Assembly: GCA_938002655.1 (NCBI GenBank)
Contig: CALLAC010000001.1
Location: 310,001 to 374,000 of the forward strand
Source of the DNA: an uncultured Cytophagales bacterium
GTDB lineage: Bacteria > Bacteroidota > Bacteroidia > Cytophagales > Thermonemataceae
DNA: 64,000 nucleotides
Direction: 5' to 3'
Both the position numbers and the translations under genes were made by a program. Below are positions 1 to 64,000 of the stretch, in pieces. Within the stretch, counting starts at the first letter, position 1; every line of letters begins with the position of its first letter. Under the pieces are notes generated by a model. It had not been told where the DNA came from. It made no database searches and was given only the letters and a program-made list of their open reading frames with translations.

Positions 1-1513
1 CAGGACGCATTTGTGGGAAAAATATCACTTCTTGAATAGAAGGTTGGTTAGTCATTATCATTGTGAGCCTATCAATACCAATACCGATACCTGCTGTGGG
101 GGGCATACCATATTCCAGAGCTCGTAGGAAATCTTCGTCCATAGCCATAGCTTCTTCATCGCCACGTTCGGCAAGGCGTAGTTGCTCTTCGAAGCGTTCG
201 CGTTGGTCAATGGGGTCGTTTAGCTCAGAATAGGCATTGCAAATTTCTTTACCGTTGCAAATTACTTCAAAGCGTTCTACTAGTCCTGCTTTACTTCGGT
301 GTTTTTTAGTGAGTGGCGACATTTCAATAGGATAGTCCATGATAAATGTAGGCTGAATAAGATGTGGTTCTACTTTTTCACCGAAGATTTCATCAATGAT
401 TTTGGCTTTTCCCATAGAGCTATCTACTTCGATACCCATTTTTTGAGCTTCTTGGGTAAGCTCACTTTCAGAAAGTTTATCAATATCCAATCCTGTAAAT
501 TGGAGGATAATTTCTTGCATGGTATAGCGTTTCCAAGGGCGTTTGAAGTCGATAGTATGCTCACCTACACGTATTTGGGTAGTGCCGTGCAAGTCGAGAG
601 CCACTTTTTCAATCATTGCTTCTACGGTATCAGCCATCCAATGATAATCTTTGTAAGCTACATAAATTTCTACTTGTGTAAATTCAGGATTATGAAAACG
701 GCTCATTCCTTCGTTGCGGAAGTCTTTGGCAAACTCAAAAACCCCTTCAAAACCTCCTACAATCAGTCTTTTGAGGTAAAGTTCGTTGGCAATACGCAAA
801 TAAAGTGTCATATTCAGCGTATTGTGATAGGTGATAAAAGGACGAGCCGCCGCTCCGCCGTGTATGGGTTGGAGAATGGGCGTTTCAACCTCCAAATAAC
901 CTCTTTCTTGCAAAAACTGACGAATAGAATTTACGAGTTTGGAGCGTTTGATAAAAATTTCCTTTACGTGAGGATTAACAATCAAATCCACATAACGTTG
1001 GCGATAGCGTTGTTCGGGATCGGTGAAAGCATCGTAAATTTTGGTATTACCTTGCTCATCTTTTACTTCTTTTACAATAGGTAAAGGGCGTAAGGATTTG
1101 CAAAGTAGTTTCAAATTTTTGACATGAATAGTAGTTTCTCCTGTTTTAGTGGTAAAAACAAAACCTGCTACACCGATAATATCGCCGATGTCCAGAAGTT
1201 TCTTAAAAACAATATTGTAGAGGGTTTTATCGTCGGTGGGGCAAATTTCATCTCTTTGTACATAAATTTGTATTCTGCCTGTGGAATCTTGCAGTTCGGC
1301 GAAGGAAGCCGAGCCCATAATGCGAAAGCTCATCAGCCTGCCCGCCAAAGACACTGCTTGGTATTTTTCGGGATTTTTGGGAAAATCTTGTAAAATTTCT
1401 TGGGCATATGCTGTAACTTCAAAAGTTTCGGCAGGATAAGGGTCTATACCCATTTTCATCAATTCTTCGCGTTTTTGGCGTCTTAAAATTTCTTGTTCGC
1501 TCAAATGTTGCAT
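1..1513 (-). CDS. lysS: Lysyl-tRNA synthetase, class II (3' end cut by window)
   Basis: Charges tRNA-Lys with lysine in the cytoplasm. Translating the minus strand from the ATG at 1511-1513 gives an open frame of about 500 codons running off the window, lacking only the last few residues. Visible features are the N-terminal OB-fold anticodon-binding region ([12 protein letters not shown]), class II motif 2 (FRNEGM) and motif 3 (GIGIDRLTM). The final visible residues, MRP, match the usual ending of bacterial LysRS just before its C-terminus. It lies 87 bases downstream of queA on the same strand and may be read from that operon. Confident by motif order and length. Confidence 0.97.
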
Positions 1514-1600
1514 AGCTTGTTTACAAGTTAAATAGAGATATTTTGCCACCTAAATAAGACTGCAAATTTTGGAAAAATGTTTGGAAAAAGCAAAAATGCC

Positions 1601-2803
1601 TTACCAAGAATATGGTAAAAGTAAAGACGAATCGCCATAGCTGAGAAAGCGATAATTGTTTTGCAAAGCGTGCTGATAGATTTTTCGCCAATCTTCGCCT
1701 ACAAATGCCGCAACAAGTAAAATAAGCGTAGTTTGAGGTAGGTGAAAGTTGGTTATCAAGCCTTTACATACCTTGAATTGGTAGCGGGGGTAGATAAAAA
1801 TTTCGGTACTGCCTTGCAATTCAGTGAGTTTATGTTTCTGCAAGAGTTCTTTAATTGCCTGTAAAGCCTCTAACAACGATGGTTGTTTGCTTTCAGGAAT
1901 TTCATAAGGAGTTTGCTGTTTGATTTGCAAAATTGGAGTTTGTGTTTTACCTAAAATAATTTCTGTTCCGAACCAATACAAACTTTCAAGCGTACGCATA
2001 GAAGTTGTGCCTACGGGTATAATCGTTCTATGAACATTGTTTATTAAGTTTTCAATATTTTGTAAAGAAACCAACAAACGCTCTGCGTGCATAGTATGGT
2101 CTTGAAAATTAACTACTTTAATGGGTTGAAATGTGCCTGCTCCTACGTGTAATGTGAGAAAATCGTAAGGTATTTTCTTGGTTTCTAAATCTTTGAAAAC
2201 ATTTTCTGTAAAGTGTAAACTTGCCGTTGGGGCGGCGACTGCTCCTTCTTTCTGAGCAAAAATGGTCTGATAACGCTCTTTATCTTTTTCGTTTACATCT
2301 CTTTTTATGTAGGGGGGTAAAGGGATTTTGCCTAATTGCTCAATGATTTCGGCGAAACAGATGTGTTCCTTATCCCATTCAAAAAGTACTTGGGTTTCTT
2401 TTTGTAGTGTTGCTTTGAACTGTATGGGCTCATTTTTGAGGGAGAATTCGTACAAGATAGGCTCTTTGAAACGCTTTTTATTTCCTATCATGCATTCCCA
2501 TAGGCATTGCTTACGAGCTTGCATTGCACTAGCAACTATGCGAGAAGGTAAAAGAGGTTCAAGCAAGAAAATTTCAATCCAAGCTCCCGAGGGCTTTTGC
2601 AAAAGCAATCGTGCAGGAATAACTTTGGTGTTGTTGAAAACTAAAAAACTATCTTGGGGTAAAAGTTGGGGTAATTCATAAAAAACATGGTCTTTGATGA
2701 GGCGTTTTTCATAGTAGAGAAGTTTGGCTTGGTCACGTTGGGGTAGGGGTTCTTGGGCAATTCGTTCGGTAGGAAGGGGATAATCAAAATCGGATAGTTG
2801 CAT
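1601..2803 (-). CDS. queA: S-adenosylmethionine:tRNA ribosyltransferase-isomerase, paralogue 1
   Basis: QueA transfers and isomerises the ribosyl group of SAM onto 7-aminomethyl-7-deazaguanine in tRNA, making epoxyqueuosine. The 400-residue protein has the family hallmarks FNNTKVIPARL near residue 56, GAVAAPTASLHFT near 190, HVGAGTFQPI near 218 and the C-terminal ITNFHLPQTTL and SYGDSSLLL. It is longer than the E. coli enzyme (about 356 residues). The start is the ATG at 2801-2803. It is the third gene of a minus-strand run nif3 - zinc ribbon - queA. A second QueA homologue lies at 23928-24980; this copy has the more canonical HVGAGTF motif. Family assignment is sure, but which copy makes queuosine is not. 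Confidence 0.9.
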   Translation of the reverse strand: MQLSDFDYPLPTERIAQEPLPQRDQAKLLYYEKRLIKDHVFYELPQLLPQDSFLVFNNTKVIPARLLLQKPSGAWIEIFLLEPLLPSRIVASAMQARKQCLWECMIGNKKRFKEPILYEFSLKNEPIQFKATLQKETQVLFEWDKEHICFAEIIEQLGKIPLPPYIKRDVNEKDKERYQTIFAQKEGAVAAPTASLHFTENVFKDLETKKIPYDFLTLHVGAGTFQPIKVVNFQDHTMHAERLLVSLQNIENLINNVHRTIIPVGTTSMRTLESLYWFGTEIILGKTQTPILQIKQQTPYEIPESKQPSLLEALQAIKELLQKHKLTELQGSTEIFIYPRYQFKVCKGLITNFHLPQTTLILLVAAFVGEDWRKIYQHALQNNYRFLSYGDSSLLLPYSW

Positions 2804-2828
2804 TGAACACAGAAATATTTTAATTTCG

Positions 2829-2854
2829 CCCCTCTCTGTTGCAGTAAAGAGGGG
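2829..2854 (-). other. Intergenic hairpin between the zinc-ribbon gene and queA
   Basis: A perfect 7-bp stem (CCCCTCT at 2829-2835 and AGAGGGG at 2848-2854) with a 12-nt loop lies in the 60-base gap upstream of queA. No T-run follows on the minus strand, so it is more likely a processing or stability element than a terminator. Its function is unknown. Confidence 0.35.
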
Positions 2855-2863
2855 AAAATGGGG

Positions 2864-3664
2864 TTACACCTCTTCATTAATTTTTTTAAGTCCTCTTTTA
2901 CGGGTAGTTTTTTCTTCGGCGGGTTGTGTTATTTCTTCTACACCTGCCAGTATTCTTCCGCAATGCTCGCAAACGATAATTTTTTTCTTTTCGCGAATAT
3001 CTACCTGTCTTTGTGGAGGTACCATACTATAACAGCCGCCGCAAGCATCTCTTCGGACTAGTACTACTGCCAGCCCATTGGAAGAGTTTTTACGAATTTT
3101 TTCATATGAAGTCAACAAGCGTTCATCAATTTGTTTTCTTTGTTTTTCTCTTTGTACCAAAAGGTTTTTTTCTTCTTCTTCGCTTTCTTCAATGAGTTGG
3201 GTAAGTTCTTTTTGTTTTTCTTCTAAAAACTTTTTACGTTCGGCCAATATATTTTTTACGTTTTCAATTTCGGCTTTTTTAGCATCAATTTTTTCTTTGG
3301 CTTCTTTAGTTTTTTTGTCGCAAAGCACTATTTCCAGTTCTTCTGATTCAATTTCTTTGGCGAGGGCTTCGTATTCGCGATTATTTTTTACATTCATTTG
3401 TTGCCCTTTGTACTTATCAATGAGTTTTTCGGCTTCTTTTTTTCGGTTTTTCATTTCGCTAATTAACTGCTCCCATTCTTTAATTTGCTCTTCAAAGCGT
3501 TGGATGCGTGTTTGATAGCCTGCAATTTCATCTTCAAGGTCTTGTACTTCGTTGGGTAGATCACCACGTAAGCGTTTTATACTATCTAGTTCGCTATCAA
3601 TTTGTTGTAGCTTTAAGAGAGCTTCTAATTTTTGCTCAATGCTTTTTTCCGCTATTTGTGCCAT
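2864..3664 (-). CDS. Coiled-coil protein with C4-type zinc ribbon
   Basis: 266 residues. Residues about 8-195 form a long charged coiled coil (CdsZ/DUF164-like), followed by a C-terminal zinc ribbon with Cys208, Cys211, Cys232 and Cys235 (CGGC and CEHC). The last 20 residues are basic. The family is widespread, and some members are proposed to act in nucleic-acid or ribosome-linked processes, but no firm function can be given. The start ATG at 3662-3664 gives the expected MAQIAEK N-terminus. It lies 31 bases after the Nif3-family gene; from my knowledge of the group this pairing is common in Bacteroidota and suggests co-transcription. Confidence 0.88.
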   Translation of the reverse strand: MAQIAEKSIEQKLEALLKLQQIDSELDSIKRLRGDLPNEVQDLEDEIAGYQTRIQRFEEQIKEWEQLISEMKNRKKEAEKLIDKYKGQQMNVKNNREYEALAKEIESEELEIVLCDKKTKEAKEKIDAKKAEIENVKNILAERKKFLEEKQKELTQLIEESEEEEKNLLVQREKQRKQIDERLLTSYEKIRKNSSNGLAVVLVRRDACGGCYSMVPPQRQVDIREKKKIIVCEHCGRILAGVEEITQPAEEKTTRKRGLKKINEEV

Positions 3665-3695
3665 AAAAATTGGAATTTTGTTTCAAAACGCAAAA

Positions 3696-4793
3696 TTAGT
3701 AAAAATAATTGACAGGATTGGTAGAAATTTGGGAAATTTTTACAGAAACATTACAATTTTTTTCTTTCAGTAATTGAGCAAGTAAGTTTTTGGTGCAATT
3801 TTCACTTTCATAATGTCCTATATCGGCAAGGAGAATTTGCCCCTCTGCATCAAAAAATTCGTGGTATTTTACATCTGCTGTAATAAAAGCATCCGCATTT
3901 TGAGCAATAGCTTTTTTCAGCAAGAAAAGCCCACTACCGCCGCACAAAGCTACCTTGCGAATAGGTCTGTTGAGGAAAGCAGTATGCCTAATAACATTGA
4001 GTTGCATCTTTTCTTTCAGAAATGCTAAAAAAGAGAGCTCGTCCATTGCTGTTTCCAGTGTACCAATAGCACCTGCTCCTAGTTCTTGATTTTCGTTTTC
4101 TAAAAGATGCAAATAGTAAGCTATTTCTTCGTAAGGGTGGGCTTTGCGAAGAGCCTTGAAAATATTATTTTTTACGTGAATAGGAAAAATGACTTCTATG
4201 CGTGTTTCGGGAGCTTGCTCCAAATGCCCTTGCGTGCCTGCAAAGGGCTTGGCTTTTTCGTTGGGGCGATATGTGCCAATGCCTTCCAAGCGAAAGCTAC
4301 AATCTTGATAGTTGCCGATTTGCCCTGCCCCTGCTTGCCAAAGTGCCTCTAAAACTTGCTGGGTGTACTCGTGTGGGCAAAAGGTGGTGAGTTTGTAAAG
4401 ATTTTGCGTAGTGGGGGCTAAAACTCTGACATCTTGCAAGCTCAAAATAGAAGCTATCTGAAAATTTACCCCTCCCATCACGTTATCCAAATTGGTATGA
4501 ATGGCGTATAAGGCAATATTATGCTGAATGGCTTTGATGAGCACGCGTTCTACATAATTTTTCCCTGTTAGGGTTTTGAGCGGCTTGAACACAACAGGGT
4601 GATGAGCAACGATGAGATTACAATTTTCGCTAATAGCTTCGTCCAAAATAGATTCTGTGATGTCCAAACTTATCAAAATGCCTGTAATGTTTTCCTCTAA
4701 ATTGCCATAAATTAAACCTGAATTATCGTAATTTTCCTGATAAATTGTGGGTGCCAAGCCTTCTAAAAGGTTTATTACTTCTCTGATTAGCAT
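3696..4793 (-). CDS. Nif3-like dinuclear metal-centre protein (YbgI/DUF34 family)
   Basis: 365 residues, the long form of the Nif3/YbgI family, in which an extra domain of about 100 residues (PII/CutA-like, here roughly residues 125-225) is inserted between the two metal-binding halves. The metal ligands are visible as IVAHHPVVF near residue 60, HTNLDN near 100, and the C-terminal DIGHYESE block. Members form hexameric toroids with a two-metal site. They are often annotated GTP cyclohydrolase 1 type 2, but a general role in metal handling is more likely. It is the first gene of the run with the zinc-ribbon protein and queA. The ATG at 4791-4793 gives the usual N-terminus (MLIREVINLLE). Confidence 0.9.
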   Translation of the reverse strand: MLIREVINLLEGLAPTIYQENYDNSGLIYGNLEENITGILISLDITESILDEAISENCNLIVAHHPVVFKPLKTLTGKNYVERVLIKAIQHNIALYAIHTNLDNVMGGVNFQIASILSLQDVRVLAPTTQNLYKLTTFCPHEYTQQVLEALWQAGAGQIGNYQDCSFRLEGIGTYRPNEKAKPFAGTQGHLEQAPETRIEVIFPIHVKNNIFKALRKAHPYEEIAYYLHLLENENQELGAGAIGTLETAMDELSFLAFLKEKMQLNVIRHTAFLNRPIRKVALCGGSGLFLLKKAIAQNADAFITADVKYHEFFDAEGQILLADIGHYESENCTKNLLAQLLKEKNCNVSVKISQISTNPVNYFY

Positions 4794-4847
4794 AAAGCTA
4801 AAATTTAAGTTTTGAAAGCAGATGTAATTTTTCTTTGTTTTTTATAA

Positions 4848-4877
4848 TTGCTTGAAACAATAATTTTGTTAGCTTTG
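4848..4877 (+). promoter_or_regulatory. Bacteroidota-type promoter of the siaC-like gene
   Basis: TTG at 4848-4850, 19 bases, then TAGCTTTG at 4870-4877, matching the -33 TTG / -7 TAnnTTTG consensus of Bacteroidota. The start codon of the following gene is 40 bases further on. A second -7-like box, TAATTTTG, is at 4861-4868. Confidence 0.6.
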
Positions 4878-4917
4878 CAAAAATAGAAAAAATTTACTTC
4901 TGCAAAATTGCCTCGCT

Positions 4918-5304
4918 ATGGAAAACTTAGTAATCAAAGCTACCGAACAAACCGCCGATGTAGTGCTGAATGCTAATATAGGTAAAATTGAGTTTTCAGG
5001 GGTTTCTATTCCCGAAGACTCCTACTCGTTTTTTACACCTATTTTGCGTTGGCTTGATGCGTACATAGAAAAAGCACCCACCAAAACCGTAGCATCTTTC
5101 AATATAATGTATTGCAATACGAGCTCTTCTATGTATATTTCTGAAATTTTACGTAAACTTCGTAAGCTCAAAACTGCGGGCAAAGAAGTAGAAATACATT
5201 GGTACTACGAAGAAGACGATGACGATATGCGGCTTTTGGGTGAAGATTTTAAACGCATTAGTCAATTGAATTTCAAGATTTTAGTAGCTCCTTCGGCTAT
5301 TTAA
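4918..5304 (+). CDS. SiaC-family regulatory phosphoprotein (DUF1987)
   Basis: 128 residues, matching the SiaC family across its length: a PEDSYSFFTPILRWLD motif near residue 32, CNTSSSMY near 66, and WYYEEDDDDM near 96. In Pseudomonas SiaC is phosphorylated by the kinase SiaB on Thr68, dephosphorylated by the PP2C phosphatase SiaA, and in its unphosphorylated form activates a diguanylate cyclase. Here Thr68 falls in the conserved NTSSS motif at the same number. No SiaB kinase is adjacent; a SpoIIE-type phosphatase lies at 38839. The gene stands alone with its own promoter, and its 3' end overlaps the convergent acyl-CoA synthetase gene by 8 bases. Confidence 0.87.
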   Translation: MENLVIKATEQTADVVLNANIGKIEFSGVSIPEDSYSFFTPILRWLDAYIEKAPTKTVASFNIMYCNTSSSMYISEILRKLRKLKTAGKEVEIHWYYEEDDDDMRLLGEDFKRISQLNFKILVAPSAI

Positions 5305-6781
5305 GCAATTTTTTTAGTTCGGATTTTACTACTTTTCCCATAGCGTTACGAGGAAAATCCTCTACAAAAAGAATTTGAGAAGGAATTTTATAGTGGGCAA
5401 ATATTTCTTTCAGCCAATTTTTAAGAGCAACTTCATCAAGCTCTTTACTTTTAGGAATTACAAATGCAACAATTTTCTCACCTTTATCCTCATCATCAAT
5501 GCCAACTACCGTACAATCGTTGATTTGTGGGTGTTGGCGTAAAGTTTCCTCAATTTCAATAGCTGAAACTTTGTACCCAGCGGTTTTGATAATATCGGTA
5601 GATTTTCTGCCTAAAATTTTGAAATATCCCTCTTCATCTTGCAAAGCAATATCACCCGTTCTGAAAAAGCCATCATCGGTAAAACTTTCTTGGGTGGCTT
5701 CTGCTCTATTCCAATAACCTACAAAAACATTATCACCCTTTACCTGTATTTCGCCTGCTTGTCCCTCTTGTACAGATTGGTTGTTTTCATCAACCAAACG
5801 CACTTGAATATTAGGTAAAGGCACACCTACAAAACCTGCTTTTCTTTTGCCGTGCAAAGGGTTGCTGATAGCCATTCCTATTTCACTCATTCCATAACGC
5901 TCCAACAGAAAATGCCCACTGATTTTTTGCCATTCTTCTAAAATGCTTACAGGCAAAGCCGCTGAACCCGAAATCATCAGACGCATAGATTTACAAGCGT
6001 TTTGCATAGCAATTTTTTCTTTTTCATCTGCTTTATGCCATTCATCGATAAGTCGTTTGTAAATTGTAGGCACTGCCATAAATACCGAAAAAGGTTCTTG
6101 TTGCCACATCTGCCAAACTTTTTGTGCATGAAATTTGGGTAAAAAAACGACCTCTGCTCCTGCGTACAAAGCACAATGCAAAGCATTCACAATGCCGTGA
6201 ATATGATGCAAAGGAAGTACGTGTAAGATTTTATCTGTGTTTTTCCATTCCCAAGCCTTGACTAGCGTTTCAATTTGAAATCTTAAATTTTTGTGCGTGA
6301 GTACTACACCTTTAGGCTTGCCCGTTGTGCCAGAAGTATAAATCATTAAAGCAGGGCTTTCTGAATCTATTTTAGGCAGTGTAGGAAAACTTTGTAAATT
6401 TTCTGAACATTGTTCAATTTCTTGCCAAGTAATGCTTGGTATAGAAAAACTTTCGGAAGCGAAATGATTGTACAACACAACAAGAGAAGCACTGCTATCT
6501 TGGATAAAATATTCCATTTCGGCTTTGGGGTGTAAAGGCGAAAGAGGAACAGCTACACCACCTGATAGCCAAATGCCCCATTGCACAGCTGCGTATTCTT
6601 TGCAAGAAGGGAACAAATAGGCAATTCTTTGATTTTGTAAGTGCTGTTCTTGTTGTTTGTTGAGCAAAAAGAAAGCTACTTGTTGGGCTTTGTAGAAAAG
6701 TTCCTGATACGTATACGAGCCCTGCTCGTCTCGTAGAGCAATTTTTGTGGCAAAGGTTCTTGTTTCTTCAAACCAAAGCAT
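5297..6781 (-). CDS. Acyl-CoA synthetase, ACSF3/malonyl-CoA synthetase-like
   Basis: 494-residue ANL-superfamily ligase that activates a carboxylic acid as an acyl-adenylate and then a CoA thioester. Motifs: the P-loop IYTSGTTGKPKG at about 147-158, ERYGMSEIGMA, the TGDIA/GRKSTDIIK hinge region, and the catalytic lysine K483 in NAMGK. The runs FMAVPTIYKRL, LMISGSAALP and ERYGMSEIGMA resemble human ACSF3 and bacterial MatB-type malonyl/methylmalonyl-CoA synthetases more than long-chain FadD, so malonate or a related short dicarboxylate is the best guess. It is divergent from guaA, with an 86-base shared upstream region. The tail overlaps siaC by 8 bases. Confidence 0.85.
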   Translation of the reverse strand: MLWFEETRTFATKIALRDEQGSYTYQELFYKAQQVAFFLLNKQQEQHLQNQRIAYLFPSCKEYAAVQWGIWLSGGVAVPLSPLHPKAEMEYFIQDSSASLVVLYNHFASESFSIPSITWQEIEQCSENLQSFPTLPKIDSESPALMIYTSGTTGKPKGVVLTHKNLRFQIETLVKAWEWKNTDKILHVLPLHHIHGIVNALHCALYAGAEVVFLPKFHAQKVWQMWQQEPFSVFMAVPTIYKRLIDEWHKADEKEKIAMQNACKSMRLMISGSAALPVSILEEWQKISGHFLLERYGMSEIGMAISNPLHGKRKAGFVGVPLPNIQVRLVDENNQSVQEGQAGEIQVKGDNVFVGYWNRAEATQESFTDDGFFRTGDIALQDEEGYFKILGRKSTDIIKTAGYKVSAIEIEETLRQHPQINDCTVVGIDDEDKGEKIVAFVIPKSKELDEVALKNWLKEIFAHYKIPSQILFVEDFPRNAMGKVVKSELKKLLK

Positions 6782-6808
6782 AGATGAGAAGTTTTTTCAA
6801 TAAGAAGG

Positions 6809-6816
6809 CAAAAATA
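6809..6816 (-). promoter_or_regulatory. -7 element upstream of the acyl-CoA synthetase gene
   Basis: On the minus strand TATTTTTG (TAnnTTTG) lies 27 bases upstream of the ATG at 6779-6781. No clear -33 element is at the usual distance, so support is moderate. Confidence 0.4.
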
Positions 6817-6838
6817 GCAAGTTTTATTTGAATTTGTG

Positions 6839-6846
6839 TATCTTTG
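6839..6846 (+). promoter_or_regulatory. -7 element of guaA
   Basis: TATCTTTG, a full TAnnTTTG match, ends 21 bases before the guaA ATG at 6868. It forms a back-to-back promoter pair with the divergent acyl-CoA synthetase gene. The -33 element is not clear. Confidence 0.5.
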
Positions 6847-6867
6847 CCCCTCAATAGTTTTGCAACA

Positions 6868-8394
6868 ATGGATAAAATCATTATCTTAGATTTTGGCTCG
6901 CAATATACGCAACTCATTGCCCGCAGAATACGAGAATTGAACGTTTTTTGCGAAATTTATCCTTTTCATCATTTGCCAACAATTGGTCCAGAAATAAAAG
7001 GAGTTATTCTTTCAGGTAGTCCTTGTTCTGTAAGAGATAAGAATGCCCCCGATATAGATTTGCAAGCTATCCGTAAAAAAGTCCCTATTTTAGGCATCTG
7101 CTACGGAGCTCAGCTGCTCGCTCAGAAATTGGGCGGTAATGTAGAACCTTCGGCTACACGGGAGTACGGGCGAGCCAATCTTACTGAATTTGATGCAGAA
7201 AATCCGCTTTTTCATCATATTTCGCCTCATTCGCAAGTATGGATGAGCCACGGCGATACAATTACACAAATAGCCACAGATTTTACAATAATTGCTCGCA
7301 CCGAAAGCATACCCGTTGCGGCTTTTCAAGTACAAAACGAAGCAACTTTTGGCTTGCAATTTCACCCCGAAGTTACACACTCTTTGGAAGGAAAGCAGAT
7401 TTTACAGAATTTCGTTTTAGAGATTTGTGGCTGTCAGCCTACGTGGACACCTACGTCTTTTATTCAGAACAGTGTGGAGGCTCTAAAACAGGAATTAGGA
7501 AATGATAAAGTAGTATTAGGCCTTTCGGGCGGAGTGGATTCGAGCGTAGCGGCTTTACTTTTACACAAAGCTATTGGAAAAAACCTGTATTGCATTTTGG
7601 TAGATAATGGACTTTTGCGTAAAAATGAATTTGAAAGCGTACTACACTCTTACCAAGATATAGGCTTGAACGTAAAAGGCGTTGATGCTAAAACTGAATT
7701 TTACCAAGCCCTTGTAGGAATCACCGACCCCGAAGCTAAACGTAAAGCCATTGGAAAAACATTTATTGATGTCTTTGAGCGGGAAGCCCACCAAATAAAA
7801 AATGTCAAATGGCTTGCACAAGGTACAATTTACCCCGATGTAATTGAAAGCGTAAGCGTTTCAGGACCTTCGGCAACTATCAAATCACATCACAATGTAG
7901 GCGGTTTGCCCGAAAAAATGAATTTGAAAGTAGTTGAACCAATCAAAATGCTGTTCAAAGATGAAGTCAGAAATATTGGCAAAGAATTAGGCTTGCCTAT
8001 CAATATTTTACATCGCCACCCTTTTCCTGGACCAGGGCTTGCTATTCGTATTTTAGGAGAAGTCACTGCCGAAAAGGTGAGCCTTTTGCAAGAGGTAGAT
8101 GCTATTTTTATTGAAGGATTGAAAAAAGCCGAACTCTATGATTCCGTATGGCAAGCAGGAGCTATTTTGCTACCCATTCAGAGTGTAGGTGTAATGGGCG
8201 ATGAACGTACTTACGAACGAGTAGTGGCTTTGCGTGCTGTTACGAGTACAGATGGAATGACTGCCGACTGGGCAAGATTGCCTTATGAATTTTTAGCTCA
8301 AATTTCCAACCAAATCATCAACCAAGTGAAAGGAGTGAATAGAGTAGTATTGGATATTTCTTCCAAGCCTCCTGCTACTATTGAATGGGAATAG
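6868..8394 (+). CDS. guaA: GMP synthase (glutamine-hydrolysing)
   Basis: Converts XMP to GMP with glutamine and ATP, the last step of guanine nucleotide synthesis. The 508-residue protein has an N-terminal class I amidotransferase domain ([17 protein letters not shown], nucleophile motif GICYGAQ, QFHPEV), a PP-loop ATP-pyrophosphatase domain ([13 protein letters not shown]) and the C-terminal dimerisation domain ending KPPATIEWE. The ATG at 6868 was preferred over an in-frame TTG at 6844 because it gives the family N-terminus [12 protein letters not shown] and lies just past a -7 promoter box. All domains are complete. Confidence 0.98.
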
Positions 8395-8471
8395 AGGAAA
8401 AGTAACAAAATATGAAAAGCACGTAATGGATATCTACACACGTGTGCGATAAAAACTTTGCCGAATACGAG

Positions 8472-9932
8472 ATGTCTGATAACTTTGAGTATATATTCGC
8501 CGAAAATCCATTTTTAGCCAAGTTGGCTCAGATTACCCAAGAAATTGGTACAGAAGCCTACTTGGTAGGTGGTTTTGTGAGAGATTTGCTTTTAGGACGT
8601 ACAAGTAAAGATATTGATATTGTTTGTGTGGGCAGTGGAGTAGAGTTTGCTCTGAAAGTTGCTCAAAAATTAGATGTAAACATTGCAGTTACTACTTATC
8701 GCAACTTCGGTACGGCAATGTTTCGCTACAATGAATGGACTTTGGAGTTTGTAGGAGCAAGAAAAGAATCGTACAATCGTCATTCACGTAAGCCCGTAGT
8801 AGAAGATGGTACCCTGCAAGACGACCAAAATCGCAGAGATTTTACGATCAATGCTCTTGCTATTTCGCTGAATAAGCAAAATTTTGCTATGCTGATAGAC
8901 CCTTTTGGTGGGGTAGAGCATTTGCGTAAAAAGATTATCCAAACGCCTCTCAATCCTGATATTACCTTTTCCGATGACCCTTTGCGAATGATGAGGGCTA
9001 TTCGTTTTGCTTCACAGCTTGCTTTTGATATCGCTCCTGAAACCTTTGAAGCAATTATTCGCAATAAAGAACGCATACAGATTGTTTCACAAGAGCGTAT
9101 CACTGACGAACTCAACAAAATTATTCTTTCCGATAAGCCTTCTTATGGTTTTAAGCTACTTTTTCATTCAGGGCTTTTGCATTACATTTTTCCTGAAATG
9201 GTAGAACTGCAAGGCGTAGAAGCCGTAGGTGATAAAAAGCACAAAGATAATTTTTATCATACCTTGCAGGTATTGGATAATTTGAGCAAGAAAACAGAAG
9301 ATTTATGGCTTCGTTGGGCGGCTATTTTACACGATATAGCCAAACCTGCTACCAAACGCTTTGATGAAAAAGTAGGCTGGACTTTCCACGGGCACGAAGA
9401 AAAAGGAGCTAAAATGGTACCGCATATCTTTCGAAAGCTCAAATTACCTATGGGCGAAAATATGCGTTTTGTACAAAAATTGGTTCGCTTACACCTCAGA
9501 CCTATCGCTTTGGTAAAAGATAATATCACTGATTCGGCTTTACGCCGATTGCTTTTTGAGGCAGGAAACGACTTGGAGGCTCTTATGCTACTATGCCGTG
9601 CTGATATTACTTCCAAAGACCATCAAAAGGTAAAGAAATACTTGGCTAACTTTGATAAAGTAGAGCAAAGACTCAAAGAAATTGAAGAAAAAGACCGACT
9701 ACGCAACTTTCAACCCGTAATTACAGGCGAACTGATAATGGAAACTTTTGGATTGAAGCCATGCCCCGAAGTAGGGCTTATTAAAACTGAAATACGTGAG
9801 GCTATCTTAGAAGGAGAAATTCCCAATACTCTGCCTCAAGCCTTTGCGTTTATGCTCAAAGTTGGTGAGCAATACGGCTTGAAACCCTTGAAAGAAATTT
9901 CATGTATCCAAAAGAAAGAGCAAGCCAATTAA
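8472..9932 (+). CDS. CCA tRNA nucleotidyltransferase / poly(A) polymerase family, with HD domain
   Basis: 486 residues from the ATG at 8472 (an in-frame GTG at 8442 would add 10 residues without similarity). The head domain shows GGFVRDLLLG at 33-42 and the DxD metal site Asp47/Asp49, followed by RRDFTINALA and the RMMRAIRFA neck. A C-terminal HD domain is visible (ILHDIAKP with HGHEEKGAKM). This is the class II CCA-adding layout with HD phosphohydrolase seen in Bacteroidota and Gram-negatives, adding or repairing the 3' CCA of tRNA. It lies 77 bases after guaA and may be co-transcribed. Confidence 0.92.
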   Translation: MSDNFEYIFAENPFLAKLAQITQEIGTEAYLVGGFVRDLLLGRTSKDIDIVCVGSGVEFALKVAQKLDVNIAVTTYRNFGTAMFRYNEWTLEFVGARKESYNRHSRKPVVEDGTLQDDQNRRDFTINALAISLNKQNFAMLIDPFGGVEHLRKKIIQTPLNPDITFSDDPLRMMRAIRFASQLAFDIAPETFEAIIRNKERIQIVSQERITDELNKIILSDKPSYGFKLLFHSGLLHYIFPEMVELQGVEAVGDKKHKDNFYHTLQVLDNLSKKTEDLWLRWAAILHDIAKPATKRFDEKVGWTFHGHEEKGAKMVPHIFRKLKLPMGENMRFVQKLVRLHLRPIALVKDNITDSALRRLLFEAGNDLEALMLLCRADITSKDHQKVKKYLANFDKVEQRLKEIEEKDRLRNFQPVITGELIMETFGLKPCPEVGLIKTEIREAILEGEIPNTLPQAFAFMLKVGEQYGLKPLKEISCIQKKEQAN

Positions 9933-10011
9933 AAAAAAATTCGTGAAAACATTTTCAGTATACAAACGTTTTAGAAAACAAAATTCGTATATTTAACCGC
10001 AAAAATATCTA

Positions 10012-11187
10012 ATGCTTATGAAATCGCTCTATTTTAAAGAAGAACACGAGTTGTTTCGTGATAGCGTAAGAAAATTCTTGCAGAAAGAGGTCGTACCGTT
10101 CATCAATACCTGGGAAGAGGAGAGACGTATTCCGAAAGAGATTTTCAAGAAAATGGGGGAACAAGGCTATCTTGGACTGAACTTTCCCGAAGAGTATGGA
10201 GGAATAGGAGCAGATTTTTGGTATTCGGTGGTGTTTTTAGAAGAAATTGCCAAAGTTGGAGCAGGGGGCTTTCCGACAGCCGTGAGTGTGCATCAGTATA
10301 TGGCAATTAACCATATTTTCCGTGCAGGAAGTGAGTTTTTGAAAGAAAAGTATTTGCGTCCTGCAATTGCAGGCGAAAAAGTAGCGGCTTTGGGTATCAG
10401 TGAGCCAGGAGCAGGTTCCGATGTAGCATCTATACGTACCAAAGCAGTAAAAGACGGAGATTTTTATGTTATCAATGGTGCTAAAACTTTTATTACCAAC
10501 GGCACTTATGGCGATTTTATCACGCTTGCAGTGTCTACAAATCCTGAAAATAAAGCAGGAGGGATTAGTTTGATAGTAGTGGATTTGGATAGCGAAGGCA
10601 TTACACGTACCAAACTCAAAAAAATGGGCTGGCATAGCTCCGATACTGCCGAAATTAGTTTTGATAATGTACGCGTACCCAAAGAAAATTTGGTAGGTGT
10701 AGAAAATTTTGGCTTTTACTACATCATGGAGAGCTTTCAGTTAGAGCGTTTGGTGGCAGGTATTATGGCAGTAGCAAGTTCGAAATGGATTTTGGAGGAA
10801 ACTATACGTTATATGCACGAAAGAGAGGCTTTTGGCAGAAAAATTGCTAAATATCAAACGCTTCGCCATACGATTGCAGATTTAGCTACCGAGCTTTATG
10901 CCGCCGAACAAATGGTGTATCATACTTGTTGGCTACAAAATGAAGGTGAAGTGGCTGTCAAAGAGTGTTCTATGGTAAAACTTTACTGCTCTGAGCTTGC
11001 TAATAAAGTGGTGGATAGATGTCTGCAAGTTTTTGGAGGCTATGGCTATATGGAAGATTACTTGGTTTGTCGAGCCTATCGCGATGCTCGTGTAGGTACA
11101 ATTGCAGGAGGAACTTCCGAAATTATGCGGGAAATTATCGCCAAAATGATGATTGATGACGTAGAATACAAGCCTGTCTATTCCTAA
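10012..11187 (+). CDS. Acyl-CoA dehydrogenase, long-chain/isovaleryl-type active site
   Basis: 391-residue FAD flavoprotein oxidising acyl-CoA to enoyl-CoA. Signatures: ALGISEPGAGSD near 126, the FITNG block, the C-terminal FGGYGYMEDY and GGTSEIMREI. At the usual short/medium-chain catalytic position (EGT) this protein has GGT. Instead Glu245 in FQLERLVAG sits where isovaleryl-CoA and long-chain acyl-CoA dehydrogenases carry their catalytic base. The substrate is therefore probably branched or long-chain. An alternative ATG is at 10018. A hydratase of a compatible pathway lies at 15977 but not in the same operon. Confidence 0.93.
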   Translation: MLMKSLYFKEEHELFRDSVRKFLQKEVVPFINTWEEERRIPKEIFKKMGEQGYLGLNFPEEYGGIGADFWYSVVFLEEIAKVGAGGFPTAVSVHQYMAINHIFRAGSEFLKEKYLRPAIAGEKVAALGISEPGAGSDVASIRTKAVKDGDFYVINGAKTFITNGTYGDFITLAVSTNPENKAGGISLIVVDLDSEGITRTKLKKMGWHSSDTAEISFDNVRVPKENLVGVENFGFYYIMESFQLERLVAGIMAVASSKWILEETIRYMHEREAFGRKIAKYQTLRHTIADLATELYAAEQMVYHTCWLQNEGEVAVKECSMVKLYCSELANKVVDRCLQVFGGYGYMEDYLVCRAYRDARVGTIAGGTSEIMREIIAKMMIDDVEYKPVYS

Positions 11188-11197
11188 AAAATGCAAG

Positions 11198-11224
11198 AAG
11201 GAAGGTAACAAAATTACCTTCCTT
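11198..11224. terminator. Hairpin in the convergent gap after the acyl-CoA dehydrogenase gene
   Basis: Perfect 11-bp inverted repeat AAGGAAGGTAA (11198-11208) / TTACCTTCCTT (11214-11224) with a 5-base loop. It lies 11 bases after the acyl-CoA dehydrogenase stop, between convergent genes. The T-run is poor on both sides, so termination strength is uncertain. Confidence 0.5.
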
Positions 11225-11352
11225 ACTCCCAGAGTTTTACACCTAAGTTTTTGATAGCAAGGTTTGAATAAACTTTTATTCAAATCGCTTCTGCAAAGCT
11301 ATGTGAAAACCAAGTTAAGATAAATGACAAAAATCAGGTGATGTAATGATTT

Positions 11353-14300
11353 TTACTTCATCACCTGCACCCAGCCTTTACAAATAGCACCCGAAGGAGC
11401 TTCAAATTGATAGTAGTACAATCCTGCGAGTATTTCTTTTTGCATTCCCCATTCATTTTGATAATTATCGGTTTTGTAAATGGGTTTTCCCCACCTATTC
11501 CAAATGGTGAGCTTTGCTCCTTTTTCCTCTATGACAAAAGTATCGTTGATACCGTCTCCATTAGGCGTTATAGTGTTGGGTGGAATACGTAAAGAAGGTA
11601 CTTCAAATTCCTTTTTCACTACTTTCTGACATCTTTGGCTAGCATATGATAGTGTAACTGTATAATTTTGCCCTTGTTCATCATTTTGGTTGGGGAAAGT
11701 ATAAAGCGGCGGCTCAATACCTTGTAAAACCACACCATTGCTCAAAGTCCAAGTAACTCTATCATCAGTTACATCTAAAAGCAAGCTATCAGGTACAATG
11801 AGCCTAAATTTTACACTATACGGCGAAAAGCAATCTTTTACTAAATTGACTTCATAGGGCAGTTCAGGTAATTTATCAACTTTGATGGCTACCTTTCGTT
11901 GAGCTGTGCAACTATCGTTTTGTAGTAGCAAAGTGTAAGTAATATCTTCCAGAGGGGTAGCAATAGGATTGGAAATATTGGGGTTATCAAGATAGGTGGG
12001 AGGTGTCCATTGATAGCTTATTGCACCACTTGCCGAAAGTTGTACACTTGAACCCTGACAAATCGAAAGTTTATCAGTAACAATAAATCCAGGAATGGTA
12101 ATATTATATTTCTGCTCTACAACCAAAGGCGATTTGCAAGAAGAGTTATTGAAAATGGTAAGACGAACGGTGTAGATGCCTCCTTTGGTGAAATTAAAAA
12201 AGAAATCGCGTCGGGTATTTTGGGAGAAAATCAGGTTACCGTTTTCATCAAAAATTTCCCATAAAAAACTTTGTGCTCCTACGGAAAGATTTTTGAAGAA
12301 AAGTTTATCTACACATACTACACTATCTTTTTTGATAACGGCAAAGTCATTTTTAGGGTCTTGTGCCTGAAAATCTGCTGAAATATCAAAAGCAATCTTA
12401 AAAGCCGCATTATTACAATTAGAGCTTCCGTTGCTTCTCGACCAAGCTCCAGGCGTAGTAGGAAAGCCATTCGTGCCACGACAAGAAGCACAAACTACGT
12501 GGTAAATGGTGCCATCTTTGGAAAAACGACTCGTGCCACCATCTACGTGGTCGCCGTTTTCATCACTTGAATTTTCGCCGAAGAAAGTAGCATAAATAAG
12601 CCCTTGCATATCTTTCCGATATACTGCTAAATAGAAATCGCTTCCATTGATACTAGTTGTTCGGATGGCGTCGTTCGTAGTAGGCATATTGCGAACATCA
12701 CTGCCTTCGTTGTTTCCTCCCGAACTTCTGTTGATACCTCCTCCCCAGCCTGCAATATAGATGTTTCCACAATTATTTTCAGTAACTACCATAAAAGCTG
12801 TTGGTGAAATATCAGGATTTCCATCGCCTGCTCCTATACGTGTACTCCAAATCGAAGTACTAAGATTTCCATCAATTTTATGAATAAATTGCCCACTGTT
12901 GGGGTTGTTGTACACGCCTGCACTTACGGGATAATTGCCAAAAGTTTGCCCGAAAGCATATACGTTTTGGTCAGCATCTAAATCTATCAGAAACACGATA
13001 TCTGCCGCAAAAGTACCTAAATAGGTTGCCCGTAAAAGTGTGCCTGTGGGCGAAAATTTCGCAATAAAGCCGTCGTCATTACCGCGAGCAGTAGCGTGCA
13101 TACTGCCTGCGGTAGCAGGGAAATTGTTGCTGGTAGTCCCTCCGCCCACATATACTTCGCCTGCGGTATTGGTTTTGATAGAAAGGGCGAAGTCAAGTCC
13201 GTTGCCTCCTAGATAGGTTCCCCAAAGAATATTGAGGTTTTCGTCCATTTTTACTACCAAACCATCTTGTGAACCTTGCAGCGAACCAGCAATTCCCAGA
13301 ATACTTGTAGAGCGTGTAGTAGAGGCAATGTAAACGTTCTTGTTTTCGTCGGTGTAGATATCACCTCGCAATTCGTCGCCGTAATTATGAATAAAAGTTG
13401 TAGCAATATCACGAGGCTTGATACCGTCGTTGCCTGTGCCTCCTATCAGGCGAGAGCGATTGAGCGAGCCATTCGGATTGATTTTCATTATAAAAATATC
13501 ACTTCCATTTGCATATTCATTACCCAAAAGGTTTACGCTACTGCCTCCTATGAAAGTTGAACCCATTGTAATGGGAAAATCAGTTGAAGAAGTGGTGCCA
13601 AAAATAAGCAGTCGGTTATCTTTATCTACCACCAGGCTATGAGCAACTTCCGAGCTACTGCCACCAATGAAAATAAGTTGTTCTAGAGTTGTTCCTGTGG
13701 CGTTGTAGCGAAAAACAGCAATATCACTTCTCAAATATTGGTTATTCGAGCCACCTGGACCAATCTTGATAGGTCCGGTAAAGCGTGGAAAATCAGTGCC
13801 ATACGTTGTACCTGCCGAATAGAGTTTGCCATTGTTATCAAAAGTGGCGGTATTGCCCCAATTATCAGAACGCCCTCCTGAATAGGTTGAAAAAATAAGC
13901 TCGGGGTCTATGATAAGCGGATAATCTCTATGGTAACCTTGGGGAAAATAAAAACTGACGACATTTTTTTTCAAAATAAATTCTGTGGGAATTTCTATTT
14001 TTTTGCCTTCGATTATTTGATAGCTATAAGGCTTTTTTTCATATACACTGCCTACCGAAGTTTTAATTTCCAAAGAACCATCAGGCAAGATTTCAACGGC
14101 ATCAGCAAATTTAATATGCATCTGAATTTTGCGGGCATCGGCTTGCGGCTTGATAATAAACTCGTATTTCAAGTTTTCGCCTTTGCTAAAAAGGCGGTAG
14201 TCAATGTTTTTGTAGAGATTATGATAATAAAGTTCTTGATAACTTTTTACATCAGTTGCCCAATGTTTAGGGTTATTGCCTTTGTAGAAAAAGTAACTTT

Positions 14301-14649
14301 CAGCATTACTACGGCGGGCTTCTATGCGTGTGTGTGGATTAGCTTTCAAAAAGTCAATAACAAAGCTATGAGCGGCAATACCATTTTTAGCTTCTTGCGG
14401 GTAAAGTTCGGGGTGTTTACGATAAAAGAGTGCTTTACCATCGTAGAAGCTATATTGTAGAGCATTGGCATAAACAAACAGATAGCCACTATTGAGTTCG
14501 GCTCGGTAGCGAATTGTATCTTCCCACTGATTTTTATTTTCTACGAAACGAATAGCGTTATCATTATGCAAAGCTACTTGCCTAAAATTTTGAGCCCAGA
14601 TAACTTGCAAAGTATGAAAGAATAATACAAATAACGTTCTGAATTTCAT
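11353..14649 (-). CDS. Large exported protein with DUF7948-like/SBBP region and T9SS type B sorting domain
   Basis: 1098 residues. A signal peptide occupies about residues 1-19 (ending VIWAQ). Residues about 30-250 resemble the DUF7948 N-terminal domain (FVENKNQWEDTIRYRAE; LIIDPELIFSTYSGG). About 250-640 is a beta-propeller-like SBBP region with repeats of the type GTTYGTDFP and GTTSSTDFPI. PKD/immunoglobulin-like domains follow. The C-terminus (PNTITPNGDGINDTF, then IWNRWGKPIY) is the gliding motility-associated type B sorting domain used by the type IX secretion system. It is therefore probably secreted or cell-surface attached; its ligand or substrate is unknown. Transcribed alone from its own promoter, divergent from ompA. 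Confidence 0.9.
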   Translation of the reverse strand: MKFRTLFVLFFHTLQVIWAQNFRQVALHNDNAIRFVENKNQWEDTIRYRAELNSGYLFVYANALQYSFYDGKALFYRKHPELYPQEAKNGIAAHSFVIDFLKANPHTRIEARRSNAESYFFYKGNNPKHWATDVKSYQELYYHNLYKNIDYRLFSKGENLKYEFIIKPQADARKIQMHIKFADAVEILPDGSLEIKTSVGSVYEKKPYSYQIIEGKKIEIPTEFILKKNVVSFYFPQGYHRDYPLIIDPELIFSTYSGGRSDNWGNTATFDNNGKLYSAGTTYGTDFPRFTGPIKIGPGGSNNQYLRSDIAVFRYNATGTTLEQLIFIGGSSSEVAHSLVVDKDNRLLIFGTTSSTDFPITMGSTFIGGSSVNLLGNEYANGSDIFIMKINPNGSLNRSRLIGGTGNDGIKPRDIATTFIHNYGDELRGDIYTDENKNVYIASTTRSTSILGIAGSLQGSQDGLVVKMDENLNILWGTYLGGNGLDFALSIKTNTAGEVYVGGGTTSNNFPATAGSMHATARGNDDGFIAKFSPTGTLLRATYLGTFAADIVFLIDLDADQNVYAFGQTFGNYPVSAGVYNNPNSGQFIHKIDGNLSTSIWSTRIGAGDGNPDISPTAFMVVTENNCGNIYIAGWGGGINRSSGGNNEGSDVRNMPTTNDAIRTTSINGSDFYLAVYRKDMQGLIYATFFGENSSDENGDHVDGGTSRFSKDGTIYHVVCASCRGTNGFPTTPGAWSRSNGSSNCNNAAFKIAFDISADFQAQDPKNDFAVIKKDSVVCVDKLFFKNLSVGAQSFLWEIFDENGNLIFSQNTRRDFFFNFTKGGIYTVRLTIFNNSSCKSPLVVEQKYNITIPGFIVTDKLSICQGSSVQLSASGAISYQWTPPTYLDNPNISNPIATPLEDITYTLLLQNDSCTAQRKVAIKVDKLPELPYEVNLVKDCFSPYSVKFRLIVPDSLLLDVTDDRVTWTLSNGVVLQGIEPPLYTFPNQNDEQGQNYTVTLSYASQRCQKVVKKEFEVPSLRIPPNTITPNGDGINDTFVIEEKGAKLTIWNRWGKPIYKTDNYQNEWGMQKEILAGLYYYQFEAPSGAICKGWVQVMK

Positions 14650-14668
14650 TGTTTTGGGATTTATTCTA

Positions 14669-14701
14669 CAAATTTAGAAAAAAAACAAAAATTGAGCCAA
14701 A
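14669..14701 (-). promoter_or_regulatory. Promoter of the T9SS type B protein gene
   Basis: On the minus strand TTTG (14698-14701), 21 bases, then TAAATTTG (14669-14676), a full -33/-7 pair. The -7 box ends 19 bases upstream of the start codon at 14647-14649. Confidence 0.6.
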
Positions 14702-14780
14702 GGCATTGCCACATTCTTTGTCTTTTTTGTAATTATTTGCTCTGATTTATGTTAAATACCAATAAATCAAATAATTAAAT

Positions 14781-14799
14781 CATGAAAATTGTTTTCATG
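14781..14799. promoter_or_regulatory. Perfect palindrome in the divergent intergenic region, possible operator
   Basis: CATGAAAA (14781-14788), TTG, TTTTCATG (14792-14799): a perfect 8-bp inverted repeat with a 3-base spacer. It lies 31 bases upstream of the -33 element at 14831 and about 130 bases from the divergent gene. Symmetry and placement suit a dimeric transcription factor; the factor is unknown. Confidence 0.4.
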
Positions 14800-14830
14800 T
14801 TGGTGCAACTCAAAAAAATTCAAAAAAATC

Positions 14831-14861
14831 TTTGAATATTCATAAAAGTTTTTTAACTTTG
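14831..14861 (+). promoter_or_regulatory. Promoter of the leader RNA / ompA
   Basis: TTTG at 14831-14834, 19 bases, TAACTTTG at 14854-14861: a full Bacteroidota -33/-7 pair. Transcription should begin near 14868, only about 20 bases before a strong terminator hairpin. Confidence 0.65.
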
Positions 14862-14867
14862 GGGTAA

Positions 14868-14922
14868 TCATAGCTGGTTGAAGGATAAAAGACCTGTTGC
14901 ACTTTGTGACAGGTCTTTTTTT
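14868..14922 (+). ncRNA. Candidate short terminated leader RNA upstream of ompA
   Basis: The predicted transcript from the promoter at 14831-14861 ends at an intrinsic terminator after roughly 55 nt. No open reading frame of useful length is present. It could be a free small RNA or the terminated product of an attenuator controlling the OmpA gene that starts at 15014; no second promoter is obvious between 14922 and 15014. The start point is inferred from the -7 box only. Confidence 0.4.
14887..14922 (+). terminator. Intrinsic terminator within the ompA leader
   Basis: AAAGACCTGT (14888-14897) pairs with ACAGGTCTTT (14909-14918) across an 11-base loop, and the T-run extends to 14922. No gene on this strand ends upstream (the preceding gene runs the other way), so it must stop transcription started between 14650 and 14886. 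Confidence 0.7.
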
Positions 14923-15013
14923 AGTAAACATTTTTGGAATTGTGGTTGTTATGTGTGTAAATTTACGTAAATTTTTTAATAAATGTTTTTTTCAACCTCA
15001 AAACCATAGTTTT

Positions 15014-15874
15014 ATGAAACAATTAGGATTTTTTTTGCTGTCTTCGGTACTTTTTTTTGCTTGCGTACCTAAAAAGAAACTCAAAGAGTTAGAAGCAAAA
15101 TACGCAAGTTTAGAACAACTCAACAAAGAATATTTCACTGATTTGGCTTCAACAAAAACAGCTCTTAATGCTTGCAATAGCGATAAAGCAAGATTAGAAA
15201 GCGAAGTAAAGGAACTTAAAGAAATGAATGCCAAGCTTATTCGTCAAGTAACTGAAATGTCTACGCTTTCTGCTGAGCAAGCTAAAAATTTGCAAGTTTC
15301 ATTGGAGCAGATGAAAGAAAAAGATTTGCAAATCAAAACTTTGAACGAGGCTATCAACAAGCGTGATTCAATGACTATCGCTTTGGTTACTCAGCTCAAA
15401 CGTGCCGTAGGTACAGATAACCAAGATATTGAGGTAAATGTAGATAAAGCTGTAGTGATGATTAGCATTTCTGAAAAACTCTTGTTCAAGACAGGAAGCT
15501 ACGAAATTCGTACCGATAACCCCCAAACATTTCGTCAGATAGAAGCTATTGCCGCTGTACTCAAAGACCGCCCTACTTTTGATGTGCTTATTGAAGGACA
15601 TACAGACAATGTTCCTTTCAAAAGAAGAGGAGATATCTACGACAATCTAGATTTGAGTGTAAAAAGGGCAACCTCTCTTGCTCGTTTGCTTTATCAGCGT
15701 ATGGGTGTAAATCCTGCACGCCTCATTCCTGCGGGTAGAGGCGAATTTGTGCCTTTGGTAGCTAATGATAGTGAAGAAAACCGTGCTAAAAATCGCCGTA
15801 TCCGTGTGGTAGTCATGCCTAAAATTGAGGAATTCTATGGTATGATTGAGCAAGGCATGAAAGGAGGTAAATAG
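15014..15874 (+). CDS. OmpA-family peptidoglycan-binding lipoprotein with coiled coil
   Basis: 286 residues from the ATG at 15014; the upstream in-frame extension to 14897 would run through the terminator and was rejected. An N-terminal lipoprotein signal ends FFAC (Cys17), followed by a lysine-rich stretch and a coiled coil (about 20-120). The C-terminal OmpA domain has the peptidoglycan-binding block IEGHTDNVPF and the NRAKNRRIRVVV ending. Probably anchors the outer membrane to peptidoglycan. Expression may depend on read-through of the upstream leader terminator. Confidence 0.92.
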   Translation: MKQLGFFLLSSVLFFACVPKKKLKELEAKYASLEQLNKEYFTDLASTKTALNACNSDKARLESEVKELKEMNAKLIRQVTEMSTLSAEQAKNLQVSLEQMKEKDLQIKTLNEAINKRDSMTIALVTQLKRAVGTDNQDIEVNVDKAVVMISISEKLLFKTGSYEIRTDNPQTFRQIEAIAAVLKDRPTFDVLIEGHTDNVPFKRRGDIYDNLDLSVKRATSLARLLYQRMGVNPARLIPAGRGEFVPLVANDSEENRAKNRRIRVVVMPKIEEFYGMIEQGMKGGK

Positions 15875-15911
15875 ATCTCTTTGTTTTGTACTCGAAATTT
15901 TACTATCTATG

Positions 15912-15946
15912 CGGCAACATTACTTTTCGGTGATGTTGCCGTTTGT
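15912..15946 (+). terminator. Terminator of the OmpA gene
   Basis: A 12-bp stem, CGGCAACATTAC (15912-15923) with GTGATGTTGCCG (15930-15941), one wobble pair, 6-base loop and a short T-rich tail. It begins 37 bases after the ompA stop. Confidence 0.65.
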
Positions 15947-15976
15947 TGTATTCTTTCGAAATTTAATACATTTTTT

Positions 15977-16750
15977 ATGCAATTTGTTCAATATCATAAC
16001 CAAGAGCGTGTAGCTTATGTTACGCTCAATCGTCCTGATAAACGCAATGCCCTCAATGAGCAAGTGGTTCAAGAACTTAAAGATGCTTTCAGCAAAGCTG
16101 AAAAAGACGAAAATGCCAAAGTGATTGTATTACGTGCCGAAGGCAAAGTTTTTTGTGCAGGTGCCGATTTGGAATACTTACAAACGCTGCAAAAAAATAC
16201 TTACGAGCAAAATCTTGCTGATTCTATGCATCTCAAAGAACTTTTTGAAATGATTTACACACACCCCAAAGTAGTAATTGCTCAAATTCATGGACATGCC
16301 ATTGCAGGGGGAGCAGGACTTGCTACGGTCTGTGATTTTTCTTTTGCTGTACCTGATGCCCAATTTGGCTATACAGAAGTGAAAATAGGCTTCGTTCCTG
16401 CAATTGTGTCGGTATTTCTGATGCGTAAAATAGGAGAAGGTAGGGCTAAAGAGTTGTTGCTTTCAGGAGATTTAATTTCTGCTCAAAAAGCCTTTGAATA
16501 TGGTTTAATCAATGAAGTGGTACCTACTGAAAACTTAGAAAACAGAGTACGAGAGTTCGCTTTACATCTTTGCAAAAGTAATTCGGCAATAAGTATGCAA
16601 ATTACCAAAAGTATGGTGGCTCAATTATCTACAATGGCTGTGGCAGAAGCTCTTAATTTTGCCGCCCAGCAAAATGCTTTGGCTCGTCAAACTGCCGATT
16701 GCAAAAAAGGAATACAGGCTTTTTTAGAAAAAAAAACTTTGGAATGGTGA
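15977..16750 (+). CDS. Enoyl-CoA hydratase/isomerase family, methylglutaconyl-CoA hydratase-like
   Basis: 257-residue crotonase-fold enzyme from the ATG at 15977; the upstream in-frame extension overlaps the terminator and is not conserved in type. Motifs: LNRPDKRNALN near the N-terminus, the oxyanion-hole FCAGADLEYL, HAIAGGAGLATVCDF, and FGYTEVKIGFVPAIVS. The last block and the ADLEYL region resemble methylglutaconyl-CoA hydratases of leucine breakdown, but general enoyl-CoA hydratase activity is the safe call. Convergent with the serine hydrolase gene. Confidence 0.88.
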   Translation: MQFVQYHNQERVAYVTLNRPDKRNALNEQVVQELKDAFSKAEKDENAKVIVLRAEGKVFCAGADLEYLQTLQKNTYEQNLADSMHLKELFEMIYTHPKVVIAQIHGHAIAGGAGLATVCDFSFAVPDAQFGYTEVKIGFVPAIVSVFLMRKIGEGRAKELLLSGDLISAQKAFEYGLINEVVPTENLENRVREFALHLCKSNSAISMQITKSMVAQLSTMAVAEALNFAAQQNALARQTADCKKGIQAFLEKKTLEW

Positions 16751-16765
16751 AAAAATGCATAAAAC

Positions 16766-18145
16766 TTATTCTTCATGGATTACTGCTTTCATCAAGCTAA
16801 AAACCAAAGGCATTTCAAAAAAATTCGCGGAACAATTGAGCAGTAATACCGCCGCCGTTTGCGAGTTTTTATCAAAGGCTAAAAAACTACAATATCCGCC
16901 TGTTGCTCCATTGTGCCAATAATATCCATCTTTCTTAAACCAGGCCAACCCTATTTCATTTTGTTCGTTTTGAAAAGTTATGTTAAGAGTTTTTTCAAGA
17001 GCTTTTTGGAAGGTAGCATTGTTGTTTTTGAGTAGATTTTGGGCATATAGAGCCATATCGGCAATATTGGAACGAATAGCCCCTGCCGCTGCCATTATAT
17101 CAAAATCCCAATTCGGATTTTCTTCTTCTTTCTCGTTATAGCCTTGAACCATAAAACTTTCCCATTTTTTATCAAATCGGGTATGAGTATACTCCATTTT
17201 TAGCGGATTGAGTATTTTTTCTTTGAGCAGTGTTTCGTAATCTTTCTGATACAGATTTTCTAAAATATATCCTGCAAGACCGAAGGCTAAATTAGAGTAT
17301 TCGAAAGATTTTTCAGGCTCACGATAGGGCTTGAATTTTTTGAAAAAGAATAATAAATCGGCTTTTTTGTAGGTTCTGTAAGGATTTTTGGCTTCAAAAT
17401 TTTCTTGAAAACCAAAATTGAGAGGCATACGAGGCAAACCCGAAGTATGATTGAGCAAATTTTTTACAAGAATTGCTTTGCCATTGAAGGCAAGATGAGG
17501 CAAACTATCAGGCAGAAATTTACTTACTTCGTCTTCCAAATGCAATTTCCCTTCTTGTTCGGCAATAACAGTGAGTAGGGCTGTAAAAGTTTTCGTAATA
17601 GAGCCAATTTCGTAGATACTATTGTTGCTCGGTAATATTTTTGAGCCTTTTTTTGTTTCTCCATAGTGGTAAAAGTGAGTTTTTCGGTTTTTGATGATAG
17701 CTATACTTGCTCCTACGGTGCCTTTGTTTTGCATAAGATAGCCCAAGTATTTATCCACTTTTTTATCCAATTCAGTTTTGAGCGGATTGGTGGAGGGGAC
17801 TTTTCCAACTTTTTGAGGCTTAAAAAATAGCGTAGAAATTTTGCCTTCTTTATCCGTAGCAAGATACATTACGTAAGGAGTTTGCTGACAATCAAGAAAA
17901 TAACGATTTCCTTCTTGGTGTGTTACACTCCTGATTTGCAACATTTGGTTCATTAAGTCTTTGCTGGTAAGCAAGAATTTTTCTTCTGTAAGAATTTTTT
18001 TGACTTCTGCGTTAAACAGAGCGTATACATCTGAAAACTTTTTTTCGTTGAATAGGTTTGTTACCTTTTCTGCAAGCTCTTTGGAGGGAACTTGGGCGAA
18101 GGCTAGTTGAAAGAATAGGTTTAAAAAAAACGAGATTTTTTTCAT
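16766..18145 (-). CDS. Exported serine hydrolase, beta-lactamase (class C/AmpC-like) family
   Basis: 459 residues with a signal peptide (1-17, ending AFAQ). Residues about 22-110 look like a DUF3887-type NTF2-like domain (FNEKKFSDVYALF). The catalytic domain follows, with the S-x-x-K motif Ser182-Ile-Thr-Lys185, the Tyr284-Ser-Asn motif, and a C-terminal HNGATGG block in place of KTG. Such proteins act as D-alanyl esterases, peptidases or esterases in the periplasm; the substrate cannot be read from sequence. It has its own upstream region, divergent from the gene at 18225. Confidence 0.87.
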   Translation of the reverse strand: MKKISFFLNLFFQLAFAQVPSKELAEKVTNLFNEKKFSDVYALFNAEVKKILTEEKFLLTSKDLMNQMLQIRSVTHQEGNRYFLDCQQTPYVMYLATDKEGKISTLFFKPQKVGKVPSTNPLKTELDKKVDKYLGYLMQNKGTVGASIAIIKNRKTHFYHYGETKKGSKILPSNNSIYEIGSITKTFTALLTVIAEQEGKLHLEDEVSKFLPDSLPHLAFNGKAILVKNLLNHTSGLPRMPLNFGFQENFEAKNPYRTYKKADLLFFFKKFKPYREPEKSFEYSNLAFGLAGYILENLYQKDYETLLKEKILNPLKMEYTHTRFDKKWESFMVQGYNEKEEENPNWDFDIMAAAGAIRSNIADMALYAQNLLKNNNATFQKALEKTLNITFQNEQNEIGLAWFKKDGYYWHNGATGGYCSFLAFDKNSQTAAVLLLNCSANFFEMPLVFSLMKAVIHEE

Positions 18146-18224
18146 AAAGTTTGCACTAATTTTGAAAAAACATTCAAACTTTGCAAGAAAAGATTAAATT
18201 CGCAAAAATATACTATTAGTAGTG

Positions 18225-18833
18225 ATGAAAAAGGTACTTTGCTGGCAATTAGTATTTTTGTTATTGTTTTTTTCTTTGGCAAAAGGGCAACATATCAAAC
18301 TCAAAAAAACATTTCTAACACCTGGTATCAGTATGCTTATACCTTCGGATTTTACGCTTATGCCCGATGAGGCTCTTGCGAAAAAATATCTGACTATCAA
18401 AAAGCCTTCTGCAATGTATTCAGACCCCACAGGAGAAATAGATTTGGGCGTAAATATTACGAACAATTATTGGCAAGAGCAAGATATTCCTATGCTCAAA
18501 GACCTCTACAAAAGCAGTTTGCGAGCTAGCTACACCAAAGTTCAATTTCTTACCGAAGAGATACGAACTATCAATAAAAGGCAGTTCGTAGTTTTGGAGT
18601 TTGTGGGGGCTGTGGAAGATGATAAAGAAGGTATAATGGGCAAAAAAAACGCCTTGATCCGCTACAATTATATGATGTATACAGTGGTAGAAAATAGGAT
18701 TGTGGTAGTAAATTTCAATTGTCCTGCCAAATATCAATCTGTTTGGCAACCTCTGCTACCCAAAATGATGCAATCGGTAAAAATTAGGAACCTGAAAGAA
18801 AATGAAGTTAAAAAACCAACCGAAAGAAAGTGA
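18225..18833 (+). CDS. Exported protein of unknown function
   Basis: 202 residues from ATG 18225 (an in-frame GTG sits at 18222). A signal peptide of about 22 residues ends LAKGQ. The remainder is an alpha/beta domain with PGISMLIPSDFTLMPDE, resembling PsbP/Mog1-like exported proteins (DUF1795 type), but I cannot name a family firmly. Its last 32 bases overlap the tadA start region, so the two genes are likely translated from one message. Confidence 0.75.
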   Translation: MKKVLCWQLVFLLLFFSLAKGQHIKLKKTFLTPGISMLIPSDFTLMPDEALAKKYLTIKKPSAMYSDPTGEIDLGVNITNNYWQEQDIPMLKDLYKSSLRASYTKVQFLTEEIRTINKRQFVVLEFVGAVEDDKEGIMGKKNALIRYNYMMYTVVENRIVVVNFNCPAKYQSVWQPLLPKMMQSVKIRNLKENEVKKPTERK

Positions 18834-19257
18834 TTTTTTTTGGATGCAAGTAGCCTATAATTTGGCACTTATAGCTTACGAAGAAAATGAAATTCCTGTG
18901 GGAGCAGTGGTAGTAGCCAACGAAAAACTCATAGCCAAAGGTTACAACCAAACCGAAAAGTTGCAAGATGTAACTGCTCACGCCGAAATGCTTGCACTCA
19001 CTGCCGCTGCCAATCATTTGGGTAGTAAATACTTACAAGGTTGTACCTTGTATGTTACGCTTGAGCCTTGTGTGATGTGTGCGGGGGCATTGGCTTGGTC
19101 GCAAATTAGTAGAGTGGTGTTTGGGGCAAAAGATGAACACAGAGGTTTTAGCCATTGGGGCTATCTTTTACACCCCAAAACTGAAATAGTTAGCGGTATT
19201 ATGGAAAATGAGTGCAGTGAACTTCTCAAAAAATTCTTTGCCGAATTGCGAAACTAA
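18802..19257 (+). CDS. tadA: tRNA-specific adenosine deaminase
   Basis: 151-residue zinc deaminase converting the wobble adenosine of tRNA-Arg(ACG) to inosine. The zinc site is His60 with the proton-shuttle Glu62 (HAEM) and Cys90/Cys93 (PCVMC). The N-terminus DFFWMQVAYNLA matches the usual FFM..A..A opening, favouring the ATG at 18802 over the later ATG at 18844, even though it overlaps the preceding gene by 32 bases. The promoter for sodA lies inside its 3' end. Confidence 0.94.
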   Translation: MKLKNQPKESDFFWMQVAYNLALIAYEENEIPVGAVVVANEKLIAKGYNQTEKLQDVTAHAEMLALTAAANHLGSKYLQGCTLYVTLEPCVMCAGALAWSQISRVVFGAKDEHRGFSHWGYLLHPKTEIVSGIMENECSELLKKFFAELRN

Positions 19258-19268
19258 ATGTAATTTTG
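19237..19268 (+). promoter_or_regulatory. Promoter of sodA
   Basis: TTTG at 19237-19240, 20 bases, TAATTTTG at 19261-19268: a full -33/-7 pair straddling the tadA stop codon, 46 bases before the sodA start. It implies sodA can be expressed independently of tadA. Confidence 0.6.
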
Positions 19269-19314
19269 TTTGTTTTTATGGCAAATCATTCTTTAACCTA
19301 AAACTTTTTGAACT

Positions 19315-19929
19315 ATGGCATTCACACAAGCACCTTTACCTTACGCAGAAAACGCTTTAGAGCCCCATATCGATGCTCAAACAATGAATATCCACTACAG
19401 CAAACACCACGCCGCCTATGTTGCCAACCTCAACAATGCCATTGCAGGCACCGATGCCGAAAATATGAGCATTGAAGATTTGTGTAAAAATATTAGCAAA
19501 TATCCTGTGGCAGTTCGCAACAACGGCGGAGGGCACTACAATCATACACTTTTTTGGGAAATTATGAGCCCAAATGGTGGTGGCTCGCCTACGGGTGAAC
19601 TTGCCGAAGCTATCGATAAGGCTTTTGGCTCTTTCGATAAATTCAAAGAAGAATTTTCCAAAGCCGCTATGGGGCGTTTTGGCTCGGGTTGGGCTTGGCT
19701 TTGTGTAATGGAAGACAAATCGCTCAAAATTTGCTCTACTGCCAACCAAGATAATCCCCTGATGGATATTGAGGGAGTACGTTGTGGCACGCCTATTTTG
19801 GGCATAGATGTATGGGAACACGCCTATTACCTGAAATACCAAAACCGCCGTGCCGATTATGTAGCCGCCTTTTTCAATGTGATAAATTGGAATAAAGTGG
19901 CCGAAAAATACAAACAAGCTATTTCATAA
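19315..19929 (+). CDS. sodA: Superoxide dismutase, Mn/Fe family (Mn-type residues)
   Basis: 204 residues, cytoplasmic (no signal peptide). Metal ligands are His27 (NIHYSKHH), His77 ([11 protein letters not shown]), and the Asp and His of DVWEHAYY. Gly at the FeSOD-Gln position of the N-terminal domain and Gln in ANQDNPL of the C-terminal domain follow the Mn-type pattern, although family members can be cambialistic. Preceded by its own promoter and followed by a hairpin. Confidence 0.95.
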
Positions 19930-19953
19930 TTCCAAAATTGACTTGTCGCTTTG

Positions 19954-19980
19954 AAGAGCGACCTTGAACGTGTCGCTCTT
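19954..19980 (+). terminator. Hairpin after sodA
   Basis: AAGAGCGAC (19954-19962) pairs with GTCGCTCTT (19972-19980) with a 9-base loop, 25 bases after the sodA stop. The T-run is short, so the terminator call is moderate. Confidence 0.5.
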
Positions 19981-20048
19981 TGCCTGTATTCTTATTGGAA
20001 AGCAAAAGATTCATGCCAAAAAAATTGTAACACTTGAATAAAGTGTAT

Positions 20049-20921
20049 ATGTACAAATGTGTTCGGCTTATTTTTTTTACTATTTTTCTTGCAGATTGTA
20101 AGAAACAAGAACAAACCATTGAAAAAACTTCTAATGATACCATTTCCCTGAAAACTACTCTCCAAAATATCATCGAAGAAGATAGCGTAGAATATGTGTT
20201 TCAAGATAGCAAAGCCAAACTAAATGCTCAGCAACAAAAGGGAATTGCTATCAATATTATTCAACAGTATTGCCAGAGCCTCAATGAGCAAGATTTCAAA
20301 AAGTTGCAATCGCTTTTTGCTGATAGTGTGCAATTTTACTTGGGGCAAAAGCAAATTAGCAAAGAAGCAGTTGCTCAAATAGAAAAGACAAAACTGAAAA
20401 ATCTCAAAAATCCTCGCTTTTTTGCCGATTTATCAAAGGTACAGGTCTTTCCAAAGAAAACTATTGTGCCTATCAAACAAATAGAACTTGAAAAAAGCAG
20501 AATTTTTGAAGCTGAATTTACCTTTGACGAAGCCTACAACATTGTTGCTTACCAAGAACGCCCTTACATAGAAAAGAAAAAATCCCTTCAAGAGCAATGG
20601 GAAGGCAAATTTGTCATAGAAGGAGCTAGGCAAATAGAAGCCTATGTAGAAATCAAGCACTTTAAGGAAAATACTTTTGAGTTTTTTCTTGAAATAAACC
20701 CCAATAGCGACTGCAAAAGCAAATATGAAGGAAAAGCAACCTTAATTTCTGATATACAAGCCATTTCAGCTGAGGGCGAGCTATGCGATATTTCTTTTGA
20801 ATTGCGAAAAGATAGACAAATTTCTATTTCCGAAAGAAAGCCCTGCCAATTACATAGCCTCACTTGTAGTTTTGAGGGTGTTTATACACTCTACACACAG
20901 AAAGAGTTTCGTTGGCGTTGA
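20049..20921 (+). CDS. Putative lipoprotein of unknown function
   Basis: 290 residues from ATG 20049; the in-frame TTG at 20034 is less likely. The N-terminus is a short hydrophobic stretch ending LADC, a lipobox-like site, although Asp before the Cys is unusual. The rest is charged. Residues about 60-160 (IQQYCQSLNEQDFKKLQSLFAD) look like an NTF2/SnoaL-type fold, and the C-terminal half may form a beta domain. I recognise no family. Transcribed after sodA but separated from it by a hairpin. Confidence 0.7.
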   Translation: MYKCVRLIFFTIFLADCKKQEQTIEKTSNDTISLKTTLQNIIEEDSVEYVFQDSKAKLNAQQQKGIAINIIQQYCQSLNEQDFKKLQSLFADSVQFYLGQKQISKEAVAQIEKTKLKNLKNPRFFADLSKVQVFPKKTIVPIKQIELEKSRIFEAEFTFDEAYNIVAYQERPYIEKKKSLQEQWEGKFVIEGARQIEAYVEIKHFKENTFEFFLEINPNSDCKSKYEGKATLISDIQAISAEGELCDISFELRKDRQISISERKPCQLHSLTCSFEGVYTLYTQKEFRWR

Positions 20922-20952
20922 GTGCTAAATTATGTAGTAGTTTATATTCAGT

Positions 20953-21117
20953 TCACTTTTTATTATCAGAGAGTATGGTATAGGCTACGTAAGCACTAAA
21001 TAAAAATATAGCAACCCAAATAAGCCAAGTAAAGACTTTCCACAAAAATTTTACTACCACTACCACTATCAAACCAATCAGCAATGCTATTAAAATGTTT
21101 GCAAGTTTCTTATTCAT
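20953..21117 (-). CDS. Small two-helix membrane protein
   Basis: A 54-residue frame on the minus strand from ATG 21115-21117 to TGA 20953-20955. It starts MNKK and contains one long or two closely spaced hydrophobic helices (LIALLIGLIVVVVVKFLW and WLIWVAIFLFSAYVAY), with a polar end DNKK. It fills an otherwise gene-free gap between two plus-strand genes. Hydrophobic pattern and position make it plausible; the function is unknown. The flanking stretch 21118-21295 holds nothing I can identify. Confidence 0.6.
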   Translation of the reverse strand: MNKKLANILIALLIGLIVVVVVKFLWKVFTWLIWVAIFLFSAYVAYTILSDNKK

Positions 21118-21295
21118 AAAAATTGTGTAGTTTTCTCCAAAGTATAAAAAATCTTTGGAAGCCTGTGTAAATTTTCGATTATTTTTTTTGCATTAGTTCC
21201 AAAAGCAGATAATTCTAAAAAAAGTTTTCTCAAAAAAATAAGTATCTTAAAAGATTTTTCAAATTTTGCCGAGATTTTTCAAAATCTTGCTTCAA

Positions 21296-21982
21296 ATGGA
21301 ACGATTGCTATACATTCAGGAAAAATTAGAGCTTTTGGGTGCTGAATTTTGTATTTCTGTTGTCGAGCTTGCCGAAAGAGCTTGGCAGTGGAATGGATTT
21401 CTGTGGGATTGGGACGGGGTTTTTAATACAGGCTACAAATCTAAAGAACAGAGTAGTGGATTCAATGAAGCCGATTCTATGGGTATCAATATGTTGCGTT
21501 TTGGATATTGGTTAAAAAATGGAAAAATGCCTTTTATGGCTATCATTACGGGCGAAGAAAACCCAACTGCCATTCATTTTGCTCAAAGAGAGCACTTCCA
21601 TGCTATTTGTCTTCAATTTTCTCATAAAACAGATGCATTAGAAATATTGCAAAAAAATTACTCGCTTGATAGTCAGAAGATTGCTTTTGTTTATGATGAT
21701 GTTTTAGATGTGGCTTTGGCTCAAAAAGTATCAGGGCGATTTTTGGTAAAAAGAAATTCTGCTCCTTTTTTTGTAGAATATGCAAAAAAGTATGAAATTT
21801 GCGATTATATTACAGCTTCGCAAAGTGGGAAAGGAGCTATCAGAGAAGTTTGCGAACTAATTCTTTCGTTGCTTGATAGCTACGACAAAACTATTTCAGA
21901 ACGTATTGCTTATAGCTTAGCTTATCAAAAATATCTTTCAGAACGCAATCATCTTGAAACTATCATACTGAAAAAGTCATAG
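21296..21982 (+). CDS. HAD-superfamily phosphatase, KdsC-like
   Basis: 228 residues from ATG 21296 (a TTG at 21266 is the only earlier start). The HAD nucleophile motif is Asp38-Trp-Asp40-Gly (WDWDGVFN), with ITGEEN as motif II, KTDAL as the motif III lysine, and YDDVLDVALA as motif IV. The capless layout and the ADSMGINML block resemble the KdsC/CMP-sialate branch (type IIIA). The substrate is unknown; 3-deoxy-manno-octulosonate-8-phosphate is only one possibility. It is 35 bases upstream of murD on the same strand. Confidence 0.75.
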   Translation: MERLLYIQEKLELLGAEFCISVVELAERAWQWNGFLWDWDGVFNTGYKSKEQSSGFNEADSMGINMLRFGYWLKNGKMPFMAIITGEENPTAIHFAQREHFHAICLQFSHKTDALEILQKNYSLDSQKIAFVYDDVLDVALAQKVSGRFLVKRNSAPFFVEYAKKYEICDYITASQSGKGAIREVCELILSLLDSYDKTISERIAYSLAYQKYLSERNHLETIILKKS

Positions 21983-22017
21983 ACCGAAATTGATGTAAAA
22001 AACTTTCATAAAAAGCT

Positions 22018-23385
22018 ATGAAAAAAGTAGTTGTATTAGGTGCAGGTGAAAGTGGTACAGGTGCCGCTCTGCTTGCCAAAGCCAAAAATTTCGAAGTATT
22101 TGTATCTGATGGAGGCAAAATTTCAGAGAAATATAAAAAAATTTTAGAAGAAAATCAAATTCCTTTTGAAGAAGGCACGCATACTGCCGAGCTTGTTCTT
22201 TCGGCTCATGAAATTATCAAAAGCCCAGGTATCCCTGACAATACGCCTATTGTACGTGCCGCCATAGAAAAGCAAATACCTGTTATTTCGGAAATTGAAT
22301 TTGGTTTTAGACACACGAAAGCAAAAATTATCGCTATTACGGGTAGCAATGGCAAAACAACAACTACGTTGCTTACGTATCATATTCTCAAAAATGCAGG
22401 TTTGAATGTGGGACTTGCAGGAAATGTAGGGGAAAGTTTTGCCCAAAAAATTATTAAAAATCATCATGAATATTATGTGCTGGAAGTGAGTAGCTTTCAA
22501 CTTGATGGTTGTTTTTTGTTTAAGCCTTATATTTCTGCTATCTTAAATATCACCCCCGACCATTTGGACCGCTACGAAAGTTTTGATGCTTATGCAGATG
22601 CCAAATTTCGTATCATTCGCAGTCAGAACGAAAATGATTACTTTATTTACAACATTGATAGCGAAATTATCGAGAAAAAAATCCTCAAACTCAAACCTGC
22701 TGTACAACAACTTGCCATAACGCTTGCCGCTAAAGACGATTTAAAGGCTATTTCCAAAGTTTCTTATTTTCAGAATGGAAAAATCATTACACGATTGCCT
22801 TACAATCGTCCTTCGCAACTTATTTTCTACGAGAAAGATATAGCCTTGCGAGGCAAACACAACGTTTTCAATGCAATGGTAGCCATTTTGGTAGCCCAAA
22901 TTTTAGGAGTAGATACCGAAAAAATCAAGGATGGTTTGGCTACTTTCAAAGGTGTGCCACACCGCTTGGAGCAAGTCGGAGAAGTGCGTGGAGTAAAATT
23001 TATCAACGATTCTAAGGCTACCAATGTAGATTCAGTTTTTTATGCTTTGGATAGCTTTGAATTTGAAAATGAGAAAAAAATAATCTGGATTGCAGGAGGC
23101 ATAGATAAAGGCAACAACTATGAGCAAATCAAAAATTTAGTAGCGGGCAGGGTAAAACATCTCATTGCCCTTGGCAAAGATAATAGCAAACTTTGCCATT
23201 TTTTTGGAAATATTGTTGATATTACCCAAACCGATAGCATTGAGGAAGCCGTCAAGAAAGCCTATAAATTGGCAAAAAAAGACGATATCGTCTTGCTTTC
23301 ACCTGCTTGTGCTAGTTTTGATTTATTCAAAAATTATGAGGATAGAGGGGAGCAGTTTCGAAAAGCAGTGGAAAGTTTGAAATAA
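22018..23385 (+). CDS. murD: UDP-N-acetylmuramoylalanine-D-glutamate ligase
   Basis: Adds D-glutamate to UDP-MurNAc-L-Ala in peptidoglycan synthesis. The 455-residue protein shows the N-terminal UDP-binding Rossmann fold (VVVLGAGESGTG), the ATP loop ITGSNGKTTTT near 110, the LEVSSFQL block, NITPDHLDRY, and the C-terminal NDSKATNVDS and LSPACASFDLFKNYEDRG. All three Mur-ligase domains are present. It stands apart from other division/cell-wall genes in this window, unlike the usual dcw cluster. Confidence 0.97.
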   Translation: MKKVVVLGAGESGTGAALLAKAKNFEVFVSDGGKISEKYKKILEENQIPFEEGTHTAELVLSAHEIIKSPGIPDNTPIVRAAIEKQIPVISEIEFGFRHTKAKIIAITGSNGKTTTTLLTYHILKNAGLNVGLAGNVGESFAQKIIKNHHEYYVLEVSSFQLDGCFLFKPYISAILNITPDHLDRYESFDAYADAKFRIIRSQNENDYFIYNIDSEIIEKKILKLKPAVQQLAITLAAKDDLKAISKVSYFQNGKIITRLPYNRPSQLIFYEKDIALRGKHNVFNAMVAILVAQILGVDTEKIKDGLATFKGVPHRLEQVGEVRGVKFINDSKATNVDSVFYALDSFEFENEKKIIWIAGGIDKGNNYEQIKNLVAGRVKHLIALGKDNSKLCHFFGNIVDITQTDSIEEAVKKAYKLAKKDDIVLLSPACASFDLFKNYEDRGEQFRKAVESLK

Positions 23386-23451
23386 GATTTGTTTTTTTGA
23401 ATGAGAATCTCTAATTTCGTCAATAAAAATTCAAACTTTTAAGCCTTAAAA

Positions 23452-23826
23452 ATGAAAACCATCCTTATCGGTGAAGATAGTTCGGTAATACAAAATATGG
23501 CAAAAAAAGTTTTGGAATACCAAAATTTTAGGATTCTTACTGCCAAAAATGGGGAAAAGGTTTTAGAAATTTTACAGAATGAACCTGTTGATCTGATACT
23601 TTTAGACCTAAATATGCCTGTGATGAATGGAGAGGCTTGTGCAAAAGCTATTCGCAAGCTTCCTGATGAGCAAAAGTCAAAAGTTCCTATTATCGCTATC
23701 ACAGGCAACGCTCCCAATTATACGATGAAAGAATTTAAGGAATTAGGTTTCAACGATTTTATTCCAAAGCCTATCAATTTTGATTTGCTCGTAGGTATGG
23801 TAAAAAAAATTACAGGAAATTTATAG
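23452..23826 (+). CDS. Single-domain response regulator (CheY-like receiver)
   Basis: 124 residues forming only a receiver domain: acidic pair Glu8/Asp9, phosphoacceptor Asp52 (LLDLNMP), Thr84 (AITG) and Lys106 (PKPIN). No output domain, so it works by protein-protein contact or in a phosphorelay. It is 66 bases after murD. No histidine kinase is adjacent; the nearest kinase in the window is at 51090. Confidence 0.93.
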   Translation: MKTILIGEDSSVIQNMAKKVLEYQNFRILTAKNGEKVLEILQNEPVDLILLDLNMPVMNGEACAKAIRKLPDEQKSKVPIIAITGNAPNYTMKEFKELGFNDFIPKPINFDLLVGMVKKITGNL

Positions 23827-23861
23827 CAATCGTCTGATTTTCTGATTTTTTCTTTGAAATA

Positions 23862-23894
23862 TTTGCTTTCGGGGGGCTTTTGCTATTATATTTG
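23862..23894 (+). promoter_or_regulatory. Promoter of queA paralogue 2
   Basis: TTTG at 23862-23865, 21 bases, TATATTTG at 23887-23894, then 33 bases to the ATG at 23928. Confidence 0.55.
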
Positions 23895-23927
23895 CAAGCT
23901 TGCAAAAATCAAAACCTCTTGATGTCT

Positions 23928-24980
23928 ATGAAATTATCAGATTATGCTTTTGATTTACCTACCAAACTCATTGCTTTATACCCTACTACTAATCGTGATG
24001 AATCTCGCCTGATGGTTGTGCATCGAAAAACAGGAAAAATAGAGCATCGTATTTTCAAAGATGTAATAGATTATTTTGACAATGGAGATGTAATGGTAGT
24101 CAATGATACTAAAGTTTTCCCTGCACGCCTCTATGGCAACAAAGAAAAAACAGGAGCAGATATTGAAGTATTTTTGCTTCGTGAGCTCAATCCGCAGTAT
24201 CATCTTTGGGATGTGCTTGTAGACCCTGCTCGCAAAATCAGAGTAGGTAATAAACTCTATTTTGGTGATGGTGAGCTGGTTGCCGAAGTTATTGATAATA
24301 CAACCAATCGCGGTAGAACGATTCGCTTTCTTTGGGACGGCGAAGATGAGGAGTTTTACAAAACTATTCATCAACTCGGTGAAACTCCCTTGCCCAAAGA
24401 AATTATCAAAAGACGAAAAGTAGAAAAAGAAGATGAAGAGCGTTTTCAGAGTATTTTTGCCAAAGAAACTGGGGCAGTAGCCGCACCAATGGCTTGCTTG
24501 CATTTTACCAAACAGCTTGTTAAAAAGTTGGCTATCAAAGGTGTAGATATTGTAACGCTTACAATGCATATCAGCTTGGGAACTTTCAAAACCGTAGAAG
24601 TGGAAGACCTTACCAAACACAAACCCGACTCTGAACAGTTTCGCATTCCCGAAAAAACTGCTCAAAGAATCAACGAAGCCCTTGATGCCAAAAAGAAAGT
24701 TTGTGCCGTAGGTTCAAGTGTGATACGTTCTTTGGAATCTTCTGTTTCGGCTTCGGGTAGAGTAAAACCTGCCGATGCCTGGACTGATAAGTTTATTTTT
24801 ATCCCTTACGAATTCAAAATTCCTAATGCTTACATCACCAATTTCCATTTGCCCGAAAGTACACTATTTATGACTGCCTGTGCCTTTGGTGGTTATGAAC
24901 TCATTATGAAAGCTTACGAAATTGCTATACAAGAAGAGTATCGCTTTCATATCTACGGAGATGCTATGCTAATTCTGTAA
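23928..24980 (+). CDS. queA: S-adenosylmethionine:tRNA ribosyltransferase-isomerase, paralogue 2
   Basis: 350 residues from ATG 23928 (another ATG at 23922), close to the usual QueA length. It keeps [34 protein letters not shown] and the C-terminal [11 protein letters not shown] and IYGDAMLIL. The usual HVGAGTFxPV block is [10 protein letters not shown] followed by [13 protein letters not shown]; from memory the same EDLTKHK pattern is typical of the main QueA in other Bacteroidota. So this is probably the lineage's standard QueA and the copy at 1601-2803 the extra one. It has its own promoter. Confidence 0.9.
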
Positions 24981-25033
24981 CCTTACTTTTTTCAAGAAAA
25001 AATAAAGTTTAACCCAAAACCAATCCCAACCTT

Positions 25034-25437
25034 ATGCTCAAAAAAGTATTGTTTTCGGCTTTTTTCGTCTGTTTTCTTACAGTCGGAGGCTTTGCACAGG
25101 TGAATGATATGTCCGCAACTTACAAAGGCACCGTAGGTAATGTGAAAATTACAATGACCATTTTGATTGGAGCAATCATCTGACGACCTACAACGGCACT
25201 TACTATTACGACAACGTCAGAAAAGACCTTACCTTGCCAGGCATTTGGCTGGCACGTTTAGAAACTATTGAACTCATAGAAGTAGGTGAGAGACGTGATT
25301 ACGGGCTATTTTAGTCTAAAAGCAAACTCGTAGAGGTTTTATGATGTACTTACAGGTACTTGGCAAGTTTGGATAAAAAGACAACTCTGCCTGTACGTCT
25401 GATAAAGGTAAATTAGGCAAAAATAGAATTTAATAAG
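25034..25437 (+). pseudogene. Decayed gene of a small exported protein
   Basis: ATG 25034 opens a good signal peptide (MLKKVLFSAFFVCFLT, ending GGFAQ) and mature sequence to about residue 45, then a stop at 25181. The similarity of style continues in a second frame (GTYYYDNVRKDLTLPG, about 25150-25310) and in a third (FYDVLTGTWQVW, about 25337-25375), needing at least two frameshifts plus stops. The pieces together suggest an original protein of about 130 residues. I do not recognise the family. The remainder of the 24981-25478 gap holds nothing else. Confidence 0.7.
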
Positions 25438-25478
25438 TTTACAGGTAGCAACATGAGGTTTTGCAATCTTACTGCTCT

Positions 25479-27200
25479 TTATTTGAAAGGAACAGCATAT
25501 TTCTCTTTTCGCCAGGCATTCCAGGCTATTCCAAAAATAATTAAAAACACTACGGGTAAACCTACATTCAGCCATTGCCAAAAAACTCGCTGATTTTGTA
25601 GTTTTTTCTTGTCCAGAGGGCGAAGCATAATTTCTTTGTTACGTGAAAGAATGATACCGTTTTCGTCAAGCATATAGCTTAAAATATTTTGTAAAAACTG
25701 CTTATTGGCAAACTGAAAACCCGTAAATTTATCATAACCTAAAGGCAATACTTGTTTAGTTTTAGCATTGACGCCATTACGCAAAAAGTCGCCATCGGCA
25801 CAAACCAAAATTTTAGTAGGTTTGCTTTCAGGGATAAAGTTTTGGTAGCGAGGGTCCGAAGGTAAAATTCTTTTTTGATACAGCGAATGGAATTTTCCTT
25901 CCAAAAGATACATCAGGGTATAAGCTTTGCCTTTTTTGTATTTTTCCATATCGGGAGTTTTGCGAGCCTCGTCATACTTGATAATTACGGGATAAGGTAC
26001 TACCAGCGAATAAGGGGAAGAACTAGCAAGAGGAATTTTTTTGATTTTTCCTGCCGAGGCAACAGTATCCAAACTGCTCACATATCTTCCCCAAAGTGCT
26101 TCTAAATTTTTGGTAGTAGGGTGCGGGTAAAAATTGCGAATGGCTAAATAGTGCCGCCAAGGCAAAGTTTCTACTTTGGGTTTACCACCATATTCGCCCA
26201 CAACTAAACCGATAATGCCGAAATTTTGCACATCTTCGATGAAATTCATATTGAACCTTACACCGTAATTGAAAAAAAACTCTGTCATACTTTCCACAAA
26301 CTCGGCATAAGGAATAGAAACTGCTCCACGTGGGGTATTGATGCTATCTTCGCGAATATCTAAGGCATCAACAAAGAAAAGAGCCTTACCACCTTTCATG
26401 ATGAATTGGTCTAATTTGAATTTATCTTCATCAGAAAACCTTTGGGTAGGTTTGGCAACAATGACGGCGTCCAATCCGTCAAGGTTAGGGCTTTGGGGTA
26501 AATCTACGGGAAATACTTCGTATTTTTGGCTTAAAGTTTGGGCTATATCGGCAACAAATATAGGAGCCAGCTCGCCATGCCCATAGATGAAGCCAATGCG
26601 TTTGAGTTCTTTCTGAATACTTTGATAAATTCCTTCAATGAGAGTATATTCAATGTTTTCGATAGCATTGTTGAGCAAACGAGCCTCTATATCCTCATTT
26701 ACAGCTAAGGCTCGCATGTCGTTATTGAGTAAAGAAACGAACAAAGAACCTTTGTTGCTGATAATTTCGGCAGCAGGAAAGATATATTTTTCGTTGCGTT
26801 CGCCTTCTTTATACACGGCTATGGGTGTAGGATTGATACCATTTTGCTGAAAACGCCTAAACAATGTATCTTTTTCGGCTTTGCTTTGTATAGCTAGCGG
26901 GTCAATGAATTTGAATTTGAGTTTTTTGCCTGCATATCGCTTAAATTCCTGCAAATGTTCTTGAGTAGCATTACGAAACATTCGGTAGTTAGCAGGCAGA
27001 TTTTCACCTTCTAGGTAAATTTTTATGAAAATATCGTCTTCTAAATTTTCTAAAATGGTTCTACTAGCATCTGAAATGGTGTAACGCTTGTCTTCGGTAA
27101 GGTCGATACGAAAAACAAAAGACTGCGAAAGGAAATACAAAGCTATGAGCACAAGTGGCAGAGCGATTGTTTTCAGTAAGTTTCGTTTAGGCATAATCAT
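25479..27200 (-). CDS. gldG: Gliding motility-associated ABC transporter substrate-binding protein GldG
   Basis: 573 residues. An N-terminal transmembrane helix (about 12-30), the conserved FRIDLTEDKRYTIS opening, an ABC_transp_aux/IFT52-like domain in the periplasm (LKRIGFIYGHGE; GGKALFFVDA), and a C-terminal transmembrane helix (VGLPVVFLIIFGIAW) followed by a short basic tail. In Flavobacterium GldG works with GldA and GldF in gliding/T9SS function. Neither gldF nor gldA is adjacent here. Alternative start ATG at 27194. It is 41 bases downstream of the PASTA gene on the same strand. Confidence 0.9.
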   Translation of the reverse strand: MIMPKRNLLKTIALPLVLIALYFLSQSFVFRIDLTEDKRYTISDASRTILENLEDDIFIKIYLEGENLPANYRMFRNATQEHLQEFKRYAGKKLKFKFIDPLAIQSKAEKDTLFRRFQQNGINPTPIAVYKEGERNEKYIFPAAEIISNKGSLFVSLLNNDMRALAVNEDIEARLLNNAIENIEYTLIEGIYQSIQKELKRIGFIYGHGELAPIFVADIAQTLSQKYEVFPVDLPQSPNLDGLDAVIVAKPTQRFSDEDKFKLDQFIMKGGKALFFVDALDIREDSINTPRGAVSIPYAEFVESMTEFFFNYGVRFNMNFIEDVQNFGIIGLVVGEYGGKPKVETLPWRHYLAIRNFYPHPTTKNLEALWGRYVSSLDTVASAGKIKKIPLASSSPYSLVVPYPVIIKYDEARKTPDMEKYKKGKAYTLMYLLEGKFHSLYQKRILPSDPRYQNFIPESKPTKILVCADGDFLRNGVNAKTKQVLPLGYDKFTGFQFANKQFLQNILSYMLDENGIILSRNKEIMLRPLDKKKLQNQRVFWQWLNVGLPVVFLIIFGIAWNAWRKEKYAVPFK

Positions 27201-27241
27201 TGTTTACAAGAGTTGCATTACAATTTTTGATTTTCAAGGAT

Positions 27242-28192
27242 TTACTCTTCCTTTTCCTGTTCGGGCTTGATTTTTTTATTAGCAGAAACTTTTAGGTCAA
27301 TGATTTCTCCTGCACGAGCTTTGTTGCGTGGGCGAGGATCAAATTCACCTTTTTTGTATTTTTTCTTTTTTTCGTTAGGATTGGTGGGGTTTTTAGCCTC
27401 TAATTCTTTTCGGAGCTTTTCTCTTTCGGCTTTGGTAAGAGGTTTGCCGTCTTTGTCGTACAGGGGTATTTTATCGGCTTCAAGGCGTGCAGGGGGCGTC
27501 TGCTGTACTACAATGCCTGCGGGTTCATCGGCATAAGGGTCTTCGGTAACGTGTCCGAGTTGTAAGTTATTGGCTTCCAAAATTTCTTTTGCCTCTTCCA
27601 AAGTAAGTCCTTCTAATTCAGGCATATCAAATTCTTCATCACCCACGCCACTGCCAATAACAAGGTCTATGCGAGTACCTACGGTTACGTATTCGCCAGG
27701 TTTGAGCGGCCTGCCTTCAATTTCTTGCCCCAATACAGCATCGGCGGCAATATCGGGCTTGAAGCGGATAGCTCCCACTTCCAGTTGCAAGGTTCTGATT
27801 TTTGCCATAGCCATTTGGTAAGACATACCTGTCAGATTGGGCATTTTTACTTTGGGGGTAGTTTTAGGCGTAATGATTACGTAAATTTTTCTGCCTTCTT
27901 TTACGGCTGTTCCTGCGATAGGTCTTTGTTCAATGATAGTATTGAGTTTATAGTTTTTATCGTATACCGTATCTTGTACAACAAGCTGAAAGCCCGATTT
28001 TCGGAGTTTTTCTTCCAAACCATCCAGATTTACACCTACTAAATTAGGTACTATAATAGTTTTGTTGTGGTGAGTAACAATGGGTAATATGTTGTAGAAA
28101 AAAAGAACGATTAGCAGAGCTAAAAGTGTTAGGGCAATGAGAATGTGAATAAAAACTTGTCCAAGCGAATGGGTGCGAATTACTATACTCAT
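27242..28192 (-). CDS. Membrane-anchored protein with PASTA domains
   Basis: 316 residues. A short cytoplasmic N-terminus, one transmembrane helix at about 14-36, then three PASTA repeats in the periplasm (starting near IIVPNLVGVNLDGLEEKL at 46, KMPNLTGMSYQMAMAKI at 116 and DMPELEGLTLEEAKEIL at 190). A lysine-rich C-terminal tail follows. PASTA domains bind peptidoglycan fragments or division proteins. There is no kinase domain, as is usual in Bacteroidota PASTA proteins. Probably co-transcribed with gldG. Confidence 0.9.
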   Translation of the reverse strand: MSIVIRTHSLGQVFIHILIALTLLALLIVLFFYNILPIVTHHNKTIIVPNLVGVNLDGLEEKLRKSGFQLVVQDTVYDKNYKLNTIIEQRPIAGTAVKEGRKIYVIITPKTTPKVKMPNLTGMSYQMAMAKIRTLQLEVGAIRFKPDIAADAVLGQEIEGRPLKPGEYVTVGTRIDLVIGSGVGDEEFDMPELEGLTLEEAKEILEANNLQLGHVTEDPYADEPAGIVVQQTPPARLEADKIPLYDKDGKPLTKAEREKLRKELEAKNPTNPNEKKKKYKKGEFDPRPRNKARAGEIIDLKVSANKKIKPEQEKEE

Positions 28193-28211
28193 AGTTGATG
28201 ATGATTTTCGG

Positions 28212-28243
28212 CAAATTTATAGCAAAAAGTATGCAAATGCAAA
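28212..28243 (-). promoter_or_regulatory. Promoter of the PASTA-gldG operon
   Basis: On the minus strand TTTG (28240-28243), 20 bases, TAAATTTG (28212-28219), ending 19 bases upstream of the PASTA gene start at 28190-28192. Confidence 0.6.
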
Positions 28244-28327
28244 GACTTTATTTTTGAAAAATTTGCTTATCAGGCGATAATGTATTTATTTTGCGTCTTT
28301 ATTTTGAAAAAGTGTTTCTTTGAAATT

Positions 28328-29521
28328 ATGCTCAATCGTAGATTATTGCGAATTAAGGCGATGCAAGCTTTGTATGCGTATCAGCAAGCCAAACAGGCTT
28401 ATCTTGAAATTGCCCAAGATAAAATCAAACAGAAATTTCAGCCTGACCTCAACGCAATGGAAAAACAAGATACGCAATTGCTCAAAAAGCAGGCTCAAAT
28501 TGCTTTAGAGTGCTTCTTGAAAAGTTATGCTGAAAAAGAATGGAAGCCTCAGCCTCAAATTGATGAAACAATCCGAAATGCTGTTCTTGATGCTATTCAA
28601 TATTATTATACTGCCCTGCAAAACGAACAAAAGATTTATCTGCAAAATATGATTACCGAAGCCGAGCAAATCTATGACACCTACTTGCAGGCTTTACTTT
28701 TTGGCATAGAACTGATGCGTTTCACTAGACAGCTCAGAGAAAAACGGCAACTTACTGCATTTATTCCCCAAGATTTGAGCATATACCAACTCTTTGAAAA
28801 CAAGATTTTGAACTTGATTGCTCAAAATAAAACTTTTCAGGATTGTATTATTCGCAGAAAAATTAGTATTGATGAAGAAATGCTGAAAATGTTTTGGCAA
28901 GAGTGGAAAGAAGACGAAACCTATCTGAATTATTGCCAAAACTACTTGGCTACTTGGCAACAAGATTGGCAAATAGTCGATTATTTGTATAGGCACTATT
29001 TGTTTCATAAAGAAACTAACGAAGATAACCCCGAACAGAAAAATGTTCTTAAAGCATTTTTTGAAGAAAATGATTTGAACTGGATAGAAAATCGAGAGAT
29101 TTTGAAAAGTCTTGTTCTCAAAACTCTCAAAAAAGCCAAAGAAAATCCTGAACAATTTGAATTGCTTACGCTTTCGCCCAATTGGCAAGATGATAAAGCA
29201 TTTTTCAAAGATTTATTTGAAAAAACTTTGCAGGAAAGCGAGCAACTAGAAAAACGGATTGCCCAAAAAACTGAGAATTGGGAAAGCAACCGACTTTTTC
29301 AAACAGATAAAATTTTAATTCTCATGGGGCTTACCGAGATGATTCATTGCCCCAGCATACCTGTAAAAGTTACTATCAACGAATATGTAGAACTTGCTAA
29401 GCAATACAGTACTCCCAAAAGCAAGGTTTTTGTCAATGGGCTGTTGGATAAAATCTCAAAAGACTTGTTGCAAGAAGGCCTTGTTCGCAAGAGTGGTAAA
29501 GGTCTGTTAGATAACAAATGA
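28328..29521 (+). CDS. nusB: Transcription antitermination protein NusB, long form
   Basis: 397 residues from ATG 28328 (earlier in-frame starts give no recognisable extension). The N-terminal helix LNRRLLRIKAMQALYAYQQ is typical NusB. The C-terminal core (about 317-385: MGLTEMIHCPSIPVKVTINEY, then STPKSKVFVNGLLDKI) is also typical. Between them lie about 260 residues of predicted helices absent from the 139-residue E. coli protein. NusB with NusE binds boxA of rRNA leaders for antitermination. Long NusB proteins are known in Bacteroidota, but this insertion is large. Followed closely by rnhB. Confidence 0.9.
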   Translation: MLNRRLLRIKAMQALYAYQQAKQAYLEIAQDKIKQKFQPDLNAMEKQDTQLLKKQAQIALECFLKSYAEKEWKPQPQIDETIRNAVLDAIQYYYTALQNEQKIYLQNMITEAEQIYDTYLQALLFGIELMRFTRQLREKRQLTAFIPQDLSIYQLFENKILNLIAQNKTFQDCIIRRKISIDEEMLKMFWQEWKEDETYLNYCQNYLATWQQDWQIVDYLYRHYLFHKETNEDNPEQKNVLKAFFEENDLNWIENREILKSLVLKTLKKAKENPEQFELLTLSPNWQDDKAFFKDLFEKTLQESEQLEKRIAQKTENWESNRLFQTDKILILMGLTEMIHCPSIPVKVTINEYVELAKQYSTPKSKVFVNGLLDKISKDLLQEGLVRKSGKGLLDNK

Positions 29522-29530
29522 AAGATACCA

Positions 29531-30121
29531 ATGCAAGCCTATTTTACAGAAAAATACATGGAAGTAGGGGTAGATGAAGTAGGAAGGGGCTGTTTAGCGG
29601 GTTCGGTAGTGGCGGCGGCAGTGGTTTTACCCAAAAATTTTCATCACTCTACACTTACCGATTCAAAGCAACTATCTGAAAAAGCACGATTAGAAATAGA
29701 AATGTACATCAAAGAAAATGCTTTGGCTTGGGCAATAGCAGAGGCGAGTGTAGAGGAAATTGATAAGTACAACATAGCCTCTGCTTCTGTACTGGCTATG
29801 CACAGGGCTTTGGATAAAATTTTTACCCAAATTTCACCCGAACTCATTCTGGTAGATGGCAAGTACTTTAAGCCTTATGGCTTTGTACCTTATGCATGTA
29901 TTGTAAAAGGAGATGCCAAATTTTTTTCTATTGCCGCCGCTTCGGTGCTTGCCAAAAACTACCGAGATGCTCAAATGAGAAAACTTGCCCAAAAGTTTCC
30001 GCAATATGCTTGGGAGAAAAATGTAGGTTATCCTACTGCCCAACATAAAAAAGCTATTGCACAATACGGTGTAAGCCCCTACCATCGTAAAAGTTTCGGT
30101 ATTTGCAAATTCTTCTTGTAG
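29531..30121 (+). CDS. rnhB: Ribonuclease HII
   Basis: 196 residues cleaving RNA in RNA-DNA hybrids, including single ribonucleotides. The active-site block GVDEVGRGCLAGSVVAA carries the Asp-Glu pair. Later motifs are LVDGKYF and VVKGDAKF-type (IVKGDAKFFSIAAASVLAK), with the C-terminal GYPTAQHKKAI. The start is 9 bases after the nusB stop, so the two are an operon; a later ATG (MEVG) would remove the first 9 residues. Confidence 0.96.
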   Translation: MQAYFTEKYMEVGVDEVGRGCLAGSVVAAAVVLPKNFHHSTLTDSKQLSEKARLEIEMYIKENALAWAIAEASVEEIDKYNIASASVLAMHRALDKIFTQISPELILVDGKYFKPYGFVPYACIVKGDAKFFSIAAASVLAKNYRDAQMRKLAQKFPQYAWEKNVGYPTAQHKKAIAQYGVSPYHRKSFGICKFFL

Positions 30122-30165
30122 AAAGTATTTTTTTAGCTTGGATAATGGCAGGTAGTACCCAAAAA

Positions 30166-30196
30166 AGCGATAGCCTCAAAGGCTATTGCTTTTTGT
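30166..30196. terminator. Terminator between rnhB and the bacilliredoxin gene
   Basis: AGCGATAGCC (30166-30175), loop TCAAA, GGCTATTGCT (30181-30190), followed by T's on the plus strand and preceded by A's, so it can work in both directions between convergent genes. Confidence 0.8.
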
Positions 30197-30199
30197 TTT

Positions 30200-30619
30200 T
30201 TAGCAGTATTCTTCAAAAACTGCTTTCAGATGTTCGGCAATCATCTGAGCAGAACGTCCTTCGATGTGATGCCTTTCTACGAAATGTACCAGTTTACCAT
30301 TTTTGAAGAGTGCCATAGAAGGTGATGAAGGCGGATAAGGCAAGGTGTATTCTCTCATTTTATTTACTGCTTCTTTTTCCATTCCTGCAAATACCGTAAC
30401 CAGTAAATCAGGTTTTTTATTTGAAATTTGTAGAGCTAACTTGGCACCTGGGCGGGCTGTTCCTGCCGCACAGCCACACACAGAATTGATAACTACAAAA
30501 ATGCTTTTGTCAGTGTTGGTATTCATTAAGTTTTCTACTTCTTGGGGTGTTTTGAGTTCCTGAAAACCTGCTTGTACGAGGTCTTCACGCATAGGTGCAA
30601 CTAACGCTTCGGGATACAT
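30200..30619 (-). CDS. BrxA/BrxB family bacilliredoxin
   Basis: 139 residues of the YphP/YqiW family: MYPEALVAPMREDLVQAGF start, the Cys48-Gly-Cys50 motif (SVCGCAAGTARPGA), PSSPSMALFKNGK and the C-terminal RHHIEGRSAQMIAEHL. In Firmicutes these remove bacillithiol from oxidised proteins, and some Bacteroidota also make bacillithiol; whether this organism does cannot be told from the window. Transcribed alone. Confidence 0.92.
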   Translation of the reverse strand: MYPEALVAPMREDLVQAGFQELKTPQEVENLMNTNTDKSIFVVINSVCGCAAGTARPGAKLALQISNKKPDLLVTVFAGMEKEAVNKMREYTLPYPPSSPSMALFKNGKLVHFVERHHIEGRSAQMIAEHLKAVFEEYC

Positions 30620-30719
30620 CGGTGTGAAAATTTTAGGTGAGTTTTAATTTTTTTTTAAAACAAGTAAGCACTCGGAAAAGTTTTGTATTTTGCATATGTA
30701 AACTTTTTAGGGGTGCTTG

Positions 30720-32930
30720 TCAGGCTTTTTTCTTGCTTTTTTTCTTTCTTTTTTCTTGTAGAAGTTCGGATTGGGTTTGTAGAAGCATCAGGTCAAGGGT
30801 ACGTTTTAGCAGATTGGCTTGTAGTACTTTTACTTTCACCATATCGCCAAAAGCAATAATTTTCTTGCTGTGCTTGCCAATTACTCGGTAATTGGCTTCG
30901 TCCAGTTCATACAAATCATCTAAATCGGATAGCCGCACCATTCCTTCGCATTTGGTTTCAATGATTTCAACATAGATACCAAAATCAGTAACACCCGTAA
31001 CAATACCTTGCCAAGCTCTGCCGTCGTCTTTGAGTTTCATGAATTCTACTTGCTTGTATTTGATAGAGGCTCTTTCGGCTTCGGTGGCACGTTTCTCGCG
31101 TTCGGAGGCATGTTTGCACTTTTCTTCGTAAGCATCTTTCGGAACACTTTTATTGCTTTGCAGGTAATGTTCTAAGAGTCGGTGTACCATAAGGTCGGGG
31201 TATCGGCGAATAGGCGAGGTAAAATGTGTGTAATGTTCAAAAGCAAGACCAAAATGCCCAATGGGTTCGGTGCTGTATCTAGCTTTTGACATGGTACGTA
31301 CTGCCAAATTTTGTAAAATACTCTGTTCGGGCTTACCTTCGGATTGGGCAGTCATTTTATTAAAAGATTCTGACATTTTCTTGCCATGGGTTGCGATTTT
31401 GTAGCCTAATCGTGCTACAAATTTGGCAAAGGTTTCTAGTTTTTCCTGATGGGGCGGCTCGTGTATCCGATACACCATTGTAGGAGTTTGCTTTTTGCCT
31501 TTGCCCTTGTTAAAAACAAATTCAGCTACTCGTTTATTGGCAAGTAGCATAAATTCTTCTATGAGTTTATGGGCTTCTTTGCGAATTTTAGGCTGTATAG
31601 CAAGGGGAGTTCCTTTCTTGTCCAAAACAAATTTTACTTCGGGAGTTTCAAAAGCAATTGCACCAGCCTTAAAACGTCTTTCTGAAAGTTTTTTTGCTAA
31701 ACGATTAAGGATTTGAATTTCTTTGGCAAAATCACCTTTACCTGTTTCTATGCGTTCTTGGGCTTCTTCATACGTAAAGCGTCTTTGGGAGTGAATAATC
31801 GTTTTCCCGAACCATTCGTTTATCAAGTTAGCGTTTTCGTCTAGTTCAAAAACAGCTGAAAAAGTAAGTCTATCTACACAAGGTTTCAGAGAGCAGAGTT
31901 CATTAGAAAGCCTTTCGGGGAGCATAGGAATGGTTCTATCTACCAAATATACCGAAGTTGCTCGGTTGTATGCTTCTTTGTCTAGAGCGGTATTAGGTTT
32001 TACATAATGGCTCACATCGGCAATATGCACGCCTACTTCCCAGTTGCCATTTTCAAGCCTTCGGAGCGAAAGGGCATCGTCAAAGTCTTTGGCGTCATCG
32101 GGGTCTATGGTAAAAGTAGTAATTTTCCTGAAATCGCGTCTTTGACTGATTTCCTTTTCCGAAATTTCATCGGGGAGTTTTTTCACATATTGCAAGACGC
32201 TTTTAGGAAACTCATAAGGTAAGCCATATTCAGCGATAATGGCATGCATTTCTGTTTCGTGCTCGCCGGGTTTGCCCAAAACTTTTACAACTCTGCCTAC
32301 GGGTTTTTTGCCAATTTTATGCCATTCTAAAATTTTGACAAGCACTTTATCTCCATTTTTAGCCTTGCCAATTTCATCGAAAGGAATGTAAATATCTAAA
32401 TACATTTTTTTGTTATCGGTAATAACAAAGGCATGGGTTTTCGAAATCTGTATAATACCTCCGAATTCATCGGTTTTGCGTTTGATAACCTCTAAAACTT
32501 CACCTTCCAGCTTTCCATAAGGGCTTTTGTAAATGGCTACTTTAACAGTATCGCCATCGAGAGCATTGCCCAGGTCATCAGAAGAGATACGCACATCTTC
32601 GGCGAGCTTATCACAAACAAAATAAGCATAGCGGCTATTTACATAATCAATAGTGCCTACATGAGTTTCAGGATGCTCTTCGTACGATTTGTAACGCCCT
32701 TGCTCATTAAGATAGATAAAGCCATCTTCTAGTAGTTCTTCTAAGATGTGTTCTACTTTTTTTTGGGTTTGTTTGCCTTTCAACTTCAATTCTCTGATAA
32801 TTGTACGTGAAGAATATCCCCAGAGTTTTGGTCGTTTGAGCAAATTTTTGATTTTTTCTAATAGTGTTTCATACCTAAGTGTAGCAGAGTTGCCGCTTTT
32901 GCCTAATTGACTATCTGATTTTTTTTTCAT
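30720..32930 (-). CDS. rnr: Ribonuclease R
   Basis: 736 residues from ATG 32928-32930; the in-frame extension to 33074 runs back through the divergent glutathione peroxidase gene and is rejected. Domain order: winged-helix RNase R N-terminal region (about 15-85), cold-shock OB folds (about 90-240), the RNB nuclease domain with the metal-binding DPDDAKDFDDALS, and an S1 domain (WQGIVTGVTDFGIYVE), then a lysine-rich tail ending KKSKKKA. Degrades structured RNA 3' to 5'. Divergent from gpx across 73 bases. Confidence 0.96.
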   Translation of the reverse strand: MKKKSDSQLGKSGNSATLRYETLLEKIKNLLKRPKLWGYSSRTIIRELKLKGKQTQKKVEHILEELLEDGFIYLNEQGRYKSYEEHPETHVGTIDYVNSRYAYFVCDKLAEDVRISSDDLGNALDGDTVKVAIYKSPYGKLEGEVLEVIKRKTDEFGGIIQISKTHAFVITDNKKMYLDIYIPFDEIGKAKNGDKVLVKILEWHKIGKKPVGRVVKVLGKPGEHETEMHAIIAEYGLPYEFPKSVLQYVKKLPDEISEKEISQRRDFRKITTFTIDPDDAKDFDDALSLRRLENGNWEVGVHIADVSHYVKPNTALDKEAYNRATSVYLVDRTIPMLPERLSNELCSLKPCVDRLTFSAVFELDENANLINEWFGKTIIHSQRRFTYEEAQERIETGKGDFAKEIQILNRLAKKLSERRFKAGAIAFETPEVKFVLDKKGTPLAIQPKIRKEAHKLIEEFMLLANKRVAEFVFNKGKGKKQTPTMVYRIHEPPHQEKLETFAKFVARLGYKIATHGKKMSESFNKMTAQSEGKPEQSILQNLAVRTMSKARYSTEPIGHFGLAFEHYTHFTSPIRRYPDLMVHRLLEHYLQSNKSVPKDAYEEKCKHASEREKRATEAERASIKYKQVEFMKLKDDGRAWQGIVTGVTDFGIYVEIIETKCEGMVRLSDLDDLYELDEANYRVIGKHSKKIIAFGDMVKVKVLQANLLKRTLDLMLLQTQSELLQEKRKKKSKKKA

Positions 32931-33003
32931 ATATTTTTTGCTGGTTTTCAAAAAAACTTTTTGGCAAGATAATGGTTTTATGTTGTAAAATAAAAAAAAT
33001 CCT

Positions 33004-33597
33004 ATGTTCAAGGCAACACTAATTCCTGTAATTTTGCTTTCAGCTTGTTTGGGGGCAAACACTATCAAATCCAAACCTGAAAATCCTCAAAACGCAAATC
33101 TTATGATCCAAGAAACTGCAAAAAAATCGTTTTACGATTTCAAAATGGAAGCTATTGATGGCAAAATGATTGATTTTGCTACCTACAAAGGCAAAAAAGT
33201 GCTTTTGGTGAATGTTGCTTCACAATGTGGCTATACGCCTCAATACGAGCAACTGCAAGCCTTGCATGAAAAGTATGGAAATAAAGTGGCTGTTTTGGGC
33301 TTTCCTGCCAATAATTTTGGAGGGCAAGAGCCTGGCAGTAATGAAGAAATTGCTCAATTCTGCAAGAAGAATTATGGCGTAACTTTTCAGATGTTTAAGA
33401 AGATTTCTGTAAAAGGTAGCGATATGCATCCACTCTACAAATGGCTTTCTGATAAAAGCCAAAACGGCTGGAACGACCAAGCTCCTACTTGGAATTTTTG
33501 TAAATATTTGGTGAATGAAAAAGGGGAACTAGTAAAGTTTTTTGGTTCGGGGGTAAGCCCAATGAGCGAAGAAATACTAAAAGCTATCGAGCAGTAA
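33004..33597 (+). CDS. Glutathione peroxidase-family protein, lipoprotein form
   Basis: 197 residues. The N-terminus MFKATLIPVILLSAC is a lipoprotein signal with Cys15, so the enzyme is likely membrane-anchored in the periplasm. The peroxidase domain has the reactive Cys75 (NVASQCGYTPQY), Gln108 (FGGQEPG) and Trp163-Asn164 (PTWNF), with a likely resolving Cys120. It is a Cys-type, thioredoxin-dependent GPX rather than a selenoprotein. Followed by a strong terminator. Confidence 0.92.
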   Translation: MFKATLIPVILLSACLGANTIKSKPENPQNANLMIQETAKKSFYDFKMEAIDGKMIDFATYKGKKVLLVNVASQCGYTPQYEQLQALHEKYGNKVAVLGFPANNFGGQEPGSNEEIAQFCKKNYGVTFQMFKKISVKGSDMHPLYKWLSDKSQNGWNDQAPTWNFCKYLVNEKGELVKFFGSGVSPMSEEILKAIEQ

Positions 33598-33627
33598 TTT
33601 GCTGTATTTTTTATAAATCAAAGAATT

Positions 33628-33664
33628 ATTTGGCAAAAAGTACTTTTTTGCCAAATTTTTTTTG
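33628..33664 (+). terminator. Terminator of the glutathione peroxidase gene
   Basis: A 12-bp stem, ATTTGGCAAAAA (33628-33639) with TTTTTGCCAAAT (33645-33656), then a run of T's to about 33663. Strong intrinsic terminator 31 bases after the stop. Confidence 0.8.
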
Positions 33665-33752
33665 CAAAAAAAATTGTAAGTATATTTTTTTTTTTTATTA
33701 AACTTGCAGGCGTAATTTTCAAACCTAAAAAACAATTAAAATCAACTTAAAA

Positions 33753-36413
33753 ATGAAAAAAAACGCAATTCTTTCGCTTTCTCTGCTTGGAATTACCTCT
33801 TGGGCTGTGGCTCAGAACGAGCAAGAAAAAAACAAAATTTTACAAGAAACTAACATTGTCGAACTACGGACAATGAGCCAACAATGGCAAAAAAAGCAAT
33901 TGGCAGAAAAGAAAAAGGCTTTGGAATTGGCTCGTCGCAATGGTTGGCGAGTATTTGTACCTATGCCTAATGGTACAGTTGCCGAATTGCAAAGAGTAGA
34001 TGAATTTACAGGAAAGCCTGTTTATTATGTAACACAAAGTAACCTTGCTGCCGCTCAAACTACTCGTGCCGATAGGCTCTGGACTGGTGGCAGTATGGGC
34101 TTGAACCTCAACGGGCAAGGAATGATAGTAGGAGAGTGGGACGGCGGTCCAGTTCGTAGCACACATCAAGAGTTTGGCTCTACTACTAGTCGTGTAATTC
34201 AAAAAGATGGGGTTTCGTTTACTTCGCACAACGGAAATACCAATCACGCTACCCACGTAGCAGGAACGCTAATCGCTTCGGGAGTTACTGCCGATGCCAA
34301 AGGAATGGCTCATCAAGCTACTCTTTGGGCAAACGAATGGAACAATGATAAAACTGAAATGGCAAATCAAGCATCACAGGGGCTTATCTTATCTAACCAT
34401 TCCTATGGCTACAATGCTCAATATTTAAGTCAATGGCAATTTGGTTTTTACGATACAGAAGCCGCCGATTGGGACCAAATTGCCGTGAATGCTCCCTATT
34501 ATACTATTGTAAAAGCCGCAGGAAATGATAGAGGAGCAGGGTACAATCCTGGTGGGGTATTTGGAACAACAGGCTATAACCTGCTGACAGGAGCGGCTAC
34601 AGCTAAAAATGTCCTTGTAGTTGCCGCTGTAAACGCTGTAACCAATTATACAGGACCCAGCAGCGTTGTAATGTCTTCGTTCAGCTCTTGGGGACCTACC
34701 GATGATGGACGCATCAAACCCGATATTTCTGGCTGTGGGGTAAATGTGTACTCTGCTTCTAGCAGTAGTAATACAGCATATGCTACACTATCAGGAACAT
34801 CTATGGCAAGTCCGAACGTAACAGGAACGCTTACACTTATTCAACAGCATTACAAAAACTTAAATTCAGGGCAGTTTATGCGTTCAGCCACACTTAGGGG
34901 GCTTGTAATTCACACCGCAGATGAAGCAGGTACCGCACCTGGTCCTGATTATCGCTTTGGTTGGGGGCTTTTGAATGCTCAAAGAGCAGTACAAACTATT
35001 ACCAATAGAGGTTCATCTGCAATCATTGATGAAAGAACACTAAATAATGGTACTACTTATACGCTTAATGTAGTAGCATCGGGTAGCGGACCTTTAGAAG
35101 TGACCATTGCCTGGAATGACCCCCGAGGTACACCTTTGGCAAATGGAACTTTGAATTCTACTTCGCCTCGTTTGGTAAATGATTTGGATGTACGTGTAAC
35201 ACAAGGCTCCAACACTTTCTTTCCTTGGCGTTTGGACCCTGCCGCTCCTGCCAATGCCGCTACACGCGGAGATAATATCAGAGATAATGTTGAAAAAATC
35301 ACCATTGATGCTCCCGTAGCAGGTGCTACTTATACTATTACGGTTTCACACAAAGGCTCTCTTTCAGGCGGCTCACAACCCTACTCACTCATTGTTACGG
35401 GGGTTAATGTTGCTCCTCCTCCTGCTACTTGTGCTGTACCTGGTAGCCTCACTACTTCTGCCATCACAGCCAATAGTGCTACTTTGAACTGGGGAGCTGT
35501 AACAGGAGCGGTTTCTTATGATGTACGTATCAGAGTGGTAGGTACAACTACATGGACCAACTTCTTGGGCAGAACAGGCACTTCTTTATCTCTTACCGGA
35601 CTTACCGCCTCTACTAATTATGAGTGGCAAATTCTTACCAATTGTTCAGGTAGCTCTAGCGCTTATTCGGCAAGTGTGAATTTTGCTACTTCTGCTGCTT
35701 CGGTTTCTTGGTGTAACTCGAATGGCAACAATAATACCTACGAATGGATTGATTTGGTAAAATTAGGCTCTATCAATCGAACATCGGGGCGAGAAACAGG
35801 GGGTTATATCAATACAGGACTTTCTACAAACTTAACCCGCGGAACTTCGTATACCATCAGTTATAGTGCAGGATTTTCTTCATCAGCTTACACCGAATAT
35901 TGGAAAATTTGGATTGATTGGAACAGAGATGGTGATTTCTTAGACGCAGGTGAACAAATCGTCAATCGTACTTCTAGTAGTAGTGGAACACTCACTACAA
36001 CTTTTACCGTACCAAGTACAGCGGTATTAGGTGCTACTCGCATGCGTGTATCTATGAGCGATGCTAATCAAAGCAGTTGTGGTTCTTTCGCTTATGGGGA
36101 AGTAGAAGATTACACTATCAATATTGTAAGTTCTGCTACTCGCACTCTGACTGCCTCTGAAGAAGCAGAAAATCTCGAAGCCAATGTTTATCCAAACCCT
36201 GTTTTCAAAGGTAATACAGTAAAAATTGAACTGCCCAATGAAGTAGGAGCTGTGAGTGTGCAAATCTTTGATATATCAGGTAGAATGGTAAAACACAATA
36301 TCTTTGAAGGTACAAGCTATGAAGTCAATACTGGCGAGTTTGGCAAAGGTATTTACATCATACAAATGGTTTCAGAAAAAGGAAAAATAACGAGAAAATT
36401 AGTAGTGGATTAA
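33753..36413 (+). CDS. Secreted S8 subtilisin-like peptidase with T9SS type A sorting domain
   Basis: 886 residues. The signal peptide ends at about residue 20 (SWAVAQ). The S8 domain spans about 100-400 with Asp130 (GEWDGG), His165 (NHATHVAG), oxyanion Asn258 (KAAGND) and Ser350 (SGTSMASP). A P-domain-like beta region follows (about 420-555), then fibronectin type III (about 563-650), a GEVED domain (about 655-800, ending GEVEDYTI), and the C-terminal type A sorting domain (VYPNPV, ISGRMV, GKGIYIIQM, ending RKLVVD). The protein should cross the outer membrane by T9SS and be cut and attached or released. All catalytic residues are intact. Transcribed alone. Confidence 0.95.
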   Translation: MKKNAILSLSLLGITSWAVAQNEQEKNKILQETNIVELRTMSQQWQKKQLAEKKKALELARRNGWRVFVPMPNGTVAELQRVDEFTGKPVYYVTQSNLAAAQTTRADRLWTGGSMGLNLNGQGMIVGEWDGGPVRSTHQEFGSTTSRVIQKDGVSFTSHNGNTNHATHVAGTLIASGVTADAKGMAHQATLWANEWNNDKTEMANQASQGLILSNHSYGYNAQYLSQWQFGFYDTEAADWDQIAVNAPYYTIVKAAGNDRGAGYNPGGVFGTTGYNLLTGAATAKNVLVVAAVNAVTNYTGPSSVVMSSFSSWGPTDDGRIKPDISGCGVNVYSASSSSNTAYATLSGTSMASPNVTGTLTLIQQHYKNLNSGQFMRSATLRGLVIHTADEAGTAPGPDYRFGWGLLNAQRAVQTITNRGSSAIIDERTLNNGTTYTLNVVASGSGPLEVTIAWNDPRGTPLANGTLNSTSPRLVNDLDVRVTQGSNTFFPWRLDPAAPANAATRGDNIRDNVEKITIDAPVAGATYTITVSHKGSLSGGSQPYSLIVTGVNVAPPPATCAVPGSLTTSAITANSATLNWGAVTGAVSYDVRIRVVGTTTWTNFLGRTGTSLSLTGLTASTNYEWQILTNCSGSSSAYSASVNFATSAASVSWCNSNGNNNTYEWIDLVKLGSINRTSGRETGGYINTGLSTNLTRGTSYTISYSAGFSSSAYTEYWKIWIDWNRDGDFLDAGEQIVNRTSSSSGTLTTTFTVPSTAVLGATRMRVSMSDANQSSCGSFAYGEVEDYTINIVSSATRTLTASEEAENLEANVYPNPVFKGNTVKIELPNEVGAVSVQIFDISGRMVKHNIFEGTSYEVNTGEFGKGIYIIQMVSEKGKITRKLVVD

Positions 36414-36442
36414 ACTTTTCTACATATAAAAAATCTATAAAG

Positions 36443-36470
36443 CCGCAGATAATTTATCTGCGGTTTTTTT
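36443..36470. terminator. Terminator between the subtilase and rel genes
   Basis: CCGCAGATA (36443-36451) pairs with TATCTGCGG (36455-36463), followed by seven T's. It directly abuts the stop codon of the convergent rel gene (36469-36471), so it may serve both genes. Confidence 0.8.
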
Positions 36471-38703
36471 ATGAGTCATATCTTACTACTTGCTCTACGC
36501 CTGGCACTTGTTTGAGCTTTTCGACAAGCAGATTTAAGTGGCGGGTATCGTGAACAAGCACGGTGCAATTACCTTCAAAAACATTTTCAATGGTATCAAA
36601 AGCCATTGAACGCATATTTACTTTGAGTTCGTTGGAAATAATTTTGGTTACATCATTGATAATCCCTACACGGTCGGTGCCTGTGATGCGTAAACCTACC
36701 ATATACGATTCTTCGATTTTAGAAGCCCATTGTGCTTTCAAGATGCGATGCCCATAATGCGACATCAGTTCGGCGGCATTGGGGCAGTTGGTTCGGTGAA
36801 TTTTTATGCCTTCATTGATAGTTACAAAGCCAAATACATCATCACCAGGAATAGGATTACAACAAGTAGCCAGTTTGTAATCAATTTTATCCATATCCTC
36901 GCCAATAAGAAGCACATCTTTTTGGTTGGGGTGAATTTTCTGAATAACTTTTTCAAAGCTTTTTACATCTTTGATGTTCTCGCGGGTACTATTACGGCGT
37001 TTCTGTACAATTTCTTTGTACTTTTTGAGCTCAGAGGCTTGGATATATTCTTTCCCAAAACGATAAAAGAGCTCTGCTACACTTTTATCGTTGAATAAAG
37101 CCCGAATATCGTTGTAGACGTTATCATTGGGTTCAATACCAAACTGATGAAGTTTTTTATCTACAATTTCTTTGCCTTTCTTAATAAACTGCCTTTTTTC
37201 ATCACGCAAAGCCTCACGAATTTTAGATTTGGCTTTGGAAGTAACTACAAAACGAAGCCAATCTTCGCTGGGAGTTTGCTTGGAAGAAGTAAGAATTTCT
37301 ACTTGGTCGCCATTTTGGAGCTTGTAGCTGATAGGTACGAGTTTATTATTGATTTTGGCACCAATGCATTTATTGCCTACCTCCGAATGAATTTCAAAAG
37401 CAAAATCTAAGGCAGTAGCTCCCTGCGGTAGCACTTTCAAATCGCCTTTGGGAGTAAAAACAAATACTTCATCGCTGAAGAGATTGCTTCTGAACTCATC
37501 AAGAAACTCAATGGTAGAGGTATCGTGATTTTCAAGCATATCACGGACTTTGTTAAGCCAAATTTCCAAGCCACTTTCTTGATTTTGTGTTTTGGTAACG
37601 CCTGTTTCTTTGTATTTCCAATGAGCCGCATAACCTTTTTCGGCAATGTCGTCCATTCGGCGAGTACGGATTTGCACTTCAACCCACTGCCCTGTGGTAC
37701 TCATAACGGTGGTATGCAAAGATTCGTAGCCATTAGCTCGGGGGGTGCTAATCCAATCGCGAAGTCTTTCGGGGCTGGGGCGATAGTAGTCAGTGATGAT
37801 AGAATACACTTTCCAGCAGGCGGCTTTTTCTTCTTCCAAAGGTATATCATCAAGAATGATGCGTATTGCAAACAAATCATAGATTTTCTCAAAAGGGATT
37901 TGTTGCTTTTTCATTTTAGTATAAATGGAGTGAATAGATTTGGGTCTGCCCTTGATAACAAAATGAAACCCTTCTTCTTGTAAGGCCTTTTCAATAGGAG
38001 CAGTGAAATCCTTGATAAATTTTTCTCTTGCCGCTTTGGTAGCTTGCAATTTGCGAGCTATTTCTTCGTATACTTCGGTTTCAGTATATTTGAGGTAAAG
38101 GTCTTCCAGCTCAGATTTTATCGTATAAAGCCCTAGTCTATGAGCTAGCGGAGCATACAAATAGCTGGTTTCATAGGCAATTTTGAGCTGTTTGTTACGA
38201 GGCATATCTGCTAGGGTACGCATATTATGAAGCCTATCGGCAATCTTGATAAGAATTACTCGCACATCTTCGGCAAGGGTAAGCAGTATTTTTCTAAAAT
38301 TTTCGGCTTGTACCGAAACAGAGTTACTATCTGTGATATTAGAAATTTTGGTTAAGCCGTCAATGATTTTAGCGATTTTAGAGCCGAATTGTTTTTCAAT
38401 TTCGCTAATGCTGATATGTGTATCTTCTACGACATCGTGCAAGAGAGCGGCAACGATAGCAGTTGTTCCCAAGCCAATTTCTTCTACGCAAATTTGGGCT
38501 ACTGCCAAAGGGTGGAAAATGTATGGCTCGCCAGACTTACGCCGCATATCTTTGTGTGCTTCTACAGAAAGATTAAAGGCTTTTTTGATAATTTTTGCAT
38601 CGCCATCTTTCAAGAAAGGTTTAGCTAATCGTAGCAGTTTCCGATAGCGTTTCAAAATTTCTTTCCTTTCTTGCTCTAAAGTAATTTCATTTATTTCAAC
38701 CAT
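36469..38703 (-). CDS. Bifunctional (p)ppGpp synthetase/hydrolase, RelA/SpoT (Rel) family
   Basis: 744 residues from ATG 38701-38703. The N-terminal HD hydrolase is intact (HPLAVAQI, ALLHDVVEDT, IKIADRLHNMRT). The synthetase follows (GRPKSIHSIYTKM, YDLFAIRII, PRANGYESLHTTVM, VEVQIRTRRMDD). The charged motif before the synthetase G-loop is RLRD, like the RxKD of bifunctional Rel rather than the ExDD of monofunctional RelA. TGS (EVFVFTPKGDLKVLP) and C-terminal ACT domains complete it. It sets the stringent response alarmone level. Confidence 0.95.
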   Translation of the reverse strand: MVEINEITLEQERKEILKRYRKLLRLAKPFLKDGDAKIIKKAFNLSVEAHKDMRRKSGEPYIFHPLAVAQICVEEIGLGTTAIVAALLHDVVEDTHISISEIEKQFGSKIAKIIDGLTKISNITDSNSVSVQAENFRKILLTLAEDVRVILIKIADRLHNMRTLADMPRNKQLKIAYETSYLYAPLAHRLGLYTIKSELEDLYLKYTETEVYEEIARKLQATKAAREKFIKDFTAPIEKALQEEGFHFVIKGRPKSIHSIYTKMKKQQIPFEKIYDLFAIRIILDDIPLEEEKAACWKVYSIITDYYRPSPERLRDWISTPRANGYESLHTTVMSTTGQWVEVQIRTRRMDDIAEKGYAAHWKYKETGVTKTQNQESGLEIWLNKVRDMLENHDTSTIEFLDEFRSNLFSDEVFVFTPKGDLKVLPQGATALDFAFEIHSEVGNKCIGAKINNKLVPISYKLQNGDQVEILTSSKQTPSEDWLRFVVTSKAKSKIREALRDEKRQFIKKGKEIVDKKLHQFGIEPNDNVYNDIRALFNDKSVAELFYRFGKEYIQASELKKYKEIVQKRRNSTRENIKDVKSFEKVIQKIHPNQKDVLLIGEDMDKIDYKLATCCNPIPGDDVFGFVTINEGIKIHRTNCPNAAELMSHYGHRILKAQWASKIEESYMVGLRITGTDRVGIINDVTKIISNELKVNMRSMAFDTIENVFEGNCTVLVHDTRHLNLLVEKLKQVPGVEQVVRYDS

Positions 38704-38838
38704 AGCAAATCCAATTTTCACCCTTGCTAAATTAGCAAAAAAAACGAAAAAAGCAAGTTTTTTCTGAAAAATAGTTCAATGAACATTTGGTTTGATTTTT
38801 TTCTTGTTTATCTTGTAATGTGAAAAAAATAAAATTCT

Positions 38839-41097
38839 ATGAGTATGCTGAGAGTATTTTTTTATCTGATGATTTTGCTTGGACAAGTTCAGGCACAAGT
38901 TCCTCAAACAGATAGCTTACTTCAAGTAGTTCAGAAAATGCCCGAAGATACCAGTAAAGTTTTAAAACTAAATGAAATAGCCACTATGGTAATGGGAATA
39001 AACCCCAAGCAAGGGTATGAAATAGCCGTAGAAGCTCTGAAATTAGCTGAAAAATTGGATTATGTAAAAGGCAAAGGCTTAAGCTACAAAACGCTTGGTA
39101 ATACTCAATACATGCAGGGATCTTTGAAAGAAGCTATTACTTACTATGAGCAAGGTTTGCAAGAATACTTCAGTATCGACAATATTGATGGAGTAGCCAG
39201 TTGTGAAAATAATATTGGTTTGGTGTATAACGATATGGGCGACTACGAAAAGGCTATGAAGTTTCATCTGAAAACGCTCAAATTGAGAGAGGAAATGAAA
39301 GATGAAAAGGGAATTGCTAAAAGTTTGCTCAATATTGGTAATGTGTATCTCAATCAGGAAAATTTGGAAGAAGCTCTGAAGTATTATGAAAAAAGTGCCC
39401 AAATCTGTGAAAAAATCAATTTGCTTGTAGATTTAGCGAACAACTACAACAATATGGGGAATATCTACAAGCGTCAGAAGAAAAACGAAAAAGCTATTGA
39501 AGTCTTTGAAAAGGCGGCAAGAATTTTTGAAAAAATTGTTAATCTGCGTGGTCTGGTAATTGTTGAACTCAATCTGGGAGATGTGTATCTGGATGCACAA
39601 GATTTTAACAAGGCTTTAAAATCTTATGATAAAGTCTTACCCATTGCTGAAAAAATGAATGATAAAATTCTCTTGGGTTTGCTTTACGCCAGTAAAGGCA
39701 ATGCTCAGGCACGCTTGCAACGCTTTGGCGAGGCTTACGATAATCTGAAAAAAGGTTTAGAACTTTTGCAAGAAACAGATGCCCGAAATGAAATTAGTAA
39801 GGTTTATGATGGAATAGTGCTTTATTACGAATTGCAAGGTAATTACAAAGAAGCTCTTTATTATCATAAGCGGCTCAAAAGTTTAAAAGATAGTTTATTT
39901 ACAGAAAGCCAAGCAAAAGCTATTGCAAAAATGCGTGAAATGTACGAAAGCGATAAAAAAGAGGCTGAAAATGAATTGCTTCGTAAAGAAAATGCCTTGA
40001 AAGACTCGGAAAATGAGAGAAAAAATATCTTTCTCTTGGCTTCGGTTGTTGTCTTGGTACTATTAGGAGCTTTGGCTATTATTCTTCACAGAAATAATCA
40101 GGAAAAACAGCGTACCAATCAACTGCTTAAACAACAAGCTGAAGAGCTTGCTGCTGCGAATGAAGATATTTCCCATAAAAATGTAATACTTGAACAGCAA
40201 AAAGAAGAAATTTTGGCTCAACGAGATGCTATTGAGGAACAAAATAAACTTCTCTCATTCAAAAATGAACAAATACAAGCTAGTATCCGAGCCGCCCAAC
40301 TTATTCAAAAAACCATCTTGCCTTATCCTGCACGCATTCAAATGCTTTTGCGAGAATTCTTCATTTTTTATCAACCCAAAGATATTGTTTCAGGAGACTT
40401 TTATTGGATTGATAAAGAAGCTAATTACAGAATTATTGCCGCTATTGATTGTACAGGACACGGCGTTTCGGGAGCAATGATGACAATGCTTGCGTATAGT
40501 ATTCTAGACCGTATTGTTCATGTCTACAAAATTATCAGTCCCGCAGATATTTTAGAAAAAATGCATGAAGAAGTTAAATATGCTCTTGCACAAGATGAAA
40601 CGGGCAATCGTGATGGTATGGATGTAGCTTTGGTAAGCCTCGATGAGCAAAATCAAATCATCTTTGCAGGAGCTAAAAGACCTCTTGTGGTATTCAATAG
40701 CATCAGCAAAGAAATTATTGAATTCAAAGGGCAAAGGCGTTCTATCGGGGGGGAGCAAAATGAAAATATCCATTTTGAAAATCACAACTTAACCTTGCCT
40801 GCTGATAGCATGCTCTATCTTTTTTCCGATGGCTATACCGACCAAAATGACCTCAACCGAAAAAAGTTTTCCGAAGAAAAACTGAAAAAACTTTTTGAAA
40901 AAATTGCCTCAATGCCTTGCTCACAGCAAGAAAAAGTTATTGCAGAAATTATAGGCAAATATATGGAAGGTACAGAGCAACGTGATGATATGATGATTGT
41001 AGGTATTAAGCATTTAGGTAAAAGGAATGAGAACTTTAAATGTAAGCATTTTTTGCTTTTTAAATCTGAACTGACTTGCAAACCAGCAACTTATTGA
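38839..41097 (+). CDS. TPR - transmembrane - SpoIIE/PP2C-type serine phosphatase
   Basis: 752 residues. A signal peptide (1-19, ending VQAQ), about eight TPR units in the periplasm (about 40-365), one transmembrane helix (about 398-417), a coiled coil (420-490), and a C-terminal SpoIIE phosphatase with DIVSGDFYW, IDCTGHGVSGAMM, GMDVALVSLD, LFSDGYTDQ and the final Asp block RDDMMIVGI. All metal-binding Asp motifs are visible. It probably senses an envelope signal and dephosphorylates a cytoplasmic Ser/Thr phosphoprotein; SiaC-type proteins such as the one at 4918 are a plausible class of target. The last 26 or so residues after MIVGI are an unusual tail. Confidence 0.92.
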   Translation: MSMLRVFFYLMILLGQVQAQVPQTDSLLQVVQKMPEDTSKVLKLNEIATMVMGINPKQGYEIAVEALKLAEKLDYVKGKGLSYKTLGNTQYMQGSLKEAITYYEQGLQEYFSIDNIDGVASCENNIGLVYNDMGDYEKAMKFHLKTLKLREEMKDEKGIAKSLLNIGNVYLNQENLEEALKYYEKSAQICEKINLLVDLANNYNNMGNIYKRQKKNEKAIEVFEKAARIFEKIVNLRGLVIVELNLGDVYLDAQDFNKALKSYDKVLPIAEKMNDKILLGLLYASKGNAQARLQRFGEAYDNLKKGLELLQETDARNEISKVYDGIVLYYELQGNYKEALYYHKRLKSLKDSLFTESQAKAIAKMREMYESDKKEAENELLRKENALKDSENERKNIFLLASVVVLVLLGALAIILHRNNQEKQRTNQLLKQQAEELAAANEDISHKNVILEQQKEEILAQRDAIEEQNKLLSFKNEQIQASIRAAQLIQKTILPYPARIQMLLREFFIFYQPKDIVSGDFYWIDKEANYRIIAAIDCTGHGVSGAMMTMLAYSILDRIVHVYKIISPADILEKMHEEVKYALAQDETGNRDGMDVALVSLDEQNQIIFAGAKRPLVVFNSISKEIIEFKGQRRSIGGEQNENIHFENHNLTLPADSMLYLFSDGYTDQNDLNRKKFSEEKLKKLFEKIASMPCSQQEKVIAEIIGKYMEGTEQRDDMMIVGIKHLGKRNENFKCKHFLLFKSELTCKPATY

Positions 41098-41107
41098 TTG
41101 AAAGCTA

Positions 41108-41986
41108 TCATTCATTTATTTTTTCTTCACGCAAACGGAGTTTTCGCAAAGCATAACGAATAGAAATGTGATGCACCCAGCCCAAGGAAGTTTGGTTACT
41201 CAAAGCGTAGTCAAAGGCAAAATCCTTAGGATGAAAACCTATGCCGAATGCCGAAAGAAAAGGCTCGGTAGAAATGCCTGTACGTACAAAAAAATACTTA
41301 TGGATTTGATAGTTTAAGCCTGCTCGGAAAGTAGCAGGATAGTCTATATGTTTTTCAGTTTCAAGACTTAAAAATACTGCTTCAATGGGCTGATAGCTTA
41401 CTCCTGTTTTCAGAATTACGGGAATACGGTCTTCGCCTGCGTCCAATACTCGCAGTTTTGCCTGCGTAAAATTATAGCCATAAATTCCTACTGCCCACTT
41501 TTTAGAAAGTTGAGCCATACCACCCAATTCTAATAAAAAATTACTTCTTGCTCCTTGTGTAATACCGATTTGGTCATCTACGGCAATTTGAAAATAATTT
41601 ACTTTGGCTCCTACACTTACCAAACTTATTTGGTGGCTATAGCCTATCCCTACTTGGGTCTGATTGAAATACTTATCGCCAAAGCGTTGGAAAGTCATTC
41701 CGCCCACGCCGCCAAAAGCCAAAGAGCTTACTATTCCGAAATGGTAACTATTGAGGGCTTTGATGCCAAAGCGGTTTTCAAAAGCAAGCATAGCACTCGG
41801 TAAAATATCTTGGTAAGCTGATAAAGTTCCTATGTTATTAAAAACCGCCCACTCATTAGCTACTGATACTCCAATGCCAGCCATTGCCGCACTACTTGCC
41901 CCCGAAGCACCTGAAACAGAAAAGTTTTGAGCCAAAACATTTTGAAGTATAATGCTCCAACCAAGAACAAAAATAGCAGTTTTCAT
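41108..41986 (-). CDS. Outer-membrane beta-barrel protein, PorV/PorQ-like
   Basis: 292 residues from ATG 41984-41986 (the in-frame extension upstream to 42178 has no signal peptide). The signal peptide ends at about 21 (NVLAQ). The mature start SGASGASSAAMAGIGVSVANEWAVF is typical of PorV/PorQ/UPF0164-type barrels, which begin with a block about A-M-A-G-A with W-x-x-x-x-N, followed by alternating beta strands. PorV shuttles T9SS cargo and PorQ is a related barrel; which one, if either, this is cannot be decided. Convergent with the SpoIIE gene, 10 bases apart. Confidence 0.75.
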   Translation of the reverse strand: MKTAIFVLGWSIILQNVLAQNFSVSGASGASSAAMAGIGVSVANEWAVFNNIGTLSAYQDILPSAMLAFENRFGIKALNSYHFGIVSSLAFGGVGGMTFQRFGDKYFNQTQVGIGYSHQISLVSVGAKVNYFQIAVDDQIGITQGARSNFLLELGGMAQLSKKWAVGIYGYNFTQAKLRVLDAGEDRIPVILKTGVSYQPIEAVFLSLETEKHIDYPATFRAGLNYQIHKYFFVRTGISTEPFLSAFGIGFHPKDFAFDYALSNQTSLGWVHHISIRYALRKLRLREEKINE

Positions 41987-42122
41987 TGCTTTGATGAATT
42001 TCAGCAGAAAGGTAACGACAAAATTCTGGTTTTGCAAGAAATGAATTTCCTTTTGTTGAGCAGAATTCATTATTTGTAAAGAAAAATATGGGCTTGGTAA
42101 ATTTTCAGCCAAAAAATTCTGA

Positions 42123-42294
42123 TGTACATATCTATACAAGTTCAGGACACGTAATGCTGTATCATGGTGGTGGCTCAATTGTTGTGAAAACAGAAAAGGT
42201 ACTTACACCAGCGATGGTCCTAAAAAAGGTAAGCTCATTTTTACTATCGATGGCAATATATGTGGCAAAACTGTAAAACTTTCAGTTTATCTTT
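42123..42294 (+). pseudogene. Relic of an unidentified coding region
   Basis: A frame without a start codon, open from 42123 to the TAA at 42292-42294 (57 codons), reads like a protein C-terminus (KGTYTSDGPKKGKLIFT and DGNICGKTVKLSVYL). In another frame an ATG at 42088 opens a 62-codon frame over the same DNA. The best reading is a decayed 3' gene fragment. The rest of the gap 41987-42335 shows nothing else. Confidence 0.45.
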
Positions 42295-42322
42295 AAAATT
42301 TGTAGGGTAATTTGGAAAAATT

Positions 42323-42343
42323 AGCCCTAAATTTTTTAGGGCT
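42323..42343 (-). terminator. Terminator of the yigZ-GIN lipoprotein operon
   Basis: AGCCCTAAA (42323-42331) pairs with TTTAGGGCT (42335-42343) around a 3-base loop. It overlaps the stop codon (42336-42338) of the minus-strand gene and is followed on that strand by T's. Confidence 0.7.
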
Positions 42344-43064
42344 TTACATAAACTTTTCCAGTTCCCACGATTTTTACTTCTTGCCTTTGTGGACTTTGCT
42401 TCAAAATAATATTTCCCGAACCCCTAATTTCTGCTTTGAGCGTATCACTTACTCGCAACCAAATATGGTTAGGTCCTTCGTTGATGATATTTGCATTTTT
42501 CGCAAGCATTTCAGAGGCATCTACTTTGCCATAGCCTAAATGATAAAAACTAAAAAAATCACTTTCACCTTTCAGCAAGAACTCCGCTCCTGCATTGCTG
42601 AAAAGATACAAGCCCAAAGATTGCACTTCCAAACTAATTTTGGGGCTAGTTTCAGTAAAATCCATTTGTAAGTGCGAAAATTGTATTTTGCCATTGCTTT
42701 CTAAGCAGCCAAAACTTTGCCATTTGATGTAAAACAGATTTTTTACGCCTACATATACGCGTACAGGCGTATTGAAATTTCGTGTAAAATTGCAAGTATT
42801 TTGGTTGCCAATATGCAAAGAACTATCTTCACGCACTTCTACAATGATTTTTTCCAATAAATTTTCGCCTGCTTCTACAAAAACACTATCACTTTCTTGT
42901 AAAACTATGCTGATGTTGTCGTAGGTGTAAAGTTTATTGAAAAATGGAACAGCCCTGAACTCCTTTCGGATAGAGCCTGTGCTTTTCAGGCAATCTTTCG
43001 GATTACAAGCAAACAAGAAAAATAGCCATAAAAGACGGAAGCTCATTTTCGCTACTTGTTTCAT
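42336..43064 (-). CDS. Lipoprotein with GIN (DUF2807) auto-transporter-head domain
   Basis: 242 residues from ATG 43062-43064, which overlaps the TGA stop of the upstream YigZ gene in an ATGA junction; this decides the start over nearby alternatives. The lipoprotein signal ends LFAC with Cys20. The rest matches the head GIN domain: FNKLYTYDNISIVLQESD near residue 43, then repeating beta-strand turns. Such lipoproteins are common in Bacteroidota and have no proven function. Confidence 0.82.
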   Translation of the reverse strand: MKQVAKMSFRLLWLFFLFACNPKDCLKSTGSIRKEFRAVPFFNKLYTYDNISIVLQESDSVFVEAGENLLEKIIVEVREDSSLHIGNQNTCNFTRNFNTPVRVYVGVKNLFYIKWQSFGCLESNGKIQFSHLQMDFTETSPKISLEVQSLGLYLFSNAGAEFLLKGESDFFSFYHLGYGKVDASEMLAKNANIINEGPNHIWLRVSDTLKAEIRGSGNIILKQSPQRQEVKIVGTGKVYVKP

Positions 43065-43642
43065 AGTTTTTTTTGCCATTTTGCAAAAATTGGAAAAATA
43101 TTTTCATACTCACTTTTGCCTACTAAAATAGTAGCATGACAGAATAAATCAAAACTTTGTTGAACAATGGTAAGTTTATGTTGATGAATAAGTTTCATTA
43201 TTTGGGTAGTTTCGTCATAATTGTAGGTGATAGATAGGGTGAGGGTTTCAGTTTTTTCACAAATTTCAGCCTCATCAAGAGCCAAAGCAGTTGCGGTTTT
43301 GTAAGCATTTATCAAGCCGCTTACACCGAGTTTTACGCCTCCGAAGTATCTCACTACAATCACTAATACATCTTTTAAGTTTTTAGACTTGATTTGCTGT
43401 AAAATGGGTGTTCCTGCCGAATGATGAGGTTCTCCATCGTCATTGGCTCGCCATTTTTCACCATTAGCTCCTAAAATATAGGCGTAACAATGGTGAGAGG
43501 CATCAGGATACTCTTTACGCACTTTTTCTAAAATGATTCTGACCTCTGTCTCTGTACTTACAGGATAAGCAAAGGCTGAAAATTTACTGCCTTTTTCTTT
43601 GTAAACGGCTTGTGCAGGCTTTTGGATACTCTGATATTGCAT
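43061..43642 (-). CDS. YigZ/IMPACT family protein
   Basis: 193 residues from ATG 43640-43642. The family block ASHHCYAYILG, NDDGEPHHSAGTPIL, VIVVRYFGGVKLGVSGL and the C-terminal ferredoxin-like domain are all visible. IMPACT homologues regulate translation stress kinases in eukaryotes; the bacterial role is unclear. It overlaps the following GIN lipoprotein gene by 4 bases. A -7-like box, TATTTTTG, lies on the minus strand at 43656-43663. Confidence 0.92.
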   Translation of the reverse strand: MQYQSIQKPAQAVYKEKGSKFSAFAYPVSTETEVRIILEKVRKEYPDASHHCYAYILGANGEKWRANDDGEPHHSAGTPILQQIKSKNLKDVLVIVVRYFGGVKLGVSGLINAYKTATALALDEAEICEKTETLTLSITYNYDETTQIMKLIHQHKLTIVQQSFDLFCHATILVGKSEYENIFPIFAKWQKKL

Positions 43643-43687
43643 AAGCAAATTTTTACAAAAATATAAAAAACTTGAAAAATTAGGTTT

Positions 43688-43717
43688 TTTGCACTATTTT
43701 TGGTATATTTACGTTTG
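43688..43717 (+). promoter_or_regulatory. Promoter of the S41 protease gene
   Basis: TTTG at 43688-43691, 18 bases, TACGTTTG at 43710-43717, then 20 bases to the ATG. Confidence 0.6.
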
Positions 43718-43737
43718 ATAACAAAATAAACACAACG

Positions 43738-45405
43738 ATGAAAAAAAAACGTGTATTTCTTTCGGGAATAGCAGGGCTTTTGGCTTTGGCTTTTATTCTT
43801 TTGGCATTTAATAAACAGCCGCAAGATAATGCCTTCGAAATTGCTAAAAATATCCAAATTTTTACAACTCTCTACAAAGAGGTAAATCATTACTATGTCG
43901 ATGAGCTGAATCCTACTAAAACGATGCGTACTAGCATAAATGCAATGATGAAATCCCTAGACCCTTACACGGTTTTTATTTCCGAAGATGAAATTGAAGA
44001 TTATCGCACCCGTACCACAGGCGAATACGGTGGAATAGGGGCAACCATTGGCGTAAAAAATGGTAAATTGATAGTCATAATGCCTCATGAAAATACTCCT
44101 GCCAAGCGAGCGGGACTGAAAATTGGAGATGAAATCTTGCAAATCAACGAAGTGAAGGTAAGTGCTAAAAACTACAATGATTTGGGCAAATTGCTCAAAG
44201 GACAGCCAGGAACAGAAGTAGAGCTAATCATAAAGCCTTATGGAGCTACCAAAACTACAAAGGTTAAAATCAAACGTGAGCGTATCAAAATCAGTCATTT
44301 GCCTTATTACGATGTTTTTGAGGGAGATATTGGCTATGTACAACTTGCTGAATTTACCGAAGGAGCGGCACATTCTATTCAGAAAGCCGTAGAAGAACTA
44401 AAAAGCAAAGGTGCCAAAAGCATTATTTTAGATTTACGTGACAACCCTGGTGGGCTTTTGCACGAATCTATCAATCTTGTGAATTTGTTTTTGCCCAAAG
44501 ATGTTGAAGTAGTTTCTACCAAAGGCAAAATTAGCGAATGGAATAAAACCTACAAAACCTATAAAAGCCCTTTGGATATGCACATTCCTTTGGTAGTGCT
44601 TATCAATGGCAGTAGTGCCTCTGCTTCTGAAATTGTGGCAGGAGTCATACAAGATTACGATAGGGGGGTTTTGGTTGGGCAAAAAAGTTTTGGCAAAGGG
44701 TTGGTACAAAGCACACGCTTGCTTGCTTACAACTGCCAAGTAAAAATTACGGTAGCCAAATACTACACTCCTAGCGGTAGATGTATTCAGGCAATTGATT
44801 ATAGCCATAAAGATAAAGACGGAAAGGCAAGTAAAATTCCTGATTCGCTTCGCCGTGCCTTCAAGACACGTGGAGGCAGAACCGTCTACGATGGAGCAGG
44901 ACTTGAACCTGACGTCGTCTTGGAAAAAGAAGAATTAAGTCCTATCGCTCAAAATCTAATTTCTAAAAACCTCCTCTTTGAGTATGCAAACGAATATGTA
45001 CTAAAAAAACCAAAACCCAATGTAAAATCTGCCAAAGAGTTCAGCCTTTCAGATGCCGACTATCAAAACTTTGTCGCTTGGGTGAAAAACAAGGACTATG
45101 CTTATACTACTGAACTGGAGAAAAATTTCGAAAATCTCATAGAAACAGCCAAAAAAGAGAAAGTCTACGATAATCTGCAAAACGATTTCAATTTGCTCAA
45201 AAGTAAAATAGCTAAAAACAAAGAAGCAGACCTTATTACCTTCAAAAATGAAATCAGAGAACTGCTAGAAACGGAAATCTGTACCCGTTACTTTTATGAA
45301 AAAGGACAAATAGAGGCTCAATTTGATGATGATAAGGAATTGGCAGAGGCTATCAAAATTCTGAAAGACCCCAAGCGTTACCAAGAAATTCTCAAGAAAA
45401 AGTAA
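43738..45405 (+). CDS. S41 carboxy-terminal processing peptidase
   Basis: 555 residues. An N-terminal signal anchor (about 5-24), a PDZ domain (about 95-180: GGIGATIG, PAKRAGLKIGDEILQIN), and the S41 protease core with LDLRDNPGG, nucleophile Ser295 (SSASASE) and Lys320 (SFGKG), 25 residues apart as in CtpA. A C-terminal helical region of about 150 residues follows (YTTELEKNFENLI). Cuts misfolded or tagged envelope proteins. It has its own promoter and a terminator. Confidence 0.95.
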   Translation: MKKKRVFLSGIAGLLALAFILLAFNKQPQDNAFEIAKNIQIFTTLYKEVNHYYVDELNPTKTMRTSINAMMKSLDPYTVFISEDEIEDYRTRTTGEYGGIGATIGVKNGKLIVIMPHENTPAKRAGLKIGDEILQINEVKVSAKNYNDLGKLLKGQPGTEVELIIKPYGATKTTKVKIKRERIKISHLPYYDVFEGDIGYVQLAEFTEGAAHSIQKAVEELKSKGAKSIILDLRDNPGGLLHESINLVNLFLPKDVEVVSTKGKISEWNKTYKTYKSPLDMHIPLVVLINGSSASASEIVAGVIQDYDRGVLVGQKSFGKGLVQSTRLLAYNCQVKITVAKYYTPSGRCIQAIDYSHKDKDGKASKIPDSLRRAFKTRGGRTVYDGAGLEPDVVLEKEELSPIAQNLISKNLLFEYANEYVLKKPKPNVKSAKEFSLSDADYQNFVAWVKNKDYAYTTELEKNFENLIETAKKEKVYDNLQNDFNLLKSKIAKNKEADLITFKNEIRELLETEICTRYFYEKGQIEAQFDDDKELAEAIKILKDPKRYQEILKKK

Positions 45406-45414
45406 AAGTTTTAT

Positions 45415-45447
45415 CAAGCCTCTGAAGAAAAGCAGAGGCTTTTGTTT
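45415..45447 (+). terminator. Terminator of the S41 protease gene
   Basis: AAGCCTCTG (45416-45424), 8-base loop, CAGAGGCTT (45433-45441), then T-rich sequence, starting 10 bases after the stop codon. Confidence 0.75.
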
Positions 45448-45466
45448 TATCCATAGATTTTTTGCA

Positions 45467-45474
45467 TAATTTTG
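45467..45474 (+). promoter_or_regulatory. -7 element with no intact gene downstream
   Basis: TAATTTTG matches TAnnTTTG, but the following stretch is decayed (no intact frame until menD at 46118). It may be the promoter of the lost gene, or serve menD with a long leader. Confidence 0.3.
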
Positions 45475-45539
45475 CTAAAAATAGTTATGGCAGTTTTGCT
45501 CTTACGAAATTTTCCTTGAAAAGAATAAGTAAATACGTA

Positions 45540-46103
45540 TGTGCAGATAAAACTTCTTTAATAGAACTGCAAACTATGCGAGGATATTCTTTGGTGTATT
45601 ACGTCTTTGCTGTTTTGGGAAATTTGTTTGTATTGCTTTCGGAGCATTATTACGATATAAAAACCGATTGAAAAAGAGTTTTGTACTAGCACTATTATTC
45701 AAATTTTGTAGAATTTGTTAAGTTGAAAGACTTGCAAGATGATGCAAACGGGTAGTTTCGAGTATGGCATGCAGGCAGTAAACTTAACGATAGCGTATTT
45801 TAGTTAGCCTAATATTTTTGGGTACAAAGTGAGCGAGAAGTAGATGGTGAAGGGCTATGTAGAGATAGAGTTATTTCGTCTTTTAGGCATCATGAGTTTG
45901 CTATTGAGCTAAAATATTTGAAGAAAGAGCAAGGGCAATGTTTTCAGAAACAATACGGCAAAAGAGCAAATTTTGAGTTATTATCCGAGCAATACATTTT
46001 TACAAAGCCAAAAATGCTGGATTTGTTGGTAGTAGTGAAGGATAAAGTATTCGTAGACAAACAGCCTTTACCCATTACCAACCACTCAATTACCAAATAC
46101 TGA
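45540..46103 (+). pseudogene. Decayed coding region upstream of menD
   Basis: Between the S41 terminator and menD (45448-46117) several broken frames follow one another. The longest is open without a start from about 45811 to 46103 (98 codons) and contains AIELKYLKKEQGQCF and LLDLLVVV-like text; the E-x-K in a strand-like setting resembles the core of PD-(D/E)XK nuclease/AAA-ATPase-like proteins, but this is a weak guess. Earlier pieces (about 45710-45810) are interrupted by stops. Best read as a gene remnant. Confidence 0.45.
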
Positions 46104-46117
46104 ATACTTAACTCGAG

Positions 46118-47839
46118 ATGTTACTACCTGCTTTATACAATATTGCTGAGATTTGTGCAAAAAAGGGCTTGCGTTATGTAGTTATTTCACCGGGCTCGCG
46201 TTCTGCACCGCTTACGCTTGCTTTTGCTCGCCATAGAGCTTTTGAAAAAATTGTAGTACCTGATGAGCGTTCTGCCGCTTTTGTGGCTTTGGGCATCGCT
46301 CAAACTATCAAGCAAACAGTTATTTTGATATGCACTTCGGGGTCTGCTGCATTGAACTATGCACCAGCAGTTGCAGAGGCTTTTTTTCAAGAAATACCTC
46401 TGCTTTTACTCACTGCCGACCGCCCCAACGAATGGATCGATCAGCAAGACGGGCAAACTATTCGCCAAAAAAACGTTTTTGGTAAGCATGTAAAAGCCGC
46501 TTTTCACTTACCCCAAGATTATCAGCATTCTGATAGCCTCTGGCATATCAACCGAATTATCAATGAGGCTATCAACCTAACCCAACACGAGCAAACCCAA
46601 CCTGTACATATCAATATCCCTATCCGAGAGCCTTTTTATCCGAAAGAAAATGAGGAAATTACTTTTGATAGCAATGTCAGGATTATTGAGCAAATTCGCA
46701 TCATCAAGCATCCTTCGCAGATAGATTGGCAACGCTTAATGGAAATAGAAGAAAATTGCCCCAAACAACTTATCGTAGTAGGGCAAATGCCTAAAAATCA
46801 AATTTTGCTGAATACTTTGCCTCAAATTGAACGAAAAGGTATTTTCAGAATTCCAATTGTTGCCGATATTATTGCCAATGCTTATCCTTTTGGTAAAACT
46901 ATTAGCCATCACGATTTAATTCTAATGCCCAATGACGAAAATCTCAAAAAAAATTTACAGCCCGATTTACTCATTACACTGGGCAAATCGGTACTCTCGA
47001 AATCTTTAAAGCAATTTTTGCGTAAGTATCCACCTTGTTATCATTGGCATTTTCAAGAGTATGGCTATGCCCCCGATACTTTTCAGCATCTTACGCATAT
47101 TTTGCCTATTTCTCCTGAAAAAGGTTTAGAGTATTATTTGAGCTACACACGCAAAAAGTTTCAACCTACTTCTTACTATGAATTTTGGATTTCTTTGGAA
47201 AACAAAGCAGAAATGTTTTTACAAAGCTTTTTTGCTCAAAAGCACTCTTTCAATGAGTTTTGGGCGTTTTGGTATATTTTGCAAAAACTCCCCAACAAAA
47301 GCAAATTGCATTTGGCCAATAGTATGCCTGTACGTTATGCCAATTATTTAAGTCTTGCACCGCACCAAGATATAGAAGTTTTTGCCAACAGAGGAACAAG
47401 TGGCATAGATGGAAGCACTAGCACGGCTCTGGGTGCCGCTTATGTAAGCAATGAAATCGTTACACTCATTACAGGCGATATGGCTTTTGGCTATGATAGC
47501 AATGCTTTTTGGCAAAATTATATTCCTGAAAACTTACGAGTAATAGTGTTAAATAACGAAGGAGGAGGTATTTTTAGGCTTTTGCCCGAGAGTAGCCGTT
47601 TGCCCGAAATGGAAAAATATTTTGAAACTACCTTGAAAGTGCCTATTCAAGATATTGCCGAAGGCTATGGCTTGCATTATCAGAAAGCTACGGATGCTGA
47701 GACTTTGTTTGCTATTTTAGAAACTTTTTTTGAACCCTCTGCCAAAGCCAAAATTTTAGAAATAAAGACTGATAAATATGCAAATCAGGCTTTTTTTGAA
47801 CATTTCAAGCAAAATTGGCTTGAAAAATTTGATTTTTAG
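46118..47839 (+). CDS. menD: 2-succinyl-5-enolpyruvyl-6-hydroxy-3-cyclohexene-1-carboxylate synthase
   Basis: 573-residue thiamine-diphosphate enzyme that joins isochorismate and 2-oxoglutarate in menaquinone synthesis. Motifs: ISPGSRSAPLTLA and the catalytic Glu in VVPDERSAAFVALG; TADRPNEW; NRGTSGIDGSTSTALG; the ThDP/Mg site GDMAFGYDSN through LNNEGGGIF. Length is normal. No other men gene is in the window. Its presence says the respiratory quinone is menaquinone. Confidence 0.96.
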   Translation: MLLPALYNIAEICAKKGLRYVVISPGSRSAPLTLAFARHRAFEKIVVPDERSAAFVALGIAQTIKQTVILICTSGSAALNYAPAVAEAFFQEIPLLLLTADRPNEWIDQQDGQTIRQKNVFGKHVKAAFHLPQDYQHSDSLWHINRIINEAINLTQHEQTQPVHINIPIREPFYPKENEEITFDSNVRIIEQIRIIKHPSQIDWQRLMEIEENCPKQLIVVGQMPKNQILLNTLPQIERKGIFRIPIVADIIANAYPFGKTISHHDLILMPNDENLKKNLQPDLLITLGKSVLSKSLKQFLRKYPPCYHWHFQEYGYAPDTFQHLTHILPISPEKGLEYYLSYTRKKFQPTSYYEFWISLENKAEMFLQSFFAQKHSFNEFWAFWYILQKLPNKSKLHLANSMPVRYANYLSLAPHQDIEVFANRGTSGIDGSTSTALGAAYVSNEIVTLITGDMAFGYDSNAFWQNYIPENLRVIVLNNEGGGIFRLLPESSRLPEMEKYFETTLKVPIQDIAEGYGLHYQKATDAETLFAILETFFEPSAKAKILEIKTDKYANQAFFEHFKQNWLEKFDF

Positions 47840-47928
47840 TCGTAAATTACCTAAATTGCTCTGCCTAAAGCCAAATTTGCTCATAGCCAAATTTTTACGC
47901 TCTACTTTTATTAACACTTACTTCTTTT

Positions 47929-49194
47929 ATGTTTCTGAGTTTTTTTATGAAGCCCAAGATGGTGTATATTGCTACTAGTTCAGCGTTTTTTCTATTCTTG
48001 CTTGCAAATTGGTTGGTGGGGGATAGGCGAGGCGAAAATGAAATTTTAGTGAAAGTAAAAGAAGGTGATTTTGAAATCTTGGTGCTTGCTAATGGTGAAT
48101 TAGAAGCTGAAAATTCTATTAAAATCACTGCTCCCGAAGAGGCTTTTCGTTCTGCCAAGGTGTATCAGGTGAAAATTGCCGACTTAGTACCCGAAGGAAC
48201 GTACGTAAAAAAAGGCGATTACGTGGCTACTTTGGATAAAGTAGAAATAGCAGAAAAACTACGTTTGATGGAAGCAGAACTCAGCAAACTTCGTAATCAA
48301 TACGAGCAAATACGTTTGGATACAGCTCTGATGCTTCAAAATGAACGCAATGAATTGCAAAATTTACTTTTTGCTATCAAAGAAAAGGAAAATGCTTTGA
48401 AGGTCAATCAGCATGAAACTCCTGCACAAATAAAGGCTCTACAAAATGAACTGGAAAAAGCTAAAAAGGCTTATGAGCAAGCGAAAATTACCTACAAACT
48501 CAAACAAAAACAAGCCTTATTCAAAATTACAGAAACAACTCAATTGCTGACACAAGAAATAGAAAAATTTGAAGAAATGCGTAAACTTTCAGAAAGTTTT
48601 GTTGTTAGGGCTCCTGCCGAAGGTCTAGTGATTTATTACAGAGATTGGAACGGACAAAAACGTACCGTAGGAAGCTATGTAAGTTCGTGGGACGCTACAA
48701 TTGCTACTATACCTGAATTGCAATCAATGATTTCAAGAGCCTATATCAATGAAATAGACATTAGTAAAGTACAAGTAGGACAAGCCGTGAAAGTAAAAGT
48801 AGATGCTTTCCCTGATAAAATTTTTATGGGTAAAGTAATCAGCATTTCTAATATTGGCGAACAACGCCCCGATAGCCAAGTCAAAGTCTTCGAAGTGAAA
48901 ATCAAAATAGAAAGCTCGCACCCCCAATTGAAACCCACAATGACTACCTCCAATACAATTATTTGTGAAAAATTGACAAATACGCTTCATATACCCTTAG
49001 ATTGCTTGCATAGCGAAACCGATAACCTCAATTTTGTATTTGTAAAAAGAAATGGCACGATAGTTCGTCAGGAAGTAAAAGCAGGCAAAAGCAACGAAAA
49101 TGAAATAGTCATTTTGCAGGGTTTGCAAAAAGATGATGAGGTTTTTCTTTCCATTCCTGAAAATGCCAAAAATATAAAGCTAAAACGATTGTAA
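47929..49194 (+). CDS. HlyD/MacA-type periplasmic adaptor of an efflux or ABC system
   Basis: 421 residues. A transmembrane helix near the N-terminus (about 11-27; other possible starts at 47947 and 47959), a lipoyl half (ITAPEEAFRSAKVYQVKIADLVPEG), a long alpha-hairpin (about 110-225), the second lipoyl half (FVVRAPAEGLVIYY), and a beta-barrel plus membrane-proximal part (INEIDISKVQVGQAVKVKVDAFPD). These proteins bridge an inner-membrane transporter to an outer-membrane channel. No transporter or channel gene is next to it, which is unusual. Confidence 0.85.
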   Translation: MFLSFFMKPKMVYIATSSAFFLFLLANWLVGDRRGENEILVKVKEGDFEILVLANGELEAENSIKITAPEEAFRSAKVYQVKIADLVPEGTYVKKGDYVATLDKVEIAEKLRLMEAELSKLRNQYEQIRLDTALMLQNERNELQNLLFAIKEKENALKVNQHETPAQIKALQNELEKAKKAYEQAKITYKLKQKQALFKITETTQLLTQEIEKFEEMRKLSESFVVRAPAEGLVIYYRDWNGQKRTVGSYVSSWDATIATIPELQSMISRAYINEIDISKVQVGQAVKVKVDAFPDKIFMGKVISISNIGEQRPDSQVKVFEVKIKIESSHPQLKPTMTTSNTIICEKLTNTLHIPLDCLHSETDNLNFVFVKRNGTIVRQEVKAGKSNENEIVILQGLQKDDEVFLSIPENAKNIKLKRL

Positions 49195-49258
49195 AACTAT
49201 CTTAAATTTGTGTTTGTGCGTGAAATTTTTTCAATTTCTTGTTCTTTATTTTTGAGCG

Positions 49259-49545
49259 GCGTATCGGCTTTGTTTGCTTAAAAGAGTACTTCTGCAAGTC
49301 GGATTATCAGATATAGTGCAAATAGACGTTGTGACAAACTCATAATGGATAAATGCGATTACTTTTTGAAAAAATTGGGTACAATTGAGAAAATAAAACT
49401 CAATGAAAAAAACTTACTCAAATCGCTTTCAGGCAAGGAGCTATTTTTGAAAAACAGAAAAACTGAATCTCAAAACCGAGATCGAGTGCTTTGCTTACTT
49501 CCATGCTACGAAATACTTTGAGAGAGAAATTTTTTTCGGGCGGCA
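49259..49545 (+). pseudogene. Gene remnant
   Basis: Within the gap 49195-49578 one frame reads KCDYFLKKLGTIEKIKL and KNLLKSLSGKELF (about 49345-49450), then shifts frame near 49500 (CFAYFHATKYFERE) and stops. There is no intact start. A decayed 3' part of an unidentified gene is the best reading; the rest of the gap holds nothing recognisable. Confidence 0.4.
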
Positions 49546-49578
49546 CTATCACCAATAGTGATATGGCCGCTAATGTTT

Positions 49579-51075
49579 TTATTCTACTTCAATTTCAGCT
49601 ATGAAGGCGTAATTCTGATATTTTGCAAAGTTTTGTTCAACTTTGAGCCAAAAAATATACTTTCCTGCTTGGGCAGGTGGTGTTAGGTTCTTGATTTGAA
49701 TAGTGCCTTTATTTTCTTGAAGTGATAGATTTTTCTGCTCAATTTTTTCTCCATTTTTAGCATTTATCCAAGCATATTGGGCTTTTGAAGAACCTTGTAA
49801 GTTTTTTACGCCCATGAGCCAAAGTTCAAAATTTTGATTGCCTTTGAGCTTGCCCACTACTTTCTGATTTTGCCGCCATTCTATTCGCTCAATGTCTATA
49901 TTGCCCACGCTCTTGGAAGCGGTTTTTTGCCCAAGAATTCCAAACGAAGCATTGATGAACCTATCGGTGCGAGTTTGGGAGGCTACAATAAATGGCAATC
50001 TGATACTAACTTCTGCATTACTTTGCTTATCAAAAAAGCGTACCAAACAAGAGTATTCTTTGTTTTCTTGCAAGCCATAAAGACTGATAGTGATTTTGAG
50101 CGATTTGAGCGTTTCCGCATGGATACCTGTAAAATCATCTTTGTACAAATCATCAGATTGTTGGACGAGCTTTCCCTTTTCATAGATGGCAAAGTCAGTA
50201 CCAAACAAAATTTGATCATTTTCATTTTGCTGAAATCCCCTGGGTCTCGTTAGCTTGAAAACAATTTCGGCATTACTGGCGATTTCATTTCCTACCAAAA
50301 ATTCAGTTTCAGATTTGTTTGCATATAGTTCAAATCTTTCGTAGCTAATGCCTCTTGAAATAATAATTGCACTTGTGAAAGGTTCAATTTCTACTTTGGA
50401 AATGGCTACGGGACTGTCGTCTTTTTTGATTTCTGGCCTAGCAAAATCACAGCGAAACATTTCCCAAGCCTCGGCTTTGGCATTTTTAATGCCTCTTTGA
50501 AAGGCTTTTTGGTAATCAGAGCAAGCCTGAGACTTATATTTTTCTTTTTCGGGTAGAAAAAAATAACAAAAACCTTTATGATAATACAAATCAGGATTTT
50601 GAGGATTGATTTGAATGGCTTTACTGTAATTTTCGATAGCTTTCTCGTATTGGTTTAGCTTTCGGTAGGCGTTGGCAATGTACCAAAAAAGGGTATCTTT
50701 CTGCTTGGTAGGTTCTAAATCGATAGCTTTTTGATAATCTTGCAAAGATTCTTGCAACTGATTGTTGTTGTAGTAGGCATCGCCACGGCTTTTGTAAAAT
50801 CGCCAATTTTTGGGGGCTTTCTCAATAGCTATGTTTAGCGTTGGAATAGCCTCTGCATATTTATTATTTTTTACAAGACAAAACCCTTTCCAATAATAAT
50901 TTTCTGCCATTTTAGGTTTCAGCTTAATGAGTTCATCGAAAACAGAAACTGCTTGCTCAAATTGTTCTTTTTTGATTAGTTCAAAGGCATTGCTTTGAAG
51001 TTTTTTGTAATTTTTTTTCTGCGAAAAACCACAAAAAGGCAAGAAAACAAGTAAGTAAAAAAGTACACCTCTCAT
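49579..51075 (-). CDS. Exported TPR protein
   Basis: 498 residues. The signal peptide ends at about 19 (CGFSQ). Five TPR units span about 22-195 (AFELIKKEQFEQAVSVFDE; ENYYWKGFCLVKNNKYAEA; RFYKSRGDAYYNNNQLQES and so on). The C-terminal 270 residues are beta-rich and may form two immunoglobulin-like domains (about 225-370 and 375-498). It starts 14 bases after the histidine kinase stop, so they form an operon and the protein may work with that kinase. Function otherwise unknown. Confidence 0.8.
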   Translation of the reverse strand: MRGVLFYLLVFLPFCGFSQKKNYKKLQSNAFELIKKEQFEQAVSVFDELIKLKPKMAENYYWKGFCLVKNNKYAEAIPTLNIAIEKAPKNWRFYKSRGDAYYNNNQLQESLQDYQKAIDLEPTKQKDTLFWYIANAYRKLNQYEKAIENYSKAIQINPQNPDLYYHKGFCYFFLPEKEKYKSQACSDYQKAFQRGIKNAKAEAWEMFRCDFARPEIKKDDSPVAISKVEIEPFTSAIIISRGISYERFELYANKSETEFLVGNEIASNAEIVFKLTRPRGFQQNENDQILFGTDFAIYEKGKLVQQSDDLYKDDFTGIHAETLKSLKITISLYGLQENKEYSCLVRFFDKQSNAEVSIRLPFIVASQTRTDRFINASFGILGQKTASKSVGNIDIERIEWRQNQKVVGKLKGNQNFELWLMGVKNLQGSSKAQYAWINAKNGEKIEQKNLSLQENKGTIQIKNLTPPAQAGKYIFWLKVEQNFAKYQNYAFIAEIEVE

Positions 51076-51089
51076 AGATGTTTGCCTAA

Positions 51090-52343
51090 TTATTTTGTAA
51101 AATGTAAAGTAACCGTAGTGCCTTTCCCTAGCTGACTATCAATAAGGACAGTACCACCAAGCATCTCAGTAAATTTGGCTACAATATACAAGCCCAAGCC
51201 TGTTCCTTTGACATTCAGAGCATTTTCGGCACGGAAAAAGCGTTCAAAAAGGTGTTTTTGGTCTTTTTCTGAAATGCCAATCCCTTCATCTATGATTTGG
51301 ATAATTAGCCCTTCTTGATTTTTTTGACTTTTGAGATAAATAGGTTTATTTTCAGGAGAGAATTTGATAGCATTAGAAAGTAGATTCATCAAGACTTTTT
51401 TCAGAATAGAGCAGTCAGTAATAATAAACTCTTCACCTGTATGCGAGAAAGAAAGTTTTTGTCCTTTCTTAGCGATAGCTTGCATTTCGGTAATAACTTC
51501 TTGAAAGCAATTGGGCAGGTGAATTTCTTGAAATCTGGGTTGAATTTTTCCTTCTTCGAGTTTTCCCATTGAAAGAAATTCTTCCAAGATATCGTTCAGA
51601 TGATTGACTGAATTGACTATGCGTTGAATATGTTTGAGGCGTTTTTCTTGGTCTTCGCTTTTATCGTATTTAGCAATCAGTTGTACAGAAGAAAGAATAG
51701 TACTCAGTGGGGTGCGAAATTCGTGAGAAGCCATAGAAACAAAACGAGATTTCAGTTCTCCTAGTTCTCTTTCTTTGGAGAGGGCTTTTTCGAGTTCTTT
51801 CTTAGAGTTTTCTAAATGTTGTAAAGTTTCTAAAAGGGCTTTAGTTCTGATTTTAATTTGTTCTTCCAGGCTTTCGTTCAAGGCTCGTATTTCGGCAGAA
51901 TATTGCTCAATAGCATTTTTTTGCTCAATAATGGCTTTTTCGTTTTCTCTTTGGCGGGTAACATCGTAGATAAAAGCCATTATGTAGATTTGGGTATCAG
52001 TTTTGAAATAGCCCAAACTGGCTTCTATGTAAAAAGTAGAACCGTCTTTGCGTAAGCCAAGCAGGTTCATATTTTCGCCCATCGTACGCACACGTGGGGC
52101 AAGGTTATAGTTTTCTCTATGGTTGCGATGTAAATCTCTTATATTTTCAGGGATTAGGTCTTCAATAGTTTTGCCGTTGAGCTCTTTTTCGTTGTAGCCA
52201 AAGAGTTGTTCGGCAAAGCTATTGGCAAGAAGTATTACACCTGTATGGTCGGTAAGAATAATGCCAATAGAAGCATGCTTGAAAACTGAAGCAAAGATAT
52301 CTTTTTCAGACGCAAAGCTGGCTTTATCGATGTATTTACCCAT
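51090..52343 (-). CDS. PAS-domain sensor histidine kinase, cytoplasmic
   Basis: 417 residues with no transmembrane segment. A PAS domain occupies about 15-130 (SIGIILTDHTGVILLANSF; LRKDGSTFYIEASLG), a coiled coil 133-200, a HisKA domain with phosphoacceptor His207 (MASHEFRTPL), and an HATPase_c domain (LMNLLSNAIKFSP; IIDEGIGIS; GTGLGLYIVAKF). There is no receiver domain. Its partner regulator is not adjacent; the stand-alone receiver at 23452 is one candidate. Transcribed with the downstream TPR protein. Confidence 0.93.
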   Translation of the reverse strand: MGKYIDKASFASEKDIFASVFKHASIGIILTDHTGVILLANSFAEQLFGYNEKELNGKTIEDLIPENIRDLHRNHRENYNLAPRVRTMGENMNLLGLRKDGSTFYIEASLGYFKTDTQIYIMAFIYDVTRQRENEKAIIEQKNAIEQYSAEIRALNESLEEQIKIRTKALLETLQHLENSKKELEKALSKERELGELKSRFVSMASHEFRTPLSTILSSVQLIAKYDKSEDQEKRLKHIQRIVNSVNHLNDILEEFLSMGKLEEGKIQPRFQEIHLPNCFQEVITEMQAIAKKGQKLSFSHTGEEFIITDCSILKKVLMNLLSNAIKFSPENKPIYLKSQKNQEGLIIQIIDEGIGISEKDQKHLFERFFRAENALNVKGTGLGLYIVAKFTEMLGGTVLIDSQLGKGTTVTLHFTK

Positions 52344-52350
52344 AAACTAT

Positions 52351-52383
52351 TTTTTTCAAAAGTACAAAAAACTTTTGAAAAAA
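52351..52383. promoter_or_regulatory. 13-bp perfect inverted repeat overlapping the -7 box of the kinase gene
   Basis: Left arm 52351-52363 and right arm 52371-52383 are perfect reverse complements, separated by 7 bases (core CAAAAGT / ACTTTTG). On the minus strand TACTTTTG, a TAnnTTTG -7 element, occupies 52357-52364 within one arm, 14 bases upstream of the start codon. Possible operator, or a 5'-leader hairpin. A clear -33 box is not seen. Confidence 0.45.
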
Positions 52384-52385
52384 GA

Positions 52386-52411
52386 AAAAGCAGGGTAAGT
52401 GCCCCTGCTTT
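52386..52411 (-). terminator. Terminator of the small lipoprotein gene
   Basis: AAAGCAGGG (52387-52395) pairs with CCCTGCTTT (52403-52411) around a 7-base loop, followed on the minus strand by a T-rich run. It separates the lipoprotein from the kinase gene. Confidence 0.75.
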
Positions 52412-52433
52412 GAAAAATGTAAAAAAAGCGTTC

Positions 52434-52895
52434 TTACATTTTGGTGAAAGTAATTTGAAAGGTAATTTGGTTGCCACTATCATCGTTTTCAGTGGATTTT
52501 AATTTTTTGGTAGTATTAGAAAGTTCTAATACTTCAAAAGTAATAGATTCGGAGGCTTGTGTCCAAGTAAGTGTTTTACCGTCGGCACTGAGTGTATAGG
52601 AGCCTGTGGTTTGTTGTGGGTCGCTACTGCTACATTTTGTGGGTCCTTCGTCTTCAATGAGAACACCGCCACTGCGATACTCGTAGAAGTTGTCTTTCGC
52701 ACAATTATCCATGATTGCATAATAATCCACGATAATACCAGGATTAGCACTTGATACTGCGGTAAAAGCAGTGATTTTCCACTTTCCAAGAATTCTTTCT
52801 TGGGGAGAGGGGTCAGATTTTTTCTTTTTACAAGAAACAGCTCCAGCCATAATTAAGGCAAGCAACAAGGTTGAGAGGAAGTTTAGCTTTTTCAT
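52434..52895 (-). CDS. Small lipoprotein, lipocalin-like
   Basis: 153 residues. The signal peptide ends GAVSC with Cys22, then a lysine stretch and ILGKWKITAFTAV, the usual opening of Bacteroidota lipocalin-like lipoproteins. The later part is beta-rich (GSYTLSADGKTLTWTQASES). Two cysteines (near residues 65 and 88) may form a disulfide. It follows the CHAT gene by 65 bases on the same strand and could be on the same transcript. Function unknown. Confidence 0.78.
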   Translation of the reverse strand: MKKLNFLSTLLLALIMAGAVSCKKKKSDPSPQERILGKWKITAFTAVSSANPGIIVDYYAIMDNCAKDNFYEYRSGGVLIEDEGPTKCSSSDPQQTTGSYTLSADGKTLTWTQASESITFEVLELSNTTKKLKSTENDDSGNQITFQITFTKM

Positions 52896-52960
52896 AAGTT
52901 TTTAGAGTTTACTTTCTCTTATATGCATCAAATTTTGTGCCAAAGTTTGTAAAAATAGCT

Positions 52961-55810
52961 TTAATTTTCAGTCATTACAAAAGCGGCCCAGTAATAAGGT
53001 TCTTTGTATTTTTCTTTGAGTTTGAGTTGGGCTTTGCGAAAGGCTTCTGCTTTATTTTTAGTGGTTTTAAGTTCGTTGTAAAAGATTTTCATAAGTTCTT
53101 GGGTGGCATCGTCGCTTACTTTCCAAAGGCTGATGATAGCGGCATCAACGCCAGCAATTTGCAAGGCTCTCTGCAAACCATAGACGCCTTCACCTGCTTT
53201 CACATCACCGAGCCCTGTTTCACAAGCCGACAGGATAGCGAGTTCGGAGTTATCAAGGTTCATATTTGCCAATTCGTAGGCGGTGAGCAGTCCGTTGTCT
53301 TTATTGGTAGTTTCTTTATCGTTTTTGATGCCTTCCATAGTAGCTTCTGCACCTGCAAACATCAATCCTGAACGAAGCATCGGATTGTTGAGAGCTTTGC
53401 TAGGTTCAATACCGAAAACTAAATTATTTCCTTCATCAATTTCGTTGACAAAATAGCCGTGTGTAGCAATATGAATAATATCGGGCTGAGTTGTATCATC
53501 AGCTTTTTTGACATTTGTTTCGCTTGCCTGATTTTCGAGTAAAATATCTACTTTGTATCCCATAGTTTTGAGAATAGGAGCAATGGTTTCTATTTCCTTT
53601 TTTGTACCTGGCAAAGATGGAACAGTCCCTTTGTTTCCATAGGTAGGATATCCTACCAAAAGAGCTTTTTTATTGGGTTTATTTACATTCTTTTTCTCAC
53701 GTTCTTTGATTTCTGGAATAAAGCGGGTATTTGTAACAAAGGTTAAGTTCCATTCGTCAATGACAAACTTTCCATTGGGTTTTTGAATAGAATTCAAACT
53801 AATTTGATTGTAAATGCCATCAAGAGAGAGGAAAATGCGTTTTTTACCTTCAAGTAGTTTTTCAATTTTTTCCCAGTAAACTTGGTAAGAGTTTTTGTCA
53901 TTTTTTCTAAATCGTACCATATTTTTGTAGAAATTTAACTCATCTTCTTCAAACTCTTTGCCTTTACCGAGAAAAGCTAATTTAGGAGTTTGCTGATTTT
54001 TTTCTATGGAAAGAGCGACGTAGACATGATTGCCTGTAAACTTTTTATCAAATTCTTGAAAAGTAATAATTTCGAGAGCCGCTTCATAGGGGGCAAGAGC
54101 TTTGATAATTTCTTGGATAGTATTTGGTTTTTCCTCAATTTTTTGCTTAAATATTTCAGATTTTTCTGAAAGTTCTCGTTCTAAATTGCTAGCTTCTTTT
54201 TCAAATTTAGCCAAATCGATGTCTTGTTCTTTCAGTTCTTCTTTGGAGAGAGTATAAAAATGGGCTAATTGCTCTTTGAGGTTAATCCATTGATGATACA
54301 TATTGATAAGTTCTTTATTTTTAGACTTCAAAATGCGTTGTTTGATTTTACTGGAAGCATTCAGTAGAATACCTTTGGTAGCAATATGAGCATTATACAT
54401 TTCGCTAAGAAGTTCAGGTTTTTTTTCAGCGTTTTGGATGGCAAAGTTGTAAAAACGCATATAGGTAGGTTTGAATTTTAACCAGTATTGTTCTTTTTCA
54501 GTTTCGTTTAATGCAGGAAAATACGAGCTGATAAACTGACTGATTTGCAATAAGGATTTTCGGAATAGTTCGCTTGCTTCGTCTATATTTCCTTGATACC
54601 AACGTACAAGAGCTAAATTTTCTTGGGAAGCGTTGAATTCGGGGTGATTTTCGCCAAGTACTTTCTTTCGTATTTGATAGGCTTTTTGGATATATTCTTC
54701 GGCTTTCTTTAAATCGTTGAGTAAGAGATAGTATAAACCTAAGTTGTTCGATACTTTAGCAGTGGAGGGGTGTTCTTCACCCAGTTTTTTCTTGTAGATA
54801 TTGTAGGCTTGTTGCAAGTATTTTTCTACTTTCTGATAATTTTGCTTTTGCATATACAACGAAGCGGCAATATCAAGCAGGTGAGCATAGTCGGGGCTAC
54901 TGGTGCCAAGTCTGTTTTTACGGATTTTGATAATTTGCTCACAAAGGCTGATAGCTTCATCAAGCCTGCCCAGTTCTTGTAAAGCGAGTGTTTTGTTGAT
55001 AGCGATGCGTTGAAATGTGAGTCCTTTTTTCTTATTTTCTTCGGCATTCAGCTGAATAGCTTTTTCGTAAATTTCGAGTGATTCTTGCGTTCTGCCTATC
55101 ATTTGGAGAAAATAAGCTTTATTGTTGTACATAACGGCAAGTAAGCCTTTTGGAGAAGAGATATTTTCAGCAATTTTAATAGCTTTTTCTACGAGTTCTT
55201 GGGCAGTTTTGTAGTTTCCTTTTTGGTTGTAAAGTACAGCAAGGTTATTGAGCGAAACAGCGACATCGGTCGAGTTTTCTCCGATAATTTTTTTACGTAA
55301 TTCTAAAACTTCTTGCAAATATCGCTCTGCTTCTTCAAAATTGCTCAGATTAGAATATAAGATACCCCAGTTGCTTAATAATTTGGCATAGTAAATATTT
55401 TCATTTTTTCCTGTCGCTAAAAAGTATTCTTTAGCTTTCTGAAAAGCTTTTTCAGCATTTTTGAACTTGTTCATTTTCATAAACATTTCCCCTTCGTCCA
55501 TTTTTTCAAGAGCTTTTTCAAAGGGGTCTTTGGATTTTTCGAGCAACTCTCTTTCATCAGCCAGCCAGTTTTGCATGAATTCGTTACTTATTCGCTTCAT
55601 TTGTTGGTCTTCTTCATAAAAGCCTGTGTTATCGCTTACAGCTATGGCACAAGAAAAGTTTAGCGAGTCGAGTTTTGCTTTTTTTCGTTTGAGTTTTTCT
55701 TGATGGTTGGTGGCTTTCAGAATAGTTCTGGTCAAATCTTCAAGCTGAGCATACACTTGGGCCAAAGAAAGAAAAACAAGGAAACTTCCTATTGAAATGA
55801 ATTTTTTCAT
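52961..55810 (-). CDS. Exported TPR-CHAT caspase-like peptidase
   Basis: 949 residues. The signal peptide ends at about 21 (VYAQ). Residues about 100-430 hold seven or more TPR units of the kinesin-light-chain/Fis1 type. A helical linker follows (450-560), then a C-terminal CHAT domain (about 640-949) with the complete catalytic pair His784 (HIATHGYF) and Cys863 (LSACETGLGD), plus GEGVYGLQRALQIAG and SLWKVSDDATQEL. CHAT domains are caspase-like cysteine peptidases used in separase-like and defence proteins. This one has an export signal, so it should act in the envelope. Substrate unknown. Confidence 0.92.
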   Translation of the reverse strand: MKKFISIGSFLVFLSLAQVYAQLEDLTRTILKATNHQEKLKRKKAKLDSLNFSCAIAVSDNTGFYEEDQQMKRISNEFMQNWLADERELLEKSKDPFEKALEKMDEGEMFMKMNKFKNAEKAFQKAKEYFLATGKNENIYYAKLLSNWGILYSNLSNFEEAERYLQEVLELRKKIIGENSTDVAVSLNNLAVLYNQKGNYKTAQELVEKAIKIAENISSPKGLLAVMYNNKAYFLQMIGRTQESLEIYEKAIQLNAEENKKKGLTFQRIAINKTLALQELGRLDEAISLCEQIIKIRKNRLGTSSPDYAHLLDIAASLYMQKQNYQKVEKYLQQAYNIYKKKLGEEHPSTAKVSNNLGLYYLLLNDLKKAEEYIQKAYQIRKKVLGENHPEFNASQENLALVRWYQGNIDEASELFRKSLLQISQFISSYFPALNETEKEQYWLKFKPTYMRFYNFAIQNAEKKPELLSEMYNAHIATKGILLNASSKIKQRILKSKNKELINMYHQWINLKEQLAHFYTLSKEELKEQDIDLAKFEKEASNLERELSEKSEIFKQKIEEKPNTIQEIIKALAPYEAALEIITFQEFDKKFTGNHVYVALSIEKNQQTPKLAFLGKGKEFEEDELNFYKNMVRFRKNDKNSYQVYWEKIEKLLEGKKRIFLSLDGIYNQISLNSIQKPNGKFVIDEWNLTFVTNTRFIPEIKEREKKNVNKPNKKALLVGYPTYGNKGTVPSLPGTKKEIETIAPILKTMGYKVDILLENQASETNVKKADDTTQPDIIHIATHGYFVNEIDEGNNLVFGIEPSKALNNPMLRSGLMFAGAEATMEGIKNDKETTNKDNGLLTAYELANMNLDNSELAILSACETGLGDVKAGEGVYGLQRALQIAGVDAAIISLWKVSDDATQELMKIFYNELKTTKNKAEAFRKAQLKLKEKYKEPYYWAAFVMTEN

Positions 55811-56000
55811 AGAAATGAATTAGTTTGTAATTGTTTTTGAAAGATACAATTTTTCCCGAGATAATAAAAATTTGTATTCATTTTTTTAGTGTATCCCCAA
55901 TCTGTTCATATTCAAAAAAACCTCATAGGTTTAGCTGTTTTTCTGCAAATACTCAAAGAAAAGATTGATTTTTATCATTTTCTTTATCTATGCCTTACAA

Positions 56001-56008
56001 TACTTTTG
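56001..56008 (+). promoter_or_regulatory. -7 element ahead of ccoG
   Basis: TACTTTTG matches TAnnTTTG and ends 13 bases before the ccoG start at 56022, implying a very short leader. No -33 element is visible, so confidence is modest. Confidence 0.35.
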
Positions 56009-56021
56009 AGAAAAAATACTT

Positions 56022-57434
56022 ATGATTACCCAAGAACAACCTACCTTTCGCGAACAACTGGGAGTGTTAGAAAAAACTGGAAAACGGCATTGGATTTTTC
56101 CTAAAAAAACAAAAGGTTTTTACACAAATTTACGTAAAATTGCGGCGTTTGTATTTTTACTTGTATTCTTTGGTATACCATTCATACAAATAGATGAACA
56201 TCCGTTCTTTCTGCTCAATTTTATTGAGCGAAAGTTTATTATTTTTGGAAAAGCCTTTTTCCCGCAAGATTTTTTCTTACTTGCCTTGTTATTAGTAAGC
56301 TTTGTAGTATTTATTGCACTTTTTACAGTAGTATTTGGTAGGTTATTTTGTGGTTGGGCTTGTCCGCAGACTGTTTTTATGGAAATGGTTTTCAGGCAAA
56401 TTGAATACTGGATAGAAGGTGATGCCTCTGCTCAAAAAAAACTGGCCGAAAGCCCCTGGACACGAGAGAAAATTCTCAAAAAAACATTAAAACATGTTAT
56501 ATTTTTGGGAATTTCTTTTGTATTTATTTCTACCTTTGCCGCTTATATTGTTGGAATAAATAAACTCAAAGAGATATTTACAAGCAGTTTTTCTGAAAAC
56601 TGGGTAGCTTGGCTTGTAATAGGGGTATTTACGGGAGCTTTTTATGCAGTATTTGCATTTATACGCGAAATTGTCTGTATTGTAATTTGCCCGTATGGAC
56701 GTATGCAAGGCGTATTGCTCGATAGTAATTCCATTGTGGTTGCTTACGATTTTGTAAGAGGCGAACCTCGTGGAAAAATAAAAAAAGGTGATACTACTCT
56801 CAAAGGAGATTGCATTGATTGCAAGCTTTGCGTGCAGGTTTGCCCTACAGGAATAGACATTCGGAACGGAACACAACTGGAATGTATAAACTGTACAGCT
56901 TGCATTGATGCTTGCAATGAAGTGATGGAAAAAATCCATAAACCCAAAGGTCTCATTCGCTACGATTCGATGAATGGTATCAAGACTGGTAAAAAATTCA
57001 AAGTTACAGGTAGAATGATTGGCTATTCGGTAGTGCTTACGATACTCTTGGGCGTAATGGCTACTGCACTGGCAGTACGTAAAGATGTGCAAATCAATAT
57101 TATGCGAACACCAGGAATGCTTTATCAAGAAGTTGGAAAAAATAAAGACACCGTAGCCAATCTTTACAATGCCACTTTGGTAAATAAAACCTTCAATACG
57201 CAAAAAATACAATTGGAACTTGCCGAAGGGCAAATAGGTAAAATTCAGTGGGTAGCTACGTCGCAAGAGGTTGTTTTACAGCCCCAAGAAGTGCGAAAAA
57301 TTACTTTCTTTATACAAATTCCCAAAAATACTATCAACGCTAGTACAATGAAAGTAAAAATCCAAGCATTCAATGCAGAAACACAAAAAATTTTATACAA
57401 TGCAGAAACTTCATTTATTGCACCCGCAGAATAA
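56022..57434 (+). CDS. ccoG: Cytochrome c oxidase accessory protein CcoG (FixG)
   Basis: 470 residues. Several transmembrane helices (about 40-60, 85-110, 160-180, 190-215, 335-355), the CGWACPQT block, two 4Fe-4S clusters of the CxxCxxCxxxCP kind (CIDCKLCVQVCP and CINCTACIDACN), and a C-terminal immunoglobulin-like periplasmic domain. Needed for copper handling and assembly of cbb3 oxidase. ccoNOP are not upstream (the CHAT gene runs the other way), so the accessory genes are separate here. Confidence 0.95.
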   Translation: MITQEQPTFREQLGVLEKTGKRHWIFPKKTKGFYTNLRKIAAFVFLLVFFGIPFIQIDEHPFFLLNFIERKFIIFGKAFFPQDFFLLALLLVSFVVFIALFTVVFGRLFCGWACPQTVFMEMVFRQIEYWIEGDASAQKKLAESPWTREKILKKTLKHVIFLGISFVFISTFAAYIVGINKLKEIFTSSFSENWVAWLVIGVFTGAFYAVFAFIREIVCIVICPYGRMQGVLLDSNSIVVAYDFVRGEPRGKIKKGDTTLKGDCIDCKLCVQVCPTGIDIRNGTQLECINCTACIDACNEVMEKIHKPKGLIRYDSMNGIKTGKKFKVTGRMIGYSVVLTILLGVMATALAVRKDVQINIMRTPGMLYQEVGKNKDTVANLYNATLVNKTFNTQKIQLELAEGQIGKIQWVATSQEVVLQPQEVRKITFFIQIPKNTINASTMKVKIQAFNAETQKILYNAETSFIAPAE

Positions 57435-57467
57435 CTTTCTTGCATCAAATTACTAAAAAATACTGAA

Positions 57468-57896
57468 ATGAATTTTGGAACAAAAATAGCTATATCAGTA
57501 GGAGTTTTTGTAGTTTTTATTTTGGTTCTTTCGCTCATAATGATAAGCAAACAGACTGAAAGCGTAGAGAAAGACTATTACGAAAAAGATTTACGTTATG
57601 AAGAGGAAATACAAGCCCAACGCAATGCTTCACAATTCCCTGTAAAATTTCATACGTATCAGCATACTCTCTGGGTGCAGTTTGAGCAAACAATCAGCTA
57701 CGAGAAGGGTGAAATTTTCTTCTTTCGCCCCGATAACAGCACGAAAGATTTTTCTATTCCACTGAATTTAGATAATCATGCCAAGCAATTGGTATATGCA
57801 GGCAATTTGGCAAAAGGTTTGTGGAAAGTACAAGTAAAATGGCAAAGTGGTGAAAAAAAATTCCAAAGTCGTGTGTTTGAGTGGATAATTCCCTGA
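57468..57896 (+). CDS. ccoH: FixH/CcoH family protein
   Basis: 142 residues. An N-terminal transmembrane helix (about 8-27), the conserved VEKDYYEKDLRYEEEI stretch after it, and a beta-rich periplasmic domain ending GLWKVQVKWQSGEK. This is the usual partner of CcoG in assembly of cbb3-type cytochrome oxidase, 33 bases downstream of it. Confidence 0.9.
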   Translation: MNFGTKIAISVGVFVVFILVLSLIMISKQTESVEKDYYEKDLRYEEEIQAQRNASQFPVKFHTYQHTLWVQFEQTISYEKGEIFFFRPDNSTKDFSIPLNLDNHAKQLVYAGNLAKGLWKVQVKWQSGEKKFQSRVFEWIIP

Positions 57897-57930
57897 AATT
57901 TGCTAAATTAGCCACTCAAATTGTGATTTA

Positions 57931-58716
57931 ATGCCTCAAACGGGTGAGTATTTGCAAATAGAAAATCTACAATGCCTGCAAATTGGCACAGGCAAAAAAT
58001 GTATATTGGCTTTTCATGGCTTTGGGCAAACTCCCAAAGTATTTGAATATCTGGAAAATATTTTACCCGAATACACGATTTTTAGCTTTGATTTGCTTTC
58101 TTTCGGCAGAGAGCCTTCTAAAAAACAAGTTCTCAAACAATTTGAAGCGTTTCTTCAAAAACAACAAATAGCAAAATTCAATTTGATTGCTTTCAGTATT
58201 GGAGCAAAGGTGGCTTTGGTTCTCTTGGAAAATTTTAGCAAGAAAATTGAAAAAATCACACTCATTGCTCCTGATGGTTTTGAGAAGCATCTGATATATG
58301 CGTTTGCTACTTCTTTTTGGGGAAAACCGCTTTTTTGGCAATTTGTACGACATCCGCAGCGGTTTTATTTCATCATAAACTCCTTAAATAAAACATCTTT
58401 GATTTCTAAAGTAGAATATTTGCAAATTAAAAACTTTACAGATACGCTTGCTAAGCGTTTACTTTTATGGAAAACTTGGCTTTCGCAAAAGAATTTTTCT
58501 CCACAACTGAAAAATATCAAACGAATTTTGGCTCAAAAAAGAATACAAATGCAAATTTTCTTGGCATATCAAGACGAGCTTTGTTCCGAAGGACCTATCA
58601 TAGCTTTTGCAAACAATCAAGCATCGGTTCGTTTACTTTTTACCACATACAAACATCATCGAATTTTGCAAGAAGTCTTGAAAGATAATAGATTTGCGGC
58701 ATTTATGAATAGTTAA
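57931..58716 (+). CDS. Alpha/beta hydrolase
   Basis: 261 residues. The oxyanion loop HGFGQTPKVF near 29, the nucleophile elbow AFSIGAK with Ser89 (the first Gly of GxSxG is Ala here), a likely acid in AYQDE and His in KHHRIL fit a hydrolase fold with a helical lid in between. No substrate can be named. It is 34 bases after ccoH and 18 bases before engB, possibly in one transcript. Confidence 0.8.
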   Translation: MPQTGEYLQIENLQCLQIGTGKKCILAFHGFGQTPKVFEYLENILPEYTIFSFDLLSFGREPSKKQVLKQFEAFLQKQQIAKFNLIAFSIGAKVALVLLENFSKKIEKITLIAPDGFEKHLIYAFATSFWGKPLFWQFVRHPQRFYFIINSLNKTSLISKVEYLQIKNFTDTLAKRLLLWKTWLSQKNFSPQLKNIKRILAQKRIQMQIFLAYQDELCSEGPIIAFANNQASVRLLFTTYKHHRILQEVLKDNRFAAFMNS

Positions 58717-58734
58717 TAGAAGCTCTTGAAGGTT

Positions 58735-59328
58735 ATGGAAGCAAAGTTTGTAAAAAGTAGTGTTGGTTTGGAGCAATGTCCGCCTGCCGATAAACCCGAA
58801 TATGCTTTTATTGGGCGTTCAAACGTAGGCAAATCTTCATTGATAAATGCTTTGGTAGGGCAAAAAAATTTAGCTAAAACCTCTCAAACACCAGGGAAAA
58901 CACAGCATATCAATCATTTTCTTGTAGAAAATACTTGGTATTTGGTAGATTTGCCTGGGTATGGCTACGCAAAAGTAAGCCAAAAAGAACGCAAATATTG
59001 GGAAAAAATGATTAAAGATTACTTGCTAAAACGTGAAAATTTGCTTTGTACGCTTGCACTCATAGATTTACGCTTGCCACCACAAGCCAATGATATTGAA
59101 TTTTTACTTTGGCTCGGGCAGAATGCCTTACCTTTTGCAATAGTTTTTACAAAAGCCGATAAACTTTCTCTCTTACAACAAACTAAACAAGAAAACCTTT
59201 ACCGAGAAGAATTGCTGAAATACTTTGAAGTATTTCCTTGCTACTTTATTACCTCGGCAGAAAAAAAGCAAGGATTGGAGGAGTTAAAACTCTTTTTATA
59301 CGAATTAAATCAAAATTTCAACAGATAA
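58735..59328 (+). CDS. engB: Ribosome-biogenesis GTPase YsxC/EngB
   Basis: 197 residues from ATG 58735 (an in-frame TTG at 58726 is less likely). G1 GRSNVGKSS at 27-35, G3 DLPGYGYA, G4 TKAD and G5 TSAEKK are all present. Essential GTPase of large-subunit assembly. Short gap to the preceding hydrolase suggests coupled transcription. Confidence 0.96.
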   Translation: MEAKFVKSSVGLEQCPPADKPEYAFIGRSNVGKSSLINALVGQKNLAKTSQTPGKTQHINHFLVENTWYLVDLPGYGYAKVSQKERKYWEKMIKDYLLKRENLLCTLALIDLRLPPQANDIEFLLWLGQNALPFAIVFTKADKLSLLQQTKQENLYREELLKYFEVFPCYFITSAEKKQGLEELKLFLYELNQNFNR

Positions 59329-59329
59329 A

Positions 59330-59361
59330 TTTGTCTTTTCACAAGGAATATTTTAGCTTTG
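59330..59361 (+). promoter_or_regulatory. Promoter of the DUF5606 gene
   Basis: TTTG at 59330-59333, 20 bases, TAGCTTTG at 59354-59361: a full -33/-7 pair, 28 bases before the start codon at 59390. Confidence 0.6.
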
Positions 59362-59389
59362 TAGCCCTTTTTGAAAAATTAGCGAATGT

Positions 59390-60091
59390 ATGGAATTAAA
59401 AGAAATCGCCGCAATTTCAGGAAAAGAAGGTTTGTTTCGTATCTTAAAGCCTGCTCGTTCAGGGATAATCGTAGAAACCCTAGACGCTCAGAAGCGTAAA
59501 ATAGCTGTGGGTGTGTCTGAAAAAGTTTCTATTTTGAAAGAAATTTCTATTTATACTACTACCCAAGAAGGCTCTATTTCATTGGAAGAGGTTTTATATA
59601 AAATGCACGAAAAATATCAAGGTTCTTTGCCTATCAGTGCCAAAGCCGATAGTGCCGATTTGATGGCTTTCCTACAAGAGGTGTTGCCTGAATATAATAG
59701 CGAAAAAGTATATCCTTCTGATGTGAAAAAGCTAGTAAAATGGTATGAAATTCTCTTTCGCCAAGCCCCCGATGTATTGGTCAGGAAAGAGGAAACGCCC
59801 GCAACCGAAACGGAGGTTCAGAGAGTAGATAATACACCAGCTCAAACCACTGAAATTGAAAATAAATCAGAGGAACTTGTAACCGAAGAGAAACTCAAAA
59901 AAACACGCTCTACCAAAAAGAAAACAGAAACCAGCGAAGTTGAAAATAAAATAAAAGAGCCTGCAACCGAAGAAAAGCCTAAAAAAACACGCTCTGCTAA
60001 AAAGAAAACTGATACTACACAAGAGCAAGAAACTGTCTTGGAAACAGAAAAGCCCAAAAAGAAATCTACCCAAATCCAAAAAGAAGCATAA
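59390..60091 (+). CDS. DUF5606 domain protein with lysine-rich repeat tail
   Basis: 233 residues. The N-terminal 135 residues match DUF5606 of Bacteroidota (ELKEIAAISGKEGLFRI opening; SEKVSILKEISIYT; VLPEYNSEKVYPSDVKKLVKWY). The C-terminal 80 residues are disordered and basic, including two 28-residue repeats (59852-59935 and 59936-60019) each ending KKTRS-KKK. The tail looks like a nucleic-acid-binding segment similar in style to histone H1 tails. No function is known for the domain. Ends before an intrinsic terminator. Confidence 0.85.
   Translation: MELKEIAAISGKEGLFRILKPARSGIIVETLDAQKRKIAVGVSEKVSILKEISIYTTTQEGSISLEEVLYKMHEKYQGSLPISAKADSADLMAFLQEVLPEYNSEKVYPSDVKKLVKWYEILFRQAPDVLVRKEETPATETEVQRVDNTPAQTTEIENKSEELVTEEKLKKTRSTKKKTETSEVENKIKEPATEEKPKKTRSAKKKTDTTQEQETVLETEKPKKKSTQIQKEA
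59852..60019 (+). repeat. Two tandem 84-bp coding repeats
   Basis: Units 59852-59935 and 59936-60019 encode 28 residues each, of the form E-V/I-ENK ... TEEK-KKTRS-KKKT. The DNA copies share long identical runs but differ at several codons, so the duplication is not very recent. Confidence 0.75.
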
Positions 60092-60094
60092 CCC

Positions 60095-60123
60095 CAAAAG
60101 CGAGAGTTAGCCTCTCGTTTTTT
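60095..60123 (+). terminator. Terminator of the DUF5606 gene
   Basis: CGAGAG (60101-60106), 5-base loop, CTCTCG (60112-60117), then six T's; A's precede the stem. Confidence 0.7.
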
Positions 60124-60145
60124 CATTTTTAATACCATAAAACCT

Positions 60146-61762
60146 ATGAAATTTACAGAACTCAACCTCTCTGAAAGCTTATTGAAGGCAATTGCCGATA
60201 TGGGATTTACAGAACCTTCACCTATTCAGAAAGAAGCTATTCCTTTGGCTTTACAAGGAAAAGATATCGTAGGAATGGCACAGACAGGCACAGGAAAAAC
60301 CGCCGCTTTCGCTATTCCTGCCATAGAAAAAGTTGATGAAAAAGACAAAAACCCGCAAGTATTGGTGCTTTGTCCTACTCGTGAGTTAGCTTTGCAAGTA
60401 AGTGAAGAGTTTGAAAAACTCGCCAAATACAAAAAAATTCGTGTCGTTACACTATATGGTGGAGACCCTATCGACCGCCAAATTCGTGCTTTGAAAGCAG
60501 GGGTGCAGGTGGTAGTAGGTACGCCTGGGCGTATCATTGACCACTTGGAGAGAGGAACTTTCCAAACCGAGCATATCCATACCGTTGTATTGGACGAGGC
60601 AGACGAAATGCTCGATATGGGCTTTAGAGAAGATATTGAAGCTATTCTAGAAGAAATGCCCTTCGAACGCCAAACTTTGCTTTTTTCGGCTACTATGTCT
60701 AAATCTATTTTGGCTATTGTACAGAAATATCAAAACGAGCCACAAATTGTGAAAGTAATTCGCAATGAGCTCACCGCCGAAAATATTGAACAACTTTTCT
60801 ATGAAATCAAAGCCTCTGCCAAATTGGAAGCAATGTGCCGATTGATAGATTTTTACAATTTGCAACAAGTAATAGTCTTTTGTAATACCAAGAAAAAGTC
60901 TGACGAAGTGGCTTTAGAGCTATTAGAAAGGGGCTATAAAGCCGAAGCTATACATGGCGATTTGAGCCAAAGACAAAGAGAGAAAGTAATGAAGCAATTT
61001 CGCGAAGGTGCTATCAATATTTTAGTGGCTACTGATGTGGCGGCTCGTGGTATTGATGTTTCGGGGGTTGATGCCGTTTTCAATTATGATATACCCTTAG
61101 ACCCTGAATATTATGTACATAGAATAGGTAGAACGGGCAGAGCAGGCAAATCGGGGAAGGCTTTTACTTTTGTAGTAGGCAGAGAGTTTTTCCGCTTGCG
61201 TGAAATTCAGGATTTTACAAAAAAACAAATTAAACGAGGTGTCATCCCTTCCATTGAAGATTTGATTGGTATCAAGCAAGCTCAATTTGTAGAAAAAATT
61301 GCTTCTATTGCACAGAATGAAGATTTAACGGCTTTTGACCCATTGCTCATGCAACTTCGTCATATAGGTTTGAAAGATGAAAGTATTATCAAAGCCCTGA
61401 TACAAATGCAGTGGCAACATCAAAAAACGAAGTATCTGGATATAGAAATCCAAGACTTTAAGCCAAGCAAAGAAAATCTTAAAGAAAAAGTTTTTGGTAA
61501 AGAAAAAGAAAGACGAACAGCAAACAAAAATATGGTTCGCTTGTTTTTGAATGTAGGCAAAATGGATAAAGTTCGCCCTAATGATATTGTTGGAGCTTTT
61601 ACAGGTGAAACAGGAATAGCTTTCAAAAATATTGGGCAAATTGATATTTTGGAAAAGTTTTCGTTTGTAGAAGTAGCCAAGGAAGATGCTCCCAAAGTTA
61701 TCAAGAAGATGAAAAATGCAACTATCAAGGGCAAACCTGTAAATATTGAACTGGCAAGATAA
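60146..61762 (+). CDS. DEAD-box RNA helicase (DeaD/CsdA type)
   Basis: 538 residues. Q motif (MGFTEPSPIQ), Walker A AQTGTGKT at 45-52, PTRELA, Asp150-Glu-Ala-Asp153, SAT at 181-183, ARGIDV and HRIGRTGRAG. The C-terminal region contains a DbpA-type RNA-binding domain (about 465-538: RLFLNVGKMDKVRPNDIVGAF and KGKPVNIELAR). Acts in ribosome assembly or mRNA decay, often under cold stress. It follows the terminator of the DUF5606 gene by 22 bases, so it may rely on read-through or an unseen promoter. Confidence 0.95.
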   Translation: MKFTELNLSESLLKAIADMGFTEPSPIQKEAIPLALQGKDIVGMAQTGTGKTAAFAIPAIEKVDEKDKNPQVLVLCPTRELALQVSEEFEKLAKYKKIRVVTLYGGDPIDRQIRALKAGVQVVVGTPGRIIDHLERGTFQTEHIHTVVLDEADEMLDMGFREDIEAILEEMPFERQTLLFSATMSKSILAIVQKYQNEPQIVKVIRNELTAENIEQLFYEIKASAKLEAMCRLIDFYNLQQVIVFCNTKKKSDEVALELLERGYKAEAIHGDLSQRQREKVMKQFREGAINILVATDVAARGIDVSGVDAVFNYDIPLDPEYYVHRIGRTGRAGKSGKAFTFVVGREFFRLREIQDFTKKQIKRGVIPSIEDLIGIKQAQFVEKIASIAQNEDLTAFDPLLMQLRHIGLKDESIIKALIQMQWQHQKTKYLDIEIQDFKPSKENLKEKVFGKEKERRTANKNMVRLFLNVGKMDKVRPNDIVGAFTGETGIAFKNIGQIDILEKFSFVEVAKEDAPKVIKKMKNATIKGKPVNIELAR

Positions 61763-61790
61763 AGTTGCTTTTTTTAAGGAAATAAATATA

Positions 61791-62078
61791 TGTATACCGA
61801 ACCTTTTGCAGTAGAGCGTACTATGAATGGAAAGACAAAAACCAGAGTGATACAAGAATTTAGGGAATATAAATTTGGTGCTAATACGCTGGATTTAACT
61901 TTTATTCCTGCAACACGCAGTTTTTCACTGATACCACTAAGGCTTATCTTTTTAAGGCAGGATATAATTGCAACAAGTTAGTTTCGCATTCTGATTCGTT
62001 TGCAATTTTCGTGTATTTGAAAAGATATAAAAGCGTATTTACCTCAAAATCAAATTATTTTTATCGAAAGCTGAATGT
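61791..62078 (+). pseudogene. Frameshifted gene remnant
   Basis: An ATG at 61790 region opens a frame reading TEPFAVERTMNGKTKTRVIQ and FREYKFGANTLDLTFIPAT (to about 61925). The matching continuation is in another frame (FTDTTKAYLFKAGYNCNKL and FAIFVYLKRYKSVFTSK) and ends at a TAA near 62078. One frameshift near 61925 would join them into about 95 residues. I do not recognise the family. It sits just after the helicase gene. Confidence 0.5.
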
Positions 62079-62300
62079 ATTTTAAACGCAAGTTTATTGG
62101 TAGGTTCATAAGTTTGAGGTTTCAGGGTCTGAGAGTTCAAAAATTGCAAACTTCGAAACCTAAACTTTTTCAAGTCTGCTTTCATGAATAATTTTGTAAT
62201 ACTTCTAAATCCAAAGCTGAAATATTTGGCAAATTCATTTATAATTTGTAAATTTAACAAGATTTTTGCTTTTGTTCCACATAAATAAAATTTTATTGAT
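62079..62300. other. Non-coding stretch before the sensor gene
   Basis: No supported gene. It contains an imperfect inverted repeat (AAGTTTGAGGTTTC at 62110-62123 with GAAACCTAAAC at 62155-62165), and AT-rich sequence before the ATG at 62301. No full TAnnTTTG box is visible. Confidence 0.4.
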
Positions 62301-64000
62301 ATGAAAAGTTTTCGGACTACATACATTGTAGCTCTTGTAATTGTGGCTGTTTTCGTGATTTTAGCGGAAATAGCTGTACAACTCGGTTTTACGGCTTCGG
62401 AAGAAGACGCCAAACTTATCAACATAGCCAGTAGGCAGAGAGCTTTGATACAAAAAATTGCCAAAAGTGCTGTTGTTTTATCCCAAACTAATAGTATAGA
62501 TACTTTTCAAACCTACAAAAAAGAACTTTCTGAAAGTTTGGATTTATGGCAAAAATCTCATCAAGCTCTCTTGAAAGGGGATGTAGTGATTGGAATAAAA
62601 GAACCTAAAAACTCTCCTTCTATTTTGCAAAAATTTCGAGAGATAGAGCCTCTGTACGAACAAATTCAAACTGCCGCCACCGCTATTGCCGCCAACGATT
62701 ACTCTCTGGTGATAAGCGATGAAACCAAAAGGCTTGAAATAAAAAACAACACGGGAATTATTTTGGAAAATGAAGCCAAGTATTTCCCCATCATGAACGA
62801 AATTGTGGATCAGTACGAAAAAGAAGCCAAAGAACGTACTGATACAACTGCTTTAATAGCTTGGATTGTGGGGGTAGTAATTTTAGGAGTTTTGGTGATG
62901 TTAGCCATATTCTATTTTGCTCCTATAAGTCGAAAATTAGAAGATTTTATAGAAGAGCTTGAACGGAAAAACCAAAAGCTACAGCAATCTGAACAAGAGC
63001 TACGTAAAATTACCGAAGAACAAATGAAACTAAATGAAGAGCTATTTATTGCTCAAAAGCAAGTACAAGAACAAAACGAAAAGTTGAAAAAAGCTGAAGA
63101 GGAAACTCGTTTGGCTCTTGAACGTCAAGAACGCACTAACCAAAAGCTTTTGGTAGCCCAAAGAGAATTACAAAAAACATTGATTGAGCAAAATCGCGTC
63201 AATCAGCAGTTGATACATATCCAAGAAGAATTTCAGCGAAAAGCAGAAGCCCTCGAAAGGTCGGAACGAGAGATGCGACAGCTGGCTGAAGCTCAATTGG
63301 AAGCCAACGAAAAGTTGCTTTTGGTACAAAAACAAGAAGAAAAAACTAAAAATGAACTGGCTACTATCGTTCAGAAGCAAGATGCTCTCAACAGAATATT
63401 TCAAAAGTCAATTCTGACGAATAACTCCAATTTCAATGAGTTTTTAGAATTTATCATTGAGGTTTTGAGTGAAATTAAATTTTTGGAGCTTTTGCCCGGG
63501 GTAGGTATTTTCTTGAAAAAGGAAGGTGAAAGCGAAACGTACGAACTCGTAAGACAAAAAAATATTAATCCTAAAATACAGGAGCTTTGTCACAACATCA
63601 AAACGGGACAATGCTTGTGCGGCTTGGCAATTAAGACCAAAGAAACCCAATATGCCCATTGTGTAGATGAACGCCACACTACTCGTTTTGAAGGTATCAA
63701 AGAACATGGACATTACAACGTTCCAATTTTATACCAAGAGGAAGCACTAGGGGCATTAGTAGTGTATCTGCCTCATGGACATAAACGCAAACAAAGCGAA
63801 ATTGATTTCTTGGAAGCTGTTACGAATATTCTTGCTTCTACTTTTATCAAAGTTAAAAATGAAAAAGAATTGCAAGCCACTTTGGAGAGAGTAGAACGTT
63901 CAGAAAAAGAGATGAGAATGCTTGCCGAAGCTCAATTAGAGGCAAATGAAAAGCTACTATTAGCTCAAAGAGAAGTTGAAAAATCTAAAAAAGAACTTGA
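62301..64000 (+). CDS. Membrane sensor with PilJ/NarX-like N-terminus, coiled coil and Cys/His-rich GAF domain (3' end cut)
   Basis: 566 residues visible, running off the window. A transmembrane helix at about 7-29, a periplasmic four-helix region with the PilJ/NarX-like motif NIASRQRALIQKIAK at 41-55, and a second helix at about 184-206. A long coiled coil follows (210-365), then a GAF domain (about 370-515). The GAF domain has a cluster Cys430, Cys438, Cys440 (GQCLCG), Cys454 (HCVDERH), His459, His469 and His471 (HGHY). A second coiled coil starts at 520 and partly repeats residues 318-352. The output domain (kinase or SpoIIE phosphatase) is beyond the edge. Confidence 0.85.
   Translation, partial: MKSFRTTYIVALVIVAVFVILAEIAVQLGFTASEEDAKLINIASRQRALIQKIAKSAVVLSQTNSIDTFQTYKKELSESLDLWQKSHQALLKGDVVIGIKEPKNSPSILQKFREIEPLYEQIQTAATAIAANDYSLVISDETKRLEIKNNTGIILENEAKYFPIMNEIVDQYEKEAKERTDTTALIAWIVGVVILGVLVMLAIFYFAPISRKLEDFIEELERKNQKLQQSEQELRKITEEQMKLNEELFIAQKQVQEQNEKLKKAEEETRLALERQERTNQKLLVAQRELQKTLIEQNRVNQQLIHIQEEFQRKAEALERSEREMRQLAEAQLEANEKLLLVQKQEEKTKNELATIVQKQDALNRIFQKSILTNNSNFNEFLEFIIEVLSEIKFLELLPGVGIFLKKEGESETYELVRQKNINPKIQELCHNIKTGQCLCGLAIKTKETQYAHCVDERHTTRFEGIKEHGHYNVPILYQEEALGALVVYLPHGHKRKQSEIDFLEAVTNILASTFIKVKNEKELQATLERVERSEKEMRMLAEAQLEANEKLLLAQREVEKSKKEL

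Follow-up and report, generated by a model that had tools for sequence, protein, structure and literature searches.

The window, a stretch of 64,000 nucleotides of genomic DNA from an uncultured Cytophagales bacterium, carries a short promoter-terminator unit that is very probably a small RNA (sRNA) gene. The fuller reading, which is favoured with less assurance, is that the gene is free-standing, that its product acts in trans by pairing at mRNA start codons, and that it belongs to a family found in the Cytophagales. Comparison across genomes shows the putative members to have their own promoter, an invariant 16-nt segment at or near the 5' end, changing gene neighbourhoods and an optional, covarying 5' hairpin. 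Judged by its sequence, the window copy is a minimal family member, with a proposed seed and a terminator and no 5' hairpin.

The promoter-terminator unit

The consensus promoter of Bacteroidota is TTTG/TAnnTTTG. A perfect promoter of this type, P1, lies on the forward strand at 14831-14861, with TTTG at 14831-14834, a 19-nt spacer and TAACTTTG at 14854-14861; it is kept in congeners, so the -33/-7 promoter of the preliminary description holds. An A-rich tract on the same strand at 14808-14830, 5' of the -33 box, is also kept in both congeners (alignment L002, L003, L004) and may possibly act as an UP-like element.

The predicted sRNA of about 55 nt occupies 14867-14922 (forward strand); its 5' end is expected at 14865-14868 and its 3' end at 14919-14922. 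The invariant segment CATAGCTGGTTGAAGG, found by pattern searches in genomes of the order and proposed as the antisense seed, lies at 14869-14884 (forward strand), right at the predicted start site. It is followed by hairpin H2 (14887-14922, forward strand; stem 14887-14919, T-run to 14921), a GC-rich hairpin with a T-run directly behind it, as is typical of an intrinsic terminator. Positions 14868-14922 fold with -19.3 kcal/mol (z -4.09) and none of 200 shuffled sequences does as well, which bears out the strong terminator described earlier. A simple promoter and terminator scan, which seeks sigma-70 hexamers and hairpins with loops no longer than 8, listed neither P1 nor H2.

The upstream open reading frame (11353-14649) is on the opposite strand, and its product is a large protein that combines DUF7948 with a CHU_C secretion domain; it was correctly stated that no gene on the same strand precedes the unit. 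Downstream on the forward strand lies ompA (15014-15874), which encodes an OmpA-family lipoprotein of 286 aa (Pfam PF00691, E 1.5e-16). A strong terminator of 14 pairs is found after ompA at 15911-15942, before an enoyl-CoA hydratase-like gene.

When the region is aligned with its relatives, a block some 110 bp long, from the A-tract through the promoter and start region to the terminator, is near-invariant in two congeners and both of its flanks have diverged. OmpA itself is 94% identical between the window genome and these two close Raineya congeners, and in one of the two the upstream gene is replaced by a different one.

Relation to ompA

The preliminary description offered two options: either the ~55-nt RNA is itself the product, or the terminator is an attenuator of ompA. 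The first is supported by the recurrence of the unit, free-standing, in many genomes without ompA alongside; the second finds no such support. As a cis-acting leader, the unit would have P1 transcripts stop at the hairpin until a signal permits read-through. The unit does adjoin ompA in the same orientation in all three close Raineya genomes, but only there. In the fourth genome of the genus, sRNA copies are located apart from the ompA homologue, and copies elsewhere have other neighbours, among them an accC-like gene (family f19), dnaK (f16) and a GNAT gene (Thermonema, G004).

The leader also lacks the folding behaviour of an attenuator. All three Raineya genomes preserve GGTTGAA (14876-14882) and TTCAACC (14991-14997), which pair in the folded read-through RNA; however, this pairing encloses the terminator and leaves it undisrupted, and in the best fold of 14868-15013 the terminator stays intact. 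No alternative pairing that breaks the terminator stem, which the preliminary description had proposed looking for, was found in this fold.

A second promoter, P2, lies between the terminator and ompA on the forward strand at 14933-14965, with TTTG at 14933-14936 and TAAATTTA at 14958-14965. In both congeners the box reads TAAGTTTG, a perfect match, where the window has TAAATTTA; the spacing, 21, is on the long side. It is likely, from these elements, that ompA is transcribed from P2, 3' of the sRNA terminator. Pairing between the sRNA and the ompA leader is predicted to be weak (-13.8, -12.1 and -13.5 kcal/mol; 142, 343 and 428 of 1000 shuffled RNAs pair at least as strongly), and ompA is by this modelling a poor target of the sRNA. 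Attenuation of ompA is highly improbable on these grounds, and the remark in the preliminary description that no OmpA attenuator of such form is known becomes moot.

Spread and architecture in the Cytophagales

A DNA search of 390 genomes of the order returned weak matches that share the 5' end of the RNA; these loci contain TCATAGCTGGTTGAAGG, and the terminator behind it differs in sequence from locus to locus. The 17-mer, allowing one mismatch at most, occurs in 70 of the 390 genomes and 43 of 129 genera, against about ten matches in total for the reversed control pattern in the same genomes. The exact 16-mer with a downstream T-run is found in 40 stretches in named genomes, almost all of them Cytophagales, including Raineya, Thermonema, Thermoflexibacter, Microscilla, Flexithrix, Bernardetiaceae and Microscillaceae. 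Culturable hosts among the exact 16-mer matches are Raineya orbicola, Thermonema rossianum and Thermoflexibacter ruber. Across the class, 4 of 395 genomes carry the exact 16-mer; one of these is the window's own, and the other three have it without promoter and terminator.

A covariance model, R2, was built from 64 matches of an earlier model, R1. Its training set included a class A copy of congener G002 but neither the window copy nor the two ompA-adjacent Raineya copies. R2 finds the window copy at 14838-14923 (39.3 bits, E 4.6e-8) and has matches in 105 of the 380 genomes of the order that it was run on, in 89 of the 341 of good quality and in 62 of 128 genera. The best E is below 1e-6 in families f1, f2, f4, f5, f7, f9 and f15-f21, these E-values being rough and many of the matched families having been in the training set. 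Weak single matches (E 1e-4 to 0.01) in f11, f13 and some f19 and f20 genomes are doubtful.

The copies occur in three forms. In form A, that of the window, the start site is at the motif and the terminator follows. Form B has a 5' hairpin of 10-12 pairs, then UUUCUUUU, the motif and the terminator. Form C begins with a larger 5' hairpin, in whose loop there can be a further GGGCUGGUU; CUUUCUUUC, the motif and a hairpin with or without a T-run follow.

Signals for initiation and termination accompany the motif. A perfect TAnnTTTG lies within 75 nt upstream in 49 of 98 distinct motif instances from the fetched loci, a set in which known non-sRNA instances are included (shuffled mean 7.07, maximum 15 in 200 rounds); a hairpin with a T-rich tail lies directly downstream in 81 of the 98, compared with 4 of 98 when shuffled. 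The TAnnTTTG boxes are mainly 0-9 nt (21 cases) or 40-49 nt (19 cases) before the motif. These two distances fit RNAs without and with a 5' hairpin, as forms A and B predict.

Both hairpins covary. Among 21 form B sequences, 94.3% of cells are paired and 20 of 24 pairs show two-sided changes. The covariation score is 0.553, compared with 0.218 for shuffled and at most 0.137 for slid alignments; the alignment, made by R1 to fit the structure, includes 8 or 9 rows (of 21) on which R1 was trained. RNAalifold recovers the same helices from these rows, together with a small one in the motif region whose pairs never vary. In relatives the terminator occupies the same place with a different sequence and a preserved stem. 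The invariant part of the RNA is its single-stranded part.

Copy number varies between genomes. Most have one or two copies. The window genome has one exact motif copy and, in R2, three matches at E <=0.01 (G000), two of them not placed; several copies are found only in some relatives, and G052, G103 and G140 have ten or more R2 matches. In G103 (contig C42, L161:935-1690), three near-identical tandem copies with repeated upstream sequence lie within 750 bp. One viral contig (IMGVR_UViG_3300036376_000018, L408:7112-7159) holds an intact-looking copy with 5' hairpin, CATAGCTGGTTGAAGG and terminator; a second viral match (L407) resembles coding sequence. G117 (f16; L217, L219, L220, L093) has several exact motif copies, some of which are sRNA genes and others of which sit at the start codons of genes for membrane or secreted proteins; L220 could be either.

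Copies in f5 genomes (L073-L079) have no T-run. They were first excluded as chance antisense of the end of a lutB-like open reading frame and then reinstated, because L077, L079, L150 and L184-L186 show the same architecture in other settings. A tmRNA gene adjoins one sRNA copy in an f5 genome (L079:743-1106).

The presence of up to ten or more copies in Microscillaceae genomes, some of them in tandem, and the copy on a viral contig would suit a repeated or mobile terminator-like element with no function as RNA. Such an element would hardly be expected to stay at one or two copies in most genomes, to keep its promoter at two fixed distances and its stems by compensatory changes, or to have its single-stranded part as the invariant one; this explanation is very improbable, and an sRNA gene remains the preferred reading.

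Predicted targets and relation to known RNAs

In the proposed mechanism, the single-stranded invariant segment would bind mRNAs on the start codon or immediately ahead of it: its CAU would pair with AUG and its GCUGGUUGAAGG with the preceding CCUUCAACCAGC, and ribosome entry would be blocked. Predicted targets differ by genus, namely nth in a relative within the genus, metY-metX-hom in Thermonema and tetR-tolC-hlyD in Raineya. Given an sRNA, an antisense block of the translation start has about an even chance of being its action. A more specific proposal is tentative: the 16-nt segment would be fixed across the order because it reads AUG (as CAU) plus the 12 preceding bases, and genera would recruit different operons with no known chaperone.

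Some motif matches without promoter or terminator are complements on start codons. In congener G002 the nth start reads UAUCCUUCAACCAGCUAUGACAAAG, 20 nt perfectly complementary to the RNA with the AUG included. In two Thermonema genomes the metY start AUCAACCAGCUAUGAGU is in the same register, as is the hom start, which reads UUCAACCAGCUAUGAGU or, with a G-U-tolerated change in the other species, UUCAACCGGC. The duplex energies are -35.7 (nth, G002), -27.6 (hom) and -31.6 kcal/mol (metY), and 0 of 1000 shuffled RNAs do as well. Two start-codon sites with at most one mismatch in one genome of 2700 genes have a chance probability of about 0.001, an estimate that uses start-region base frequencies from the fetched loci. 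The metY-metX-hom operon is seen in the Thermonema-like G006 (L409:1925-5587), and the metY and hom complements are also kept in a second genome (L410 region, L254, L260).

In three Raineya genomes a long imperfect site, UUCAACCCGCUAUGAUG, lies 14-22 nt before a tolC-like gene for an outer membrane efflux protein, which has tetR before it and hlyD after it. The leader duplexes have -28.3, -26.0 and -29.1 kcal/mol, with 0 of 1000 shuffled RNAs as good. The site also encodes the last codons of tetR (FNPL, stop), and its conservation may therefore be partly coding. In the window's own genome this tetR-tolC-hlyD arrangement, with its imperfect complement at the tetR stop codon, is on contig C1 near 124.5 kb (L411:1610-3658).

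In sRNA-bearing genomes, 8 of 59 one-mismatch complements are on start codons (baseline 2.4% for any ATG and 4.2% for T-ATG); in f10, f11 and f20 the count is 3 of 28 sites, which were assigned by hand after sites in f9, f16 and f21 were dropped because those families carry the RNA. The start-codon share does not differ between sRNA-bearing and sRNA-free genomes in this comparison (Fisher p 1.0); the general one-mismatch test therefore lends the targets no support and they stay predictions. In the genomes of Raineya and Thermonema, complements with two mismatches do not outnumber matches of the reversed control.

A rougher count weighs the sites against the reversed pattern. Among the matches listed, non-sRNA one-mismatch sites and reversed-pattern matches stand at 83:49 in 32 sRNA-bearing genomes and at 39:61 in 25 genomes of f10, f11 and f20 (Fisher p 0.0003); these are hand tallies with some sRNA-bearing genomes, those of f1 among them, left out, and the reversed pattern holds CpG and is an imperfect control. 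For the exact 14-mer, 5 of 8 non-sRNA sites among the matches listed are start codons (L148, L093, L220, L241, L383), or 4 of 7 without L220, which is also an sRNA-like R2 match on the other strand.

The invariant segment could instead be a protein-binding site, the RNA titrating or guiding a protein that reads GCUGGUU in the manner of CsrB and CsrA. In both length and constancy the segment exceeds most seeds. Shared targets would be expected of a fixed 16-nt seed, yet those found by complementarity are not common to different genera. Copies in f1, f5 and f15 (L150, L184-L186, L075-L076) carry GGGCUGGUU or AGCUGGUUGA a second time, in their 5' hairpin loop, and many copies can show UAGCUGGU in a small loop. 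However, most copies have a single motif, there is no candidate protein for GCUGGUU, and long exact complements on start codons (cf. CUUCAACCAGC) are left unexplained, which makes a protein site the less likely role, at perhaps one chance in a handful. Far less probable still is that the RNA mimics or partners a universal RNA, for instance 23S rRNA: AUAGCUGGUU presumably resembles a 23S segment, and 23S rRNA gave no match in the window's genome assembly. Pairing at start codons is retained as the preferred action of the sRNA.

Rfam 15 gives no match in the window at the gathering score and nothing above noise at 14750-15030 even at E 5; among 25 relative loci it finds only the tmRNA near one copy. 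The letters of the motif were not found in the literature searched, and the matches listed there for Cytophagales sRNAs include nothing relevant. No broadly conserved Cytophagales sRNA was found in Rfam or in the literature searched; to our knowledge, Bacteroidota sRNAs outside Bacteroides are hardly charted. The unit very probably represents a new family of sRNAs, of a kind already known, whose conservation is unusually strict.

Enterobacterial sRNAs of the MicA and RybB type are short, have a 5' seed, act antisense to the translation starts of outer membrane protein genes and depend on Hfq. The present RNA is likewise short with a 5' seed and, here, a predicted tolC-like outer-membrane target. 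It differs in that no Hfq was found in the window's genome, and the Rfam scans reveal no sequence relation. Sibling sRNAs such as LhrC and Qrr are present in several copies with a common segment, one shared seed and private promoters; several copies (in some relatives), a common segment and private promoters are found here too, again with no sequence relation in the Rfam scans.

The closest likeness is to FopS (with GibS) of Bacteroides. These are paralogous sRNAs with a conserved single-stranded 5' seed followed by a Rho-independent terminator; FopS is about 65-70 nt long, has canonical Bacteroidota promoters and is present in several copies with diverging 3' parts (PMC11697453). The same source describes FopS as conserved within Bacteroidaceae at 12-15 copies per genome, with RbpB, an RRM protein, as its binding partner, and as pairing at translation initiation regions, such as that of susC; it also occurs on a phage contig (PMC11697453).

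The Cytophagales sRNA shares with FopS the single-stranded 5' seed, the terminator, the Bacteroidota promoter, a copy on a viral contig, the predicted pairing at translation initiation regions and, in some relatives, several copies whose 3' parts diverge. It differs from FopS in its distribution in the Cytophagales, in often having an extra 5' hairpin and in being single-copy in the window genome by exact motif, and the window's genome shows no RbpB-type RRM-1 partner. By analogy it likely works in the same way as FopS. No RRM protein (PF00076) was found in the window's genome, which is 97.5% complete, in contrast to the Bacteroides control, where one is present; with neither Hfq nor an RRM protein found, there is no known chaperone.

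Two questions are raised by the family: why the seed is held constant when its targets are not, and how an RNA of this kind can act where the genome shows neither Hfq nor an RRM protein. If the proposed pairing is true, methionine synthesis, DNA repair and drug efflux would come under one seed through complements gained at start codons. The family gives a clear handle on this: its 16-nt core is fixed, its predicted start-codon targets can be tested and some of its hosts can be cultured.
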